The notes under the pieces were generated by a model. It was given only the letters and a program-made list of their open reading frames with translations, was not told where the DNA came from and ran no database searches. The translations under genes were made by a program, and so were the position numbers. A stretch of 60,737 nt of DNA from Prosthecobacter sp. (lineage in GTDB: Bacteria; Verrucomicrobiota; Verrucomicrobiia; Verrucomicrobiales; Verrucomicrobiaceae): positions 1 to 60,737 of the forward strand of contig NZ_JAQSEA010000073.1 of assembly GCF_029946185.1 (NCBI RefSeq), in the 5' to 3' direction. Below, piece by piece: positions 1 to 60,737 of this stretch (position 1 is its first letter; each line of letters opens with the position of its first letter).

Positions 1-729
1 GTGCATGCTGCGCGTCGGTCCGGTATGCGCGATGCGGCCATCCGGTGCCACATGCAGAAAGGGATGCCAGATGGACTCGTCACCGCCTTCATTCGTGGCC
101 AGCGCCCAGTTGATGTTCGTGAAGCGCGTCCACCCGCTTCTCTCCTGCCAGCGCTCCGCCGTTTTACTGCCACCGGATCCAGCGGCGGTGAAGACGCTGC
201 CATCTGGCAGCGCGACGCTCGTATTGTACCAGCGCGGGTCCTGCATGTCGGCGGCTGCGCTCCAGGTGTTGCTGCGCCAGTCAAACAGGCTGCAGTCGCG
301 GATGGTGTTGTTCCCTCCATTGACCAGCAGGCGGCCGTCCGGCAGCAGCGAAACACCGCCGCAGAACATGTCGTGACGTGGATTGTTGATCTCCACGAAT
401 TCTCCGGTGCGATAGTCCCACGTGGCCGCATACGTGAAATGACCCACGGGAAAACCGGTGCGCTGACTGGAGGCGAAAGTCAGCAGACGTCCGTCCGGCA
501 GTTGGGCGCAGGTCACCGGAATATGCGGCGTCCACGGTATCACTCCGCTCCACAGTCCGAGGGTTGAATATTGCGCCGGTGTCGGCGGCAGCGTTTGCAT
601 CTTCGGCGCTGGCTTGTCGGGCATGAGCCTTGCGGCTTCCGCGGCGAGCGCATCGCTTTGCGCATGCGTCACGTCATCTGCTTGAGAGAGTTGGCTGGCC
701 AGCAGCAATGTGAGCAGCAGTCGCTTCAT
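1..729 (-). CDS. Galactose oxidase/glyoxal oxidase-like copper radical oxidase, C-terminus cut by window edge
   Basis: This frame reads without a stop from an ATG at 729 to base 1, so only the first 243 residues are present. Residues 1-17 form a signal peptide, so the product is exported. The rest is kelch-like, with repeated LPDGR blade motifs. HDMFCGG places a Cys at 123 and DPRWYNTS a Tyr at 168; in galactose and glyoxal oxidases these positions form the Tyr-Cys cofactor that works with mononuclear copper to oxidise alcohols or aldehydes to give H2O2. The later copper ligands (Tyr, His, His) would lie outside the window and cannot be checked. The Trp that stacks on the cofactor in fungal galactose oxidase is not at its usual place, which is closer to glyoxal oxidases. 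The start overlaps the stop of the upstream MbnP-peroxidase gene as ATGA, which suggests translational coupling. Substrate unknown. Confidence 0.8.
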   Translation of the reverse strand, partial: MKRLLLTLLLASQLSQADDVTHAQSDALAAEAARLMPDKPAPKMQTLPPTPAQYSTLGLWSGVIPWTPHIPVTCAQLPDGRLLTFASSQRTGFPVGHFTYAATWDYRTGEFVEINNPRHDMFCGGVSLLPDGRLLVNGGNNTIRDCSLFDWRSNTWSAAADMQDPRWYNTSVALPDGSVFTAAGSGGSKTAERWQERSGWTRFTNINWALATNEGGDESIWHPFLHVAPDGRIAHTGPTRSMH

Positions 730-2501
730 CGTGCGGCGGTGGCTGCGGTGCCGGTGAAGCTTTCATCCGTCAGCGTCTTGAGAAAGGCCACCAGATCGGC
801 CTTCTCCTGCGTCGTGAGTTGAATGCCGCCCTCTGGATGCTTCGCCAGATTCGGGTCCAGCGTGGCGTTGCGCTGCACGCCGCTGCTGTAATGCTCCACC
901 ACCTCCTCCAGCGTGGTGAAGCGGCCATCATGCATGTAGGGCGCAGTGCGTGCGACATTGCGCAGACTCGGTGTTTTAAATTTCCCACGGTCAGCCGCGT
1001 TCTGCGTCACCGCCATGCGCCCAAGATCATCCTCCGCAAGCTCAAGGCCGTTGCTGGCAAACGACTGGCTCACAAACAGCGTGCCGCCATGGCAGTGAAA
1101 GCAGTCAGCGCCTCGCAGCCCACGTTTCGGATCAAACTCCGTCACGAAGAGCTGCAGTCCGCGCTTCTCGCTTTCTGTCAGTTCCGCCACTTTGCGTACC
1201 GCTCGGTCAAAGCGCGACTCTTGTGACACAAGCGTGAGCAAAAATTGCTCCAGTGCTTTCGCCACGCGCTCAGACGTGATCTGTGCGGAACCAAAGGCTT
1301 TCGCAAACGCCTGCGTGCACTCCGCATCCGCACTCAATTTGGCGATGACCTTCGGCAGCGTCTCATTCATCTCGTGAGCATCCTGGATCGGCATCAGCAC
1401 CTGCTCACGCAGCGTGGCCGCACGGCCATCCCAGAAGAAGGACTGCTGCCAGGCCAGATTGAACAACGGCATCGCATTCCGCCTGCCCTGCTGCTGCTGC
1501 GCGCCGGGGCTGAAACGCCGCGCATCGGCAAAGGCATGCGCTTGGTCATGGCAGGACGCGCAGGACTGCGTCTGATTGACCGACAGCCGCGTGTCATGAA
1601 ACAACTGTCGGCCCAGCGCCACGCCTTCCTGCGTCAGCGGATTGTCGGCAGGCAGTTGCACCTGTGGAAAACGCTGCGTCATCGCTGGCGTCAGGGCATG
1701 GGTGCCAGCGGGCAGGGGTGCAGGCTCCGTCGCGAACGCCGGTTTCTGATACACATCATAGTTCACACTGCGCACGCGGAATGCATGCTCGATGTTCGTC
1801 TTGAGCTTTGCCGCCAGCGCATCGCCCGCACGCGAATGCGTTGAAGTCCCATCCTTCGCGAAATCGATGTCCTTCAGTACCCGTTGCACATCCATCTCCA
1901 CCGCCAGCGTCATCGGCCTGCCACCGTGAAACTCCACCGGCAGTTCCACCGTCATCAACTGCGGCGCATTGGCGATGTGATACGAGAACCCATTCTCCTT
2001 GCCGTCCTTGGAGAATCGGCCTTCGAGCGCCATGAAAATATACCCGCCCTGCCAGCCCCAGTGCAGACCATTGACCTGCGGATTGAGCGCATGATTCGCT
2101 TCATAACCATTCGGGTCTGACTTGTTCGTCGTCTCATCCACACCAATGCGGAAGCGGATGCCCTGGTACACGCCCTCAGGCATGCCTGAGACCTTCGCGC
2201 TCACACGACCCTCCGCCGTGCTCAGGTACGCAAACCAGTCCTGCGACTCCAGCCAGGTGCCATCCTGTTTCTGCAAAGCCAGCCCGGAGAGCAGGCAATC
2301 AAGCCGCGTCACCTGCGCCGCCACCGCCAGTCCCAGTGGCTCATTCAGCCGCAGCACCTGACCATCCACCATCGGCACGATCTCCAAGTGCAAATCCTGC
2401 CCCGCCGCACCCAGCGTCAACAGCGAGACACCGCATAACACCATCGCCCATGCCCTGAAAGGCACTTCGGAAAGCGGGTTTCTCGTGAAAATGCGGCGCA
2501 T
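726..2501 (-). CDS. MbnP-like copper-binding domain fused to di-heme cytochrome c peroxidase (MbnH/MauG family)
   Basis: This is an exported protein of 591 residues from the chosen ATG at 2501; an in-frame ATG at 2531 is also possible, but an inverted repeat at 2507-2524 fits better as upstream DNA. After a signal peptide (about 20-35), residues 37-245 resemble the MbnP family, including the aromatic motif HWGWQGGYIF (Trp at about 148 and 150). Residues 280-585 are a di-heme peroxidase with CASCH at about 314-318, CFHCH at about 467-471 and a later PYMHDGRF. In the known MbnP/MbnH pair these are two proteins: MbnH oxidises a Trp of MbnP to kynurenine, which helps bind copper. Here both are on one chain, so modification could be intramolecular; that step is inference. 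The gene is followed, with an ATGA overlap, by the galactose-oxidase-like gene. The peroxidase half could instead be an ordinary CcpA-type peroxidase. Confidence 0.82.
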   Translation of the reverse strand: MRRIFTRNPLSEVPFRAWAMVLCGVSLLTLGAAGQDLHLEIVPMVDGQVLRLNEPLGLAVAAQVTRLDCLLSGLALQKQDGTWLESQDWFAYLSTAEGRVSAKVSGMPEGVYQGIRFRIGVDETTNKSDPNGYEANHALNPQVNGLHWGWQGGYIFMALEGRFSKDGKENGFSYHIANAPQLMTVELPVEFHGGRPMTLAVEMDVQRVLKDIDFAKDGTSTHSRAGDALAAKLKTNIEHAFRVRSVNYDVYQKPAFATEPAPLPAGTHALTPAMTQRFPQVQLPADNPLTQEGVALGRQLFHDTRLSVNQTQSCASCHDQAHAFADARRFSPGAQQQQGRRNAMPLFNLAWQQSFFWDGRAATLREQVLMPIQDAHEMNETLPKVIAKLSADAECTQAFAKAFGSAQITSERVAKALEQFLLTLVSQESRFDRAVRKVAELTESEKRGLQLFVTEFDPKRGLRGADCFHCHGGTLFVSQSFASNGLELAEDDLGRMAVTQNAADRGKFKTPSLRNVARTAPYMHDGRFTTLEEVVEHYSSGVQRNATLDPNLAKHPEGGIQLTTQEKADLVAFLKTLTDESFTGTAATAAR

Positions 2502-2506
2502 AAGTG

Positions 2507-2524
2507 ACGAACAATATCGTTCGT
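2507..2524. promoter_or_regulatory. Inverted repeat next to the start of the MbnP-peroxidase gene
   Basis: ACGAAC and GTTCGT are separated by six bases, directly upstream of the ATG at 2501. Position and symmetry are compatible with a dimeric regulator site, but the arms are only six bases and no regulator is encoded nearby. Confidence 0.3.
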
Positions 2525-2710
2525 GACACATGATCTATGGAAATTACAGGCTCGCAAGTCAGGGATTTGTAAGATGGTGACACAAAAATGGTAACATCCG
2601 CGATTGTGCGATTTTCTTCATCGGGCACAAGTGACCTCAGCTTCCGAGGTTGATCCGGCGAGATAGCCACCAAGCGTGGTTTGAGGCATGAAGCCCGACC
2701 GCCCAGTGAA

Positions 2711-3511
2711 TCACCCAATCCGACGGCGGCGGCGCAATGTCCATGCGATGCCGCAACTGGCGATGAGCAGCGCTCCGCCTGGCTCAGGAACCGGGGCAAA
2801 ACCCCCGATGACGAGACCGTCCTGCCAGTTGTTGGGGTCTTCTTCGTCCAACAGTGTGTTCACCGTGAAGTAGTTGTGCTGGGCGGTGTAGGTGGCAAAA
2901 AAGCCCGCCTGATCCTTCGCGGCCACATCGTTCAAAATGCTCTGGAAAATGGCGGAGCGGGCGTCACCCGTCGCTGTTCCCAGACTTGCAAAGTAGTCTT
3001 CGTAGCTGTTCAAGCCGGTGAAGTCGCTGAAGTCGCTCCTGGGCGGCGAGCCCTCAGTCTGGGCAAGGAAGTCCTGGATGGCGTACATCGCATTGTAGAA
3101 GTCGGCATCATTGACAAAGTTGTTGTAGTCGCCGCTCTGTTCAAGGAAGCGGCCCGAGGCACCTGCCAGGGTGTCCCAAGGCAGGAAGGTGTCGAGGACG
3201 TACTCCATCACGGCCACCTGCTTTGAAATGATGGGTGCGTAGAAAGCTGCATCCGACAGATAGATGGCGTTGCGCTCCGTGTTCTGCACGGTCCAGCCAT
3301 CATGAAACGAGTACGTTTCTGCAGTGATGGTCGCGTTGCTCAAAGCAGGCGTACCGGGCTCAATGCACAGCCACCAATAGGTCTGACCGTTGATGTCATA
3401 CTGGCCAATCGACTCCCCGTTGTTGTTCAGTCCGTTCACGCTGATAGTTGCAGCTGCAGCCGTGAGGGTGCAGGCCGCAAATACGAGGGGGAATAGCCTT
3501 CTGAATGTCAT
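2711..3511 (-). CDS. PEP-CTERM sorting-domain protein
   Basis: This exported protein of 266 residues has a signal peptide at about 1-21. Its C-terminus has the PEP-CTERM layout: VPEPGG, a short hydrophobic helix, then an arginine run (RRRRR). In this system an exosortase recognises the C-terminal signal and the protein goes to the envelope, often with exopolysaccharide. The central part is rich in Asp, Asn, Tyr and Phe and matches no fold I recognise. No exosortase is in the window. The gene is divergent from the parvulin gene across a 152-bp AT-rich gap that carries a perfect palindrome. Confidence 0.8.
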   Translation of the reverse strand: MTFRRLFPLVFAACTLTAAAATISVNGLNNNGESIGQYDINGQTYWWLCIEPGTPALSNATITAETYSFHDGWTVQNTERNAIYLSDAAFYAPIISKQVAVMEYVLDTFLPWDTLAGASGRFLEQSGDYNNFVNDADFYNAMYAIQDFLAQTEGSPPRSDFSDFTGLNSYEDYFASLGTATGDARSAIFQSILNDVAAKDQAGFFATYTAQHNYFTVNTLLDEEDPNNWQDGLVIGGFAPVPEPGGALLIASCGIAWTLRRRRRIG

Positions 3512-3539
3512 GAGTGTATGGAATTTATAATATTAGCTC

Positions 3540-3557
3540 AATAAATCTAGATTTATT
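3540..3557. promoter_or_regulatory. Perfect 18-bp AT-rich palindrome between divergent genes
   Basis: AATAAATCTAGATTTATT is a perfect inverted repeat, 29 bases upstream of the PEP-CTERM start and about 107 bases upstream of the parvulin start. The surrounding gap (3512-3663) is far more AT-rich than the genome around it and must hold the promoters for both genes. A repressor or activator site is a reasonable inference. Confidence 0.4.
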
Positions 3558-3663
3558 TTGTGAAAATTACGATAAATAGTATTTAACCGGAAATATCCTA
3601 CTTCTTTGATGGCCAAAGCAGTGCATTACTATCGGAAAGCCCTGTTCTAGGCTACCAATTCAG

Positions 3664-4683
3664 ATGCCACGTTCGTTCCAGAACCTTCTGTGGTGGCTTG
3701 CCGCCGCAACCATTGCTGCCTGTTACCTCTTGGCGGACATGCATGCCTTCAGGGGCCGGGAGGCGGCCGCAGCGGTTGTCCACGGCCAGCCAATCTCCCA
3801 GCAGGAACTGCAGGAATCAATGCGCGAGCACCTCTGGAAGCACGATCACTCTTGGGCCAGTCTCGACCCAGTCGCGCGCAAGAACACCCGCTGGCTGGCG
3901 CTGGAAAATCTTGTAAACGACCGCCTTGTGCGTGCCTGTCGCACAAAGAGCATGCTCAACACGGATACGTCCCGGCCCGCCGCGAAACGTGAGTCTGAGA
4001 GAATGCAGCGCCAGTTCGCCGATGCCGCAGAGTTTCCCGGCCGCCTGGCCGCCCAGCAGCTGACGCCCCAGTCGCTGGAAGCCCGTATCTACGCCGCGCA
4101 GCTCGATGAAGCATGGATCGCGGAGCAAATTCAGCCTCGTCTCAATGAGCTGACCCAGCAGGACGTGCAGCACTGGTACGATGAGTTCAAGGAAGCCCTG
4201 CGCATCCCACCCGCACACCATGCCGCGCACATCTTCCTCACCCGGCACGACAAAACGAAGCCCGACCGCGAGCCGGAAATACGTGAGATCCATCGTCAGC
4301 TGCTCGCTCACGAGAAGACATTCACTCAACTGGCCAAAAAACATTCCGATGACGCTCGAAGCAGTGTCCTGGGCGGCGACCTCGGCTGGTTCACGCAGGA
4401 GCGCATGCCGGCAGATTTCATCGCCGCCGTACAAAAGCTCAAAATCGGCCAGCCCAGCGCACCGGTGCAGACGCAGCTCGGCTGGCACCTCATCCGCGTA
4501 TTGGAGCGCCATGCCTCACGCCTCTCGACCTTTGAAGAGGCGAAAGTCGAAATCACCGCCCTCCTCATCAGCCAACGGCGCGAGCAGGCCGTGCAGAGTC
4601 TCCTCACCGAACTGCGCGAGAACTCTCAGCGCCAGGTGGTTTATCACACCGCGGTCATTGATCACGCTGAACCGGCTCCTTGA
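3664..4683 (+). CDS. PpiC/SurA-type peptidylprolyl isomerase
   Basis: This protein of 339 residues has one N-terminal membrane segment (about 7-25), a SurA_N-like helical part (about 35-170) and a parvulin domain (about 178-295). Typical parvulin pieces are visible: AHIFLTRHD, a FTQLAKKHSDD stretch, GGDLGWF and GWHLIRVLE. It should catalyse cis-trans isomerisation of prolyl bonds and act as a chaperone for exported or outer-membrane proteins while anchored in the inner membrane. Its last 29 bases overlap the end of the opposite-strand P-type ATPase gene. Confidence 0.85.
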   Translation: MPRSFQNLLWWLAAATIAACYLLADMHAFRGREAAAAVVHGQPISQQELQESMREHLWKHDHSWASLDPVARKNTRWLALENLVNDRLVRACRTKSMLNTDTSRPAAKRESERMQRQFADAAEFPGRLAAQQLTPQSLEARIYAAQLDEAWIAEQIQPRLNELTQQDVQHWYDEFKEALRIPPAHHAAHIFLTRHDKTKPDREPEIREIHRQLLAHEKTFTQLAKKHSDDARSSVLGGDLGWFTQERMPADFIAAVQKLKIGQPSAPVQTQLGWHLIRVLERHASRLSTFEEAKVEITALLISQRREQAVQSLLTELRENSQRQVVYHTAVIDHAEPAP

Positions 4684-7354
4684 TGCCGACCTCGGCGCTT
4701 CTGCGGCGTGCGCGCCACTTCCTGAGTTCTTCGGCCCACAGCACGCTGCTGCCGATGACACCGAGAAGAAAGACATCTGCCAGCGGGATCGGCACCGTGT
4801 GGAAAATGTGGTTCATCGATGCGTTGTAGATGACGAGGACGTGCAGGGCGTTGCCCAGAATGAGACCGCCGACGAGCCAGCGATTGCGCAGCACATCCAG
4901 GCTGAAGGAGGATTGGGTGGCGCTGCGGCAGTTAAGAACATTGAACCACTGGGTCACGGCGATGAGTGTGAAAGTCTCCGTCTGCACGAGTTCAAACGGA
5001 ACGCCGCTGGCCTCCCGCCACACGAAGAAACCGAAGATTGCCACCACCGAGGTGCTGACCATGAGCAGCAGCCGTTGGAGCATCGGTCTTGTGATGAGCT
5101 GCTCGCCCATTGGCGTGGGGCGGCGGCGCATTTCATCGCCCTCCGGGCCTTCCATGATCAGGTTCACCGTCACTGCGCCTTCGGTCACGATGTTGATCCA
5201 CAGGATCTGCACCGCCGCCAGTGGCAGCGGGTAGCCGCACAGCAACGCGAGCAGCAGCACAAGGACCTCATCAATGGACGTGGCAAACAGGAACAGCACA
5301 ACCTTTTTGAGATTCTGATACACGAGCCGGCCTTCCTCGATGGCCTTGACGATGGTGGCGAAGTTGTCATCCGTGATAACAATCTTCGCCGCGCCCTTGG
5401 CCACCTCCGTGCCCGTGATACCCATAGCCACGCCGACATCCGCCGCAGCGAGCGCCGGAGCGTCATTGACGCCGTCTCCCGTCATGGCGACGACCTGCTT
5501 CTGCGACTGGAAGGCCTTCACGATGCGCAGCTTCTGCTCCGGCTGCACCCGCGCAAAAACGGAGATGCGTTCCAAACTGGCGCGCAAATCAGCTTCAGAC
5601 ATTGCTTCGAGTTCCCCACTGTCCACGGCGATGTCGCCGGGCTTTGAAATGCCCAGTTCGGTCGCGATGGCAAGCCCTGTGGCCTTGTGATCCCCGGTGA
5701 CCATCACCGGCCGGATGCCCGCTGCCAGACACTCAGCGACAGCCTCCTTCACTTCTTCTCGCGGTGGATCTAACTGGCCCAGCAGACCGAGAAAGCGCAG
5801 CCTGCCGCGCCAGGGTTCAAAACCAGCTTTTTCATCGAGTGGGGAGTCACTAACCTCGGCCACGGCGAGCACCCGGAGAGCCTGCCCCGCGAGTTTTTCG
5901 GAAGTTTGCTGAACCTGTGCGAGATCCAGCGTCGCAGGATCGCAGAGATCAAGCAGCTTCTCAGGCGCGCCTTTGAACAGTACCCTGCGCTTCCCATCAC
6001 GATCATGCTGCGTGGCCATCATCTTCGCCGCTGAGTCGAAGGGGATCTCCGCACGGCGCGGCCACTCATCGCGCAGCGTTTCGAGTTCCACCCCGCCTTT
6101 GAGCGCGACTGTCAGCAAAGCCGCCTCAGTGGGATCACCCAGCGGCCGCCAGCGCGTTTCTTCCGCCTCGGGCGGCACAAGGTTCGCGTCGTTGCAAAGC
6201 GTGATCGCCTCCAGCAAAGACTTCAGCGCAGCATCATCCTTGCTGGCACCGAGCAGTTTGCCCTCAGGCGAATAGCCAGCTCCCGTTGCTTCGATTTGAA
6301 GACCATCCGGCAGAATAAGAGTGGTGACCGTCATCTCGTTCTTCGTGAGCGTGCCAGTCTTGTCGCTGCAAATGATGCTGGTGGACCCGAGCGTCTCCAC
6401 GGCTGCGAGACGGCGCACGATGGCCCCTCGGCGCGCCATCCGCTGCATGCCCACCGCCAGCGCGATGGTCATGGCCACTGGCAGGCCTTCGGGCACCATC
6501 GAAACCATCTGACTGATTGCCACCATGAAAATGGTCACAAAGGGAATGCCACGCAGCAGACCAAAGGCGAGGACCAAAACAAAGAGCACGATGGAAGCGC
6601 CCACCAGCCAGTTGCCAAACTGCTTGAGTCGAACTTCCAGCGGCGTTTTGGGTTCCTCCGCCGTTGCCGTCAGGCTGGCGATCTTTCCCACTTCCGTTTG
6701 CAGACCCGTGGCCACCACCACCGCACGCCCACGGCCCGCAGTGAAGTGCGTGCCGGAGTAAATCATGTTTCTGCGGTCACCCAGCCCTGCGTCCTCATCC
6801 ACCAACTCAGTGTGTTTCTGAACCGGGAGCGATTCTCCCGTGAGCGCAGCTTCAGTGGCTTCCAAAGCCGCTGCTTCGAGCAGTCGCGCATCAGCCCCCA
6901 CCTGATCTCCTGCTCCGAGCAGAAGGATGTCTCCCGGCACCAGTTCCCGTGCTTCGACGTTAGATTCCTTTCCATCCCGAACGACGCGCACTTTCAGCGC
7001 CGAGAGCTTGCGAAGCGTCGTCATCGAGTGCTCCGCCCGGCCTTCCTGCACAGCGCCGATGAGCGCATTGATCAACACGACCACCAGGATCACCACCGCG
7101 TCACTGCCATGCCCCATCGCAAAAGAGATTACCGCCGCGACGAACAGAATGTAGATCAGGGGGCTCGCGAACTGCAAGGCAAACACCCTCCACAGCGGCT
7201 TGTGCTTGTCCTCCGGAAGTTCGTTAAGGCCGTGCTGCTTCAGACGTTCGGTCGCCTCGCTGCCGCTCAGACCAACCTGCGCATCCGTCTCAAGCGCCTC
7301 CACAATTTTTTCAGATTCTGCCGCGTGCCAGTTGAGCGATGGTAAGACCTGCAT
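4655..7354 (-). CDS. P2-type cation-transporting ATPase (Ca2+-ATPase-like)
   Basis: This full-length P-type ATPase has 899 residues. It has the N-terminal cation ATPase domain (about 5-75), the TGES actuator loop, the phosphorylation motif DKTGTLTKNE, the hinge MTGDGVNDAP and about ten membrane helices. It couples ATP hydrolysis to ion movement across the inner membrane. The M4 motif VPEGLP and the M6 motif WINIVTEG resemble SERCA/PMR1 pumps. Of the calcium ligands, the M5 Glu (SIDEV) and M6 Asn are kept, the SERCA M5 Asn is Ile, and the M6 Asp is Glu. Calcium is therefore likely but not certain; another cation is possible. The gene stands alone and ends against the parvulin gene. Confidence 0.9.
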   Translation of the reverse strand: MQVLPSLNWHAAESEKIVEALETDAQVGLSGSEATERLKQHGLNELPEDKHKPLWRVFALQFASPLIYILFVAAVISFAMGHGSDAVVILVVVLINALIGAVQEGRAEHSMTTLRKLSALKVRVVRDGKESNVEARELVPGDILLLGAGDQVGADARLLEAAALEATEAALTGESLPVQKHTELVDEDAGLGDRRNMIYSGTHFTAGRGRAVVVATGLQTEVGKIASLTATAEEPKTPLEVRLKQFGNWLVGASIVLFVLVLAFGLLRGIPFVTIFMVAISQMVSMVPEGLPVAMTIALAVGMQRMARRGAIVRRLAAVETLGSTSIICSDKTGTLTKNEMTVTTLILPDGLQIEATGAGYSPEGKLLGASKDDAALKSLLEAITLCNDANLVPPEAEETRWRPLGDPTEAALLTVALKGGVELETLRDEWPRRAEIPFDSAAKMMATQHDRDGKRRVLFKGAPEKLLDLCDPATLDLAQVQQTSEKLAGQALRVLAVAEVSDSPLDEKAGFEPWRGRLRFLGLLGQLDPPREEVKEAVAECLAAGIRPVMVTGDHKATGLAIATELGISKPGDIAVDSGELEAMSEADLRASLERISVFARVQPEQKLRIVKAFQSQKQVVAMTGDGVNDAPALAAADVGVAMGITGTEVAKGAAKIVITDDNFATIVKAIEEGRLVYQNLKKVVLFLFATSIDEVLVLLLALLCGYPLPLAAVQILWINIVTEGAVTVNLIMEGPEGDEMRRRPTPMGEQLITRPMLQRLLLMVSTSVVAIFGFFVWREASGVPFELVQTETFTLIAVTQWFNVLNCRSATQSSFSLDVLRNRWLVGGLILGNALHVLVIYNASMNHIFHTVPIPLADVFLLGVIGSSVLWAEELRKWRARRRSAEVGIKEPVQRDQ

Positions 7355-7441
7355 GGCGAACTTTAAATTAGATCACGACAACCGCTATGGGGAATGCGCC
7401 CCATGGGTTGCGTAGATGCAAATGCGCGCTAAGGGCGTGGC

Positions 7442-8269
7442 ATGAAACAAAACGTTGGCATTCTCGGGCTCGGCATCATCGGCAGTCGTGTGGCGGACAA
7501 TCTGCGCAAAGCCGGGCATGAGGTTTTTGTGTGGAGCCGCAGCGCGCGCCCCGTGCCCAACTTCCTCGCCTCACCCCATGAAGTGGCCGAGGCGGCAGGC
7601 ATTATCCAAATCTTCGTGCGCGACGGCGCTGCGCTGCTCGACGCCATCGAAGACATGAAGCCCGCACTCAAAGCCGGGCATCTCGTCATGAATCACGCCA
7701 CGGTGAGCAAAAAAGCCACGCTGCAAGCCGCCCAGCTCGTCGAAGAAACCGGGGCCGCCTTCCTCGATGCTCCTTTCACCGGCAGCAAGATGGCTGCACA
7801 GAATGGCAAGCTGAGCTACTACATCGGCGGCAGCGAGCTCCTGATCGAGCGCGCCAAACCCGTGCTCGCCGCCAGTGCCGCCAAGATCCTCCCACTCGGT
7901 GCCATCGGCGATGCCATGGTGCTCAAGATCGTCACCAATCTCGTCTCCGCCGTGATCGTCGAAGCCGTCTCCGAAGCCGCAGACATCACCAAAGCCAACG
8001 GCATCCCCCTCGAACGTTTGCTAGAGGCACTGGAATCAAACGCCAACTTCTCCGCTCTCATCGGCATGAAACTTCCCGCCATCATCAAGAGCGACTTCGA
8101 GCCGCACTTTGCTCTGCGCAACATGCTCAAAGACGCCGACTTCGCCCGCGAACTCGCGGCAGAGGCAAGGCTCAAGACACCCGCCCTCGAATGCACCGCC
8201 GTCGCCATGCGCGCCAGCGTCGATGCCGGGAATGGTGATCTCGATTTCAGCGTCATCGGCCAGCGCTGA
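7442..8269 (+). CDS. Beta-hydroxyacid dehydrogenase family NAD(P)-dependent oxidoreductase
   Basis: The protein has 275 residues, close to the family norm of about 290. The N-terminus is a Rossmann dinucleotide fold with GLGIIGSRV (about 8-16). The middle has the substrate loop DAPFTGSKMAAQNG, and GDAMVLKIVTN carries the catalytic Lys and Asn of the GxxxKxxxN motif. The family includes 3-hydroxyisobutyrate dehydrogenase, tartronate semialdehyde reductase and succinic semialdehyde reductase; the substrate cannot be chosen from sequence. The gene is cytosolic and divergent from the ATPase gene, with an 87-bp gap for both promoters. Confidence 0.85.
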   Translation: MKQNVGILGLGIIGSRVADNLRKAGHEVFVWSRSARPVPNFLASPHEVAEAAGIIQIFVRDGAALLDAIEDMKPALKAGHLVMNHATVSKKATLQAAQLVEETGAAFLDAPFTGSKMAAQNGKLSYYIGGSELLIERAKPVLAASAAKILPLGAIGDAMVLKIVTNLVSAVIVEAVSEAADITKANGIPLERLLEALESNANFSALIGMKLPAIIKSDFEPHFALRNMLKDADFARELAAEARLKTPALECTAVAMRASVDAGNGDLDFSVIGQR

Positions 8270-8360
8270 AAAGTGACCGCGCTTGGACACAATCGTCCTC
8301 GTCCTCGATCAAACTGCTCCGCAATCACGCCTGCCACCGAGCCGTCTCTAATCTCTTCGC

Positions 8361-8386
8361 ATTGTAGTCCCGACTTCATCGGTCCC
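8361..8386. repeat. Interspersed palindromic repeat, TTGTAGT family, copy 1
   Basis: This short element (TTGTAGTCCCGACTTCATCG and following bases) lies between the dehydrogenase and ThuA genes. It shares the pattern TTGTAGT-N-CCG-N-CTT-N-A-N-CGG with the copy at 18274-18295. It is imperfectly palindromic and probably a REP-like element. Confidence 0.5.
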
Positions 8387-8403
8387 GAAGTGCCCCGCCC
8401 CCA

Positions 8404-9234
8404 ATGAAACGACACACCTTCATCCTCCTCTTTTTCGCCATGCTCACTCGCATGGCTCTGGCTCATGACACCACGGCTCCGGCTGCCGCTGATTGGGGCC
8501 GCATGAAGGTGCTCGTCTTTTCCGGTGCCGCCTATTACAGGCATCCCGACATCCCCGGTATCAACCGCTGGCTGGTCCTGCTCGGCCATGAAAACGGTTT
8601 CGATGTGGACATCACCGAAAGTCCGAAAGACCTCATGCCTCAGGTGCTCGCCAAATACGATGTGTTGCTGCTCAACAACGCCAATGAACTCGACAAGATC
8701 ATCCCCGAGGCGCAGCGGCAGTCGGTCGAAGCTTGGTTCGCCGGCGGAAAGAAGGGCGTTGTCGGCCTGCACGCAGCACTCGTGCATCAAACAAACTGGC
8801 CGTGGTTGAGCCAGCTTGGCGGCTGCGATTTCAACAGTGACTCCGATTTCTCCAAGGCGAAAGTGACCGTGGAGCCCGCCGCAAAGGATCATCCCGCCGT
8901 AAAGGGCCAGCCTGCGGAGTTTTTCATCGAGGCCGACTGGACCAATCACGACCGCGCCGTCACCGGCCAGCCTGGCTTTCAAGTCTTGCTGCGCGTGGAT
9001 GAGAGCACCTACACACCCGTGCGCCATTATTTCAAGACGCGCGGAGGCAAGCCGATGGGTGCAGATCATCCCATCGCCTGGACGCATGAGCCCGCGGCGG
9101 GCGGCCGCTTCTTCTACACCGAGTTCGGCCACGATCTCCGCTCACTCAGCACCCCCTTCATCCGCAACCATATACTGGAAGGCATCCGCTGGGCTGCCTC
9201 AGCGGGGAAAACCGAAAGCAAGACAGCGAAATAG
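8404..9234 (+). CDS. Secreted ThuA-domain protein
   Basis: The protein has 276 residues with a signal peptide at about 1-20. It is a ThuA domain of the trehalose-utilisation, glutamine-amidotransferase-like fold, with the typical GLHAALV segment, a pattern of spaced His residues, and a C-terminal ADHPIAWTHE...GRFFYTEFGH region. ThuA proteins are linked to sugar catabolism; in planctomycetes and verrucomicrobia many are exported and of unknown chemistry. The SGNH hydrolase gene starts nine bases after the stop, so the two are probably one operon acting on an extracytoplasmic carbohydrate or ester. Confidence 0.85.
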   Translation: MKRHTFILLFFAMLTRMALAHDTTAPAAADWGRMKVLVFSGAAYYRHPDIPGINRWLVLLGHENGFDVDITESPKDLMPQVLAKYDVLLLNNANELDKIIPEAQRQSVEAWFAGGKKGVVGLHAALVHQTNWPWLSQLGGCDFNSDSDFSKAKVTVEPAAKDHPAVKGQPAEFFIEADWTNHDRAVTGQPGFQVLLRVDESTYTPVRHYFKTRGGKPMGADHPIAWTHEPAAGGRFFYTEFGHDLRSLSTPFIRNHILEGIRWAASAGKTESKTAK

Positions 9235-9243
9235 TACACCACC

Positions 9244-10536
9244 ATGCTGCACCCACACACTCTCCTCTCCACGCTCCTGCTCGCATTCACGGGCGCTGTA
9301 GCCGCCGCCGCTGAACCCGCTCTCTGGGATCTGGCCAAGAACGACATCCCTGCGGCCCAACAGTCAGGTGCAGTAGAGAAATCCGACGGCGTGGTGAAGC
9401 TGCGCGATGGCGCATCCTTCGCCGTGCCTGCGGAGGCCTTTCCTGATCAGAAGAACTTCACCGTGCAGGTCACACTCTCGCTCGATGCATTGGTTCAGGA
9501 CGCCGTCTTCTCCGTCATGAACAAGCAGAGCGCCGACAAGGACGACGGCTTTGCCATGTTCTTCAACTACAAGGACAAGCCCTACTATGCGCGGCAGGTG
9601 AACTCCGTCGTGAACAAGATCCTCATGGTGGGCGGCGCGCTCAATGGCCGCAACGAGCCGGAGATCAACAAGCCCGTCACCTTCACCATGGCCGTGCGCA
9701 ACGGCCTGGCGACCTTCTACATCGATGACGCTCCCATCAAAAAATGCTTCATGGAACTCATCCCCAATGACGGACCCATGTGGATCGGACGCAACGACAA
9801 CGCGAAGTCAAAAACCATGCCCGTGACCGTACACTCCGCGAAGGTCTTCGGCTCCTCATACAGCTACGTCTCCAAGAAGGAGGCCACGGGCGAGTTCCCA
9901 CGCGGCGCGGTGGCCGGGAAAGGCTGGGCGCTCGACGTTCCAAAGATCGACCACCCCGAGTGGCCAAAGGTGCTCATTTACGGCGACTCCATCTCTGTCG
10001 GTTACAGCGGCTCCTTCATTGCCGAGATGCTCAAGCAGCACGTCTATGTCTTCCACTGCGTCCACTTCGTTGGCGGTGATGTCCCCGAACAGGCGCTGAC
10101 CGAAATGGCCGGTCGTTTCAAATTTGACGCCGTGGTCTTCAACAACGGCCTCCACTCCCTCGGCTGGACGCCGGACAAAGTCCCCGACTCACTCGTTCTG
10201 GAGCGCATGCAAAAACTCGCCCGCTGCTTCAAGACCGGCGCGCCGCAGGCCAAAATCTTCTACCTCATGACCACGCCGCACACCGCCGCGCGTCCCGCAC
10301 CCAACAAACCCGTCACCGCCTTCGGCGACAAAAACGCCGTGGTCCTCCGGCTCAATACCCTCTCCGCCCAGGTCATGAAGCAGGAAGGCATTGAAGTGAT
10401 CGATGCCTACGCTCTGTTTGCCGCCCACCTCGACCTCGCCGCCGGTGACAACTTCCACTGGCAGAAACAGGCCTCCGAACTCCTCAGCCAGGAGATCTCC
10501 CACCACGTCCTTCCTGTGGTTAAAAAAGAGAAGTGA
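9244..10536 (+). CDS. Secreted SGNH/GDSL-family esterase with N-terminal LamG-like domain
   Basis: The protein has 430 residues with a signal peptide (about 1-22). Residues 45-210 look like a concanavalin/LamG beta-sandwich (FTMAVRNG, WIGRNDN). Residues 235-425 are an SGNH hydrolase: GDSISVGYSG supplies the nucleophile Ser, FNNGLHSLG the Asn block, and DNFHW the Asp-His pair. Such enzymes de-esterify acetylated polysaccharides or similar compounds. It is co-directional with the ThuA gene nine bases upstream. The beta-sandwich may bind a carbohydrate. Confidence 0.85.
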   Translation: MLHPHTLLSTLLLAFTGAVAAAAEPALWDLAKNDIPAAQQSGAVEKSDGVVKLRDGASFAVPAEAFPDQKNFTVQVTLSLDALVQDAVFSVMNKQSADKDDGFAMFFNYKDKPYYARQVNSVVNKILMVGGALNGRNEPEINKPVTFTMAVRNGLATFYIDDAPIKKCFMELIPNDGPMWIGRNDNAKSKTMPVTVHSAKVFGSSYSYVSKKEATGEFPRGAVAGKGWALDVPKIDHPEWPKVLIYGDSISVGYSGSFIAEMLKQHVYVFHCVHFVGGDVPEQALTEMAGRFKFDAVVFNNGLHSLGWTPDKVPDSLVLERMQKLARCFKTGAPQAKIFYLMTTPHTAARPAPNKPVTAFGDKNAVVLRLNTLSAQVMKQEGIEVIDAYALFAAHLDLAAGDNFHWQKQASELLSQEISHHVLPVVKKEK

Positions 10537-10660
10537 TCAGGCATTGCGGGCAGGGCCTCATGAGCCTGCATGGCATGTCTATTCCAAAAACACACCGCGA
10601 TCGCACTTGCCGCAGTACTCACTTTTGGCGAGGGGTGCGCTACAACCCCTGACCTCCCTT

Positions 10661-11596
10661 ATGACTGAATCCATTGTGTATCTCCTCGCTGGCGTCGTGC
10701 TCGCCTGGTTTGGTGGTGAACTCTTTGTGAGAGGGGGCATCGGACTGGCCGCTTGGGCCCGCTGGCCCACCGCTGTCATCGGGGTCACCGTGGCCGCGTT
10801 TGGCACCTCGTCACCGGAACTGATGGTGGCGGTTCAGGCTGCGCTGGATGGCGTCCCGCAGATCTCACTTGGAGATGTGCTTGGCAGCAATGTCGTCAAC
10901 GTCTCCCTAGTGCTCGGTTTGGTACTGGCACTCTCCGGCATGAAGGCGGAGGACGGCGGTATGCGGCGGGACTGGTTCATCTCCCTGCTGGTTCCGGGCT
11001 TTGTCTATCTGCTCCTCATGGATGGCTGGTTCTCGCGGCAGGACGCCATGATCATGATTGTCTGCTTCGTGGCATGGCTGACGGTGGTGATCCGTCATGC
11101 CCGTGCCCATGCAGCGGCACAGGCAGTACCGGTGGAAAAAGTTCCTGTGCTCAAAATGCTCGGCTTCTGCCTCCTGGGCCTTGCCATGCTCATCGGCGCT
11201 GCGCAGTTCGTGGTGCATGGGGGCACAGGCGTGGCCGCCGCACTCGGCTGGAGCCCCTTCGTTGTGGGAGCCGTCGTTATCGCCGTGGCCACCAGCACGC
11301 CAGAGTTGGCCACCACCCTCATCGCCCGCATGCGCGGCCATCATGACGTGGGACTCGGCAACATCCTTGGCAGCAACATCTTCAATGTCCTGTTCGTGGC
11401 TGCCGTCGCAGCATTGATCCATCCGTATCCGGTGAACCTGCCCGAGATCCAGCCGACCCTGCTCTTCGGTGCCGTCACCACGCTGCTCATCATTCCCGGT
11501 CGCGGGGGGTATATCCACCGCTGGCGTGGCATCCTCCTTCTAGTCATTTATGCAGCCTATGTGGTGCTGACCTTGAACCAAAGCTCGGCCCACTAA
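10661..11596 (+). CDS. Sodium/calcium exchanger family protein (YrbG-like)
   Basis: This integral membrane protein has 311 residues and about ten helices in two homologous halves. Each half has the alpha-repeat signature: AFGTSSPELMVA with GDVLGSNVVNV in the first and AVATSTPELATT with GNILGSNIFNV in the second. These line the ion pathway of CaCA-family antiporters, so it should move Ca2+ against Na+ or H+ across the inner membrane. The ATG at 10661 was chosen because the first helix follows at once and the upstream codons are low complexity and overlap the SGNH gene. Confidence 0.92.
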   Translation: MTESIVYLLAGVVLAWFGGELFVRGGIGLAAWARWPTAVIGVTVAAFGTSSPELMVAVQAALDGVPQISLGDVLGSNVVNVSLVLGLVLALSGMKAEDGGMRRDWFISLLVPGFVYLLLMDGWFSRQDAMIMIVCFVAWLTVVIRHARAHAAAQAVPVEKVPVLKMLGFCLLGLAMLIGAAQFVVHGGTGVAAALGWSPFVVGAVVIAVATSTPELATTLIARMRGHHDVGLGNILGSNIFNVLFVAAVAALIHPYPVNLPEIQPTLLFGAVTTLLIIPGRGGYIHRWRGILLLVIYAAYVVLTLNQSSAH

Positions 11597-11660
11597 ATAA
11601 GTAACACATGTGTGGCGACAGCCCGCCCGTCCGTGCGTGTGCAAAAAAACACGACAAAAA

Positions 11661-13058
11661 TCACTTCGCCAGCCGCTCCAGCACATTCCGCGTGACCCTC
11701 ATCACCACCGCATCATTCCCCATCAGTCCATGCGCCCAGTCAGTCGTGCCAGCGGTGAAGACGGTCCCTCCCCGCGTATAGAGTCCTAGGCAAGCCGCGC
11801 CCGTGCGTCCGCTCTCCCACTTCTCATACCATTCCGCATCATCCGGGTGCCAGCGCACCGGGCATGTGGCCAGCACTTCAAAGCTCTTCGGCGTACCATC
11901 CTTGCACGTCGGGAAGGGCAGCCCGTCCATCCAGCTCAGTTCACACCCATCGCATTCATAGCCGACAATGGTATCCTTGCCGCCAAACTTGTCCCCTCGC
12001 TTCAAACCGGTGCCGGCATAGATCCAGTGGTCCGGCCGATGCACCTCATACTCCGCCGGCTCCGTCATGAACTGCCCATGGCTTTTGCGATAGCCACCCC
12101 ACAGAAACCCCACCCCCGTCAGTTCGTTCTCAGGACGTTTGAGTAGATGATGACTCCACAACGTGCTCAGCGTTTTGAACTCCCGTGACTGATACACCGG
12201 ATCAAGATGGTAGTTCTGCTTGCAGCACGTAAACGCCCGCCCGCCATCCTCCGCACGCACCTGCCAGCAGCAAGTGTTGCCGCTGAAAAAAGCCACGTTT
12301 CCACCCTTGCCGATCCAGTCTTCCAAGTGGTCACGCATCGGCGTGCTCCAGTACTCGTCATGCCCCACACTCAGCACCAACTTGTAACTCGTCAGCAACT
12401 CCGGCCGAAATTCCAGATCATCATTCGCGGCAAATTCCAGCGCATAGCCATTCTTCTCCGCCCACTGCACAAAGGGCAGTTCCCACCGCCCAAACTGCGA
12501 AGGCCCCGGCCGCTCAAAGCTCACGCGATGCCCCTGATTGTTCGACAGACTGTTGTAGGCATACACCGAGAAGCCACCCCAGTTGTTGTACGCATTGTAC
12601 GTGTTCGTGCAAAGCTGCAGCAGAATCTTCGAGGTCGTGCCCGGCTTTGCCTGCCGCACGATGAACCACGCGCTGCTCTCCGCCGTGCGCTTCCCGCGCT
12701 GCATCCATTTGCCCCCTGCATCCGCAGCACGAAAGACCACCTCATAGTAGCCCGACTTCCACGCCGCCGTGCTCGGCACCCGCACACTCTCCGGCCAGCG
12801 GCAGCCATTCGCCGAAGCATCCTCCGGCACAGGATACGCCACACCCGGCACATCAGCTTTCTTCCACACCACCTCCCGCACCGCACCCAGACGCGCCACC
12901 TCGATCTCATACTTCGCCGCCGTCGTGCTCACATGAATCGGAATCTCCTCCCCCTGCGCGATGCTCCGCTGTCCCGCATAGCCCTCGATAAAGAGGGGCA
13001 GGGGATCTGCCGCTTGCAGGGATGAAACAACGAGAAGGAGGGCAATGATGCGGTGCAT
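11661..13058 (-). CDS. Secreted N,N-dimethylformamidase large-subunit-like protein
   Basis: From the ATG at 13058 the product has 465 residues and a clear signal peptide (about 1-17); an in-frame ATG at 13094 would only add residues before it. The body matches the DMFase beta-subunit C-terminal family: an N-terminal beta-sandwich (about 20-140), then YNNWGG, a GHDEYWS motif and FFSGNTCCWQ. The characterised enzyme hydrolyses dimethylformamide, but most members are uncharacterised, so the substrate is unknown. The gene follows the ECF sigma factor gene on the same strand with a gap of about 40 bases, so the two could be co-transcribed. Confidence 0.75.
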   Translation of the reverse strand: MHRIIALLLVVSSLQAADPLPLFIEGYAGQRSIAQGEEIPIHVSTTAAKYEIEVARLGAVREVVWKKADVPGVAYPVPEDASANGCRWPESVRVPSTAAWKSGYYEVVFRAADAGGKWMQRGKRTAESSAWFIVRQAKPGTTSKILLQLCTNTYNAYNNWGGFSVYAYNSLSNNQGHRVSFERPGPSQFGRWELPFVQWAEKNGYALEFAANDDLEFRPELLTSYKLVLSVGHDEYWSTPMRDHLEDWIGKGGNVAFFSGNTCCWQVRAEDGGRAFTCCKQNYHLDPVYQSREFKTLSTLWSHHLLKRPENELTGVGFLWGGYRKSHGQFMTEPAEYEVHRPDHWIYAGTGLKRGDKFGGKDTIVGYECDGCELSWMDGLPFPTCKDGTPKSFEVLATCPVRWHPDDAEWYEKWESGRTGAACLGLYTRGGTVFTAGTTDWAHGLMGNDAVVMRVTRNVLERLAK

Positions 13059-13098
13059 GAGACCGCTACGCCAGATATCCTCGGCGGCTTTCATCGCC

Positions 13099-13773
13099 TC
13101 ACTGCTCAGTCTCAGACAACTTCGCCGCTTCCCGCTTCAAAATGCGTCCCACTCGGTGCTTCGCCAAATACACCTGCGCCGCATTCACCCCCAGCTCCTT
13201 CTTCACGCGTTCAGGGCTCCAGCCCTTGATCACGTAGCAAGAGAAAATCTGGAACTGACGTGGAGACACCAGCGCACGCACCCGGCGCAGCGCCAGATCC
13301 ATCACCTTGTCCTGCCATTCCTTTTCCCACAGCTTTTCAAGCGCCACCCCATTCGGATCAGCACAGCGGTCGATCGGTGCCGTGCGCCGTTCATCCGTCT
13401 CATCCGCATACAGATTCGCCTCGCGGCTCTGCTGCTTCTTGCGCCGGCGGAACTGATCCAGAATGCGCCACCGCGCTTGATTCAACAGGAACGATTTGAA
13501 GGAGCCCAGGCTCGTGTCGAACTTCTTCTTCTGCAGATTCTTCGCCACGCCGATGAAAGTCTCCTGCACCACATCACTTGCCTCATCATCACTCAGGCCC
13601 GTCTTGCGCGCGACGTGGAAGACAAAACCCGAGTAGGTCCGGTAGAACTCATCCCAGCTCGCCCAGTCATCCCAGTTGTCCAATTTTTCAATGAGCGTCT
13701 TCCGGGTCGGGGGCGATCCAGAGGTCTCCTTCAGGAGTTCTTCAGTTTCAGCGACTTTGGGGAGGTCGGACAT
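13099..13773 (-). CDS. ECF RNA polymerase sigma factor
   Basis: This sigma-70 family factor of the extracytoplasmic-function type has 224 residues. An N-terminal stretch typical of planctomycete/verrucomicrobial ECFs (SPPTRKTLIEKL, DWASWDEFY) leads into region 2 (about 40-120, with DDEASDVVQETF) and a C-terminal helix-turn-helix region 4 (about 160-215, SPERVKKELGVNAAQVY). It would direct RNA polymerase to a specific promoter set. No anti-sigma factor gene is adjacent, so the control mode is not visible. It is divergent from the TolC-HlyD-ABC operon and upstream of the DMFase-like gene. Confidence 0.88.
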   Translation of the reverse strand: MSDLPKVAETEELLKETSGSPPTRKTLIEKLDNWDDWASWDEFYRTYSGFVFHVARKTGLSDDEASDVVQETFIGVAKNLQKKKFDTSLGSFKSFLLNQARWRILDQFRRRKKQQSREANLYADETDERRTAPIDRCADPNGVALEKLWEKEWQDKVMDLALRRVRALVSPRQFQIFSCYVIKGWSPERVKKELGVNAAQVYLAKHRVGRILKREAAKLSETEQ

Positions 13774-13900
13774 GCGGAGAGTGATAGTAACGGCGGCTTG
13801 GGTGGTGGCAACGACGTTTTGTCATCCATACGATAGATTCTCCGCTGGGAAGGCGTATTGAAATGCCCTCCAAAAACCAACTCCGGCGCAACCACCCTTA

Positions 13901-15601
13901 ATGCCGGTCAGACTTCCCATGCCAAAACATCGCCCCCTCCTGCCTGCCGTCGCGTTTCTCACGCTGCTGGCCTTGGGATTGAGCGCCTGCAGCACGGGCT
14001 TTTACAAAAAATGGGCGGACAAGGAGACCTATGGCATCCTGCGCAAAAAAGCCAGCAAGGTGCCAAACTCAGGGCAGGCGTTTCTAGACATCACCCCGCC
14101 GCCTCCGGTGAGGATGGAAGAACTCCGCAAAAACATGAAGAAAGAGGAGTTTCTGGGCGAACGGGCCTTCCTCGAAGAGAATGCACGTGTGGTCAGTCTG
14201 GCAGAGGCCTTGAACTTTGCGGTGCATCGCAATCGCCCCTACCTGCTGCAGAAAGAAACGGTTTACCTGACCGCGCTCAATCTCACGCTCGTCCGGCAGC
14301 AGTACGGCCCCATCTTCGGCGGCAGTGGCTCCGCCACCAAGGCCAGCACAGACGCCATCACCGGCGTCAACAATCTGGTGCGCACCTCCACCCTGTCCAC
14401 CACCGGCAACTTGGGCTTCTCCGCACTGACCCGCACCGGCACTCTGCTGGCAACGAACCTGACCACCAATTTTGTGCGCTTCTTCACCGGTGGAAAAGAC
14501 GCCGGACTCTCCCAGCTCGGCTTCTCCCTGGCCCAGCCGTTGCTCAGCGGTGCCGGCTATCTTTCCGCCTCGGAAGTCCTGACGCAGAGCGAGCGCGCCG
14601 TGCTCTATGCCATTCGCAACTTTGCGCAGTATCGGAAACTTTTTGCTGTGGACATCGCCACCCAGTACTACGGCATCATCCAGTCACGCGAGACAGCGCG
14701 CAATGCCTACCTTGCCTTCAAGGCCTTTGATTTCGTGGTCGCCCGTGAGACCGCCATGCAGAAGGAAAATGCCAACAGCACCAAATCCTCCGTCTTCCGT
14801 CTGGTGCAGTCCCGCATTGTATTCGAGCGCTCATGGCTCAACGCCATCCGCGACTACGAGCAGGCGTTGGATGACCTCAAGGTCAATCTCGGCCTGCCAG
14901 TCACCGAGCGCCTCGTGGTTGACTACAAGGACAGAAGCGCCCTCCAGATCATCGAATCCTCCGGCACGCTGGATGAGGCCATCACCATCGCCATGACCAA
15001 CCGCCTGGACCTCTGGAATTTCCGCGATCAGGTCGAGGACACCAGCCGGAAAGTCCTCATCGCAAAACAGCAGGCTCTCCCCAGCGTGAACGCCTTGGTG
15101 AATTACAACATGCTCGACAATCCTGACCGCAACGACTTCGCCCTCGTCCCCGGAAACAGGAACTACAGCATGGGGTTGAACGCCGACCTCAATCTCAATC
15201 AAAAGCCCGAGCGCAATCTGCTGCGTTCATCCATCGTCGCCGAGCAGCAGGCACGACGTGCGCTGGAGTTGTTTGAAGAAAACACCCGCAGTGACGTCCG
15301 CACCGGCTGGCGTGATTTGCAGCTCGCACGCAAACAGTATGACCTCGCCCGGCTCGGGCTGGACATCAGCACTCAGCGTCTGGAGGTCGAAGAAGCCTTC
15401 AATGCCGAAGGCCTCGGCTCCGCCATCAATCTGGTGGATGCTCAGCGCGACTTGAACACCACACGAAATCTCATGGTTTCCACCACCATCAACCATACTT
15501 TGGTGCGGCTGAGACTGTGGCGGGACATGGGCGTGCTCTTCATTGAGAAAGACGGCGGCTGGGTGGACGTATTGAACAAGGAGAAGCCTAAAGGAGAATG
15601 A
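13901..15601 (+). CDS. TolC-family outer-membrane efflux lipoprotein
   Basis: The protein has 566 residues with a lipoprotein signal ending LGLSACS (Cys at about 30), so it is lipid-anchored in the outer membrane. A second ATG at 13919 is equally compatible. Two OEP repeats with long helices are visible (about 90-320 and 330-555), for example ETARNAYLAFKAFDF and LDISTQRLEVEEAFNAEG. It should form the trimeric outer-membrane duct for the adaptor and ABC ATPase encoded next. Its stop overlaps the adaptor start as ATGA. Confidence 0.87.
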   Translation: MPVRLPMPKHRPLLPAVAFLTLLALGLSACSTGFYKKWADKETYGILRKKASKVPNSGQAFLDITPPPPVRMEELRKNMKKEEFLGERAFLEENARVVSLAEALNFAVHRNRPYLLQKETVYLTALNLTLVRQQYGPIFGGSGSATKASTDAITGVNNLVRTSTLSTTGNLGFSALTRTGTLLATNLTTNFVRFFTGGKDAGLSQLGFSLAQPLLSGAGYLSASEVLTQSERAVLYAIRNFAQYRKLFAVDIATQYYGIIQSRETARNAYLAFKAFDFVVARETAMQKENANSTKSSVFRLVQSRIVFERSWLNAIRDYEQALDDLKVNLGLPVTERLVVDYKDRSALQIIESSGTLDEAITIAMTNRLDLWNFRDQVEDTSRKVLIAKQQALPSVNALVNYNMLDNPDRNDFALVPGNRNYSMGLNADLNLNQKPERNLLRSSIVAEQQARRALELFEENTRSDVRTGWRDLQLARKQYDLARLGLDISTQRLEVEEAFNAEGLGSAINLVDAQRDLNTTRNLMVSTTINHTLVRLRLWRDMGVLFIEKDGGWVDVLNKEKPKGE

Positions 15602-17403
15602 AGAAAGGAAAATCCAACAAAGGAATCATCATCGCAGGCGTCAGCGCACTCGCTGTCATCGGCTGGTGGAGCATGTCCGGCGGTGGCGCCACAGCTGAAA
15701 AGATGCCAACGCGCATCGTGCAGCGTGGCCCGCTCGAGATCAGCGTGTTGCAAGGCGGAGAAATCCGTGCCCTGCATAACAATGAGGTGAAGAGCGAAAT
15801 CGAAATCCCCACCAAAATTCTAAGCCTCATTCCAGAGGGCTATCTGATCACCGAAGAGGACGTCAAAGATGGCAAGGTTCTGATCGAACTCGACAGCACC
15901 GACCTCAAAACCAAGATCGAGACCCACGAGATCGACTTTCAGACCACGGTTTCAAACTACATCGACGCCGATGAGAATCGGGAGATCCAAAAAAGTGAAA
16001 ATCAAACCTTGGTGCGCGACACCAAGCAGACCGCGATTTTTGCCCTCATGGACTTCGAGAAATATCTCGGTCGTGAAGTCACCGGTGCCATCCTGACAGC
16101 GGCGAAACTGCCGCCGGACGTGGAAGCCTTTGAGAAATATGCGGGCGTTCTTGAAACCCAGGCCAATACCCCGGTCAACTCGGAGGCGGCCCTTACTCAA
16201 CGCAGCGCATCTTCCAAGCTGGGCGCAGTCAAGAAATCAGTCGTTACTCCTACCGTCAGTGAAATGATCGATTTCTCGCCTTTCCTCGAGCAGAAGGCTC
16301 AAAGCGACGGTGAAGCTCAGCAGAAGCTCCGGCAGTTGGAGGATAATCTGCTGCTGCACCGCTCTGAACTCGCTTTGGCCAAACAGAAGGTCGAATCCTC
16401 AAAGCGTCTGGCGGAGAAAAAATTCGTCACTGCCGCCCAGATGGAAAATGACCTCGTGAGTTACGACAAGGTGGAGCTCTCCGTGAAGACTTCGGAGACA
16501 GCGCTCGCCTTGTTTAAAAAATACGAGTTCAGCAAGCAGTGCGCCACCAACCTCGCCGCTTATCGTGAAGCCCTCAACAAGCTCCAGCGCACCATCCGCG
16601 CCAACCGCTCTCGCACGGCCCAGGCCGAGACCCGGTTCAGCACCGCCAAGCGGCGCTACGAAATGGAGCTCGCTCAGCGCGAAAACCTGGAGCTTCAGCT
16701 CAAGGCCTGCGTGATCAGAGCCCCGCAGCCCGGCCTCGTCGCCTACGGCGACTTGAACGCCAGCTCTTCCTACAACTACAACAACAGCATCGAGGAAGGG
16801 TCCACCGTCCGCCTCCGCCAGACCCTCCTCACCATTCCAGACATGAGCCAGATGGGCGTGCGCGTGAACGTGCATGAATCTCAGATGAAAAAGGTTCACA
16901 TAGGTCAGCCAGTCAAAGTGCGTGTCGATGCCGAACCGGGCAAAGAACTCGATGGACGCGTCGCCGAACTTGCCGTTCTGCCGGACTCCAGCAGCAGCCG
17001 TTACACGCCCAATTTGAAGGTCTATCCCTGCACCATTCACATCAACGGCTACCACCCCTGGATGAAGCCAGGAATGAACGCCAAGGTCGAGATCATCGTC
17101 GATCAACTCGCAGACGTGCTCTACGTGCCCGTCCAGTCCATCGAGGTCGACCAAGATCATCATTTCTGCTACATCAGCAACAACGGCACCCTGGAACGCC
17201 GGGAGATCAGCACCGGACTCTTCAACGATGAATTCATCGAAGTCCGTGATGGTCTGCAGGGCGGCGAAGCCGTCGCCCTCGCACTCCCGAAGAAAGCTGA
17301 GGCCGACATGGGAGAGCAGGGCAAACCCGAGCCTGAGGCTGGCGCGCCCAAATCCAAACCCTCCAAGCCCAAGGATAAAGCCGTGGCACTGGCCACCCCG
17401 TGA
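15598..17403 (+). CDS. HlyD/MacA-type periplasmic adaptor protein
   Basis: The adaptor has 601 residues with an N-terminal membrane anchor (about 8-26). It has a lipoyl half-motif, a very long coiled-coil hairpin (about 215-370, rich in Glu, Lys, Ala and Gln), the second lipoyl half with VIRAPQPGLVAYGD, and beta-barrel and membrane-proximal domains (about 400-540). The C-terminal tail is Pro/Lys-rich. It would link the inner-membrane ABC part to the TolC-like channel. At 601 residues it is longer than MacA (about 370), mainly from the hairpin and the tail. It is coupled by ATGA to the gene before, and its TGA overlaps the next ATG. Confidence 0.87.
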   Translation: MKKGKSNKGIIIAGVSALAVIGWWSMSGGGATAEKMPTRIVQRGPLEISVLQGGEIRALHNNEVKSEIEIPTKILSLIPEGYLITEEDVKDGKVLIELDSTDLKTKIETHEIDFQTTVSNYIDADENREIQKSENQTLVRDTKQTAIFALMDFEKYLGREVTGAILTAAKLPPDVEAFEKYAGVLETQANTPVNSEAALTQRSASSKLGAVKKSVVTPTVSEMIDFSPFLEQKAQSDGEAQQKLRQLEDNLLLHRSELALAKQKVESSKRLAEKKFVTAAQMENDLVSYDKVELSVKTSETALALFKKYEFSKQCATNLAAYREALNKLQRTIRANRSRTAQAETRFSTAKRRYEMELAQRENLELQLKACVIRAPQPGLVAYGDLNASSSYNYNNSIEEGSTVRLRQTLLTIPDMSQMGVRVNVHESQMKKVHIGQPVKVRVDAEPGKELDGRVAELAVLPDSSSSRYTPNLKVYPCTIHINGYHPWMKPGMNAKVEIIVDQLADVLYVPVQSIEVDQDHHFCYISNNGTLERREISTGLFNDEFIEVRDGLQGGEAVALALPKKAEADMGEQGKPEPEAGAPKSKPSKPKDKAVALATP

Positions 17404-18152
17404 TGCCCCATCCTGATCCCATCATCAAGCTGGTGGACATCTGCAAGAGCTACCAGATGGGGGACATCACCCAGCACGTGCTGCAGGGAGTCTCACTTTC
17501 CATCTACCCCGGCGAATACGTCTGCATCATGGGTCCCTCCGGCTGCGGCAAGTCCACGCTGCTCAATGTCCTCGGCTGTCTCGATCAGCCCACCTCGGGA
17601 GATTACTACCTCGGCGGCCTCAACGTCGCTCATCTTGAGGACGATGACCTCTCCGCCGCACGGAACAAAAACCTAGGCTTCATCTTCCAGAGCTACAATC
17701 TCATCCAGCAGCTCAGCGTCATCGAGAACATCGCCGTGCCCATGTACTACGGCGGTGCCAAAGAGTCTGAAATGATCGAAACCGGCACCCGCCTCGCCAC
17801 CCAGGTCGGGCTGGAGCACCGCCTCCACCACAAGCCCACCGAACTCTCCGGCGGCCAGCAGCAGCGCGTCGCCATCGCCCGCGCCCTCTCCAATAGTCCT
17901 CTCGTCATTCTCGCCGACGAAGCCACCGGAAACCTCGACTCCAAGTCCGGCAAAGAAATCCTCGATCTCTTCGACGACCTCAATCAGCAGGGCAAAACCC
18001 TCGTCTTCGTCACCCATGACGAGCGCATGGTCCAGCGCTGCACCCGCATCATCCGCCTCCGCGACGGCGTCATCGAGCACGACCAAGCCGGCGCCAAAGC
18101 CGACCGCCTCCGCGGCAAAGTCATCGGCCCCCACTACGGCCTCGCCGCCTGA
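17403..18152 (+). CDS. ABC transporter ATP-binding protein (MacB/LolD type)
   Basis: The protein has 249 residues from the ATG that overlaps the adaptor stop (TGATG); a GTG three bases earlier is also possible. It has Walker [11 protein letters not shown]-loop FQSYN, signature LSGGQQQR, Walker [13 protein letters not shown] and the H-loop His in FVTHDE. It belongs to the MacB/LolD/FtsE group that powers FtsX-like permeases. No permease gene follows: the next 1.1 kb is repeat-rich and non-coding, then come unrelated cassette-like genes. The export system is therefore incomplete here unless the permease lies elsewhere. Confidence 0.92.
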
Positions 18153-18161
18153 ACAAAGTAG

Positions 18162-18185
18162 TCCAGAGCTTCAGCTCGTTCTGGA
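18162..18185. repeat. Palindromic repeat after the ABC ATPase gene
   Basis: TCCAGAGC and GTTCTGGA flank a GAGCTTCAGCTC core, giving an imperfect hairpin ten bases after the ABC ATPase stop. It could act as a weak terminator, but there is no T tract. The form is typical of short interspersed repeats. Confidence 0.45.
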
Positions 18186-18273
18186 CGCCCATGGCCAAGC
18201 TTACGCATGAACAAATTTCAGGCCTCATGAACTCTCTCAAGGATCGGCAGCTATCGAGCCACCCAGCGCCGTA

Positions 18274-18295
18274 TTGTAGTACCGGCTTTAGCCGG
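18274..18295. repeat. Interspersed palindromic repeat, TTGTAGT family, copy 2
   Basis: TTGTAGTA is followed by the perfect inverted repeat CCGGCTTTAGCCGG (18282-18295). This is the same family as the copy at 8361-8386, in a different intergenic gap. Confidence 0.5.
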
Positions 18296-18959
18296 AATCC
18301 GGTCTGACAGACGTTACGGGCCGTTCATGCGTAAATCCTGGCCTGAGCCGCGTCCCGCACCCGTAGGATAGCCGTCTCGGCTGTCTTAGGCCGATGGCCT
18401 TCCTGCCCGTCGGTTTGACTGTCCGACGCGTTTTTCTCGGCATGATTACCGCCAACCCAGCGAGAAGTGGTCCGCACATTCCATGTGCGGTTCCTTCGCA
18501 GGCAGCAGCCGTGCCCTTCGTCCCCCGCCTTAGAGCATTTTAAATTATTATGTGTCCGATAAATCCAGTGCAGCGAAAGCGGTTCTCCCTCTCCCCGCCC
18601 CTGCCACACGATGACAATAAATCATTTTCTTCGGGGAACCGCAGCGTAGCGAAGATAGACTGCCGCAGGCAGCCCGCAGGGCGAACGCAGTGAGTCAAAG
18701 GGCCGGGGTGAGGGGGCGTGGCTTTATGTCCGCGCGATATGATGAATCAGAAAGGCTATATAATTATTTAAAAGGCTCTAAACTAGACCATACAGCTCTC
18801 CTACATAAGGTAAGAGCAGTGTTTGAGGCGCATGGCGTTTCGAGTTCGATGTCCGTACTTTCATTCAAAAAAGGATACGCATGCTGGCACTCGGTTAAGG
18901 ATGTATATCGAGCTTGTCGGCGCACGACTCATCAGCACCAAAGGTGCGACCTATCTCAG

Positions 18960-18978
18960 CCCTGGGCAACGCCCAGGG
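18960..18978. repeat. Perfect 8-bp-stem palindrome CCCTGGGC-AAC-GCCCAGGG
   Basis: This perfect hairpin sits in the non-coding stretch. The surrounding bases (CCTATCTCAG before, GTTCCCTGC after) give it the look of a larger interspersed repeat unit. No function is evident. Confidence 0.45.
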
Positions 18979-19227
18979 TTCCCTGCAATCATTACCGGGA
19001 AGCAAACCCACCCCTCCGTCACATCCCATGCCTACCAGCAGCGTCTGCAATGAATCACCTCCACACACCTGCCGGGTCAGATCGAGCACCGCCACCTCCA
19101 AAATCCACGATGACAGGCCTTCACCGTGTGCCTTTTTGACGGGCATATACCAAGGTTCTCACGGCCCTTTTTCCTTATCTCACCATTTCAATCTTGCCAA
19201 AATCGACAATACCGTGGCATACCAAGC

Positions 19228-19268
19228 AATCACTCGGCGCCTCTCTGTAGGATAATTGAATGTTAGGC
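19228..19268 (+). other. attC-like 3' half with core site GTTAGGC
   Basis: The end of this segment, GTTAGGC at 19262-19268, fits the integron core consensus GTTRRRY. The bases before it (GGCGCCTC, CTGTAGG, TTGAAT) align with the 3' arm of the attC-like site ending at 19920. The next gene starts 18 bases after the core, as in integron cassettes. The matching 5' arm is not clear, so this is a partial call. Confidence 0.45.
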
Positions 19269-19285
19269 GTTTGTATCCGCACTCA

Positions 19286-19789
19286 ATGACTAAAACCGAA
19301 GCACTTTCTCAGCACTCGTCTTACGTTGAGAACGCGCTCCGGCACGTTTTCCTCTCCGACTTATTCCGAGCTGTCTGGCAACGCGGCTACGCACAGAAGC
19401 TCCACATCTACAACAGCGAGGTGGACGATTCCGGTTTCGATTTGGTCGCCAGTCTCGGCAGTGTCGTTCGCCACATCCAGCTCAAGGCGACTCACTCCGA
19501 TGGACGCGCTCGCAGCGTTTCCGCCCACACGGCGCTCGGTTCCGCGCAGGGCGGCTGCATCGTCTGGATGTCGTATCGTTCTTCTGATCTTGGCATCGAG
19601 CATTACCGTTTCTTCGGCGAGCCTGCTGGCGCGGCAATGCTCGACATTTCACAGCGACCCGCAGCACTCACTCAGCGCCGCGACATTCGCGGCCTGCGAC
19701 GCGCACGAGTTCATCATCGCGTTATTCCACGCTCAGAGTTTTCCGGCGTGCTTACTGTTGATGAGCTTCTCGACGCACTCTTCCAATGA
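19286..19789 (+). CDS. Hypothetical protein with a possible PD-(D/E)XK nuclease-like fold (putative cassette gene 1)
   Basis: The product has 167 residues from the ATG at 19286, with no signal or membrane segment. The pattern YVENALRH...DDSGFDLVAS...HIQLKAT is the kind of Glu / Asp / Gln-x-Lys spacing seen in DUF4365-like restriction-nuclease-fold proteins: an acidic residue in the first helix, Asp in the second strand, and QxK in the third. I cannot name a family with certainty. It lies between two integron-type core sites (19262 and 19914) with no room for its own long promoter, which fits a promoterless gene cassette. An in-frame ATG at 19256 would place the core site inside the gene and was not used. 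Confidence 0.7.
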   Translation: MTKTEALSQHSSYVENALRHVFLSDLFRAVWQRGYAQKLHIYNSEVDDSGFDLVASLGSVVRHIQLKATHSDGRARSVSAHTALGSAQGGCIVWMSYRSSDLGIEHYRFFGEPAGAAMLDISQRPAALTQRRDIRGLRRARVHHRVIPRSEFSGVLTVDELLDALFQ

Positions 19790-19793
19790 CCGC

Positions 19794-19920
19794 AACGCCA
19801 AATCATGCGCTGCAACCAACGGGCGTGCACATCGCGGCACCTGCTTCCGCCACCGCCTTTCTGTCCACCATTCAAGTGCCGCGCCAGCCTCCAGCGTAGC
19901 TGAGCTTGAAGTTGTTAAGC
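19794..19920 (+). other. attC-like integron recombination site
   Basis: This is a 127-bp imperfect palindrome directly after the stop of cassette gene 1. Its 5' arm has the degenerate inverse core GCCAAAT (19797-19803) and ATGCGCTGCAACC. The inner stems CGCGGCAC and GTGCCGCG (about 19833-19840 and 19877-19884) are perfect complements. The 3' arm ends GTAGCTGAGCTTGAA and then core GTTAAGC (19914-19920), matching GTTRRRY. Layout, length and position between two genes are those of an attC site. The inverse core departs from RYYYAAC at two positions. Confidence 0.55.
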
Positions 19921-19946
19921 CTCTCGCATCTCAACACTTCAAACTC

Positions 19947-20708
19947 ATGAACCGCATATTTGGCATCACCGGATTCCTCGCAACGGGGACGACGATTTTC
20001 TGGGGCTGTTGCGTCATCGGGTTGCCCTGGCTTCTCAACTACAGTTCGCACAGCCCAATCATGCCACTCTGGGCTTGGATTTTGTGGGGCTCGATGGGCG
20101 CTATTGGCTTGGTCATCATCTTCGCATTCCTGCGTTGTTCTTTGAGGCATCACTGGATGGCGTTACGTCACGATTCCCGAATGCCACCCATCGCGTGGCG
20201 CGGCGTCTGCGGCGTTTACTTCCTGCTTATGCTCGCCTTGGCTCTCCCAGTCTTGGCAGGCGACCCGTCCGGCACGCATCAAGCGGAGGTTTACCTCTAC
20301 ATAGGTTTGGTGGGCTGCTGCCTAGCGCTCGGTGCTCTTGCAGTCAGACGAGGCTTTTTTCCAGATTCATCCCGCCCCGAGTTACCGCTCGGCTGGTATT
20401 ACCCCGATGCCGATGACGCGCAGCGCCTTATCGCCGAGTTCCAGAGAGAATTAACGCGGGGACACCTTCTCGACGGAGTTCCAGTCGAGGCGTTCGCATG
20501 GCGCGAGGGTGCTACTGACGATGTTCTCTTTCATCACCGCAACCAGCCCGGCCGTTTTACGGTCATTCATCTATCATGGCTTGGAAGCACCGAAATCAAT
20601 GCACAGCATCCGACAGTGGAATTCGATGGCACCTTTGCCGAGTTCCTTGCTGACGACGAACGCATAATGAATTTCCTTCGCAATGAAGCCAAAACCCGCA
20701 ACGCCTAA
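19947..20708 (+). CDS. Hypothetical four-helix membrane protein (putative cassette gene 2)
   Basis: The product has 253 residues from the ATG at 19947. Four hydrophobic segments are visible at about 7-31, 39-63, 83-103 and 113-132, followed by a cytosolic or periplasmic tail of about 115 residues with no motif I recognise (GWYYPDADDAQRLIAEFQ, FRNEAK near the end). It begins 26 bases after an attC-like core site and its stop lies in a GCCTAAT sequence that resembles an inverse core site. Integron cassettes commonly carry such unknown membrane proteins. Confidence 0.72.
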   Translation: MNRIFGITGFLATGTTIFWGCCVIGLPWLLNYSSHSPIMPLWAWILWGSMGAIGLVIIFAFLRCSLRHHWMALRHDSRMPPIAWRGVCGVYFLLMLALALPVLAGDPSGTHQAEVYLYIGLVGCCLALGALAVRRGFFPDSSRPELPLGWYYPDADDAQRLIAEFQRELTRGHLLDGVPVEAFAWREGATDDVLFHHRNQPGRFTVIHLSWLGSTEINAQHPTVEFDGTFAEFLADDERIMNFLRNEAKTRNA

Positions 20709-20750
20709 TGAGGCGCTACAGCGTGTCGCAACGACTGTCACGGCTACTGC
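20703..20750 (+). other. attC-like 5' half site after cassette gene 2
   Basis: GCCTAAT (20703-20709), one base from the RYYYAAC consensus, overlaps the gene stop and is followed by GAGGCGCTACAGCG. The GCGCTRCARC motif is shared with the 5' arm of the site at 19794. No GTTRRRY core follows before the LysM gene, so the site appears truncated, as at the broken end of a cassette array. Confidence 0.42.
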
Positions 20751-20812
20751 TTTCCCCCAACCCCTAAAATCCCCACTCGCTTTTCCCCCCACCCCCAGCA
20801 ATCATCCCACCC

Positions 20813-21463
20813 ATGGCTCAATACTCTGTCCAACCCGGCGACAATCCCACCAAGATCGCCAAGTCCTTTGGCATGACCCTCGCGCAGTTTCAGAAACTGA
20901 ACCCCGGCCTCGTCGAATGGGGCACCGGCAACTGGAAGGTGCTCTTCCCCGGACAGATCGTCAACGTCAACGGCGTCGTCACCGGCCTGCCGCCTGAGAC
21001 CACCGCCAGCGCCCCGACCAGTTTCGCCGCGCCGCCGCCATGGATGCAAATGGCCATCATGGAGGTCGGCGTCCAGGAGTGGGCAGGAGCGGCGGACAAC
21101 CCCCGCATCCTCGAATACCTGAAGAGCTGCGGCATCGGCGGCAGCCTGCTGCACGATGAAACCGCCTGGTGCGCCGCCTTCGTGAACTGGTGCGTGCTGC
21201 GCTCCGGCTACCGCCCGCAAGGCAGCGCCAAAGTCTCCGATTGGTGGAGCTGGGGCCGCCCCGTCGCCGCCACATATGGAGCGATCTGCATCCTGCAGCC
21301 CCTTACCGTCGATCAGGCCAGCAGCGGTCACATCGGCTTCCTGCACGCGCAGGACGCCACCAACGTTTGGCTCCTCAGCGGCAACTCAAAAAATCAGGTG
21401 CGCATCTCCGCGTATCCCAAGACCAAGCTCATCCACAACGCCCCCTATCGCTGGCCGTTTTGA
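20813..21463 (+). CDS. LysM domain plus TIGR02594/CHAP-like peptidoglycan hydrolase
   Basis: The protein has 216 residues. Residues 3-52 form a LysM domain (YSVQPGDNPTKIAKSFGM, FPGQIVNV) that binds peptidoglycan. Residues 75-216 match the TIGR02594 amidase family: WCAAFVNWC holds the likely catalytic Cys and GHIGFLH the His. It should cut peptide bonds in peptidoglycan stems. No signal peptide is visible, as is common for phage-type and contact-delivered hydrolases, so export may need another route. It sits just after the putative integron cassettes. Confidence 0.82.
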   Translation: MAQYSVQPGDNPTKIAKSFGMTLAQFQKLNPGLVEWGTGNWKVLFPGQIVNVNGVVTGLPPETTASAPTSFAAPPPWMQMAIMEVGVQEWAGAADNPRILEYLKSCGIGGSLLHDETAWCAAFVNWCVLRSGYRPQGSAKVSDWWSWGRPVAATYGAICILQPLTVDQASSGHIGFLHAQDATNVWLLSGNSKNQVRISAYPKTKLIHNAPYRWPF

Positions 21464-21501
21464 GTCAGGGGGAAGCAGCGTCCAGAGAGCAGGCTCTGTA
21501 A

Positions 21502-21529
21502 AGTAGCCTTGTTGCGCTGTGCAACAAGG
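21502..21529. repeat. Interspersed hairpin repeat, AAGTAGCC family, copy 1
   Basis: AAGTAGC is followed by stem CCTTGTTGC, loop GCTGT and GCAACAAGG. The same AAGTAGC-plus-hairpin design recurs at 21595 and 31567. Confidence 0.5.
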
Positions 21530-21594
21530 GCATGGGATTCCTTGTTCGGCAGGAATATGGCTTCGTTGCTTCGCCTGCAGCGATGCGTCGTGGA

Positions 21595-21619
21595 AGTAGC
21601 CTTGTTGCGGCGCAACAAG
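21595..21619. repeat. Interspersed hairpin repeat, AAGTAGCC family, copy 2
   Basis: AAGTAGC leads into the perfect stem CTTGTTGCG-G-CGCAACAAG (21601-21619). With copy 1 it fills most of the 199-bp gap between two convergent genes and could help end transcription from both sides. Confidence 0.5.
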
Positions 21620-21662
21620 TTACAATGGGCACAAGGCTGCCTGGCTTCGCTCGATTCGAGCC

Positions 21663-22820
21663 TCAACGCTCCGTCGGCTCGCGCATGAGTTTGAGCAGGC
21701 GGGAGCGATCCACGGGGGGCGTGGGGGCGGCGGGTTTGGGCGCTGGAGGAGGGGTGTCTTTGACGGCAACGGGGGCAGGCTTGGCTGCGGTTGGCGCACT
21801 GGCTTTCGCAGCGGCGGGCTTGGGCTTGGGGGCGAAGTCGGCGGCGGACATCTTGGGCTTGGCGGGAGCACGGGTGACTTTCTTGGGCATGGCAGGTGGC
21901 ACGGCGGCTGCCTTGAGGCGGGCTCTTTCGTCGGCTCTCGCTCTTTCTTCAGCGACCTTGGCTTGGGCGTCAGCTTTCTTTTTGGCCATCGCATCCGCCA
22001 GCATCTGTTCCTTGTCGGCCTTTGCCTTGGCTTCATTCTTCATGGCCTCAGCCTCAGCAGTGGCTCTTTCACTCTCAGCTTTCGCCTGGGTCATCGCTTC
22101 CCGCTCAGCCTTTTCGGCTTCAGCCTTGGCATTCGCTTTAGCTTCTTTTTCCGCCAGAGCCAGGGACCTGGCCTGAGCCGTAGCTTCAGCTTTTGCATTC
22201 GCTTTGGCTTCTTTCTCCGCGAGAGCTAGGGCCTTGGCCTGAGCTTTGGTTTCGGCTTTCGCCTTCGCCTCAGATTCCTCCGCAACCAGAGCCTCGGCTT
22301 TCGCCTGGGCCTTGGCTTCAGCGAGTTTCTGCGCCTCGCTTTCTTTCGCAGCTTTCGCTTCGGCCTCGGCTTTCAGAGCGGCTTCGTCCACGGCGGCGGC
22401 AATGCCTCGAACGGCATGCGGGCCTTCTGGCTGGATGGCGCTGCCATCGATCCGGATCTTGGTAGATTCGTCCTCACCAAGGTAGAGACGGTCATTCTTT
22501 TTGACGGTCGATCTACCGCTGACCTCAGAAAACTCCGGAGTGATCGAAATCTCGGAAGCCTGCGCGTAAATCGGCGGGTTGATATCCTTCACCAGCAGGG
22601 CGCCACCAGTGGCGTGGTGGGTTTCACGCCCCCACTGATCCCGGGTGGTTTCGATCTTCTGGGCGTAAAGGCGAACGGAGCCAGTCTTGCGCGTGGCGCG
22701 ATATTGCTTGCTCAGTGCCTCGGCGGAAAGCTGGAACTCCGCAGGTTCAGGAGCGGTGGAAACGCTGCAACTGCTGAGACTTATGGCGGCGGCAAGAAGG
22801 CCGAGGCGGAAGAATGTCAT
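21663..22820 (-). CDS. Lipoprotein with OstA/LptA-like domain and long alanine-rich charged coiled coil
   Basis: From the ATG at 22820 the product has 385 residues. The signal ends LSSCS, giving a lipidated Cys at about 18. Residues 40-130 resemble the LptA/OstA beta-jellyroll: ATGGALLVKD and YAQASEISITPEFSEVSG. Residues 150-300 are an A-E-A-K rich helix likely to form a coiled coil or rigid rod, with two tandem 66-bp units at 22119-22250. The C-terminus is Pro/Ala/Lys-rich, like TolA or cell-wall-contacting linkers. A role tying an LPS-transport-like domain to the cell wall is inference. It lies 50 bases downstream of the PVC-type cytochrome gene on the same strand. Confidence 0.7.
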   Translation of the reverse strand: MTFFRLGLLAAAISLSSCSVSTAPEPAEFQLSAEALSKQYRATRKTGSVRLYAQKIETTRDQWGRETHHATGGALLVKDINPPIYAQASEISITPEFSEVSGRSTVKKNDRLYLGEDESTKIRIDGSAIQPEGPHAVRGIAAAVDEAALKAEAEAKAAKESEAQKLAEAKAQAKAEALVAEESEAKAKAETKAQAKALALAEKEAKANAKAEATAQARSLALAEKEAKANAKAEAEKAEREAMTQAKAESERATAEAEAMKNEAKAKADKEQMLADAMAKKKADAQAKVAEERARADERARLKAAAVPPAMPKKVTRAPAKPKMSAADFAPKPKPAAAKASAPTAAKPAPVAVKDTPPPAPKPAAPTPPVDRSRLLKLMREPTER

Positions 22821-22870
22821 GACTGGATTGAAAGAAGCTTGAAAATACGGATGGCCTCCCATTTCGCCCA

Positions 22871-25600
22871 TTATTTGCCAGAACGCAAATACGCGACGAT
22901 GTCGGCCACTTCTTGGGCGTTCAGCCCCAGTTGTGTGGCGCTGAGCATCATGCTGTAGTTCAGCTTCTTCCGGCTCTTGATGCGGGAGCGGGCCACGTAT
23001 TGATTCTGCCCGCCCATGCTGCGGATGATCATGATGTCACCTTCAGTAAGGATCATCCCGTGGATGGTCACGCCGTCCTTGGTCACGATTTCCTGACCCT
23101 CGTAGCCGTGGGCGATGTCCTTGCTCGGCTCAATCAGCGCCTGCGCGATGATTTCGCTAGGCTGGCTGCGGCCCCAGCCGTCGAGATTCGGTCCAAATTC
23201 GACTCCTTGGCCGTTGATCTGATGGCACATCACACAACGTGTGACCAACTGCGCGCCATTTTTGGCGTTGCCCGTCAGCTTGATCACTTCATCAAGCTTC
23301 ACCGTATTGGGGATCGCCGCCGGAGTGACGATGGTCACCAGCTTGGCACTTTCAGGATCAAAGATACCCTCCTTCTTCAAAGCCTCGGCAATACCGAAAG
23401 TGGACCAGTCATCCGTGCTGCGCTTGATGAGCCACCACATGATGTCTGCATGAATAGGTGACTCTTTATCTTTGGCCAGTCCGAGCACAGCCTGTGCCGC
23501 ACTGGCCTCCGGAATGAACGCCAGGGTGTCGAGCGCGAACTTCCGTTGTTCCGCGGAGAGCTTGCCATTGGCGGCTCTTTTTGCCAGATCCGACACAGCC
23601 GCAGCAGGGTGCAGCCGCCAGGTGATGTGCGCAAAATCATCGCTCCACGCACCCACAGGCTTCAGCGCAGTCCACACAGCCTCTTCTTTGCCCTCACAGC
23701 CAATGCCCCAGGCTTCCAGCAAAGAACGGTCACCACCGTCGATATGGTGCGAAAGCTTGCACAGCAGTGCCACGCTTTGCGCCGCCGGAACATCCCGCAG
23801 CGCCACCGCGACCTCACTGCGCACCATCGGCGAAAGATCGGTGGTCAAATTGCTGAGAATATCAATCAAATCACTGCTGGCCGCACGAATGGCACGCAGT
23901 GCAACCAGGCGCTTCGTAGCATCCTCAGACTCCAACCAAACCCGTGCCGAAATAAGCCCAGGCTCACCAAGCTGAGCCAGCAGCCACACCGCACGCGCGG
24001 CGATGTAAGGATTCGCATTTTCACGCAACTGGAGGACGGCGGGCATATTCACATCCCCAGCAGCCCTCAGCCGGGCAAAAGCCACCTGACGAACATTCGT
24101 TGCAGGCGATTGCAACGCAGCGAGCTGCCCTGCAACAGTATCCAGTTTGAGCTCCGGAATCTTCGATTTGAACCCCTTCGGCGCGATACGGTAAATCGTG
24201 CCGCTGCAGCTTTCATCCGTGTCCTGATGCCCGCCCGTGCGTTTGTCGAACCAGTCGCTGATGTAGATCGCACCATCAGCACCCACGCAGACATCCGAAG
24301 GACGGAAAAGCGTGTGACGTTCATCGGAAAGGTTGTTGGCACCGCCCACGAAATCACTGCCCTTGAACACGCCCGTGGTGTTCGTGGTGCAGAAGTCGAA
24401 GCGCTCCAGCTTGAAGCCTGCGCCGTCCGGTTTTGGCAGGTAGCCAAACACCACGTTGCGTCCGGTTTCGCAGCTTAGCAGCAAACCGTCCCATTTTTCA
24501 CCTAGCGCACCGTTTTCATAGAAGCACATGCCGGTTGGCGCACCGCCGCCATAAACGTCCCCAGCAGGGATGCTGCCAGGATCTTCCTGCCGCCATTCAG
24601 CGGTGGGAATGCTCTGCCCCGGGCGTTTGTCGGCGCGCCACTGGCGTTTGCCGTCACGTGAGAAAAAACCAAAACTGCCGCCTTCGATGAGATGGCTCAC
24701 GCGGCAGGCGGGCGGATCGTCGTTGTCGTTGAGAAACATGTCGCCGTAGCTGTTGCGCACTCCTTCAAAGCTGTTCCGATAATTGTAGCCCAGGATGCGC
24801 GCATTGTGGCCGTCGGCATCGATGCTGGCGGTAAAGCCACCGACATAGACGTGCCCGTCGTCACTTTTGGCTCCGGCATAGGGATTGTTCAGGTAGGCCC
24901 CGCCGATGCGGAAGGTGTTGCCGCTCTTGTCGCTGAATTCCGCGCCGCAGTTGCCATTGCTGAAATACAGACGTCCATCAGGCCCGGCGTACACGCTGTG
25001 CAGGCTGTGGTCATGCTGCGGCTGCTCAAAGCCGCTGAGGAAGACCTCGCGTTTGTCGATGGCGGGATCGAATTTCAAGTCGCGGTCCACATCGGTGTAT
25101 TTGATGATGTTTGGCGCGTTGGAGACAAAGATGACGTTGTCGAACACGGCCACTCCCAGCGGGCATTCGAGTTCCTTTTCGCGCACGAAGACATGGCTGC
25201 TGTCGCATTTCCCATCGCCATCGGTGTCCTGCAGCACGCGCACACAGTCACCCTCACGGCTGCGGCCGGAGTGGCGGCGGTAGTTCACGCCTTCGGTGAC
25301 CCAGACGCGGCCTGCGTGGTCGATGTCCATATTCGCCGGATTGAACAGCTGCGGGGAGGTGGCCCAGACGGTGATTTCAAAACCTTCGGGAACTTTGAAC
25401 GCGCTGGGTTCAAGGTGATCCGGCTTCACCTTCGTGGGATCGAATGCCGGAGTTTCCGGATCAGGGGTGAAGGCGGGTTTCCCGGTGACGAAAGGTCCTT
25501 TGTCTTTTTTGCCCTTGGCGGGTTTGTCCGGGGCTGCGGACATGAAGGCAAACGGCGCGACCAAGGCGAGAACGACGAGGAGGTGGGGACGGTTGGGCAT
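22871..25600 (-). CDS. PVC-type heme-binding dehydrogenase-like protein (beta-propeller, HEAT repeats, CxxCH)
   Basis: From the ATG at 25600 the product has 909 residues with a signal peptide (about 1-22). Residues 60-470 form the membrane-bound dehydrogenase-type beta-propeller of planctomycetes and verrucomicrobia, with Asp-rich calcium-type loops such as DTDGDGKCD. Residues 500-760 are HEAT-like helical repeats. The C-terminal domain has CVMCH (about 787-791), then ALIEPSKDIAHGYE, the Pirellula/Verrucomicrobium heme-binding domain. Such proteins are thought to oxidise sugars or alcohols in the periplasm and pass electrons to the heme; no substrate has been assigned from sequence. A first ATG at 25732 would place the signal peptide internally and was rejected. 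Confidence 0.88.
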   Translation of the reverse strand: MPNRPHLLVVLALVAPFAFMSAAPDKPAKGKKDKGPFVTGKPAFTPDPETPAFDPTKVKPDHLEPSAFKVPEGFEITVWATSPQLFNPANMDIDHAGRVWVTEGVNYRRHSGRSREGDCVRVLQDTDGDGKCDSSHVFVREKELECPLGVAVFDNVIFVSNAPNIIKYTDVDRDLKFDPAIDKREVFLSGFEQPQHDHSLHSVYAGPDGRLYFSNGNCGAEFSDKSGNTFRIGGAYLNNPYAGAKSDDGHVYVGGFTASIDADGHNARILGYNYRNSFEGVRNSYGDMFLNDNDDPPACRVSHLIEGGSFGFFSRDGKRQWRADKRPGQSIPTAEWRQEDPGSIPAGDVYGGGAPTGMCFYENGALGEKWDGLLLSCETGRNVVFGYLPKPDGAGFKLERFDFCTTNTTGVFKGSDFVGGANNLSDERHTLFRPSDVCVGADGAIYISDWFDKRTGGHQDTDESCSGTIYRIAPKGFKSKIPELKLDTVAGQLAALQSPATNVRQVAFARLRAAGDVNMPAVLQLRENANPYIAARAVWLLAQLGEPGLISARVWLESEDATKRLVALRAIRAASSDLIDILSNLTTDLSPMVRSEVAVALRDVPAAQSVALLCKLSHHIDGGDRSLLEAWGIGCEGKEEAVWTALKPVGAWSDDFAHITWRLHPAAAVSDLAKRAANGKLSAEQRKFALDTLAFIPEASAAQAVLGLAKDKESPIHADIMWWLIKRSTDDWSTFGIAEALKKEGIFDPESAKLVTIVTPAAIPNTVKLDEVIKLTGNAKNGAQLVTRCVMCHQINGQGVEFGPNLDGWGRSQPSEIIAQALIEPSKDIAHGYEGQEIVTKDGVTIHGMILTEGDIMIIRSMGGQNQYVARSRIKSRKKLNYSMMLSATQLGLNAQEVADIVAYLRSGK

Positions 25601-25667
25601 GATTGGGGGGCTGAAGGAACGGCCGGAATGCCGTGATCTTACGGGGAGACACCGTGCCCGCTTCCCG

Positions 25668-26168
25668 TCAGTTCTGGCGGTAAATGACCACCACATCCGA
25701 GGAGGGGCCGCTGGGGGAGAAGTCATTGCCAAAACCGACCGTCTGCACGTTGGCGGCGTCGAGGCCGAGTTCGATCAGACGCTGCCGCACCGCCAGGGCA
25801 CGGCGTTCTGAGAGGGAGCGGGCGTGATCCGGTGGCAGATTCGGCACCGTGTAGCCAGCGATCAGCAGGCGGGCCTTCTTATTCTTGAGCATCTCCTGCG
25901 CCAAGCCGTTCAGAGCCTGCTGATGCGCGGCGGTGAGCTGAAAGTCAGCATGATCGAACACCAGGGCAGGGCATGCAGGCTTGAGGCTGCCATTCAGCGG
26001 GGAGCTGAAGCCATCCCTTGGGCCTAGGGCATAGACGACTGCCTCAGAGGATGGATTGCGAAAAAACGCAGGCATTTTCATGCTGCCGCAAGAGGTCATG
26101 AGGCAGCTCAACAGGGTGCTCGAAAGAATGGCGGCATTGCGGTTCATCATTGGCGGGGCGGCATTCAT
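25668..26168 (-). CDS. pal: Peptidoglycan-associated lipoprotein Pal (OmpA-like), last gene of the tol-pal operon
   Basis: The protein has 166 residues with a lipoprotein signal ending LMTSCGS. The C-terminal OmpA-like domain (about 65-165) has the expected order: FDHADFQLT at the first strand, IAGYTV, SLSERRALAVRQRLIELGL for the peptidoglycan-binding helix, and VGFGNDF. Pal ties the outer membrane to peptidoglycan and works with TolB. The usual GHTD motif appears as AGYTVP, so the Asp contacting peptidoglycan may be altered. It starts ten bases after tolB. An in-frame ATG at 26147 is an alternative start. Confidence 0.83.
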   Translation of the reverse strand: MNAAPPMMNRNAAILSSTLLSCLMTSCGSMKMPAFFRNPSSEAVVYALGPRDGFSSPLNGSLKPACPALVFDHADFQLTAAHQQALNGLAQEMLKNKKARLLIAGYTVPNLPPDHARSLSERRALAVRQRLIELGLDAANVQTVGFGNDFSPSGPSSDVVVIYRQN

Positions 26169-26177
26169 CAGCTGGGC

Positions 26178-27398
26178 TCAGCGCATCCAGCGCGGTTCGG
26201 AGATGTGGCCATAACCGCGCAGAATGGAACGACGGTTGCCGCTGCGAAGATCATGTACAAAGAGTTCGCCGTGCTGAACGTAGGTGATGAAATGTCCGTT
26301 GGGGCTCCATGACGGATGCTCCGCTCCGCCAGCCTGCACCACCTGCACGCCGCCATTGGGATAGGACTTGATGGCGACGGTCCATTCACCGCTGGTGCGC
26401 GTGGTGAAGGCGATCTGTCGGCCATCGGGCGACCATTCAGGATCCGTGCAAAAGTGGTAGCCGGTGCGCCAGCGAAACAGGCGCGAGGCTGCACCTTCCT
26501 TCTGCGGTACTTCGACAATGTACAGCTTTGGCCCGTCTCCATCATCACTGGAAAAGACGATCTGACGACCATCCGGATGCCAGGAAGGGCTGGAGGGTGC
26601 GCCGACGGAATCGCTCACACAGGCGGCGGTGTTTGTGTTGAGGTCGCTTACAAAAATTTCAGGATTGCCGATGAAGCTCATCACTGCGGCGAGGTGAGTG
26701 CCATCCGGCGAGAATGCCGAGCCAAAGCTGCTGCCGGGGGTGTCCGTCACGCCGCGCTCCCAGCCGACATTCAGATCCAGCAGACGGATGATGGGGAATC
26801 CAGTGCGATAGCTGGTGAAGGCGATCATGGATGAATCCGGCGAGAGCGAGGGGGACACTGCGGCATGTTTGTCGTGGGTGACCTGATGTACTTCTCCGCC
26901 TTCGGCATCGCAGACGTAGATCTGGCGCTTGCCGCTCACATTGCTCACAAAGACGATGCGGCTGGTGGCCAGTCCCGGTCTGCCGGTGATGGTGTAAATG
27001 ACATCGTCGGTGAGCGCCTTGAGGTTTTCATCGAGACCAGGAGCGGCATAGCTGCGCTGAAAGAGATCTTTGCCTTTGCCATCACGCAGCTTGCCGGTGA
27101 CACGTCCGCCTGAGGAAGTGCCCTCGACCTGGTAGTCGGCTTTTTCGTCCGCACCGGCGACGAAGAACTCGCGTGAGTCCAGAAGCTCCTGGCGCAGGGC
27201 CTGCTGGGCACTGGCACCCGTGCCGCCGGAGAATGTTCCCACGCGGATGCGCGGCATGATCTTCTTTGGCTCCTCGGTTTTGCTTTTGCCACCCCCGAAG
27301 CTGAGCAGGCCGCGCAGTCTGTCCATGACGCCAGCCTCCGCCCGCGTGCCGTGGCACAGGACGAGGGTGAAAATGAAAAGAAGCGCGCGGGCGTTCAT
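26178..27398 (-). CDS. tolB: TolB-like periplasmic beta-propeller protein
   Basis: The protein has 406 residues, close to TolB (about 430), with a signal peptide (about 1-22). An N-terminal alpha/beta domain (about 45-135) is followed by a six-bladed propeller made of PD40 repeats, seen as SLSPDSSMIAFTS, AFSPDGTHLA, SWHPDGRQIVFSS, EWSPDGRQIAFTT and SWSPNGHFITYV. TolB binds Pal and the C-terminal part of TolA and takes part in outer-membrane constriction during division. The gene lies between tolA (8 bases) and pal (9 bases). Confidence 0.9.
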   Translation of the reverse strand: MNARALLFIFTLVLCHGTRAEAGVMDRLRGLLSFGGGKSKTEEPKKIMPRIRVGTFSGGTGASAQQALRQELLDSREFFVAGADEKADYQVEGTSSGGRVTGKLRDGKGKDLFQRSYAAPGLDENLKALTDDVIYTITGRPGLATSRIVFVSNVSGKRQIYVCDAEGGEVHQVTHDKHAAVSPSLSPDSSMIAFTSYRTGFPIIRLLDLNVGWERGVTDTPGSSFGSAFSPDGTHLAAVMSFIGNPEIFVSDLNTNTAACVSDSVGAPSSPSWHPDGRQIVFSSDDGDGPKLYIVEVPQKEGAASRLFRWRTGYHFCTDPEWSPDGRQIAFTTRTSGEWTVAIKSYPNGGVQVVQAGGAEHPSWSPNGHFITYVQHGELFVHDLRSGNRRSILRGYGHISEPRWMR

Positions 27399-27406
27399 GC
27401 GGGGGT

Positions 27407-28276
27407 TCAGGGCAGCAGTAGGAAGTTCAGTTCCAGATCGTAGCTGTCTTTAGAGTAATTAGAAGGCAGGGTTGTGGAAATATTTTTCACTTTTGATGCG
27501 GCCTCGAGAATGGACTGGTCCAGAACGTGAGAGGTGGAAAACTTGCTCATTTGCGCTTTTATGACCGCGCCGTCTCTGCCGATGGAGATGTTCAACCGCC
27601 CTGCGCGCTGGCCGTCGGGCACGCTTTCGATGGGCGGGGCGGTCCAGCCGATGAGGAATGCCGCAATGACCGCTTCATCGATGGCATCGAGATCCACCTC
27701 TGCCGTGGATGGGGTTGCACTGTTGGGGGGGGGAGTCGCCGATGGACGAAAGGCGTTAAGCCGGGCGACGTCAATCAGCGTCGGGTTGGTCATCGGTGGG
27801 ACGGTGGCACCGAACAGCGCGGGTCCGGTACGCTTTTCAGGAGCTCTGCGCAGCGTGATGCTGCGATTGGCGGAAGGCTTTGGATCCGGCCCGGCAGAGC
27901 CAGCGAACAGAGGGGCACCCGTAGTGTTTGGCACAGGCTCCATCTGGTGCTGCTGGGGCGGGGCGGCGATAAGCGTGGCTTTCTGTACTAGAGCATCACC
28001 CGCAGGCTTGACGGGCGCGACCTCAGGCGGCTTCTGGCCCGCCTTGAGGGCAGCGGCTGCCACTTTGGACCGAGGCACAGCAGTGGGCGGTGGTTCCTGC
28101 GACTTGAAATCCCCAGGATTCATCCATGCAAGCTGTGCGCTCTTGGCATCCCGCTGGGGACTGCCGACATTCTGCCACCACCACCAGACCCCAAACACGG
28201 CGGCCAGATGCAGCGAAACGATGACAATCATCGCTGCCGAAATGGGCTCCAGCGTCGTGGGACGTTTACGTTTCAT
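27407..28276 (-). CDS. tolA: TolA/TonB-like energy-transducing protein
   Basis: From the ATG at 28276 the product has 289 residues. One membrane helix (about 14-33, IVIVSLHLAAVFGVWWWW) is followed by a long Pro/Ala-rich periplasmic linker and a C-terminal TonB/TolA-like domain (about 195-289) with RLNISIGRDGAV and a hydrophobic last strand. It should couple the TolQ-TolR proton motor to TolB-Pal. The position between tolR and tolB is the main support for the TolA name; the linker lacks the long AEAK helix of the E. coli protein. Confidence 0.8.
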   Translation of the reverse strand: MKRKRPTTLEPISAAMIVIVSLHLAAVFGVWWWWQNVGSPQRDAKSAQLAWMNPGDFKSQEPPPTAVPRSKVAAAALKAGQKPPEVAPVKPAGDALVQKATLIAAPPQQHQMEPVPNTTGAPLFAGSAGPDPKPSANRSITLRRAPEKRTGPALFGATVPPMTNPTLIDVARLNAFRPSATPPPNSATPSTAEVDLDAIDEAVIAAFLIGWTAPPIESVPDGQRAGRLNISIGRDGAVIKAQMSKFSTSHVLDQSILEAASKVKNISTTLPSNYSKDSYDLELNFLLLP

Positions 28277-28282
28277 CTTCAA

Positions 28283-28705
28283 TCAAGGGGCGTCGGCATG
28301 GGTCGTGACGGCGGTTTTCTGAATGCCTGCGGCTTCAAGCAATTGCATCGTTTCCACCAGTTGCTGCACGGGCAGGTCACGATGCATGCGCACTTCGATG
28401 CCGATGCCGGAGTTGCGCTGGACGATTTGTTTTAAAGAAACGGGCAGATCGGTGCGTGCGAGCATCGCGCCATTCAATGTGACGGACTGGTCATTGTTCA
28501 CCAGCAGCGTCATCGTTTCCGTGGGCGCAGAGATCTTGGAGGGCTGAGCAAGGGGCGCTGCGGCAGTCAGCATGGCTTTGTCTGCCTTCAGCAGGGGAGC
28601 GGCCAGCAAAAAAACAAACAGCAGCACCAGCACCAAATCCATCAGCGGAGTGATGCTGATCTCGGTGATGAGACGGAGCTGATGCCTGTTGGAGTGGCGT
28701 TTCAT
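28283..28705 (-). CDS. tolR: TolR/ExbD-family biopolymer transport protein
   Basis: The protein has 140 residues, typical for TolR/ExbD. One N-terminal helix (about 17-38) carries the key Asp in TPLMDLVLVLLFVFLL, needed for proton use. The periplasmic part (about 60-130) has the ExbD fold with DLPVSLKQIV and IEVRMHRDLPV. It forms the stator complex with TolQ. The start overlaps the tolQ stop by ATGA. Confidence 0.9.
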   Translation of the reverse strand: MKRHSNRHQLRLITEISITPLMDLVLVLLFVFLLAAPLLKADKAMLTAAAPLAQPSKISAPTETMTLLVNNDQSVTLNGAMLARTDLPVSLKQIVQRNSGIGIEVRMHRDLPVQQLVETMQLLEAAGIQKTAVTTHADAP

Positions 28706-29553
28706 GCGCGGGTTTGCACTGACTGCATAGACGAGGGCAGGGGGGAGGTGCTGGCACCGGAGAAGGCAGGCATCGAAGGGCTGCCCATCGAGCTCATGCT
28801 AGGGAGTGCTTCGTTGCTGAAGCGATGGTCCACAAAGGTGCGGTCAAAGCCCGCATTGAGCTCGCTGGCGAAGTTGTCGAGCCGCACCACCATGCCTCGG
28901 ATGCGATTTACCAGAGCATTGTAGCCGATCATGCTTGGGATGGCGACCAGCAGGCCCAGTACTGTGGTGACCAGCGCGGTGGTTATGCCCGGTGCTAGGG
29001 TGGCAATAGTAGCGGTGCTGCTGGCAGACATCATGGTGCTGAAGGTGTCCAGGATGCCCCACACCGTGCCCAGCAGCCCGAGAAACGGTGCGCTGCTCAG
29101 GGTGGTGGCCACCCAGTTCATGCGGGCCTCCAGCCGCAGTGCCGCCTCTGCCACGCTGCGCTCCATGGCGACTTGCACCGCATTCATCTGCGAGGGCGTG
29201 ATGCGGCCCGCGCCTTGCAGACGTGCGGCAAAGGTGGTGCCCGGCTCGTCTTCTCCCAGGAGGTACCAGGACATCTCACGGCAGGCTGCATGGTAGATGT
29301 GGTAAAAGGAGGAAAACTCATGCGGCTCCCGCTGTTGATACAGCTCCAGCGCATGATTGCTCTCGCGGTACTCGCGGAGGAAGGACAGGTTGGCCTTGTG
29401 CACGCGGGAGAGCAGGAAGTGCTTGCTCAGGATCACCGCCCAGCTTGTGATCGAAAACAGCGCGAGGAGACCGCAGATGATCCAGCAGGTCAGATTACTG
29501 TGTTCAAGGCCATACTGCAGGCCGGGCGAGAGAAAGGATTCCATGGGCGGCAT
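28702..29553 (-). CDS. tolQ: TolQ/ExbB/MotA-family proton channel protein
   Basis: The protein has 283 residues with three membrane helices at about 20-42, 165-190 and 200-225. The TolQ/ExbB core is clear: SSAPFLGLLGTVWGILDTF, then PGITTALVTTVLGLLVAIPS. With TolR it forms the proton-driven motor of the Tol-Pal system. An alternative ATG lies three codons in (29544). This is the first gene of a five-gene minus-strand operon (tolQ-R-A-B-pal) whose promoter must lie in 29554-29809. Confidence 0.9.
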   Translation of the reverse strand: MPPMESFLSPGLQYGLEHSNLTCWIICGLLALFSITSWAVILSKHFLLSRVHKANLSFLREYRESNHALELYQQREPHEFSSFYHIYHAACREMSWYLLGEDEPGTTFAARLQGAGRITPSQMNAVQVAMERSVAEAALRLEARMNWVATTLSSAPFLGLLGTVWGILDTFSTMMSASSTATIATLAPGITTALVTTVLGLLVAIPSMIGYNALVNRIRGMVVRLDNFASELNAGFDRTFVDHRFSNEALPSMSSMGSPSMPAFSGASTSPLPSSMQSVQTRA

Positions 29554-29676
29554 TGCGTGAGAAGGAGTTGGTGGTAGTTAAAAGACCTTAACAGTCGGGC
29601 GTCAACCCGGGAGTGCGAGGAGAATGAGGAGGGAGTCTGCTCCTGCGGCCTGCGTTTCGCCGGTAGGTTCTGTACC

Positions 29677-29723
29677 ATCCCAAGGGTGGCAGACAAAAGC
29701 CGATAGGCAGCGCCGCTTGGGAT
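29677..29723. promoter_or_regulatory. Inverted repeat between the divergent tolQ and fba genes
   Basis: ATCCCAAG (29677-29684) and CTTGGGAT (29716-29723) are perfect complements 31 bases apart, 87 bases upstream of the fba start and 124 bases upstream of tolQ. They could form a leader hairpin or a looped operator. No known riboswitch is recognised. Confidence 0.25.
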
Positions 29724-29809
29724 CATCCCCCGCCGAATACGAAGCGCTTCTTGCACCCGGCCCGTTTCTTGCTTCCCTCGGTCTTTCAACTCACCCCCAT
29801 ACTCCAAAG

Positions 29810-30841
29810 ATGCCCGTAGCCACACCCGCCCAGTACCGTGCCATGCTTGATGCCGCCCAGAAGGGTGGTTATGCCTACCCAGCGATCAACGTCACCTCCA
29901 TCACGACCATCAACGGCGCGCTGAAGGCCTTCGCTGAATCCAAATCCGACGGCATCATCCAGGTTTCCACGGGCGGCGGCGAATTTGCCTCCGGCACCTC
30001 CCTCAAAGACCAGGCCTTTGGCGCCATCGTGCTCGCCGAAGCGACCCATCGCCTCGCGGAGAAGTACAACATCCTCGTCGGCCTGCACACCGACCACTGC
30101 CAGCCGAAGAAGGTGGACAGTTTCCTCAAGCCCCTCATCGCTGAAACCGCCAAGCGCCGCGCTGCGGGCCTCAATAACCTTTTCCAGAGCCACATGCTCG
30201 ACGCCTCGGAACTGCCGCTGGCCGAAAACATGCGCCTTTCCAAGGAGCTCCTGGCTGAGTGTGTGAAGCACGAAATCATCCTCGAAGTGGAAGCCGGCGT
30301 CGTCGGTGGTGAAGAAGACGGGCACGACACCAGCGGTGTCGCCGCCGACAAGCTCTACACCTCGCCTGAAGACATGCTGGAAGTGTATGAGACCCTCAGC
30401 GGCATCGGCCGCTTCATGTTTGCTGCCACCTTTGGCAACGTGCATGGCACCTACAAGCCTGGCGCTGTGAAGCTCAAGCCAACCATCCTGCGCGATGGCC
30501 AAGCTGCTGTCACCGCCAAGCACGGTGCCAAGTCTGAGATGGACCTCGTCTTTCACGGCGGTTCCGGCTCCCTCCTTGAAGAAATCCGCGAGACCCTCGG
30601 CTACGGCGTGGTGAAGATGAACATCGACACGGACACCCAGTATGCCTTCACCCGCCCGATCGTGGACCACATGATGAAGAACTACGCTGGCGTCCTCAAG
30701 ATCGATGGCGAAGTGGGTGACAAGAAGACCTACGACCCACGCAGCTACCTCAAAAAGGGCGAGCAGGGCCTTTGCGACCGCATGAAGGAAGCTTGCAATG
30801 ATTTGCTGAGCACTGGAAAGACGATCTTCGGCACGGTGTAA
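29810..30841 (+). CDS. fba: Class II fructose-bisphosphate aldolase
   Basis: The enzyme has 343 residues from the ATG at 29810, where the family N-terminus (PVATPAQYRAML) begins; upstream codons are not conserved-looking. It catalyses reversible cleavage of fructose 1,6-bisphosphate to dihydroxyacetone phosphate and glyceraldehyde 3-phosphate. Zinc-site residues are seen in GLHTDHCQPK and in the later FGNVHG and FHGGSGS motifs; NIDTDTQYAF binds the phosphate side. The long E. coli/yeast (class IIA) form is indicated by length and by DTQYAFTRP. It works with glpX in this window in glycolysis and gluconeogenesis. Confidence 0.93.
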   Translation: MPVATPAQYRAMLDAAQKGGYAYPAINVTSITTINGALKAFAESKSDGIIQVSTGGGEFASGTSLKDQAFGAIVLAEATHRLAEKYNILVGLHTDHCQPKKVDSFLKPLIAETAKRRAAGLNNLFQSHMLDASELPLAENMRLSKELLAECVKHEIILEVEAGVVGGEEDGHDTSGVAADKLYTSPEDMLEVYETLSGIGRFMFAATFGNVHGTYKPGAVKLKPTILRDGQAAVTAKHGAKSEMDLVFHGGSGSLLEEIRETLGYGVVKMNIDTDTQYAFTRPIVDHMMKNYAGVLKIDGEVGDKKTYDPRSYLKKGEQGLCDRMKEACNDLLSTGKTIFGTV

Positions 30842-30953
30842 ACCACGCCGGATTTATTGAGCACATTCTGGAAGGCAGCGTCAAAGGCGCTGCCTTCCGC
30901 ATTTTACCACCTTTTATCGAACTAACGTGAAATCCCATCTCCCGAACCATCCC

Positions 30954-31571
30954 ATGCAGATCTATCTCATCCGCCATGGTGAGGTTGAGGAGAAGTATCA
31001 CAAGGTGTTTGGGGGTTCGCGGATTGACATGGGGCTTTCGCCGCTGGGAGTGCGGATGGGTGAGGCGGTGGCGACGTGGCTGAAGGACACGAAACTGGAG
31101 GCGATCTACGCCAGCCCGATGCTGCGCGTGCAGCAGACGCTGGCGCCGCTGGCGAAGCAGAGCGGCCTAAAGCCGGAGCTGATGCCGGGACTGATGGAGA
31201 TCGATTTCGGTGACTGGACCGGAAGCCGCTGGGATGAGGTGCAGACGAACTTCAACGCGAGTGCGTTTGACTGGCTGGAGATCATCGAGAACAACGGGAT
31301 CGCGAATGGCGAAAGCATCGACAGCCTGAAGGAGCGGGTGCAGGAGTGCCTGTTACGCATCATCCGGGCACACCCGCACCAAAAGGTGGCGATCTTTTGT
31401 CACGGGGGCATCATTCGCGTTATGATCGCGCTGCTGCTGGGAATGCCGCTGAAGAACATGGCGTTTTTCAACATCGAGTACGGCAGCATCAGCGTGGTGG
31501 AACTGCTGCCGGAGCGGAAGCACGCGGTGGAGGTTGAGCTGCTGAACTATCAGCCGCCGGTGGCGAAGTAG
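30954..31571 (+). CDS. Histidine phosphatase family (phosphoglycerate mutase-like) protein
   Basis: The protein has 205 residues from the ATG at 30954, which directly precedes IYLIRHGEVE; an ATG nine codons earlier is less likely. The catalytic His lies in LIRHG and the second His in FCHGGIIRVM, with the acidic Glu in LMEIDFGDWTG and Arg in SPMLRVQQT. This is the layout of broad-specificity phosphatases such as CobC/GpmB. The substrate is unknown. It follows fba by 112 bases and may be read with it. Confidence 0.85.
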   Translation: MQIYLIRHGEVEEKYHKVFGGSRIDMGLSPLGVRMGEAVATWLKDTKLEAIYASPMLRVQQTLAPLAKQSGLKPELMPGLMEIDFGDWTGSRWDEVQTNFNASAFDWLEIIENNGIANGESIDSLKERVQECLLRIIRAHPHQKVAIFCHGGIIRVMIALLLGMPLKNMAFFNIEYGSISVVELLPERKHAVEVELLNYQPPVAK

Positions 31572-31591
31572 CCCAGTTGCGCTGCAACTGG
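31567..31591. repeat. Interspersed hairpin repeat, AAGTAGCC family, copy 3
   Basis: AAGTAGC overlaps the stop codon of the phosphatase gene and leads into the perfect stem CCAGTTGC-GCT-GCAACTGG. The rest of the 191-bp gap to 31762 contains further small inverted repeats such as GGCGGAGCGCGG and CACTCCGCG and no gene. Confidence 0.5.
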
Positions 31592-31762
31592 CGGAGCGCG
31601 GAATTTTTCTGCAGCACTCCGCGAATGCCCCAAGTGCCGAAGTTGCTCTGCCATTTCTTGAGGCTGATGATTCTCTCTGATTGCGACGCCACAGCGTGGA
31701 GTACCCACGCCGAGCACGAGCGAACTGGTGCGGAGTAAATTCCGCGCTTCATTCCCGAGCCG

Positions 31763-32863
31763 TTAGTAGTTGAGCGGCTTCAGCTCGGGCAGGATGAACT
31801 GGCCGTCTTTGCGAATGAGCTTGCCGTCGAAGTGGATTTCTCCGCCGCCGTATTCAGGCCGCTGGATGTTGACGAGGTCCCAGTGGACCTGGCTGCGGTT
31901 GCCGTTGTCGGCGACGCCTTCGTAGGCCTGGCCGGGGGTGAAGTGGAAACTGCCGGCGATTTTTTCGTCGAAGAGGATGTCGCGCATCGGCTCTTTGATT
32001 TCGCGGTTAAAGGCGATGGCGAACTCGCCGATGTAGCGGGCACCTTCGTCGCTATCGAGGATCTTGTTGATGGCGGGAGTGTTGTTGGCCGTGGCGCTGA
32101 CGATCTTGCCCTTGTTGAACTCAAGCTTCACGCTGTCGAAAGCGATGCCTTGGTAAATGGTGGGCGCGTTGTAGCTGATGACGCCTTCGACGCTGTCCTT
32201 GACGGGAGCGCTGAACACTTCGCCGTCGGGGATGTTGTGGCTGCCGCCGCAGGGGATGGCCTTGAGGCCCTTGAGTTTGAAGCTCAGATCGGTGCCGGGA
32301 CCGGTGATGTGGACATGCTGGGTCTTGTCCATGAGCTTTTTCAATGCCTTCATGGCAGGCAGGAGGGCGGCGTAGTCGAGGAGGCAGACGCGGAAGAAGA
32401 AGTCTTCAAAAGCCTGGGTGCTCATGCCGGCCTGCTGGGCCATGGAGGCGGTGGGCCAGCGCAGGACGACCCAGCGGCTGTTGTTCACGCGCTCGTTCTG
32501 CACCGGGCGCAGCTGGGACATGACGAGCTTCATTTTCTCCGGCGGCACGTCGGCGGCTTCGGTGATGTTGTGGCTGCCGCGCACGGCGATGTAGCAGTCG
32601 GTCTGCTTCATCAAGGCGAGGTTGTTTTCCGCGATGATGTCGTACTGCTTTTCGGTGGCATGGATCATCTGCTCACGGGTGAGCACGGCGTCATTGATGC
32701 GGACCATGGGCAGACCGCCGACGGCGACGACTTCGCGGATGAGGCTCTGGCCGACGGTGTTGGGCACATCAAAGAGATCGATCCAGACGAGGTCGCCTTT
32801 TTTGACCTTGGTGGAATAGCGGACAAGCTGGCGTGAGAGGGCGTCAATTCGTGGATCGTGCAT
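31763..32863 (-). CDS. M29-family aminopeptidase
   Basis: The enzyme has 366 residues from the ATG at 32863. It matches the thermophilic metalloprotease (AmpS/AmpT) family, which removes N-terminal residues using two metal ions. Likely metal ligands are the Glu in DGEVFSAP, the Glu in YIGEFAIAFN, the His in GSFHFTPGQAYEG with its nearby Tyr, and the His and Asp in SQVHWDLV. It is cytosolic, with no signal. The start lies 67 bases from that of the opposite-strand DUF3108 gene, so the promoters overlap. Confidence 0.88.
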   Translation of the reverse strand: MHDPRIDALSRQLVRYSTKVKKGDLVWIDLFDVPNTVGQSLIREVVAVGGLPMVRINDAVLTREQMIHATEKQYDIIAENNLALMKQTDCYIAVRGSHNITEAADVPPEKMKLVMSQLRPVQNERVNNSRWVVLRWPTASMAQQAGMSTQAFEDFFFRVCLLDYAALLPAMKALKKLMDKTQHVHITGPGTDLSFKLKGLKAIPCGGSHNIPDGEVFSAPVKDSVEGVISYNAPTIYQGIAFDSVKLEFNKGKIVSATANNTPAINKILDSDEGARYIGEFAIAFNREIKEPMRDILFDEKIAGSFHFTPGQAYEGVADNGNRSQVHWDLVNIQRPEYGGGEIHFDGKLIRKDGQFILPELKPLNY

Positions 32864-32930
32864 GATTGGCGGGACTGTGGCGGAAAAGACACGCACTGGC
32901 AAAAGGGAAAATCGAGGGAATACTGGCTGC

Positions 32931-33791
32931 ATGCGCTTTCTGCTGATCCCTCTCATTGGTGTGCTGAGCCATTCTTTGACCTTTGCCCAGTCTCCGGAGT
33001 GGGTCAAAGAACTCACGCCAGGCACTGCCGGAACCTACAGGAAAGTGCCGCCATGCAAGCTGACTTTTGACATCGGCTGGAGTCATGTGATGACGGCGGG
33101 GCAAGCCACGCTGACGGTGCGTGAGGCGGGAGAATTCTGGCGTGCGGATGCCACCGCCGCGAGCACCGGCCTGGCGCGGAAGCTCTGGAAGTACGACTGT
33201 GAGATGACCTCCATCATGCATCGCGGTGATCTGCGGGCACACTTTCTGCAGCACCGTGAAACGGACAGTGAGGAGACCTGCCGCTATCGCGTGTCGTTTG
33301 AGCGGCAGCGGATCGTCACGGAGACGAAGGTGCAGCCGGTGAAGGGCGCTGAGAGCACTTCGACCACCGTGTGCTCCTATGGTCCCATGGATGACATTCT
33401 CTCCGTGATCCTCTACGTGCGCAGCCTGGAGCTGAAGAACGGGCAAAAGATCACGCGGGTGGTGCAGCCCTGGGATACGCCCTACCTGACGACGTTTGAG
33501 GTGCAGGGGCGTGAAACCATTGTGTATGGCGGGAAGAAGCAACCCTGCATCAAGCTGAGTCTGCAAATTCGAAAAATCGACCGCACGACGCTGGCCCTCA
33601 GTGCCTACAAGAAGATGAAGACGGCGACCATCTGGGTGTCGGATGATGAACTGCGCATTCCCATCGAGATGAATGCGAGTGTCTTTGTCGGGTTCATGTT
33701 CGCCCGCTTGAGTCAATTTGAACTGCTCAGCGGCAAGGATGCGGTGGGTTCTCTGCCTGCCAGCACCACGGTCAAACCACCGGTGCCTTGA
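32931..33791 (+). CDS. Secreted DUF3108-family protein
   Basis: The protein has 286 residues from the ATG at 32931, where a good signal peptide starts (FLLIPLIGVLSHSLTFAQ). The rest is beta-rich with the DUF3108 pattern: FDIGWSHVMTAGQATL, then CSYGPMDDILSVILYVR, KITRVVQ and TIWVSDDELRIPIEM near the end. Members are periplasmic; their role is not settled and an outer-membrane or lipid-related job is a guess. The gene ends one base from the end of the convergent hypothetical gene. Confidence 0.75.
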   Translation: MRFLLIPLIGVLSHSLTFAQSPEWVKELTPGTAGTYRKVPPCKLTFDIGWSHVMTAGQATLTVREAGEFWRADATAASTGLARKLWKYDCEMTSIMHRGDLRAHFLQHRETDSEETCRYRVSFERQRIVTETKVQPVKGAESTSTTVCSYGPMDDILSVILYVRSLELKNGQKITRVVQPWDTPYLTTFEVQGRETIVYGGKKQPCIKLSLQIRKIDRTTLALSAYKKMKTATIWVSDDELRIPIEMNASVFVGFMFARLSQFELLSGKDAVGSLPASTTVKPPVP

Positions 33792-33792
33792 A

Positions 33793-34440
33793 TCAAGGGG
33801 CGGCTGGTGCTGCTTCGACGCTGATTTTGATGTCGTCGAAGAAGACAGGCTCGCCTGAAAAGGGAGTGGCCCAGATGGCGCATTTGCCCTGGCCTTTGAG
33901 GTTCTTGTCCTCGTGCTTGATCAGCGGCTCGGAGGGCTCTGCGGCATCGGCAGGCCAGGCTTTGCCTGTGATGGTCCAGGCATCACCGGCACCCTTTTTG
34001 GCTTCGAGTTTGACCTTCACCCAAACTTCGCTGGTCCAGGCAAAGGGCACGGTGGCCAGCGTCTGGTCGTTCTTCATCAGATCGAGAGACTTCTTGGCTG
34101 GATTGACGATGAGGCGGTGGCCGCTCATACCATGCACGCTGACGCCGAAGCGCGGCGTGCTGCGGCCGCGCTTGAGAGCGAGAATGCGGGACTCAATGCT
34201 GGCATTGCCACTGGCGGAGACGGCGAGCTGGGCGCTGGCGTCCGTGATGGGATTGGGATCAATGACGATGGCTTTGTTGCCATCACGCGCAGCGATCTTG
34301 ATGGTGCCATCTACGACGAAGACTTCCTGCGGCGGCTCACCTTCGGCCCAGTCGTCAACCTTGATGTCGAAGGATTGAAGCTGCTGGGCGTGAAGAGAGC
34401 AGGCGGTGAACAGGCTGGCGGCAAGAAGCAGTCGTTTCAT
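33793..34440 (-). CDS. Secreted hypothetical protein, LamG/concanavalin-like
   Basis: The protein has 215 residues with a signal peptide (about 1-19). It is beta-rich, with alternating strands (IESRILALKRG, RFGVSVHGMSG, VWVKVKLEAKKG) and the terminal pattern PVFFDDIKIS common to LamG/DUF1080-type sandwiches. No catalytic residue is obvious. It may be a carbohydrate-binding or structural envelope protein. It lies 22 bases downstream of the aldolase gene on the same strand. Confidence 0.65.
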   Translation of the reverse strand: MKRLLLAASLFTACSLHAQQLQSFDIKVDDWAEGEPPQEVFVVDGTIKIAARDGNKAIVIDPNPITDASAQLAVSASGNASIESRILALKRGRSTPRFGVSVHGMSGHRLIVNPAKKSLDLMKNDQTLATVPFAWTSEVWVKVKLEAKKGAGDAWTITGKAWPADAAEPSEPLIKHEDKNLKGQGKCAIWATPFSGEPVFFDDIKISVEAAPAAP

Positions 34441-34462
34441 GGTGGGGTGAAACGAAACTGCG

Positions 34463-35257
34463 TTAGCGCACTGGTTCTTTCAGCAGCGCGAGGGCTTCGA
34501 GCGCGGAGGCGTCTTCATGGACCACGGCTGCAAGACTGCGGGCGATGGCGGCGGGATTTTTGTGCTGCCAGACGTTGCGACCGATGGCGATGCCAGCGGC
34601 TCCGGCGTCCATGGCGTCTTCGACCATTTTCAGGAGGCCGGCGTCGTCTCCCATGGCGGCTCCGCCGAGGATGATGACGGGTACGAAGCTCTGCGCCACG
34701 ATGCGGCGGAAGTCGTCCACCGTGCCGTTGATGGGGTAGGGGGTCTTCACGACATCCGCGCCGAGTTCCGCAGCGAGGCGGACGGCGAAGCTGATGTTTT
34801 CCACGGTGTACTTTTCCGGAGAGCCGAGCGCATAGGGCAGGGATTCCAAGATAACAGGAATGTCCGTGTCGAGACTGAGGCGGATGAGGTCAGCGCATTC
34901 CTGGAAGTTGGCCTTCTCATAGTTGGAGAAGGGGTAGAGCATGTTCATCACGGCATTCGCGCCGACCATTTCCGCCTCCTCGACGCCAAAGACGCCGATG
35001 CTGCCAGCGCCTTCGCCTGTGGTGCGGGTGTTATAGACGTCGGTGCGCAGGATGATGCCCTTGCCCGCGAGACTGTCGGCCGCACGCAGGGCGACGCCGA
35101 GGTTCATGACGTAGCCATCGACGAACTCGTTGACCTGGTCGATGAGTTGAAAAGGATTTTCCAAACCAGGCACGGGAATGGCGCAACCGTGGTCGATGGG
35201 AAGGATGACGGTTTTGCCGTTGCGAAAGAGGGATTCGAGATTTTCCTGGCGGTTCAT
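34463..35257 (-). CDS. DhnA/LsrF-type class I aldolase
   Basis: The protein has 264 residues from the ATG at 35257; a TTG at 35311 is the only longer option. It is a TIM barrel of the DeoC/LacD/DhnA group: ILPIDHGCAIP at the first strands, LRTDVYNTR, and ELGADVVKTPYPING carrying the likely Schiff-base Lys, then IILGGAAMGDD and AAGIAIGRNVWQ for phosphate binding. Relatives include archaeal-type class I fructose-bisphosphate aldolase, LsrF and aminodideoxyheptulosonate synthase. With a class II aldolase nearby, it may be a second sugar-phosphate aldolase or act on another substrate. Confidence 0.8.
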   Translation of the reverse strand: MNRQENLESLFRNGKTVILPIDHGCAIPVPGLENPFQLIDQVNEFVDGYVMNLGVALRAADSLAGKGIILRTDVYNTRTTGEGAGSIGVFGVEEAEMVGANAVMNMLYPFSNYEKANFQECADLIRLSLDTDIPVILESLPYALGSPEKYTVENISFAVRLAAELGADVVKTPYPINGTVDDFRRIVAQSFVPVIILGGAAMGDDAGLLKMVEDAMDAGAAGIAIGRNVWQHKNPAAIARSLAAVVHEDASALEALALLKEPVR

Positions 35258-35341
35258 GGAGTCGGGATTTGGAATGAAACGTTCCTTCGCAGCGATGCGC
35301 GCCGCGTGCAATCCAAAATCCAGTCGGTTAGGCGCACCGCC

Positions 35342-35689
35342 TTAACGGTTGCCGCTCAGGGCCTGACTTTTGACCTTCTCGATTTCGCGGTTGGAACTCT
35401 GCTGTTCGCGCTCAAAGCGTGTTTTGCCACGTTTGTGATCCCTCACGAGGTCAATCGTCCAGAAAGCTCCGCTAAGGCCAGTTATCAGCAGGAGCAGGAA
35501 CAGCGTGAAGCAGATGAAGGACATCTGGCGCTCCTGCCCTCTTCGCTGCTCGCGGTGAGAATCAACATCAAGTGCTCCCAGCAAATCCATCCACCAGAGC
35601 CGCCAGACGCTGGGATCGCGCGCAACGTTCAATACCCAGAAACTGATGAACAGTGCTAGGATGGAGACGATGGCGAGACTGGTGGGCAT
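35342..35689 (-). CDS. Small two-helix membrane protein of unknown function
   Basis: The product has 115 residues. The first hydrophobic helix is at about 3-21 (LAIVSILALFISFWVLNVA) and the second at about 57-78 (FICFTLFLLLLITGLSGAFW), separated by a charged loop rich in Arg and Gln. The tail is highly charged and could be helical. No family is recognised. It lies between the aldolase and the pilus block on the same strand. Confidence 0.6.
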   Translation of the reverse strand: MPTSLAIVSILALFISFWVLNVARDPSVWRLWWMDLLGALDVDSHREQRRGQERQMSFICFTLFLLLLITGLSGAFWTIDLVRDHKRGKTRFEREQQSSNREIEKVKSQALSGNR

Positions 35690-35755
35690 ACTTTACCAAA
35701 TTATGCCCAAAGACATGCAATCAATGTCGTTTTCAGCTGATGTAGCGGCTTCAAC

Positions 35756-36460
35756 TCACCAGTTTTTGATCCATTTCACTGACACTGTCGGGTCGTTCAA
35801 CGTGCTGATGCTTTGTTTGGTGGTGTTTTGCTCATCTTCTGAATATGACCAGAGGTCATACGTCGTGTTGATCGTGGTGGGTGCGGTATCGGTATTGGTG
35901 TTGGTGCCATTTGCACCATTAACGGCGGCTGGAATTGCCGCTTTGAGGTATTGAAAGGGGTGTCCAAAGCCATCGATGATGATGTAGGTGGAGCCTTTTC
36001 GGGTGTAGATGGTCTGGGGGATTTCGACCAGCATTTTGTTTTTGATCTCCGAGAGTCCTTCCACTTTACCATCCGATGAGGCTCCAGATCCGCCGCCGGA
36101 GGAGTCGGAAGATGCTGAGGTGACACCCTTGATCTGGTCATAACCGTCACCGGTCAGCGCCTGATAGAGGCAGGAAGCCCCAGAGGTGTCATAGGTGGAT
36201 ACGCCGGGAGGGAACTGAACCATTTGATTGGACCCTGCCGGCTGTGGGTACTCGCCGAATTCGGTACTGTAACGTTCAAGGGCGAGTTTGATCGCCTCAA
36301 AGGTTCCTGTGGTGAGGCGCCGTTTGGATGAGCGCATGGCAAAGGTGTATCCACCCAAGGTCAGTGCGGCCAGCATCGAGATGATGGTGACGACGATGAG
36401 CATCTCCACCAAGGTGAAGGCGCGCGTGCGTGAATGAGATGCGAAGCGAGTTGTTTTCAT
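35756..36460 (-). CDS. Type II secretion/type IV pilus pseudopilin (GspG-like)
   Basis: From the ATG at 36460 the product has 234 residues. The class III leader KTTRFASHSRTRA is followed by FTLVEMLIVVTIISMLAALT, the prepilin cleavage and N-methylation motif with the Glu at +5. The helix continues into a pseudopilin head (about 45-230) with ALERYSTEFGEYP, a Gly/Ser-rich loop and IIDGFGHPFQYL, as in GspG. It would assemble into a periplasmic pseudopilus driven by the PilB/GspE ATPases upstream. It is the last gene of the minus-strand block pilB-pilB-pilC-pseudopilin. Confidence 0.85.
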   Translation of the reverse strand: MKTTRFASHSRTRAFTLVEMLIVVTIISMLAALTLGGYTFAMRSSKRRLTTGTFEAIKLALERYSTEFGEYPQPAGSNQMVQFPPGVSTYDTSGASCLYQALTGDGYDQIKGVTSASSDSSGGGSGASSDGKVEGLSEIKNKMLVEIPQTIYTRKGSTYIIIDGFGHPFQYLKAAIPAAVNGANGTNTNTDTAPTTINTTYDLWSYSEDEQNTTKQSISTLNDPTVSVKWIKNW

Positions 36461-36491
36461 GACTCCAAGAATGTGTGGGTGGTGGGCTGGC

Positions 36492-37772
36492 TTAGCCGCC
36501 AGCGCCGCCACTGAGGTTTTTGATCACGTCGATAAGCGGGAGGAAGAGGGCCATGACGATCACGCCCACGACGACGGCGAGCACGACGATCATCAGCGGC
36601 TCCAGCATGGAGGTGAGAGCGGAGACGGAATTGTCCACTTCGTCTTCATAAACGTCGGCGATTTTCAGGAGCATCTCGGGGAGCTGGCCGGTTTCCTCAC
36701 CCACATCGACCATGGAGATCACCATGGGAGGGAATACGCCGCTGGACTCAAGCGGTGCCACCATGGACTCACCTTCTTTGACGGCATCATGCACCTTGGT
36801 GATGGCGTCGGAAATGATGGTGTTGCCGGCGGTGTCGCGGGTGATGTTCAAGGCCTGCAAGATAGGCACGCCGGAGGTCACCAGCGTTCCGAGAGTACGG
36901 GTGAAGCGTGAAATGGCCGTTTTGCTCTGGACATCGCCGAAGAGCGGAAGCTTGAGCTTGGCGCGGTCGATCCACCGGCGTCCGCCTTTGGTGGCGGCCA
37001 TCATCCGCCAGCCCACAACGATCGCGATTATGCCGAATACTTGATACCAGATGTAATCGTACATGGTACGACTGAACCCGATGACGAATTTAGTCAGAGC
37101 CGGCAGCTTGTCCTTGCTGCCCAGCATGTCTTCAAAGATGGTTTCAAAGCGTGGTACGATGACCAGCATGAGAAAGACCATGATGGCTGCGGCGATGAAC
37201 ATGACGATGATGGGGTAAACCATCGCCGCGACAATCTTGTTTTTGAGCTTTTGGGCCTTTTCCTGGTATTCGGCAAGACGGTTGAGCACGAGCTCAAGCA
37301 CACCGCCAAGTTCACCGGCTTTCACCATGTTGACGTAGAGCTTGTTGAAGATGCGCGGGTACTGCTGCAAACTTTCGGAAAAGGTGCTGCCGGTCTGCAC
37401 ATTGTCAGCCAGAGTGTTGATTGTCCCCTTCATCACCAGATTGGGCTCCTGACGGCCAAGCACGGTGAGACCACGCAGCAAGGGCAGGCCTGCGTCGATG
37501 AGCGTCGCAAGCTGGCGCGTGAAAATCATCAGGCTCTTGCTTTTCACCTTGGCATTCACACCAACTTTGACGGTCTTCGTTTTGCCCTTCGTCGTTGCTT
37601 TAGCGCGTTTCTTGATGGCTGCCGACTGCCCCTGGCCTTCGGCGGCGACGCTGGTCGGATAGAGGCCGGTCTGGCGCAGTTGATTGATGGCATCTGCCTC
37701 AGAGGCAGCATCAAGTTCTCCGGCGGTTTCCTGTCCGTTCTGATCCAGGGCGATGTATTGAAACGTGGGCAT
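36492..37772 (-). CDS. PilC/GspF-type inner-membrane platform protein
   Basis: The protein has 426 residues. A short N-terminal domain (about 1-60, FQYIALDQNGQE) and a Lys-rich linker lead into two T2SSF repeats (about 80-205 and 285-410). Membrane helices are seen at about 190-215, 240-260 and 390-415, and the repeats show FTRQLATLIDAGLPLLRGL and FTRTLGTLVTSGVPILQAL. It forms the rotor or platform on which the ATPase acts. It lies 31 bases upstream of the pseudopilin gene. Confidence 0.92.
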   Translation of the reverse strand: MPTFQYIALDQNGQETAGELDAASEADAINQLRQTGLYPTSVAAEGQGQSAAIKKRAKATTKGKTKTVKVGVNAKVKSKSLMIFTRQLATLIDAGLPLLRGLTVLGRQEPNLVMKGTINTLADNVQTGSTFSESLQQYPRIFNKLYVNMVKAGELGGVLELVLNRLAEYQEKAQKLKNKIVAAMVYPIIVMFIAAAIMVFLMLVIVPRFETIFEDMLGSKDKLPALTKFVIGFSRTMYDYIWYQVFGIIAIVVGWRMMAATKGGRRWIDRAKLKLPLFGDVQSKTAISRFTRTLGTLVTSGVPILQALNITRDTAGNTIISDAITKVHDAVKEGESMVAPLESSGVFPPMVISMVDVGEETGQLPEMLLKIADVYEDEVDNSVSALTSMLEPLMIVVLAVVVGVIVMALFLPLIDVIKNLSGGAGG

Positions 37773-37894
37773 AGGGCGTATCTTGGCGGCGTTTGTTCAG
37801 GCTAATTTTAGAATACCGGGACGGCGGGCATTCTGTCCATCAAATAATGTGCAGGGATGCACTCAGGTGCGCGCGTCGGCTGGCGTTGCGGGAA

Positions 37895-39559
37895 TCAAGT
37901 GTATTTCAGGACTTCTTCGATGGTTGTTGCTCCATCGTAAATACTGCGTAGTCCGTCTTCACGCAGAGTGACCATGCCCAGCTCGATGGCTTTCTGCTTC
38001 AGGACGATGGAGGGAGCGCGGCTGGTGATGAGCTCACGGATGGGGTCGGTGACATCCAGCAATTCGTAGAGGCCTTTGCGGCCTTTGTAGCCGCTGTTGC
38101 CGCAGGCGGAGCAGCCCGAGCCGGTGTAGAAATGCTTCCCGCCGATGTCCTCTGGAGTGAGATTGAGCTGATTGAGAATGTTCAGGCTGGGCTCATACGG
38201 CGAACGGCAGCTTTTGCAGATCGTACGCAGAAGACGTTGGGCGAGCACCCCTTCGAGCGTGGCGGAGACGAGGAAGGGTTCCACCCCCATGTCCACGAGA
38301 CGTGTGACGGCCCCAGCGGAATCGTTGGTGTGCAGGGTGCTGAGCACCAAGTGGCCGGTGAGGGATGCCTGGATCGCGATCTGGGCGGTCTCAAGGTCAC
38401 GCATTTCTCCCACCATGATACGGTCCGGGTCTTGACGCAGGAAGGAACGCAGGGCCTTGGCAAAAGTCAGCCCCACCGCATCATTAATCGGCACTTGCAT
38501 GACGCCATCGAGTTCGTATTCCACCGGGTCTTCGGCTGTGATCAGCTTGCAGTCGATGGTGTTGATCCGCCGCAGACAGGCGTAGAGGGTGGTGGTCTTG
38601 CCAGCTCCGGTCGGACCGGTGACGATGAAGATGCCGTTGGGTTTGTGAATGGTCTCGACGATGTAGTCTTGAAGGAAGGGCTGCATGCCCAGCGCATCGA
38701 GCTCAATGTTAATCGATGAACGATCAAGAACTCGAAGCACCACGGACTCGCCATGCTGCGTGGGCAGGGAATTGACGCGCATGTCCACCGGTTTGCCGCC
38801 CACGTTGGTCATGATGCGCCCGTCCTGCGGGATGCGGCGCTCGGCGATGTTCATGTTCGCCATGACCTTGATGCGGGAAATGATCGACGTGGCCAGGTGA
38901 ATGGGCGGAGGTGCCATTTCATACAGCGAACCATCCACCCGATAGCGGATTTTAAACTCTTTCTCAAACGGCTCAAAGTGAATGTCGCTCGCACGTTCCT
39001 TGATGGCCTGCTGCATCACCAGATCGACGAACTTAACGATGGGCGCGGAATTTGCCTCGGCTTCGGCGGTGACCCCGTCTTTGCCGGCCTTGCCGAGCTG
39101 GCCGAAGATTTCCTCAATGCTGGGTGCGCCAGCGCCATAAAACTTCTCGATCAAGGTCAGCACCTGGCTGCGGCGCGCGACCACGGGCACAATCGTTTTT
39201 TCGAGACCAAAACGCAGGTCTTCCACCAGCTGCGGATTGAGCGGATCGGTGAAGGCCACGTGGAGGCCTTGGGCATCCAGCGTGATCGGAAATGCACCGT
39301 ACAGACGTGCCATGCCTGCGGGAATCAGCGCGACGACGGAGGGCGGTGGTTCGAAATTGTCGAGATCGAAGTGGTCGGCACCGAGTTCATCGGCCACCTG
39401 CGCCCAGAATTCATCCTCATTGGTGTAGATGCCGTAGGACAGCAGCACCTGGACAATGTCTTTGCCGTTTTGCACGGAATCCTGCTCAATGTCATAGGCG
39501 AGACCTTTGTCGATCACGCCCCGGCTTTTGAGCATCTCTACCACATTATGGGGAGTCAT
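37895..39559 (-). CDS. PilB/GspE-type assembly ATPase, paralogue 1
   Basis: The ATPase has 554 residues. The N-terminal MshEN/GspE_N domain (about 1-145) precedes the hexameric motor: Walker A GPTGAGKTTTLY (about 315-326), Asp box, Walker B IMVGEMRDLETAQIA and a His box around LSTLHTNDS. A zinc-binding four-Cys motif is seen as CKSC and CSAC. It powers extension of a pilus or pseudopilus. It lies 48 bases downstream of a second, clearly related ATPase gene. Confidence 0.92.
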   Translation of the reverse strand: MTPHNVVEMLKSRGVIDKGLAYDIEQDSVQNGKDIVQVLLSYGIYTNEDEFWAQVADELGADHFDLDNFEPPPSVVALIPAGMARLYGAFPITLDAQGLHVAFTDPLNPQLVEDLRFGLEKTIVPVVARRSQVLTLIEKFYGAGAPSIEEIFGQLGKAGKDGVTAEAEANSAPIVKFVDLVMQQAIKERASDIHFEPFEKEFKIRYRVDGSLYEMAPPPIHLATSIISRIKVMANMNIAERRIPQDGRIMTNVGGKPVDMRVNSLPTQHGESVVLRVLDRSSINIELDALGMQPFLQDYIVETIHKPNGIFIVTGPTGAGKTTTLYACLRRINTIDCKLITAEDPVEYELDGVMQVPINDAVGLTFAKALRSFLRQDPDRIMVGEMRDLETAQIAIQASLTGHLVLSTLHTNDSAGAVTRLVDMGVEPFLVSATLEGVLAQRLLRTICKSCRSPYEPSLNILNQLNLTPEDIGGKHFYTGSGCSACGNSGYKGRKGLYELLDVTDPIRELITSRAPSIVLKQKAIELGMVTLREDGLRSIYDGATTIEEVLKYT

Positions 39560-39607
39560 AGTCGTCTGTAAGAAATGAAGTTCGTTGGGTAAGTCGAGGT
39601 GTGAAGA

Positions 39608-41266
39608 TCAATCGGCGTCGGACATGGTGGCCTCGATCACTTCTTCGGCGGTGGTCGAGCCGGAGAGCACCTTGCGGATGCCGTCTTCACGCAGCGTGCG
39701 CATGCCCAGTTCGCGCGCGCGTTTGCGCAGTTGGGGAGTCGTGAGCTGCTGGTTGATCATGCCGCGCACTTCGTCGTCAATCTTGAAAATCTCCACAATG
39801 GACATACGGCCGCGGAATCCGCGCTGGCGGCATTTGGAGCAGCCGACGGCGCTCATGATGGTGGACTCCGCCATCTGGGCGGCTTCGAGGCCGAGGGAGC
39901 GCAGCTCATTACTTGAGAGCTTGCCGGGCTGTTTGCAGTCAGGGCAGAGCTTGCGGACGAGTCGCTGCGCTTCAATCGCGCGCACGGCGGAGGCGGTGAG
40001 GAAGGGTTTGACCCCGATGTCCGTGAGACGTGCCACCGCGCTCGGTGCATCGTTTGTGTGCAGCGTACTGAAGACCAAGTGACCAGTGAGGGATGCCTGA
40101 ATGGCGATGGAGGCCGTTTCCAAGTCTCGAATTTCCCCCAGCATGATGATATTGGGCGCCTGACGAAGCATGGCGCGCAGGGCTGCAGCGAAGGTCATGC
40201 CGACGTCTTCTTTCACCATGACCTGGTTGATCCCCGCAAGTTCGTATTCGACCGGGTCTTCAACTGTGATGATTTTGCGGTCGGGCCGGTTGATGAAATT
40301 GAGGCAGGCGTAGAGCGTGGTCGTTTTACCGGAGCCCGTGGGGCCGGTGACCAGAATGATGCCGTCAGGCAGTGTGATGAGCTGCTCAAAGGAGGCCTGG
40401 TCATCACTCAAGAAGCCCAAGTCCACCAGACCGAGTTTGAGGCTGCTCTTGTCGAGCACACGCATGACGACGCTTTCGCCGTTGTTGGTGGGAATGATCG
40501 ACACACGCATGTCGATCTCCTTGTCATTGAAGTGCATCTGGATGCGGCCGTCCTGAGGGATGCGCTTTTCATCCAGCTGCATGGAGCCGGTCATGATTTT
40601 AAGGCGTCCAATGATCGCCGAATGCAGGCGTTTGGGATGATGCTCCACGTCCACGAGGACGCCGTCCATGCGGTACCGAATGCGGATGTCCTTTTCCAGC
40701 GGCTCCACATGAATATCAGAAGCCTTTTGCTTGAAGGCCTCCATCAGCATGTTTTGCACCAGCTTGATGACCGGGGCGTCGGCATCTGAGGAAACGCTGG
40801 GATCTCCGCCTTTAGTTTCAATGCCCAGAATGGCATCATTGCCATAGATGTTGGACTGGACTGTCTTGATCAGAGCTGGTGTGGAGCAGTAGTACTCAAT
40901 GTCCGGCTGCAGGACGTGTGGCAGCGCATCCAGCGTTTCGAAATCAAACGGGTCAGCCACTGCAATCTGCAGGGTGCTCCCGTTCATTCCCAACGGCGCG
41001 ATTTTGTACTTCTGGGCAACCTGCAGCGGCACGAGAGACTTCAGGCCGGGATGTGCTTCGAATCCGTTTAGGTCAATGTACTCCATGCCGGAGCTGACGG
41101 CCACCGTGCGTGCGATCTGCTCATCTGAGATCGTTCCCGATTTGACCAGAACAGCAACGGCGCTTTCTCCAGGCTTAAGACCGGATTTTGCCTGCTGGAT
41201 GTCACGCTCGGACAGCTGGCCGGTTTCCTGGAGCTGTTCGAGGAGGTATGCTTCATTGGAGTACAT
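39608..41266 (-). CDS. PilB/GspE-type assembly ATPase, paralogue 2
   Basis: The ATPase has 552 residues with the same layout as its neighbour: an N-terminal MshEN-like domain (about 1-150), Walker A GPTGSGKTTTLY, Walker B IMLGEIRDLETASIA, and zinc cysteines CPDC and CSKC. Having two intact extension ATPases side by side suggests two specialised motors or a mixed hexamer. No PilT-type retraction ATPase is present in the window; key catalytic motifs are intact in both copies. First gene of the pilus block. Confidence 0.92.
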   Translation of the reverse strand: MYSNEAYLLEQLQETGQLSERDIQQAKSGLKPGESAVAVLVKSGTISDEQIARTVAVSSGMEYIDLNGFEAHPGLKSLVPLQVAQKYKIAPLGMNGSTLQIAVADPFDFETLDALPHVLQPDIEYYCSTPALIKTVQSNIYGNDAILGIETKGGDPSVSSDADAPVIKLVQNMLMEAFKQKASDIHVEPLEKDIRIRYRMDGVLVDVEHHPKRLHSAIIGRLKIMTGSMQLDEKRIPQDGRIQMHFNDKEIDMRVSIIPTNNGESVVMRVLDKSSLKLGLVDLGFLSDDQASFEQLITLPDGIILVTGPTGSGKTTTLYACLNFINRPDRKIITVEDPVEYELAGINQVMVKEDVGMTFAAALRAMLRQAPNIIMLGEIRDLETASIAIQASLTGHLVFSTLHTNDAPSAVARLTDIGVKPFLTASAVRAIEAQRLVRKLCPDCKQPGKLSSNELRSLGLEAAQMAESTIMSAVGCSKCRQRGFRGRMSIVEIFKIDDEVRGMINQQLTTPQLRKRARELGMRTLREDGIRKVLSGSTTAEEVIEATMSDAD

Positions 41267-41461
41267 GAATTCGGATCGGCTTGGCGGGTGGTGCGTGAAA
41301 TCGGTATTTTACGATAATCATCAGACTACAACCTCACGCAGGAAAGTGTCAACGTCTCGGCGTCCGCAATGTGAAAATTGATGACAATGAATGACAAACA
41401 GCCGCTGGAATGAGCGTTCGACTTGCCCTGCCAACCAAACAAGACGACTCACATCTCCATC

Positions 41462-42511
41462 ATGCACATCGCTCAGCGCCTCTCCGTTCCGTTTCTCGGC
41501 ATCTGCCTTGCTTTTTCATGTTTCACTCCGCGCACGGTCGTGGCGCACGATGCTGGTACGCAGATGTCCGCCATCGCCAAGGTCTTTCTGGCCGCGCTGA
41601 CCCCGGAGCAAAAAGCGAAGGCTAGCTTCGAATTTGCCGCTGAGGAGCGTGAAAACTGGCATTTCATCCCGCGTGAGCGCAAAGGGTTGCCGCTCAAGGA
41701 GATGACGCCGCAGCAGCGCCTGCTGGCCCACGCTCTCTTAAACACCGGCCTCAGTTTTCGTGGTTCCGCCAAGGCGGTGACGATCATGAGCCTGGAAGAA
41801 GTGCTCTATCAAATGGAAGGTGCGGATGAATCCAAGCGTGCTGCTGCGCGTGAGAAGCGTGATCCGGAAAAATACTTCGTCTCGATTTTCGGCGAACCCG
41901 CTGACAAAGGAGCCTGGGGCTGGCGCGTCGAAGGACATCACTTGTCATTGAATTTCACCATCAAAGACGGCCAGATGCTCCGCGCCACTCCCTCATTCAT
42001 GGGCACTAATCCGGGTGAAATCCGCCAGGGACCGCTGACCGGACTGCGCGTGCTCGGAGTTGAGGAGGAACTGGGCCGTGAACTGGTCAAGTCGCTGACC
42101 CCTGAGCAGTTCAAGACGGCCTTCGTCGCCACGGAAGCCCCCAAGGAAATGGTGACCGCGGCGGAGCACAAAGTGAGTCCTCTTGCGCCCGCGGGTTTGG
42201 CAGATTCCGAACTCAACGAGAAACAGAAGAGCATGCTCGCGCGCATCATCGCCGAGTACATTGACCGGATGCGTCCCGATATTGCGGAAGCCGCACGCGC
42301 AGAGTTTAAAGAAAGCGGCCCGATGTATTTTGCCTGGGCTGGTGGCAAGGAGCGCGGAGAGCCACACTACTACCGTGTGCAGGGGAAGACCTTCCTGCTC
42401 GAGTATGACAACACGCAGAACGATGCCAATCATGTGCACAGCGTCTGGCGCAGCTTTGACGGCGACTTTGGCCGTGATCTGCTGGGTGAGCATGTGAAGC
42501 AGGCTCATTGA
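41462..42511 (+). CDS. Secreted DUF3500-family protein
   Basis: The protein has 349 residues from the ATG at 41462, where a signal peptide (about 1-28) begins. The body matches DUF3500: LAALTPEQKAKASFEF, ENWHFIPRERKGLPL, MTPQQRLLAHALL, LYFVSIFGEP-like text and a C-terminal YYRVQGKTFLLEYDNTQN and HSVWR block. These exported proteins are of unknown function. The pilus block upstream is divergent across about 195 bases, and two hairpins follow the stop. Confidence 0.82.
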   Translation: MHIAQRLSVPFLGICLAFSCFTPRTVVAHDAGTQMSAIAKVFLAALTPEQKAKASFEFAAEERENWHFIPRERKGLPLKEMTPQQRLLAHALLNTGLSFRGSAKAVTIMSLEEVLYQMEGADESKRAAAREKRDPEKYFVSIFGEPADKGAWGWRVEGHHLSLNFTIKDGQMLRATPSFMGTNPGEIRQGPLTGLRVLGVEEELGRELVKSLTPEQFKTAFVATEAPKEMVTAAEHKVSPLAPAGLADSELNEKQKSMLARIIAEYIDRMRPDIAEAARAEFKESGPMYFAWAGGKERGEPHYYRVQGKTFLLEYDNTQNDANHVHSVWRSFDGDFGRDLLGEHVKQAH

Positions 42512-42525
42512 TCTTTACCGCCGCC

Positions 42526-42584
42526 CACCGGCAAAGCCGGTGTGGTGTGCGGTCTGAATAATAAGGCACGCATTTTGCGTGCCT
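42526..42584. terminator. Two hairpins after the DUF3500 gene
   Basis: CACCGGC-AAA-GCCGGTG (42526-42542) and AGGCACGCA-TTT-TGCGTGCCT (42564-42584) are perfect stems in tandem 15 bases after the stop. Neither has a long T run, so they may be weak terminators or repeat elements that shield the dnaA upstream region from read-through. Confidence 0.5.
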
Positions 42585-42591
42585 ATTCTGG

Positions 42592-42725
42592 TTGTACACA
42601 GCTATTCGCATGCTGTTCACAGCTTGTTCACGCTGGTTTGAAGGGATCTTCACAATCCAATGCAAATTATTATAATTGTTTTGTTTATTTGGGTTCAAAA
42701 TTCAAAAATATATCGAAGAAGAGCT
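42592..42725. other. oriC: Candidate replication origin: DnaA-box cluster and AT-rich tract upstream of dnaA
   Basis: Four sequences resembling the DnaA box TTATNCACA occur in 63 bases, all in one orientation: TTGTACACA (42592-42600), CTGTTCACA (42613-42621), TTGTTCACG (42624-42632) and ATCTTCACA (42646-42654). Right after them comes an AT-rich tract (about 42660-42715) suited to unwinding. The cluster ends about 210 bases before the dnaA start. The boxes could also serve only dnaA autoregulation; none matches the E. coli consensus perfectly. Confidence 0.5.
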
Positions 42726-42865
42726 TGTTTCATGTGTCGCTTTCGACATACAAAGAGTCGTCGTTTAAAAAGATCTTCAATGGCCTCCTGAATACTCCCA
42801 TTGAAAATTCTTCCGACGCATCTTCCCAACCAAATCCCGACCTCATTCTCCCAGAAACAATCATC

Positions 42866-44299
42866 ATGGCGCGTAACGATGAAAACTCGAATCACTCTTC
42901 CCTCAATGGCTCGGCTCACCATGCAAACACAGAACTGTTCACGCCTGTTCCCACAGTTTGGGATCAAGTGTGCGAAGTTTTGGTGAAGCGCCTTGGGGGC
43001 GATAATTTTCAGCGTTGCTTCAGCGGCACCTCCGCACGTCTTGCGGATGACGGCCGGTTCATCATTACGGTGCCGAATCCGATCCATCAGCTCTGGATCG
43101 AGAGCAACCATACGGTCGCCGTGGCCGATGCTGTGGCTGAAGTCACCGGACTGCCAGCAGCCATTGAATTTCATGTCGCAACTGAACCAACCCCTGTTTC
43201 TTACGCGCCGATGCCCGAACTCAAGGCGGCGCGCGTCAACGCCGCTGATCAGGCTCCGATCCGTTTCTTCAGCGAAGCTGGTCTGAACGCCAAGTTCAAC
43301 TTCGACAGCTACGTCATCGGTCCGAACAGCAGCTATTCCGTGGCCGTGGCCCGTGCCGTGGCAGAAAAGCCGGGCCGCATCTACAATCCGCTGTTTTTCT
43401 ACGGTGCCACCGGCCTTGGCAAGACGCATCTCCTGCAGGCCATCGGCCAGGAAGTGCTGGCGCGCAAACCTCGTGCCAACGTGCGCTATGTCACCTCCGA
43501 GCAGTTCACCAACGAGTTTGTGGACGCCATCAAGCGCCAGACCTTCAGCCAGTTCCGCCAGAAATACCGCAAGGTGGATGTGCTGCTCATCGACGATGTG
43601 CAATTCTTCGAAGGCAAGGACAGCACGCAGGAGGAGTTCTTCCACACGTTCAACGAGCTCTTCAACAACGCGAAGCAGATCGTCCTCGCCAGCGACCGCC
43701 CGCCGAGCGAGATCAAAAATCTCGAAAGCCGCCTCGTCTCACGCTTTGAATGGGGCCTTGCCACACAGATCCAGGTGCCCGACTTTGAAACCCGCATCGC
43801 CATCCTGCGCCGCAAGCAGAGCGACTTCAATGTCTCGCTCGACCCATGGATCCTCGAATTCATGGCGCAGCGTATCCGCGTCAATGTGCGCAAGCTGGAA
43901 GGCGCGCTCATGCGCGTGGCCGCCCACGTTTCTCTCGAAGGCACCGTCCCTACGGAGTCCGCGCTCGCCACGATGCTGCATGACGTGATCGATGAAGATC
44001 CGTCAAAGACCGTCACGGTGGATCGCATTCAGCGCATCATCGCCACGCACTACGATCTGCGCGTCAGCGACCTCACCGGTCCACGTCGTCCGAAGAATAT
44101 AGCCGAAGCCCGTCAGGTGGCCATGTTCCTCACGCGCACCCTTACCAAACTGCCGCTCGTGCAGATTGGCGATGAGTTCGGTGGTCGTGACCACGGCACC
44201 GTCATCCACGCCTGCAAAGTCGTCACGAACCTGATCAACGGCTCCAACGACTTCAAGCGCACGCTCGATTCGCTCGCAGGAAAAATCCGCGAGAGCTGA
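42866..44299 (+). CDS. dnaA: Chromosomal replication initiator protein DnaA
   Basis: From the ATG at 42866 the protein has 477 residues; an open frame runs further upstream but its AT-rich text is not protein-like. Domain I (about 30-100) is followed by a short linker and the AAA+ domain (about 135-350), with Walker A FYGATGLGKTH, Walker B VLLIDDVQFF and sensor text NLESRLVSRFEWG. Domain IV (about 380-475) has the DNA-binding signature GGRDHGTVIHACK. It opens the replication origin. dnaN does not follow, which differs from the classic dnaA-dnaN order. Confidence 0.96.
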   Translation: MARNDENSNHSSLNGSAHHANTELFTPVPTVWDQVCEVLVKRLGGDNFQRCFSGTSARLADDGRFIITVPNPIHQLWIESNHTVAVADAVAEVTGLPAAIEFHVATEPTPVSYAPMPELKAARVNAADQAPIRFFSEAGLNAKFNFDSYVIGPNSSYSVAVARAVAEKPGRIYNPLFFYGATGLGKTHLLQAIGQEVLARKPRANVRYVTSEQFTNEFVDAIKRQTFSQFRQKYRKVDVLLIDDVQFFEGKDSTQEEFFHTFNELFNNAKQIVLASDRPPSEIKNLESRLVSRFEWGLATQIQVPDFETRIAILRRKQSDFNVSLDPWILEFMAQRIRVNVRKLEGALMRVAAHVSLEGTVPTESALATMLHDVIDEDPSKTVTVDRIQRIIATHYDLRVSDLTGPRRPKNIAEARQVAMFLTRTLTKLPLVQIGDEFGGRDHGTVIHACKVVTNLINGSNDFKRTLDSLAGKIRES

Positions 44300-44300
44300 A

Positions 44301-44440
44301 CCACGCTTCCATGCGTGGACTGGAGCACCGAGAACGCGTCAGCCTTTTGGAGTGCTCCAGACCTCTGGAGCTATGCGTATGCAGGTGGACGTCCGAAAGC
44401 GCCGGAGGACCGGCGCGCTCCGGGACGCTGTCGCGTGGAA
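44301..44440. repeat. Hairpin-rich interspersed repeat after dnaA
   Basis: CCACGC-N6-GCGTGG (44301-44318) directly follows dnaA, and TGGAGCAC (44321-44328) pairs with GTGCTCCA (44352-44359). The following block (CTCTGGAGCTATGCG and GCCGGAGGACCGGCGC) is also palindromic. The gap sits between convergent genes and holds no gene. The first hairpin may aid termination. Confidence 0.45.
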
Positions 44441-44452
44441 GACTATGCCATA

Positions 44453-47400
44453 TCACTTCCCCACGCTCAGCGTTCCCCACATCAGCACGGCATGGCCGGG
44501 GAAGGTGCAGACGAATTCGTATTCGCCGGGTTGTGACGGGGCTTTGAGTTTGACGGTTTCTTTCTGGCCGGGTTCGAGGAGATGTGTGCCGGCAAGGATT
44601 TCTTTTTCGAAGGCGGCGGGCATGAAGGCGCGGCCTTGTTTGTCGAGCTTGTCGGGCGTCATGGTCATGGCGGCGGTGCCGATCTCCATGTGCTTGCCGG
44701 GCGGGACGATGACGAAATTGTGCGGCATGACGTCGTCGTTTTCGAAGATGACTTCAAACTGCTTGCCAGCGGTGACTTCGATCCGGGTGGTGTCAAAGCG
44801 GAGCTGCTCATGCACGGTGTGGACGACGAAGACATCGACGCTGATGGTTTTCAGCTCGGCGAGGATGCCTTTGCCAGCGTCTCCCTGCAGCGCGGCCATT
44901 TCTTTGGCCGCACCGATGATCTCGACGTACTCGGGCTTGCTGCGGTCGGCGGGTTTCACGGTCTTGCCATAGGCGAGGATGGCGTCGGTGACCGGCTTGG
45001 CCTTGGCGACATCCCAGTTCGCTTTCGGGAACTTCATGAGGGCCTTGGCGGCGGCGTTGCGCTCCTTGCCGTCGATGAGGTGCTGCGCCACGATCTGGAA
45101 GTTCGCGGCGGCGTTTTCCGCACCCATGAGGGGCAGGGCGGTGAGCACGGCGCGCAGGCGGCCGCCATCGAGGCTGGTATCTCCCAGCAGGGCGGTGAGG
45201 AGCGGCTGGAACTTGGCGCGCAGCGCGGCTTCATTGGCTGGGATGAGGGCTATGGCTTCGATGAGGTAGTTGCGCTCGCCGCCATCCGTCGTGGCCTTCC
45301 AGAGATTGTCGGGCGTTTTGTCGCCGACGATGTAGGCGGCGTAGCAGGCGCGTTTCACGGGGGCCTGTTTCGCGTCTTTGGCCAAGGTCTTGATGAGCGT
45401 GCCGTGACGGGCCAGCATGCCGGGTGATTGCGCGAGCAGGAGCTTGCCGAGGTCGTCAGCGGTGGCGTTGAGTTTGCCGTCGGCAGCTTCGATGCGCTTG
45501 AGCATGTTCACGAGAACGACGGGCTTGTCGTCTCCGGTGGTCTTGGCGAGTTCATCGAGGGCCTTCGAGCGAACGTCGGCGGTGATCTTCGGACGGGTGA
45601 GCTTTTCGATGAGCACGGGCTCCAGATCGGGCAGGCCTTTGAGATCGGCGTCGGTGGTCTTGGCGATGAATTCGGCGAGGGCACCGGGATCTTTTGGCAG
45701 AATCTTGGTCTTGAGCACGGATTGCAGGCCTTTGCGGGCCTCACTGAAGACGTGGTCGATGTAGGAGTCGGTGGGCTGCTTGAGCACGTCGTAGGCGATT
45801 TCGAGAGCCTTCTCCGCATCGGGCGTGGGCTGGTAGAAGCTGAGGGCGCGAACGGCGTGCATGCGCACCGGCATGGCGGGATCGTTGACGGCGACCTTGA
45901 GCAGATCGAGCGCGCCTGGAACGCGGTCCTTCCAGTAGCAGAGCACACGCGTCGCGGCGGCACGGGCACGCGGTTCGGGAGATTGCAAAACGGCTTTGAG
46001 CAGATCCACATCCACGACATCGACCCACTGGTGCGTCCACAGCGCTTCGAGGCGGTGGTGCTCGTATTCTTTGTCGCTCGTCTCCAGCTTCGCTGCCCAA
46101 GCTTTCGCGGCAGCGGCGACCTTGGCGGCGTCATGCTTGGCGAGTTCGATCTTGCTGCGCATGCGCACGTTGTCCTCCCATGCTTTGAGATTTTCGAGCA
46201 GGTTTTCGATGCTCTCGCCATGGATCTTCGCGGGCTTCAGCAGGTCGCGGCCGGCATAGGTGAGCTTGTAAATGCGGCCATGACCGTGGTCGCGATTCGG
46301 GTCACGCAGATGGTGCTGCATGTGGCCGATGATGGCATTGGCCCAGTCGCAGAAATACAGCGCGCCATCGGGTCCGACGCTGACGGCGCTGGGGCGAAAG
46401 GTGGGATACACGGCGGGGTCGGCTTTGACGAGTTCGTTGCTGACTTCACCCTTCAAGGCTGCGCCGTCTGGCATGAGCGGCACGCGCCAGATGCCCTGGT
46501 AGCTGATGACATTGCAGTTGAGGAAATTGTTCTGCCAGTCGTCGGGAAAGTGGCGGCTGGAGATGATGTTGTTGCCGGCGCAGGGGCGTGCGGGGCGTTT
46601 CCAGAACTCCTGCAGCTTGGCGCTGCCGCCGCCTTCGCGTGGCAGGTAGCAGGAGGAGGCCTCGGCAAAGGTGTTCACGTTGCCGGTGGCGTCGGTGAAG
46701 AAGGCATTGCCCCAGCGGTCCCAGGTCTTGCCATGCGGATTGACCGTGGCGTCTGTCGTGAAGCGCTCCAGCGAGCGGCGGTTGAGGTCAAAGCGGTAGA
46801 TGCAGCCGTTCGTGTTGCGAACGGGGCCGTAGAGTGTTTCCACCTGCGTGCGGTGGAAGACGCCGTCGCTCGGATACAGGGCGCCGCCGCAGTCATAGTT
46901 CAGCGCATTCGTTTCATGGTGCGAGTCGGCGGCACACAGGCCCATCAGCAGGATGGTGCGCTTGTCGCTTTTGCCGTCGCCGTCGGTGTCCTCAAGGTAC
47001 ACGAGATTCGGCGACTGCATGACGATGACGCCGTCTTTGTAAAAGTTAAATCCGGTGGGGCAGTTCAGATTGTCGGCAAATTCCGTCATCTTGTCCGCCG
47101 TGCCGTCGCCATTGGTGTCTTCAAAGATGAGCAGGCTGTCGCCCTTGGTGCTGGTGGGGGTGCGCTCAGGGTAGTTCAGCCAGGCGCTGACCCAAAGGCG
47201 GCCGCGTGTGTCCCAGGCCATCTGCACCGGATTCACCAGCGCGGGAAACATTTTTTCATCGGCAAAAAGCGTGATCTTGAGCCCGGCTTCCGGCTGGATG
47301 TTTTTCATCGCCTCCTTCGCGTCCGGGAATGCCACGAGGCCTTCGGGAGTGAAGGTCATGCCGGTCATCGGGACCTTGTTGAATTCCTTGCCCTCTTTTG

Positions 47401-48400
47401 GGTTGGGCATGTTGGTCGGGACTTTTTCCACAGGTGGCAGATCGTTGTCTTTGACGACGAGATCACCACCTTTGGCGATGGCGTGCACGCGCAGGTCGCG
47501 GTTGGCCGTCTTCACATCGCGCTGGGCCATTTCTTCCATCATCACCTCGTAATTGGAAATGTAGGGCTTCTCGGGATTGCGCTCGTTCTGTTTGAAAGCG
47601 CCTATGCCAGCGGCGTAAGCCAGTCCGGAGCGGCCTCCATAGACATTGTAGCCGTCCACGGTGCGGTAGCGCTGGTGCCACTCCCAGTTTTTGTCGATGA
47701 TAGCGTGGCGCAGTTTTTCATTCACCTGGGGGGCTTCCTTGCCGGTGAGGGACTTGAAAGCGGACTCGGCGAGGGCTTTTTCACCGCTGTCGGTGATGTA
47801 GAGGCCGTCGAGCGTCGATCCCTCCGGCAGGCCCTTGGAGCTGGGCTGGAAGAGATCCACAAAAGTCACGCCTTTCGCGGCGGCGACTTCATTCATCGCG
47901 GCTGCGTAGTTTTGGATGTTGGTGTTCTTTTCCTCCACCGCTGGCAGGCTGGCGCTGGCGAGCTTTTGCAGGGCGATGGGCGAGAACAGGACCATGCGTG
48001 GCGCGCCTTTGCCGCTGTAGTTTTGCGCCTTGGTGTCGTCGAGGAATTTGGCGAGGTTCTTTTTGAACTCCTCAATGCCTTCGTAGCCCTTGAAGGATTC
48101 ATTGTAGCCGTAGAAGGCGAAAATGACGTCCGCCTTAACCTTGGTGAGCCATTCGTCGCGCGTGCCGAAGTTGTCGATGCGGTGCCAGGTCTGCACCTCA
48201 TCGCCGGAGAAGGCCAGATTGCGGAACGTGAGGTCCTTGCCGGCATTGGCTTGCGTGAGCATCGACTCCAGCCAGCCGGAATACTGCGAGCGGTCTGGCA
48301 GCGCATTGCCGAGGATGGCGATGCTGTCGCCCTGCTTGAGTTCGATCTCAGCCTGGAGCGAGACGGTGAGGGCGAGGAGGAGAGAAAGCAGTTTCTTCAT
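44453..48400 (-). CDS. Giant secreted fusion: SGNH hydrolase, PVC-type beta-propeller, HEAT repeats and C-terminal cupredoxin
   Basis: The protein has 1315 residues with a signal peptide (about 1-17). Residues 20-230 form an SGNH/GDSL domain (QGDSIAILGN with the nucleophile Ser; FYGYNES with the Asn). Residues 345-760 are the PVC membrane-bound dehydrogenase propeller (DTRGRLWVSAWLNYPER, EDTDGDGKSDK). Residues 780-1150 are HEAT-like repeats. Residues 1190-1315 are a plastocyanin/azurin-type domain with ligands His in VMPHNF, and Cys, His and Met in CTFPGHAVLMWG. In most PVC relatives a CxxCH heme domain closes the chain; here no CxxCH is seen and a type 1 copper domain takes its place, so copper probably carries the electrons. 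Substrate unknown. Confidence 0.88.
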   Translation of the reverse strand: MKKLLSLLLALTVSLQAEIELKQGDSIAILGNALPDRSQYSGWLESMLTQANAGKDLTFRNLAFSGDEVQTWHRIDNFGTRDEWLTKVKADVIFAFYGYNESFKGYEGIEEFKKNLAKFLDDTKAQNYSGKGAPRMVLFSPIALQKLASASLPAVEEKNTNIQNYAAAMNEVAAAKGVTFVDLFQPSSKGLPEGSTLDGLYITDSGEKALAESAFKSLTGKEAPQVNEKLRHAIIDKNWEWHQRYRTVDGYNVYGGRSGLAYAAGIGAFKQNERNPEKPYISNYEVMMEEMAQRDVKTANRDLRVHAIAKGGDLVVKDNDLPPVEKVPTNMPNPKEGKEFNKVPMTGMTFTPEGLVAFPDAKEAMKNIQPEAGLKITLFADEKMFPALVNPVQMAWDTRGRLWVSAWLNYPERTPTSTKGDSLLIFEDTNGDGTADKMTEFADNLNCPTGFNFYKDGVIVMQSPNLVYLEDTDGDGKSDKRTILLMGLCAADSHHETNALNYDCGGALYPSDGVFHRTQVETLYGPVRNTNGCIYRFDLNRRSLERFTTDATVNPHGKTWDRWGNAFFTDATGNVNTFAEASSCYLPREGGGSAKLQEFWKRPARPCAGNNIISSRHFPDDWQNNFLNCNVISYQGIWRVPLMPDGAALKGEVSNELVKADPAVYPTFRPSAVSVGPDGALYFCDWANAIIGHMQHHLRDPNRDHGHGRIYKLTYAGRDLLKPAKIHGESIENLLENLKAWEDNVRMRSKIELAKHDAAKVAAAAKAWAAKLETSDKEYEHHRLEALWTHQWVDVVDVDLLKAVLQSPEPRARAAATRVLCYWKDRVPGALDLLKVAVNDPAMPVRMHAVRALSFYQPTPDAEKALEIAYDVLKQPTDSYIDHVFSEARKGLQSVLKTKILPKDPGALAEFIAKTTDADLKGLPDLEPVLIEKLTRPKITADVRSKALDELAKTTGDDKPVVLVNMLKRIEAADGKLNATADDLGKLLLAQSPGMLARHGTLIKTLAKDAKQAPVKRACYAAYIVGDKTPDNLWKATTDGGERNYLIEAIALIPANEAALRAKFQPLLTALLGDTSLDGGRLRAVLTALPLMGAENAAANFQIVAQHLIDGKERNAAAKALMKFPKANWDVAKAKPVTDAILAYGKTVKPADRSKPEYVEIIGAAKEMAALQGDAGKGILAELKTISVDVFVVHTVHEQLRFDTTRIEVTAGKQFEVIFENDDVMPHNFVIVPPGKHMEIGTAAMTMTPDKLDKQGRAFMPAAFEKEILAGTHLLEPGQKETVKLKAPSQPGEYEFVCTFPGHAVLMWGTLSVGK

Positions 48401-48531
48401 GGGGGTTGGTCGGACGGCTGTGCAATACGGCGGGGCAGGGGGAATGTTTGCCGCATAAAGCGCAAGTTTCGTCCTGATCCAGCGCCATCATATATGTTTA
48501 CTCTCAGAGGCGGTTGTGATAATAACGATAA

Positions 48532-48774
48532 ATGCCTGTGAAATCCCGCCTGATTTTTGCCATCTCCGCCTGTCTGTTGCTAAGCAACTGCGGGCTTATC
48601 GGCACGGCATTGCGTCTTGCTCCTTATGCCCTGATGCTTGCTGACGAGAATGGCCAAGGCAGGGCTGACGGCCAGACTTTGGAAATGCGCGCCCGAGAGG
48701 TGCAGAACAAGAAGGCGCGTGGAATGCAGCCAATGGACGGCCTTGTCGGCTCCCAAGTGGCCTTCAATCGCTGA
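48532..48774 (+). CDS. Small lipoprotein 1
   Basis: The product has 80 residues. The signal peptide ends LLLSNCG, a lipobox with Cys at about 20. The mature part is short, with a hydrophobic start (LIGTALRLAPYALML) and then the charged stretch GQTLEMRAREVQNKKARG, which resembles a stretch in the next gene. Function unknown; outer-membrane anchoring is inferred from the lipobox. Confidence 0.7.
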   Translation: MPVKSRLIFAISACLLLSNCGLIGTALRLAPYALMLADENGQGRADGQTLEMRAREVQNKKARGMQPMDGLVGSQVAFNR

Positions 48775-48804
48775 GCATCTAGTTGTTTACAGAATTAGAA
48801 CGGC

Positions 48805-49101
48805 ATGATAAAAACAATTGTAATGAAATTTTTCCGCCTCGCTTTCCTCGTTATTTTTTCTGCCGGCTTCACCAGTTGCAGCCAGACGTGGGCTGCTTTT
48901 AAGAACACGTATCCGGTGAGGATTTTGGATCAGACCGGTTCGGCATTGCTCGGCTACATTGCAGAAAATGATCTGCCTGCAAACGGCAAGCCTGCCTCCA
49001 TGCAGGAGCGCGCCCGTCAGGTCGAAATGCGTGGCATCTACGCAGCTGGCAAGACGGCACCCACCGTCGCTGCGCCACGTCAGAGCATGGTCTCACGCTA
49101 A
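48805..49101 (+). CDS. Small lipoprotein 2
   Basis: The product has 98 residues with lipobox GFTSCS (Cys at about 25); an ATG at 48823 is an alternative start. The mature part has SMQERARQVEMRGIYAAG, similar in place and pattern to lipoprotein 1 (RAR-x-V), suggesting a duplicated family. It starts 30 bases after lipoprotein 1 and its TAA overlaps the ATG used for sufS, so the three genes may be one transcript. Function unknown. Confidence 0.7.
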   Translation: MIKTIVMKFFRLAFLVIFSAGFTSCSQTWAAFKNTYPVRILDQTGSALLGYIAENDLPANGKPASMQERARQVEMRGIYAAGKTAPTVAAPRQSMVSR

Positions 49102-50336
49102 TGCCTGGGTCCAAGATCATGGACTGGCACCGCATACGCTCTGATTTCCCCATCCTCGACCAGCAGGTGAATGGGCACCCGCTGGTATATCTCGACAACG
49201 CCGCCAGCAGCCAGAAGCCGCGTGCGGTCATCGAGACGCTCTCGCTCTATTACGAGCGCGACAACTCCAATGTCCACCGTGCGCTGCATGAGTTGAGCAA
49301 CCGTGCCACGGAGGCCTTTGAGGCAGCGCGGAAAAAAGCGGCGCATTTCATCGGTGCCGCTTCGGAGGACGAGATCATCTTCACCCGTGGCACCACCGAG
49401 GGCATCAACCTCGTGGCGAACACCTGGGGTACGCAGAATCTTCGGGCAGGGGATGTCATCCTGATCACCGGGATGGAGCATCACAGCAACATCATCCCGT
49501 GGCAGATGCTCGCCCAGCGCACCGGGGCCACGCTCAAGTACATCCCTGTGCTGGACGACGGCACGCTCGATGGCGAGGCCATCGAAACGCTGCTCACCGA
49601 ACAGGTGAAGCTCTTCGCCTTCGTTCATATCTCCAACTCCCTCGGCACCATCAACCCTGCCAAGGAGCTCATCGCCAAGGCGAAAGCCCTCGGCGCCGTG
49701 ACGGTGCTGGATGGTGCGCAAAGCGCCGGCCACATGCCCATCAATGTGCAGGATCTCGGCTGCGACTTCTTCGTTTTCTCCGGCCACAAGATGTGCGGAC
49801 CCACGGGCATCGGCGTGCTTTATGGCCGCATGGCCCTGCTGGAAACCATGCCTCCATGGCATGGCGGTGGGGAGATGATCCTGACGGTCACCATGGAGAG
49901 CAGCAGCTACAAGGCGCCGCCGCATCGTTTTGAAGCCGGAACGCCCAACATCGCCGGTGTGATCGGCCTCGGGGCCGCCATTGACTACCTGCAGGCCATC
50001 GGCCTCGAAAACATCCAGCGTCACGACCACAACCTCGCCAACTACGCCGTGCAGCGCATGGGCGAGGTGCCCGGCATCCGCATCCTCGGCCCGCAGTCCG
50101 GCCACCGTGGCGCGCTCGCCGCCTTCCACCTCGATTTTGCCCATCCGCACGATCTCGTCGAATTCGCCAACAGCCATGGCGTGGCCATGCGTGGCGGGCA
50201 TCACTGCACTCAGCCGCTGATGAAGCGTTTCAAGGTGCCCGGCACCACCCGCGCCAGCTTTTATTTCTACAACACGCTCGAAGAGATCAATCGCCTCGTC
50301 GAAGTACTGCTCCTCGCGCGTAAGTTCTTCACGTGA
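49101..50336 (+). CDS. sufS: SufS-type cysteine desulfurase
   Basis: The protein has 411 residues; a start six codons later (49119) is equally likely. It is a fold-type I PLP enzyme that takes sulfur from cysteine to give alanine and a persulfide for Fe-S cluster assembly. The PLP Lys lies in FVFSGHKMCGPTG, the catalytic Cys in RGGHHCTQPLM, and TRGTTEGINLVA binds the cofactor phosphate. The SufS/CsdA group is indicated by length and by the Cys motif. sufU follows 36 bases later, forming the usual SufS-SufU pair. sufBCD are not in the window. Confidence 0.94.
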   Translation: MPGSKIMDWHRIRSDFPILDQQVNGHPLVYLDNAASSQKPRAVIETLSLYYERDNSNVHRALHELSNRATEAFEAARKKAAHFIGAASEDEIIFTRGTTEGINLVANTWGTQNLRAGDVILITGMEHHSNIIPWQMLAQRTGATLKYIPVLDDGTLDGEAIETLLTEQVKLFAFVHISNSLGTINPAKELIAKAKALGAVTVLDGAQSAGHMPINVQDLGCDFFVFSGHKMCGPTGIGVLYGRMALLETMPPWHGGGEMILTVTMESSSYKAPPHRFEAGTPNIAGVIGLGAAIDYLQAIGLENIQRHDHNLANYAVQRMGEVPGIRILGPQSGHRGALAAFHLDFAHPHDLVEFANSHGVAMRGGHHCTQPLMKRFKVPGTTRASFYFYNTLEEINRLVEVLLLARKFFT

Positions 50337-50337
50337 G

Positions 50338-50354
50338 ACAGGCTGCCAGCCTGT
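50338..50354. repeat. Small perfect hairpin between sufS and sufU
   Basis: ACAGGCT-GCC-AGCCTGT lies one base after the sufS stop. The text ACAGGCTGCCAGCCTGT is a common type of interspersed palindrome. It may lower sufU expression or stabilise the upstream mRNA. Confidence 0.4.
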
Positions 50355-50372
50355 GCTATACGTTTTCCGACC

Positions 50373-50810
50373 ATGCTCTCCGACGACCTCCGTGACCTCT
50401 ACCAGCAGGTGATCCTTGATCACTCCAGGAACCCGCGCAACAGCGGCGAACTCCCGCCGCCCTGCCTCCACGCCCATGGCGACAATCCCTCCTGCGGTGA
50501 CGAAATCGACGTCTGGGTCCGCTTGTCCGACCAAGGTGCCATCGAAGACCTCAAATTCACCGGCCAGGGCTGCGCCATCAGTCAGGCCAGTGCGTCGATG
50601 ATGACGCAGAAGATCAAAGGCAAGTCCAAGGACGAAGCCGCCGCCGTGCGCGAAGACTTCCGGCGTGTCGTTATGGGAGACGGCGCTCCAGCCAATGAAG
50701 ACGCCCTCGGCGAACTCATCCTTCTCGAAGGTGTCCAAAAATTCCCGCAGCGCGTGAAGTGCGCCATGCTCGCCTGGCGCGCGCTGGAGCAGGCCTTGGA
50801 GGGGAAGTAG
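50373..50810 (+). CDS. sufU: SufU-type Fe-S scaffold/sulfur acceptor
   Basis: The protein has 145 residues. Three Cys in NPSCGDEI, GQGCAISQAS and RVKCAMLAW, with the Asp of CGD, form the zinc site that accepts sulfur from SufS. The extra loop between the second and third Cys (about 75-110) is typical of SufU rather than IscU. It passes sulfur to the SufBCD scaffold. It sits directly downstream of sufS on the same strand. Confidence 0.92.
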   Translation: MLSDDLRDLYQQVILDHSRNPRNSGELPPPCLHAHGDNPSCGDEIDVWVRLSDQGAIEDLKFTGQGCAISQASASMMTQKIKGKSKDEAAAVREDFRRVVMGDGAPANEDALGELILLEGVQKFPQRVKCAMLAWRALEQALEGK

Positions 50811-50879
50811 GAGCGAGCTAGGGTGGAAACAGCCCTTAGCAAACGGTTGTAAGGTCTGGTTCGGGTCGTATTTTGATCC

Positions 50880-51146
50880 ATGACACTCACCATGACCATC
50901 CCGGACAATCTGGCTGCCTCCATTGGTAACGCGGTGGATGAAGTGCGCTCCCGGTTCATCGAGGGCTATGCGGTGCAGGCCTATCGTTCGGGTACCTTTT
51001 CAACGGCGGAAGTCCGCGAGCTGCTCGGTCATGCTTCGCGCTGGGAGACCGAGGATTTTCTGGCTGCTCACGGCGCTTGGCCTGATCCGTCCGCCAATGA
51101 AGTGCTGGATGACATCAGCAACCTCCGCGCCCTTCGTGTCGCGTGA
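50880..51146 (+). CDS. UPF0175-family antitoxin
   Basis: The product has 88 residues; an ATG four codons in is possible. It matches UPF0175: VRSRFIEGYAVQAYRSGTFS followed by a helix-turn-helix-like AEVRELLGHASRWETEDFLAAHG. These small proteins bind DNA and neutralise a PIN-domain toxin encoded just after. The stop overlaps the GTG start of the DUF3368 gene (GTGA), which is the expected arrangement for a toxin-antitoxin operon. Confidence 0.82.
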   Translation: MTLTMTIPDNLAASIGNAVDEVRSRFIEGYAVQAYRSGTFSTAEVRELLGHASRWETEDFLAAHGAWPDPSANEVLDDISNLRALRVA

Positions 51147-51619
51147 TCGTTATCAGCGATACTTCTCCGCTGCGCTATCTCGTCGCCATCGGTCATGTCG
51201 ATGTGCTGCCTATTCTTTATGGCCGTATCCTTTGCCTGCCAGAAGTGTTCGCTGAATGCCAGCATCCACAATCGCCTGCCACATTGCGAGAATGGATCAA
51301 AACGCCTCCTGTCTGGCTGGCCGTGGTGACGCCGGTTTCGTCATGGACTCACAGCGAACTCGCGCGGCTTGATGCCGGAGAAGCCGCCGCCATTCGCTTG
51401 GCCCACGATCAAGCCGCTGATCTGTTGCTCATGGATGAGCGCAAAGGCCGCCAGATTGCCCAACGCCTCGGATTTCGCGTCTCAGGTATTCTGGCTGTCA
51501 TTGCTGATGCCGCACGGCTCCAATTGCTCGATTTTGATCAGGCCGTTTTTAGGCTGACCCAGGAGACCAATTTTCGCGTATCTCCGACAGTGATCGAAGC
51601 CATCCGCTCGCAACTTTAA
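51143..51619 (+). CDS. DUF3368/PIN-domain toxin (putative ribonuclease)
   Basis: The product has 158 residues from a GTG start. PIN-fold acidic residues are seen at ISDTSPLRYL (Asp), PEVFAEC (Glu), DAGEAAAIRLA (Glu) and LLMDERKGRQIA (Asp). The family cuts RNA with a metal ion and is inhibited by its antitoxin. The GTGA overlap with the UPF0175 gene supports a translationally coupled pair. mutM begins eight bases after the stop. Confidence 0.82.
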   Translation: MIVISDTSPLRYLVAIGHVDVLPILYGRILCLPEVFAECQHPQSPATLREWIKTPPVWLAVVTPVSSWTHSELARLDAGEAAAIRLAHDQAADLLLMDERKGRQIAQRLGFRVSGILAVIADAARLQLLDFDQAVFRLTQETNFRVSPTVIEAIRSQL

Positions 51620-51627
51620 ATATTCCC

Positions 51628-52440
51628 ATGCCTGAACTCCCCGAAGTCGAAACCGCTCTGCGCGGGGTCTCGCCGCATGTGCTTGGCAAGCGGGTTCGGG
51701 AGGTGATCGTGCGGGACAAGCGGCTGCGCTGGCCGGTGCCAGACACGATTCATGAGCTGGAAGGCTGCCGGATTGAGACAGGAACGCGACGCGCAAAATA
51801 CATGCTGTTTGGCACCGCCAAAGGCACGCTGCTGCTGCACCTGGGCATGTCGGGCAATCTACGGGTGCTGCCGGCGGATACGCCGTTCAAGAAGCATGAT
51901 CATCTCGCCATCACGCTCGAAAGCGGCAAGCAGCTCCGCTTGCACGATCCTCGTCGCTTTGGTGCGGCGCTGTGGATTGAGGGCGACCCCATGGAGCATG
52001 CGCTGCTGCGAGATCTGGGGCCGGAGCCGCTGAGCGATGACTTCACGGCGGCGCATCTGCAAGCCGTCTGCAAAGGCAAGACGGCGGCGATCAAGCAGGT
52101 CATCATGGATGCGCATGTCGTCGTGGGGGTGGGGAACATTTATGCGAGCGAGGCGCTGTTCATGGCGGGGATTAATCCGCAGCAAGCCGCAGGGAAGGTG
52201 ACGAAGCCAAAGCTGGTCAAGCTAGTGCAGGCCATCCGCAAGGTGCTGGCGACTTCGATCAAGATGGGCGGCACCACCTTGCGTGATTTTGTGAACGAGA
52301 GCGGCGAGCCGGGTTATTTCAAGGTGACGCTGCGGGTATATGATCGCGAGGACGAAGCCTGCCGGGTGTGTGAGGCGACGGTGAAACGGATCGTGCAGGG
52401 GCAGCGTTCGACGTTCTTTTGCCCGACGTGTCAGAAGTAG
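51628..52440 (+). CDS. mutM: Formamidopyrimidine-DNA glycosylase
   Basis: The protein has 270 residues and begins PELPEVE, with the catalytic Pro2 and Glu3 exposed after Met removal. Conserved pieces include TRRAKYMLF (beta-clamp Lys), LHLGMSG, HDPRRFG and VGNIYASEALF. The C-terminal zinc finger has CRVC and CPTC. It removes oxidised purines such as 8-oxoguanine and nicks the abasic site. It is a standard full-length enzyme, co-directional with the toxin gene. Confidence 0.95.
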   Translation: MPELPEVETALRGVSPHVLGKRVREVIVRDKRLRWPVPDTIHELEGCRIETGTRRAKYMLFGTAKGTLLLHLGMSGNLRVLPADTPFKKHDHLAITLESGKQLRLHDPRRFGAALWIEGDPMEHALLRDLGPEPLSDDFTAAHLQAVCKGKTAAIKQVIMDAHVVVGVGNIYASEALFMAGINPQQAAGKVTKPKLVKLVQAIRKVLATSIKMGGTTLRDFVNESGEPGYFKVTLRVYDREDEACRVCEATVKRIVQGQRSTFFCPTCQK

Positions 52441-52506
52441 AGGTCATGCGAATGAAGCAATTTTTTCATTCGTCGTTTCGGCATTTGTCATTCAAAATCG
52501 CCAAGT

Positions 52507-53556
52507 ATGTCCTCATCTCTCCCACCGCTCCGCAGTGCTTACGATCTCGAACGCGTGCTCGAATTTGAATTCGTGCGTGCCACGGAAAACGCCGCCTTGC
52601 AGGCGATCCACTGGCTCGGGCGGGGTGAAAAGGAACTCGCCGATGGCGCGGCCTGCAGCGCGATCTACGGCGTCTTCGACATCCTCGATATTCGTGGTGA
52701 GGTCGTGATTGGCGAGGGCATCAAGGACAACGCTCCCGGTATTTTCGTCGGCGAGCACCTGGGCACCTGGCGGGATGGGTCACCTCGCTTCAACATCGCC
52801 CTCGATCCCATCGACGGCACCAGCAACCTTGCCAAGGGCCTGCCCAACAGCATCTCCGTCATTGCAGCGGCGCAGATTCCTGACGGTGCCCCATGCGCCA
52901 TGAAAAGCATCCCGAGCTTTTACAGCCACAAGATCGCTTACGGCCCGGCGGTGAAAAAGGCGCTGGAGGGCAGGGGTGACCGCTGTTTCCTCGACATGCC
53001 TTTGCAGGAGGTCATCTCCTTCGTCGCGGAAGCTCTGGGCAAGCGTGAACGCGACCTTGTCGTCTCCACCATGGATCGCCCGCGCCATCACGACATCGTC
53101 GAGGAGATCCGCCGCTCGGGCGCGGCGCTGCGCATGGTGACTGATGGCGACATCGCGGCTGCGGTCGCGCCTTCGATGCCTGAGTCGAATTGCGATCTTT
53201 ACATTGGCATGGGTGGCTCGCCCGAAGGTATTCTGGCCGCTGCGGCGCTGAAATGTCTCGGTGGCGACATGCAGTTGCGCATGTGGTTTCACAATGAGGA
53301 GCATCGTGCTGAGGTCGCGGCGATGACGCCTGCAGCAGAGATGAATCAGGTCTTCCGCGTGAATGAACTCATCGTGGGGGAGAGCGCCTTGTTCTGCGCC
53401 ACGGGCATCAGCGACAGCCCCTTGCTGCCCGGCTGCCGTCTGGTGGATCACCGCGTGGAAACGCATTCGATTTTGATGCGTACCCGCAGTGGTACCGTGC
53501 GCCGTATTCACGCCACCCATGATCTTGACCGCAAGGTCGTGCCGCTGCGCGCTTAA
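52507..53556 (+). CDS. glpX: Class II fructose-1,6-bisphosphatase
   Basis: The enzyme has 349 residues. The GlpX family is shown by GEGIKDNAPGIFVGEHLG, the metal/phosphate motif DPIDGTSNLAKG, and GMGGSPEGILAAAALKCLGG. It removes the 1-phosphate of fructose 1,6-bisphosphate, the committed step of gluconeogenesis, and so works against the aldolase-glycolysis direction of fba in this window. Cytosolic. The AT-rich island begins shortly after its stop. Confidence 0.93.
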   Translation: MSSSLPPLRSAYDLERVLEFEFVRATENAALQAIHWLGRGEKELADGAACSAIYGVFDILDIRGEVVIGEGIKDNAPGIFVGEHLGTWRDGSPRFNIALDPIDGTSNLAKGLPNSISVIAAAQIPDGAPCAMKSIPSFYSHKIAYGPAVKKALEGRGDRCFLDMPLQEVISFVAEALGKRERDLVVSTMDRPRHHDIVEEIRRSGAALRMVTDGDIAAAVAPSMPESNCDLYIGMGGSPEGILAAAALKCLGGDMQLRMWFHNEEHRAEVAAMTPAAEMNQVFRVNELIVGESALFCATGISDSPLLPGCRLVDHRVETHSILMRTRSGTVRRIHATHDLDRKVVPLRA

Positions 53557-53668
53557 CCGGCGCGGGCAGGAATGGCATCGCGCTCATGCGCCGCGCGGCC
53601 CATTTCCAGCTCCGTTTCTGGGTTTGCGGCGTTTTTTTCGCGGTTCCCCATGGGGACGATTTCTTTTC

Positions 53669-53701
53669 GTCGGCTTCGTTTCCCGTTTCCACCCCTAGAG
53701 G
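53669..53701 (+). repeat. Left arm of a long inverted repeat bounding the 53.7-56.4 kb island
   Basis: The arm reads GTCGGCTTCGTTTCCCGTTT and on to CCACCCCTAGAG. The reverse complement of 56339-56370 matches it at 26 of 32 positions, and all six differences are transitions. The rest of the 270-bp gap after glpX (53557-53826) contains CCCCATGGGG and other repeat text, but no gene. Confidence 0.55.
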
Positions 53702-53826
53702 CACTATGGGTGGAATGAAGGTGGCCGCAGGGAGGGGCTGTATGGTGTGGTGGTAGGAGGTTTAAGAGAGAATGTGTTGCATTAAGTTGAAAAATCCCCA
53801 CGGGTTAAGTGAGTTGTTTCTTTTTT

Positions 53827-54039
53827 ATGAATATTTCGTTCCTTATTGGCAAAATCATTGGTGACATTTTTCGCACAATTGGATGGGTAATCGTAGTATT
53901 TGGTATCAAAAATCCCTCTCCGCAAATTCGGTTTTGGACAGGATTTTTGATCGTCGTTTTTGGCATAGGAATAGCACTTGACCCTCAATTCGATGAGCAC
54001 ATCAAAGATTGGCTTAGCATAAAGCAGGCGAATAAATGA
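53827..54039 (+). CDS. Small two-helix membrane protein of unknown function
   Basis: From the ATG at 53827 the product has 70 residues; an ATG six codons earlier is possible. Two hydrophobic helices lie at about 5-22 (LIGKIIGDIFRTIGWVIVV) and 34-50 (FWTGFLIVVFGIGIAL). The bases are clearly AT-richer than those of the neighbouring housekeeping genes. No family is recognised. It lies 41 bases before the SHD1-protein gene. Confidence 0.55.
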   Translation: MNISFLIGKIIGDIFRTIGWVIVVFGIKNPSPQIRFWTGFLIVVFGIGIALDPQFDEHIKDWLSIKQANK

Positions 54040-54080
54040 AGGGTGATGCCATTTGATACATAAAGAAGGAGGATTTATTT

Positions 54081-55067
54081 ATGGCTATTGGATCAGCTTA
54101 CCAGAATGGTAACTATGTGAGTGTTTTGGACGAAAGTGGTCGTTTTCTTTTTAGCGAGTATGCTGGCACTGAACCAGATGACGGTTTGAAGGGATATACT
54201 ATCAGTACAGTTTCTATTCAACGTAGCGGTTACATTTATACAGTTGATGTAAATCGCAGACAGGTTGGTAGCAGCCAATGGGTCGGTTCCGCCAAAAGCG
54301 TCAATCCGCCAAAAGCCACCACAACGTCTTATATACCTCCCGTTCAATCCCCAGTTTCTGCTGAACCCACGGCTGCCAGCACCAGCCAGAGTCAAGGTGG
54401 CGATAATAGCAACGCACTCGCGGGAGTAATCGGCACGTTGTTGGCCCTCTGGCTCGCAATCAAAATTTTCCATACCCCCATGGGTTGGTTGCTTCAAAAG
54501 AATTACGGCCTTTCTATTGGTGACGGCATTGAGGCATCTACAAACTGCTGGATGGGGTGGATGGGGGCTGCATTGATTTGGGGATGTGCAGCAGGGTTAT
54601 TGTGGGGCTTCGTCGATATGCTAAGAAGAAGGAGGATTGTGGTACTGTTGGGTATAGCAGTAGGAACAGTGCTCTCCGCTTGGTTTGTCTGGACAAGCCT
54701 GGGCCAAATCGTGAGCCATCACAAAAATACCTTGGCTAACAAAGAACTGGTTGAGCCGACGACTGTTCCCAAAGCCATACCGGTTCTTGAGACAGAATCG
54801 GAAACGCGCGGGTCGGCAAAGCCAGTTCAAACCGAATCTAAAAGACGCCAACCAAAACAGAGCGCTGGGAAAAGCGCTTTTCTGGAGCTTGAAAGCAGAG
54901 ATGGGCAGACGATAAGCGCTGAGATTCTAGCGCTGACGCAAGATACCGTTGTGATAAGGCGCGATGATGGCGAAAAGTTCGACTTGCCGCTATCTCGCTT
55001 ATCCGATTTGTCAATACAGAAGATTTCAGCCTGGCGTGCTTCAAGACTGAGCAAAGCTGAAAAGTAA
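54081..55067 (+). CDS. SHD1-domain membrane protein
   Basis: The protein has 328 residues. The N-terminus (about 1-75) is a small beta-rich domain without signal peptide (GNYVSVLDESGRFLF, IYTVDVNRRQVG). A Pro/Ser linker follows, then three or four membrane helices (about 110-215). The C-terminus (about 270-325) is an SLA1-homology-domain-1-like unit common in planctomycete and verrucomicrobial proteins: FLELESRDGQTISAEIL, DTVVIRRDDGEKFDLPL and a final LSDLS...W. AT-rich codon use sets it apart from genes outside the island. Function unknown; SHD1 suggests protein-protein contacts. Confidence 0.7.
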   Translation: MAIGSAYQNGNYVSVLDESGRFLFSEYAGTEPDDGLKGYTISTVSIQRSGYIYTVDVNRRQVGSSQWVGSAKSVNPPKATTTSYIPPVQSPVSAEPTAASTSQSQGGDNSNALAGVIGTLLALWLAIKIFHTPMGWLLQKNYGLSIGDGIEASTNCWMGWMGAALIWGCAAGLLWGFVDMLRRRRIVVLLGIAVGTVLSAWFVWTSLGQIVSHHKNTLANKELVEPTTVPKAIPVLETESETRGSAKPVQTESKRRQPKQSAGKSAFLELESRDGQTISAEILALTQDTVVIRRDDGEKFDLPLSRLSDLSIQKISAWRASRLSKAEK

Positions 55068-55107
55068 CCTTTAGCCTCTTGCCATCATATTCGTCTGGAA
55101 TTCATGG

Positions 55108-56100
55108 CTAAGTCTTACAGACTAACCGTTCAAGCATCTTCTCAATCAACTGCTCCGGCAAATCGCAGGCGGTTTGTATCCAGTCTTTCTGACCTTCACC
55201 GCACGGGTGTTCTTCGCCATAGTTCTCATTAAACCAATCGGCACATCCTTGGATTGCCTTGCGGGCTGATTCTGCGCAGGCGCAGCTTTTTTTCCAAGTG
55301 TGCATAGCGATCCGTCGCAGTATGAGTTGCAGGCCGTAATAAGTACGCAGGCAGTTGAGTTTGGACCAAGGGCGGGAAGATCCGTCGAAAGACTGGATCA
55401 GATTTTCTCCTTTGAGAAGCTTCATTTCTTGGAGCTGCCTGCCCAAACCGAGCTTGTATATCTCCTTCAACAGAATCCGGTCAATCGGCGCATGCAACGC
55501 ACACAGATACTGGGGCAGGTGAGGCATGTGCGGATTTGCATAGGCAGCTTGCACAGCATTCAAGCACTTGCCAGCCACCTGCCAACAAAGCTCGTATTTA
55601 ACGTAAATGTTGATGAGTTTTTGCGCCAGACCAATTGTGCCGAGTTCCGGAGGCTTGTTATTCCCGTTTGGTGTCCAAACTTCAAGACCTGCATTAGCCA
55701 AACCATTGCTTCTGAATTCCATCTGCGTGCTAAGCAGCCATTTGTCGTATGCTTCTAAACGGCAATCGGTAACGCTTTCGGGCGGATTGATCTTGGAAAA
55801 GATGTTGCACTGAGCTTGCTGCACAAATCGAGGATACTCTGCATAAGGAGCAGTTGTTCGGTTCGCCATGACACCCCATGAGTTTAGTTGCGCGTCATTG
55901 ACATACCAACGGAATTTCTTGGGCTGCTTCCACAGCTTCATCTCCAGATGAAGCGCACTTGTGAGAACTCTGGCTGGCAGAGGTTCTCCGATCCGATTGA
56001 GCGGCACCCCGCCCACATAATTGGCGAAACGCTCCGCATCGGGAATCAGTGTCGCCGGAAAAGCCGGATGCTCAAGAGATTGGATGTGGCAGCAGGGCAT
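55108..56100 (-). CDS. Hypothetical protein, no recognised family
   Basis: The product has 330 residues with no signal or membrane segment. It is rich in Cys, Trp, Tyr and His and largely helical: VKYELCWQVAGKCLNAVQAAYA and the C-terminal CACAESARKAIQGCADWFNE contain regularly placed Cys that might bind metal. I cannot assign a family. It is encoded convergently to the SHD1 gene inside the island bounded by the inverted repeat. The gap after its start (56101-56338) holds a TCCGGCG-ACAG-CGCCGGA hairpin and no gene. Confidence 0.6.
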   Translation of the reverse strand: MPCCHIQSLEHPAFPATLIPDAERFANYVGGVPLNRIGEPLPARVLTSALHLEMKLWKQPKKFRWYVNDAQLNSWGVMANRTTAPYAEYPRFVQQAQCNIFSKINPPESVTDCRLEAYDKWLLSTQMEFRSNGLANAGLEVWTPNGNNKPPELGTIGLAQKLINIYVKYELCWQVAGKCLNAVQAAYANPHMPHLPQYLCALHAPIDRILLKEIYKLGLGRQLQEMKLLKGENLIQSFDGSSRPWSKLNCLRTYYGLQLILRRIAMHTWKKSCACAESARKAIQGCADWFNENYGEEHPCGEGQKDWIQTACDLPEQLIEKMLERLVCKT

Positions 56101-56338
56101 GGCGTGGCTGTTTTGAGGATGCCAATACGTTTTGTTCAGTGGTTCCTTGCTGGCCTGATGGATGTGACGCCGAGTCCGGCGACAGCGCCGGACGAAAGAC
56201 CGTTGTGCCGGTCATTCGTGCCGAGGGCGGGCCTGGAACTGAGGATTCCCAGATGGTAGAAAACCCTTTGTTTCCAGGGTGAATTTCACAATGGATTGAT
56301 TTTGAAAGGGATGCTCACCTTCGTTGTCAAAACAAGCA

Positions 56339-56370
56339 CCCTAAGGGTGGAAGCAGGAAACGAGGCTGAC
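56339..56370 (-). repeat. Right arm of the long inverted repeat bounding the island
   Basis: On the minus strand this reads GTCAGCCTCGTTTCCTGCTT and on to CCACCCTTAGGG, matching the left arm at 53669. Between the arms lie three genes of atypical composition and no transposase. Confidence 0.55.
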
Positions 56371-56397
56371 AGTTGGAGGGAGCGCTTTTCAGCGGGA

Positions 56398-57438
56398 TCA
56401 CCCTGCCGTCACGCAGATCTCCCGGCGGTTGCCCGCAAGCTGCGTGGCAAACAAGGGGGCGGGGGCAAAGTCACGAATAGTATCGATGAACTCGTGGGCC
56501 CTGTCTTCGAGGGCCGGGGTGTTGAGCTTGATCGTGAGGATCAGCCGACGCGCCTGCACCGCATCCTGAATGCGTTGAATCTCGGGAATCACCAGCGGCG
56601 GGGCGAGATTGATGTCGCACAGCAGCAGCGCGGCTTCTTTCGGCAGGGCGGTGAGATTGAGCCGGCCTGCGGCAGTGCGCCAGTGATCGAATCGGACGCC
56701 CTTGGCCTTGGCGAGATCGAGGACGCGCGGGTCCATTTCAGCCGTATCGATACCGAGGACGTTCATGCCGCGTTGGATCAGCGAATAGGTGGCACCGCCG
56801 GGGGCGCAACCCAAGTCGAGGGCGGTTTGTCCGCTCAGATCAAGCTGATCCCAGCCACGCCAGGCGAGGGCTTGTTCAAGCTTGAGCCAGGCGCGTGAGG
56901 GGACGTCTGCAGGCAGTGAGATGCGTGGCAGACCACCGGGATGCGTGTGCATGCCGGACTGATGCTCGTGGTAGCCGAGGAAGAGCGGCTCTTCCGGAGT
57001 CTCGCCCACGATGACATCGAGAATGAGATCGCCCTGAGAGATGCTGGGTGCTGTTTCGAGCGCTACACCCGCCTGCTCAAGTGCCTGGGTGATTTCAGCA
57101 GTCAGCGTGTCGATGGGCTGCCAGGTGGCGGCTTCCACGCCGTCTTCGGCGGTGATGCGCGGGAAGACGTGCAGGCGCAGCGGCTTGGTGCCGAGATTAC
57201 GGGTGTGTTCGACGAGTTCGCCAATTGTTTTACACAATCCAAGCGAGATGCCGCTGACCCGCGCAAAGTGGCTGAGGTTTTTCGGCGGGCTGAAACCTGG
57301 ATGCTTCACCTTCCAGGTGATGAACTGCGGCTTCATGAACGCAGGCGTGAGTTCACCGACGAAGTGGCTGGCGATGTCGCGCTTGAGCGTGGCTTCAGAT
57401 CCGGCCCGACAGGTGGTGAAACGAAAAGGTGTGTTCAT
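56398..57438 (-). CDS. RlmM-like 23S rRNA ribose methyltransferase
   Basis: The protein has 346 residues, near E. coli RlmM (366). An N-terminal THUMP-like part (about 1-160) is followed by a Rossmann methyltransferase domain (about 180-345): SRAWLKLEQAL has the catalytic Lys of the RrmJ group, LDLGCAPGGATYSL binds S-adenosylmethionine, LLCDINLAP holds the acidic residue and ILTIKLNTP the second Lys. It probably 2'-O-methylates a cytidine in 23S rRNA (C2498 in E. coli). An RrmJ/FtsJ-family enzyme with another target is the alternative. Confidence 0.8.
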   Translation of the reverse strand: MNTPFRFTTCRAGSEATLKRDIASHFVGELTPAFMKPQFITWKVKHPGFSPPKNLSHFARVSGISLGLCKTIGELVEHTRNLGTKPLRLHVFPRITAEDGVEAATWQPIDTLTAEITQALEQAGVALETAPSISQGDLILDVIVGETPEEPLFLGYHEHQSGMHTHPGGLPRISLPADVPSRAWLKLEQALAWRGWDQLDLSGQTALDLGCAPGGATYSLIQRGMNVLGIDTAEMDPRVLDLAKAKGVRFDHWRTAAGRLNLTALPKEAALLLCDINLAPPLVIPEIQRIQDAVQARRLILTIKLNTPALEDRAHEFIDTIRDFAPAPLFATQLAGNRREICVTAG

Positions 57439-57440
57439 AA

Positions 57441-57477
57441 AGGGGAAAAAGAAAGGCGGAGCCCAAGGCTCCGCCCT
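57441..57477 (-). terminator. Rho-independent terminator of the PSCyt1-like gene
   Basis: GGCGGAGCC-CAA-GGCTCCGCC (57455-57475) is a perfect nine-pair stem. On the minus strand it is followed by TTTCTTTTTCCCC, as expected for an intrinsic terminator 30 bases after the cytochrome stop and just before the RlmM-like start. Confidence 0.85.
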
Positions 57478-57506
57478 CCGTGATGAGATGTAGCGCTAAA
57501 AGAAAA

Positions 57507-57941
57507 TTACTCGACGCCTTTCCAAGCTCCGAAGCTGGCACCTTCGGTGATCCACTTCTTGATGAGGTCGATGTTTGCAGGAGTGACGCGGTCGCCCTTG
57601 CCTTCAGGGGGCATGGCCATGTCGTCGGTGTCAGGCAGGGTCATCGTCTTTACCAGCCAGCTCGCGTCAGGCTTACCGGCGACGACGTTTTCATCCGGAT
57701 ATTCTTTGCCGCCTTTGGTGATGGTTGCTGCGCTGTCGAGACGCAGGCCGCCCTTGGGCTTCTTGATCTTGCCATTGTCTTCATTCTCCTTCTCGTGGCA
57801 CTTGAAGCAGCTTTCCTTCAAGATCGGGAGGATCTGCTTTTCAAAGTCCACTTTGCCGGCGTCCTGCGCACTGGTGGTGGAGGTGACGGAGAGGCCGAGG
57901 GCAAGCAAGGCGCCAAGGGTGAGGGTAAGGGTGGTTTTCAT
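57507..57941 (-). CDS. Secreted PSCyt1-type cytochrome c-like protein
   Basis: The protein has 144 residues with a signal peptide (about 1-25). One heme motif CFKCH (about 45-49) lies in a PSCyt1-like domain: FEKQILPILKESCFKCHE, then KKPKGGLRLDS, and MPPEGKGDRVTPANIDLIKKWI at the end, where MPP may give the Met ligand. These domains usually form the front of large planctomycete/verrucomicrobial dehydrogenases; here it stands alone. It probably carries electrons in the periplasm. It has its own terminator. Confidence 0.87.
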   Translation of the reverse strand: MKTTLTLTLGALLALGLSVTSTTSAQDAGKVDFEKQILPILKESCFKCHEKENEDNGKIKKPKGGLRLDSAATITKGGKEYPDENVVAGKPDASWLVKTMTLPDTDDMAMPPEGKGDRVTPANIDLIKKWITEGASFGAWKGVE

Positions 57942-58100
57942 GATGGTGGTGTTATGAAGTGACGGACAAAGATGTTCGCTGGAGTTTTGAGGTCAAGCAG
58001 CATCCCAGATTGAATCGAAGCTGATTCATAAAAGTGAGGCAAGGTAAATATTTCGATAGCCTTAAATAAATTCGTCTGCCACAATTACCAGATTGTTGTC

Positions 58101-60737
58101 ATGCCTCGTGCCGCCGCTGCCCCCCGCCCCCCTCGCGCCCGATCTACGGACGAGAAAGAAGGCCCATGGAATGATGCCTTCGGCATCCTGCTGCTGATGC
58201 TCGCGGCCATGCTGCTGCTGGCGCTGGTGTCGTATGATCCGCGCGACATGCCCTCCTGGTCCTTTCTGGCGCTGTCGGAATCTTCCGGGGACACGACGCA
58301 CAATTTTGTTGGTCGCGTCGGTGCGCTTGCGGCCGGGCACATGCTGTGGCTCATGGGTTTTTCCGCCTATCTGCTGCCCTTCAGCATGACGTGGTTTGGC
58401 GTGTGCAAACTGCACTCCAAGATGAAGATCACCCGCGCAGCCTGGCTGGGCGTGGCTGTCATGATCATCAGCGGTGCCGCGCTGCTGGAAGTGCAGAATC
58501 TGCTGAGCGAGCGGGATCATTTCACGCCGCTGGGCGGCTCGGGCGGGCTGGGCTATGTGATCGGCGGCAGTCTGCTGAGGAATCTTCTCGGCAAGGTGGG
58601 TGCCACTCTGGTGCTCGGCACTGTCTATATGGGCGGACTCTTTCTCGTGACCGGTCAGCACCCGCTGACGGTGATCCAGAACATTCGCTTGGAACTGACC
58701 CGCTGGAAGGCGGAGCGCGAGGCACAACGCCTGATCCAGGAAAAGCTGGCTGAAGAAGCCGCGAACACGATTTATGGAACCGTGACGCCGGTGCCGGAAG
58801 GTCTGCGGCGGAAGAAGAAGGGCGCGGCGGAACTGCGCGGTGACACACCTGCAGCGGCCACCAACATGGAGCTTCCGCTCAAGTTTGACCCGCCACCGCC
58901 GAAGATTATCGACTCCTCGATCTCGCGTGCTCATGACGATCGCAGCGACAAGCCCAAGCTGGCCGAAGTCTGGGAGCAAAAGCGTGCGCAGAAAATGGAG
59001 CAGGCGCCGCATGGCTCGCTGGGAAATCTGACCAAGCTTTTCAAAGACTACAAGCTGCCCTCCATGGAGCTGCTGAAATGGCCGGAGGAGACGAATCGGG
59101 CTCCCACGGACAAGAGCGAACTGCTCGGCATCCAGGCCACCATCGTCAGAGCGCTGGCCAGTTTTGGCATCAGCGTGGAGCCCGGGGACATCACCCGTGG
59201 CCCTGCTATCACCCGCTATGAAGTGCGCCCGGTCGATGGACTGCGTGTCAGCCGCATCGCCAATCTGGATGCGGACATCGCCCGTGCCACACGCGCTGAG
59301 CGCATCAACATCCTCGCGCCGATTCCCGGCAAGGACACCGTCGGCATCGAGCTGGCAAACTCAGAGAAGACCATCGTGCCACTGCGCGAACTGCTGGAGG
59401 ACGATGTATTCGTCAACGGCAAGTCCAAGCTGCCTGTCGCACTGGGCAAGGACGTGTATGGCAAGACGATCATTGGCGATCTCGCGGCCATGCCGCATCT
59501 GCTCGTCGCAGGTGCCACGGGCAGTGGTAAGAGCGTGTGCATCAACAGCATCATCACCAGCCTGATCTGCCGTTTTGCGCCGGATGAACTGCGCTTCATC
59601 ATGATCGACCCCAAGGTCGTGGAAATGCAGAACTACGAGGATCTGCCGCATCTGGCGCTGCCAGTGGTGACGGATCCCAAGAAGGCGCTGCTGGCCCTGC
59701 GCTGGGTGGTGAAGGAGATGGAAAACCGCTACCAGATCTTTGCACAGGAAGGCTGCCGTAATTTCGAAGCCTTCAACAACCGCAATGTTAAGCGCAAGGC
59801 CGAGGCGGATGCCGCCCGTGCCGCCCGCAATGCCGCTGCCGCCGCGGCAGAAGCCGCTGCTCCCGCCGTCAAGACCAAGGCAAAGACCAAGGCTGGAGTG
59901 GATGATGACCGCGTGTCCGCCGCTTTCGCCGAGGAGGCTGCGCAGGAAAACGAGGAGCCGAAGACCGCCGAAGTAGGCACCGTGGATGGCGACAGCGAAA
60001 TGCGCGATGCCAGCGGCACCTGGCTTGGTGACTCCCTGGCCCCCCCGCCGCGCAGGCAGGAGGTCGTCATTCCCGACACCATGCCCTACATCGTCGTCAT
60101 TGTGGACGAGCTTGCCGATTTGATGCAGACCGCGCCTGCAGACATCGAAGTGGCCATCGCCCGCATCACGCAGATGGCGCGTGCGGCCGGCATTCACCTC
60201 ATCGTCGCCACACAGACTCCTCGTGCGGACGTCATCACCGGCGTCATCAAGGCGAACATCCCGACGCGCATCGCCTTCCAGGTTTCATCCGCTCTCGACA
60301 GCCGCGTCATTCTCGACCGCAAAGGCGCCGAGAACCTCGTCGGCAAAGGGGACATGCTCTACGTGCCGCCCGGCGGTGCGCAGCCCATTCGCAGCCAGGG
60401 CGCGCTGGTCACCGATGATGAAATCCATGCGCTGGTCCAGCACTGTGTCGCTCAAGGCAAGCCGGTCTTCGATGTCAAAGTCGATGACGAAAGCGGCGAG
60501 TTTGGCGATGATGATGACATGGGTGAAGATGGCGTCAGCTCCGAAGAGCAGGAATGCCTGGAGAAGTGCCTCGAAGTCATCCGCCAGGAGAAAAAAGCCA
60601 GCACCAGCCTGCTGCAGCGCCGCCTGCGCTTGGGCTACGGCCGCGCCGCCCGCATGATCGACATCCTCGAAGACCGCGGCATCATCGGCCCCGGCGAAGG
60701 AGCCAAGCCGCGCGAGATTTTGGTGCAGATGGATTGA
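58101..60737 (+). CDS. ftsK: FtsK/SpoIIIE DNA translocase
   Basis: The complete gene has 878 codons and ends at the last base of the window. About four membrane helices (25-47, 75-100, 110-135, 160-190) anchor it at the septum. A charged linker (about 200-330) leads to the motor: alpha domain, Walker A AGATGSGKSVC (about 469-479), Walker B YIVVIVDELADLM (about 663-675), ATQTPRADVITGVIKANIPT, and the C-terminal gamma winged helix (about 810-870, STSLLQRRLRLGYGRAARM) that reads KOPS-type sequences. It pumps DNA to clear the septum and aid chromosome dimer resolution. About 95 residues of Ala/Lys/Glu-rich text (about 565-658) are inserted before Walker B; E. coli FtsK has a shorter loop there. 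Confidence 0.94.
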   Translation: MPRAAAAPRPPRARSTDEKEGPWNDAFGILLLMLAAMLLLALVSYDPRDMPSWSFLALSESSGDTTHNFVGRVGALAAGHMLWLMGFSAYLLPFSMTWFGVCKLHSKMKITRAAWLGVAVMIISGAALLEVQNLLSERDHFTPLGGSGGLGYVIGGSLLRNLLGKVGATLVLGTVYMGGLFLVTGQHPLTVIQNIRLELTRWKAEREAQRLIQEKLAEEAANTIYGTVTPVPEGLRRKKKGAAELRGDTPAAATNMELPLKFDPPPPKIIDSSISRAHDDRSDKPKLAEVWEQKRAQKMEQAPHGSLGNLTKLFKDYKLPSMELLKWPEETNRAPTDKSELLGIQATIVRALASFGISVEPGDITRGPAITRYEVRPVDGLRVSRIANLDADIARATRAERINILAPIPGKDTVGIELANSEKTIVPLRELLEDDVFVNGKSKLPVALGKDVYGKTIIGDLAAMPHLLVAGATGSGKSVCINSIITSLICRFAPDELRFIMIDPKVVEMQNYEDLPHLALPVVTDPKKALLALRWVVKEMENRYQIFAQEGCRNFEAFNNRNVKRKAEADAARAARNAAAAAAEAAAPAVKTKAKTKAGVDDDRVSAAFAEEAAQENEEPKTAEVGTVDGDSEMRDASGTWLGDSLAPPPRRQEVVIPDTMPYIVVIVDELADLMQTAPADIEVAIARITQMARAAGIHLIVATQTPRADVITGVIKANIPTRIAFQVSSALDSRVILDRKGAENLVGKGDMLYVPPGGAQPIRSQGALVTDDEIHALVQHCVAQGKPVFDVKVDDESGEFGDDDDMGEDGVSSEEQECLEKCLEVIRQEKKASTSLLQRRLRLGYGRAARMIDILEDRGIIGPGEGAKPREILVQMD

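Follow-up and report, generated by a model that had tools for sequence, protein, structure and literature searches.

The window analysed here, a stretch of 60,737 nucleotides that makes up a whole contig of a Prosthecobacter genome, raises the question of what a copper-binding protein joined to its own modifying enzyme might serve. MbnH converts a Trp of MbnP to kynurenine, and we know of no client protein established for this pair. At one end of the window, the two partners appear as domains of one chain, and the next gene encodes a galactose/glyoxal-oxidase-like protein. Does the fused protein build its own copper site, and is the oxidase the protein that uses it?

MbnP and MbnH-type domains in a single chain

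The original prediction placed MbnP and a two-heme protein in one chain, and we found that a single open reading frame of 601 amino acids (726-2531; minus strand, as for all features below unless stated) indeed carries both domains, each scoring in profile searches. The N-terminal region (residues 1-44, 2400..2531) contains a hydrophobic stretch that, judged by eye from the sequence, resembles an export signal. It is followed by the MbnP domain (residues 45-231, 1839..2399) and an MbnH/MauG-type di-heme c domain (residues 294-596, 744..1652).

The N-terminal half, for which a check against the MbnP family had been proposed, matched PF20243 with an E-value of 1.4e-33 and 116.9 bits, above the gathering score of 27, and all 24 scanned fusions matched the same model at E <= 1e-5. 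The match to TIGR04052 (E 6.6e-12) reached 45.3 bits and stayed below the equivalog cut-off of 140, while all 24 scanned fusions were found at E <= 0.01, the window's row at 45.5 bits. In the predicted model of the fusion, the first half adopts the MbnP fold (7L6G, Z 17.7, rmsd 3.6, 211 residues aligned). The sequence HWGWQGGYIF occupies residues 157-166, and its HWGW motif (residues 157-160, 2052..2063) aligns to the WNW of 7L6G with weak sequence E-values (0.05 and 0.035).

Residue conservation was evaluated in 42 fusions, leaving out L015, L019, L028 and L029 as well as L101 and L103, which duplicate L014 and L031. W158, the first Trp of the WxW motif and the expected kynurenine site, is invariant (42/42), so that the Trp conservation on which the original prediction depended is present; H157 and W160 are each kept in 41/42. 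Two His residues are candidate copper ligands: H185 (1977..1979) is found in 42/42 fusions and in 51/52 separate MbnPs, and H232 (1836..1838) in 42/42 and 34/52, respectively. Two residues ahead of this Trp, 34 of the 52 separate MbnPs carry Met and 38 of the 42 fusions carry Leu, so the copper site may differ between the two forms.

The C-terminal half proved to be of MbnH/MauG type by profile, sequence and model fold. The TIGR04039 match (E 1e-75) scored 254.9 bits, below the cut-off of 362.85, and the domain is thus a divergent relative. Its closest solved structure is MbnH, 6E1C_A, both by sequence and by model (Z 31.3); sequence and model comparison also revealed a resemblance to cytochrome c peroxidases. 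Both heme-binding CxxCH motifs (residues 324-328, 1548..1562, and residues 477-481, 1089..1103), W367, E387 and Y548 are invariant in the 42 fusions. W367 (1431..1433), the expected inter-heme Trp and presumably the equivalent of MauG W93, is also kept in 53/53 separate MbnHs. At Y548 (888..890), which in the alignments lines up with the Tyr that serves as ligand in MauG (Y294), Tyr replaces the Met ligand of ordinary peroxidases in all 42. At the distal positions, which we assigned by MauG numbering, Glu is found in 42/42 fusions and Pro in 38/42, with Ala in the remaining 4; the window has Pro.

These residues bear on a simpler explanation, namely that the di-heme domain is a plain peroxidase removing H2O2 released by the oxidase, and that the MbnP part is a docking or electron-transfer domain that forms no kynurenine. 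We consider this improbable. An oxidase of the galactose oxidase/GlxA type should produce H2O2, and the similarity to cytochrome c peroxidases would fit; however, Tyr rather than Met stands at the second-heme ligand position, MbnH is the best match, the invariant WxW Trp and the two His of the MbnP domain go beyond the needs of docking, and the fusion also occurs without the oxidase.

Many peroxidase matches to the fusion model begin at model residues 117-121 (window residues 156-160). These starts give a weak hint that, in the model, the WxW loop may pack on the di-heme core.

The neighbouring copper radical oxidase

The fusion stop and the start of the next gene share the ATGA at 726..729, the overlap described originally: the fusion stop ends at 726 and the oxidase frame starts at 729. 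The frame that follows (1..729) encodes 243 amino acids, the cut N-terminus of a galactose/glyoxal-oxidase-like protein, and is cut short because the window is the whole of its contig (C73 of genome G000). We found the rest of the gene on contig C263 of this genome (8266-14889), based on an exact 28-base overlap of the contig ends (1..28, no strand assigned) and on synteny to a relative. The rejoined oxidase has 2,441 amino acids and includes a propeller as well as its own, divergent di-heme module; this giant protein is probably secreted, with domains of surface- or sugar-binding type.

The window piece matched PF07250 at E 7.4e-9 with 35.6 bits, under the cut-off of 37.5, and the GlxA model at E 5.6e-14 with 51.3 bits. 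The GlxA equivalog cut-off of 800 bits was missed by this piece, by the C263 part (88.4 bits) and by the oxidase of locus L096 (141.5 bits). Residues were placed by alignment to galactose oxidase, which puts the Cys and Tyr of the expected Cys-Tyr cofactor at C123 (361..363) and Y168 (226..228). The metal-site Cys, Tyr, Tyr, His and His are kept in 15/15 oxidases, including the rejoined window gene; together with the family matches, these residues uphold the earlier assignment of the next gene. The stacking Trp290 of galactose oxidase is absent, the loop that we take to correspond to its position being without Trp in 15/15 apart from the Trp of a following ERW.

An AlphaFold2 model of the propeller and di-heme module, built with 3 sequences, had a mean pLDDT of 57.7, with values of ~30 across much of the di-heme part. 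A MauG-like reading of this module was rejected, as the Tyr position is His in the 4 copies readable by eye.

Distribution of the fusion and of the oxidase link

The MbnP-MbnH fusion is the usual form in Verrucomicrobiota: fusion-length frames hold 108 of the 115 MbnP copies in our order sample. MbnP is present in 45 of the 47 oxidase genomes of this sample and lies directly upstream in 33 of them (Fisher p 9e-17, without kinship correction); the phylum sample gave 8/9 (p 2.4e-10, likewise without kinship correction). An oxidase adjoins 33 of the 115 MbnP copies, 14 of the 47 oxidase genomes have none adjacent, and an oxidase of this kind is missing altogether from 42 of the 87 MbnP genomes. 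In 9 of the 12 linked loci, the genes overlap by 4 bases or by 1; the 4-base overlap of the window is seen in 7 loci besides its own. Chance is excluded, as tens of genomes share this arrangement. Of at least 589 matches in the scan of genome contigs, the best 80 were covered, and fusions may also occur in other phyla. In the open-licence literature, we came across neither the fusion nor any Verrucomicrobiota oxidase of this kind.

A quick tree, made from 94 di-heme domains without bootstrap and leaving out the same loci as above plus L034, grouped the 42 fusions with one unfused pair in a starred set. The 12 oxidase-linked fusions fell in one set of 14. The oxidase link is conserved in one fusion subclade. 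A link resting on nothing more than operon convenience or common ancestry in a few Verrucomicrobiota families, with no functional coupling, seems very unlikely to us; the sampled species are related and the Fisher tests ignore kinship, but adjacent pairs are spread over five family codes (f1, f2, f5, f81 and f82), and the gene order and short overlap are kept even though the window oxidase domain shares just 43-57% identity with the others.

The original prediction of an oxidase link holds in part: it is borne out within the subclade and in the oxidase genomes, and the MbnP genomes without an oxidase and locus L007 speak against a strict link. L007, a close relative at 86-87% identity, has retained the fusion and lost the oxidase beside it; two such oxidases lie elsewhere in its genome. 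A YHYH-domain gene occurs in the fetched stretch of 20 of the 48 fused loci (two of the 48 being second copies of a locus already counted) and of 0/13 oxidase loci. Given the MbnP genomes without an oxidase, the fusion probably serves another role there, often beside a YHYH-domain gene. Some fusions adjoin genes that, by eye, resemble two-component regulators. A 1,646-residue frame in L028 was discarded as a four-domain chain (MbnP, MauG, YHYH and sulfatase), as it reads through a run of N.

This distribution leaves room for a general role in copper homeostasis (storage, uptake or detoxification), in which the fusion would form its own kynurenine copper site and have the oxidase as one of several exchangeable neighbours that need or follow copper. 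We regard this as possible, though not the likelier account. The oxidase-free MbnP genomes, the YHYH-domain neighbours, the regulator-like genes and L007 are all consistent with it. On the other hand, the oxidase is seldom found without MbnP, and the clustering of the oxidase-linked fusions in the tree makes the link look specific in that clade.

Proposed function

The fusion and the oxidase probably work together. We favour, at a probability of roughly 45%, a copper protein that would modify itself, act for the oxidase as copper supplier or maturation factor, and perhaps consume the H2O2 that the oxidase makes. The fusion would be exported, and its di-heme domain would use H2O2 to oxidise W158 to kynurenine, either in its own MbnP domain or in that of a sister chain, and a Cu(I) site of high affinity would presumably result. 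In the oxidase-linked subclade, the fusion would be made together with the giant copper radical oxidase, hold copper for it and help its maturation, that is, copper loading and formation of the Cys-Tyr cross-link. H2O2 from the oxidase could in turn feed the di-heme domain, which would complete the kynurenine site and remove the peroxide. A tighter version appears doubtful though conceivable: a dedicated maturation unit in which the fusion hands copper to the oxidase, oxidase H2O2 drives kynurenine formation, the kynurenine-copper and Cys-Tyr-copper cofactors depend on each other, and the di-heme module of the giant is a further outlet for electrons or peroxide.

Having both partners in one chain fixes their stoichiometry and would allow self-modification to be tested on one purified protein. 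The oxidase, so seldom present without MbnP, is a concrete candidate client for a kynurenine copper site.

Comparison with known systems

The fusion shares both domains, their folds, the WxW Trp and the di-heme residues with MbnP and MbnH of Methylosinus trichosporium (7L6G, 6E1C), which are encoded by two neighbouring genes according to the available part of PMC3621798, in contrast to the one chain here. The four-Cys motif in the name of 7L6G is absent from the fusion, whose MbnP domain has one Cys in residues 45-231 as read from the sequence, and the residues before the Trp are Leu and His, as compared to Met and Ala in 7L6G.

CorA/CorB and MopE/SACCP of methanotrophs have a Trp-derived kynurenine Cu(I) site beside a di-heme peroxidase gene; unlike the fusion, they are encoded by two genes, and no oxidase partner is mentioned in the accessible sections (PMC3912023). 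In the same sections, a CorA-like protein that has lost its di-heme partner is taken as suggesting that copper binding persists (PMC3912023). CorA/MopE is described as not markedly similar in sequence to MbnP in the portion available (PMC3621798).

A precedent comes from Streptomyces, where, in the accessible text of PMC4736821, the copper radical oxidase GlxA depends for its maturation on Sco, a copper chaperone, and on DtpA, a heme peroxidase that consumes the H2O2 made by GlxA. In that system, two distinct proteins from other families (Sco and DyP) act as carrier and peroxidase, whereas one MbnP-MbnH chain would combine them here. That text also reports no strong physical interaction between DtpA and GlxA, and no boost of GlxA activity by DtpA beyond that by horseradish peroxidase (PMC4736821). 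If our reading is correct, by analogy, the idea that a copper radical oxidase needs a carrier and a peroxidase would extend to another phylum, with unrelated parts in one chain.

The giant oxidase also recalls the beta-gamma subunits of hydrazine synthase, in which a propeller is followed by a di-heme module. The L096 oxidase matched NF052342 at E 2.7e-25 with 88.7 bits; the scores of three oxidases ranged from 59.6 to 88.7 bits, below the cut-off of 1250. The module of the giant, unlike that of hydrazine synthase, is joined to a copper oxidase, and the resemblance is architectural only.

A single-chain MbnP and di-heme protein

We found that the window, a complete contig of a 6.19-Mb draft genome, encodes at 726-2531 on the reverse strand a 601-aa fusion, with an export-signal-like sequence at its N-terminus. 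This single open reading frame matches MbnP over residues 45-231 (PF20243, E 1.4e-33) and a di-heme cytochrome c domain over residues 294-596 (PF03150, E 2.3e-56; MbnH-family TIGR04039, E 1e-75), bearing out the original prediction of an MbnP-like domain and a two-heme peroxidase in one chain. The fusion did not reach the cut-offs of TIGR04039 (254.9 of 362.85 bits) or the MbnP model TIGR04052 (45.3 of 140 bits), and both halves are thus divergent relatives. Among solved structures, the MbnH entry 6E1C was closest by sequence (E 2e-50). An AlphaFold2 model of residues 40-601 (input of 24 fusions, no templates; mean pLDDT 83.1, pTM 0.83) aligned in VIA-align with 6E1C (Z 31.3, 306 residues) and with the MbnP entry 7L6G (Z 17.7, 211 residues), so that both folds were recovered without templates. 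Upstream of the fusion (2711-3511, reverse strand) lies a gene for a 266-aa exported-looking protein with, by eye, a PEP-CTERM-like tail at its end; this stretch is conserved in L007, a locus from a close relative.

The MbnP/MbnH pair is described in PMC3621798 as two neighbouring genes, whereas here it forms a single chain. The parts and chemistry of the fusion are already known; a search of open-licence literature found no report of the two joined in one chain, of how widely this fusion occurs in Verrucomicrobiota or of a giant oxidase as its partner.

Distribution of the fusions

A scan of genome contigs matched at least 589 loci; of the 80 that scored best, profiles showed 27 to be fused, 50 to have separate MbnP and MbnH genes and three to have MbnH only. 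Among these best 80, the separate-gene loci were mostly from Bacteroidota and the fused loci were labelled Verrucomicrobiota, except L018, labelled only "bacterium", whose tree neighbour is a genome of the window's class. MbnP was present in 22 of 387 genomes sampled across the phylum and in 87 of 189 sampled from the window's order, where it has 115 copies; judged by frame length (534 aa or more), 108 of these are candidate fusions. When 94 di-heme domains were placed in a quick tree, a starred set (95) held 42 fusions plus a Sumerlaeota pair with separate genes; this pair and L007 joined the 12 oxidase-linked fusions in a set of 14 (support 85). Some loci, mostly from Bacteroidota, have one MbnP and two di-heme genes (L045-L051, L056-L058, L060, L061, L064, L065 and others); in 22 of 27 secondary di-heme proteins of such loci, Arg stands where the inter-heme Trp would be.

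Conserved residues and probable chemistry

MbnH turns the first Trp of the WxW motif of MbnP into kynurenine, which is required for Cu(I) binding. The corresponding W158, the first Trp of the HWGW motif, proved invariant across 42 fusions, as expected from the original prediction, together with H185, H232, both heme motifs, W367, E387 and Y548, the last aligned with the Met of ordinary peroxidases; H157 and W160 were kept in 41 of 42. The first WxW Trp was also kept in 48 of 52 separate MbnPs. The residue two places before it is mostly Leu in the fusions (38 of 42) and mostly Met in the separate MbnPs (34 of 52), and the copper site of the fusions would differ if this Met is the copper ligand. 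Because the machinery is conserved, the fusion most likely modifies itself, within one chain or between chains. In CorA and MopE a kynurenine lies close to the bound Cu(I), and the di-heme proteins encoded next to them have been suggested to make it (PMC3912023), although the outcome of one knock-out was read as evidence against a strict need for the di-heme neighbour.

A giant oxidase continuing beyond the contig

The fusion and the following oxidase-like gene overlap by ATGA, the stop of one and the start of the other, as originally noted and found again at the sequence level. The N-terminal piece of this oxidase (1-729, reverse strand) is cut off by the contig end. An exact 28-base overlap joins that end to contig C263 of the same genome, where the reading frame carries on, giving 243 + 2,207 - 9 = 2,441 aa. 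L007 matches the window over its positions 1-6826 and C263 over 7116-11797; its positions 6826-7116, set against window 702 and C263 8219, form an empty site that lacks the whole oxidase gene, with flanking stretches 81-85% identical. This synteny confirms the joining of the two pieces. The L007 genome, lacking the adjacent oxidase, has two others.

In the oxidase pieces Pfam revealed Kelch blades with a glyoxal-oxidase hit that falls slightly short of its cut-off, an E-set like that of galactose oxidase, Ig and PKD domains, Big_12 repeats and PA14, as well as two CxxCH motifs surrounded by cytochrome c matches; NCBIfam added YVTN propeller repeats. The CCP_MauG hit likewise falls slightly short (23.6 of 25.6 bits), although several other copies exceed the cut-off. 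Legume-lectin, DUF1349 or CBM domains occur in other copies. The Cys, Tyr, Tyr, His and His of the copper site were present in all 15 oxidase sequences compared, and the stacking Trp of galactose oxidase was absent from them; these residues presumably have the roles of those aligned with them in galactose oxidase. The propeller and di-heme module resemble those of hydrazine synthase subunits, with scores far below the cut-offs. The window's genome holds a second, stand-alone giant oxidase of 2,998 aa on contig C136 (5770-14766 of L134, reverse strand), where no MbnP match was found; it is 88% identical to one from the L007 genome (G387:C100, L135).

Association of the fusion with the oxidase

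In the order sample, the oxidase query matched 47 genomes, of which 45 have MbnP (in one, G438, a broken match of only 81 residues), directly upstream in 33. The two without it are G474 and G426, the latter matched by a 539-aa frame at 32% identity. Eight of nine oxidase genomes in the phylum sample have MbnP, with seven adjacent pairs besides the window's own; in the ninth genome, G285, the oxidase match is a fragment lying at the end of a contig. Fisher tests, with kinship ignored, gave p 9e-17 (order) and 2.4e-10 (phylum), the two samples overlapping in genomes. At 12 distinct linked loci, the junction was a 4-base overlap in eight (window included), a 1-base overlap in one, a 19-base gap in two and unreadable in one. 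The association does not hold in reverse: 42 of the 87 order-sample genomes with MbnP have no such oxidase.

For the fusions without an oxidase, general copper homeostasis must apply, and it is the main rival to service of the oxidase where the two genes are linked. The best analogy for what the fusion may do next to the oxidase comes from Streptomyces (PMC4736821): there GlxA requires both the copper chaperone Sco and the peroxidase DtpA to mature, and DtpA uses H2O2 from GlxA, although no strong physical interaction between these two proteins was seen. Serving the oxidase, the fusion could unite the Sco-like chaperone and DtpA-like peroxidase roles.

A YHYH-domain gene (query, the PF14240 region of L028) was found in the fetched stretches at 20 of the 48 fused loci, a total that counts two loci twice (L014, L016, L018-L021, L025, L027, L028, L032, L039, L104, L105, L107-L109, L111-L114), in none of 13 oxidase loci, and at the separate pair L036. 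Its product is a candidate alternative partner of the fusion. Pairs of genes that by eye resemble response regulators and histidine kinases lie near the fusion at L013, L014, L020, L024 and L104, which suggests possible control by a signal such as copper.
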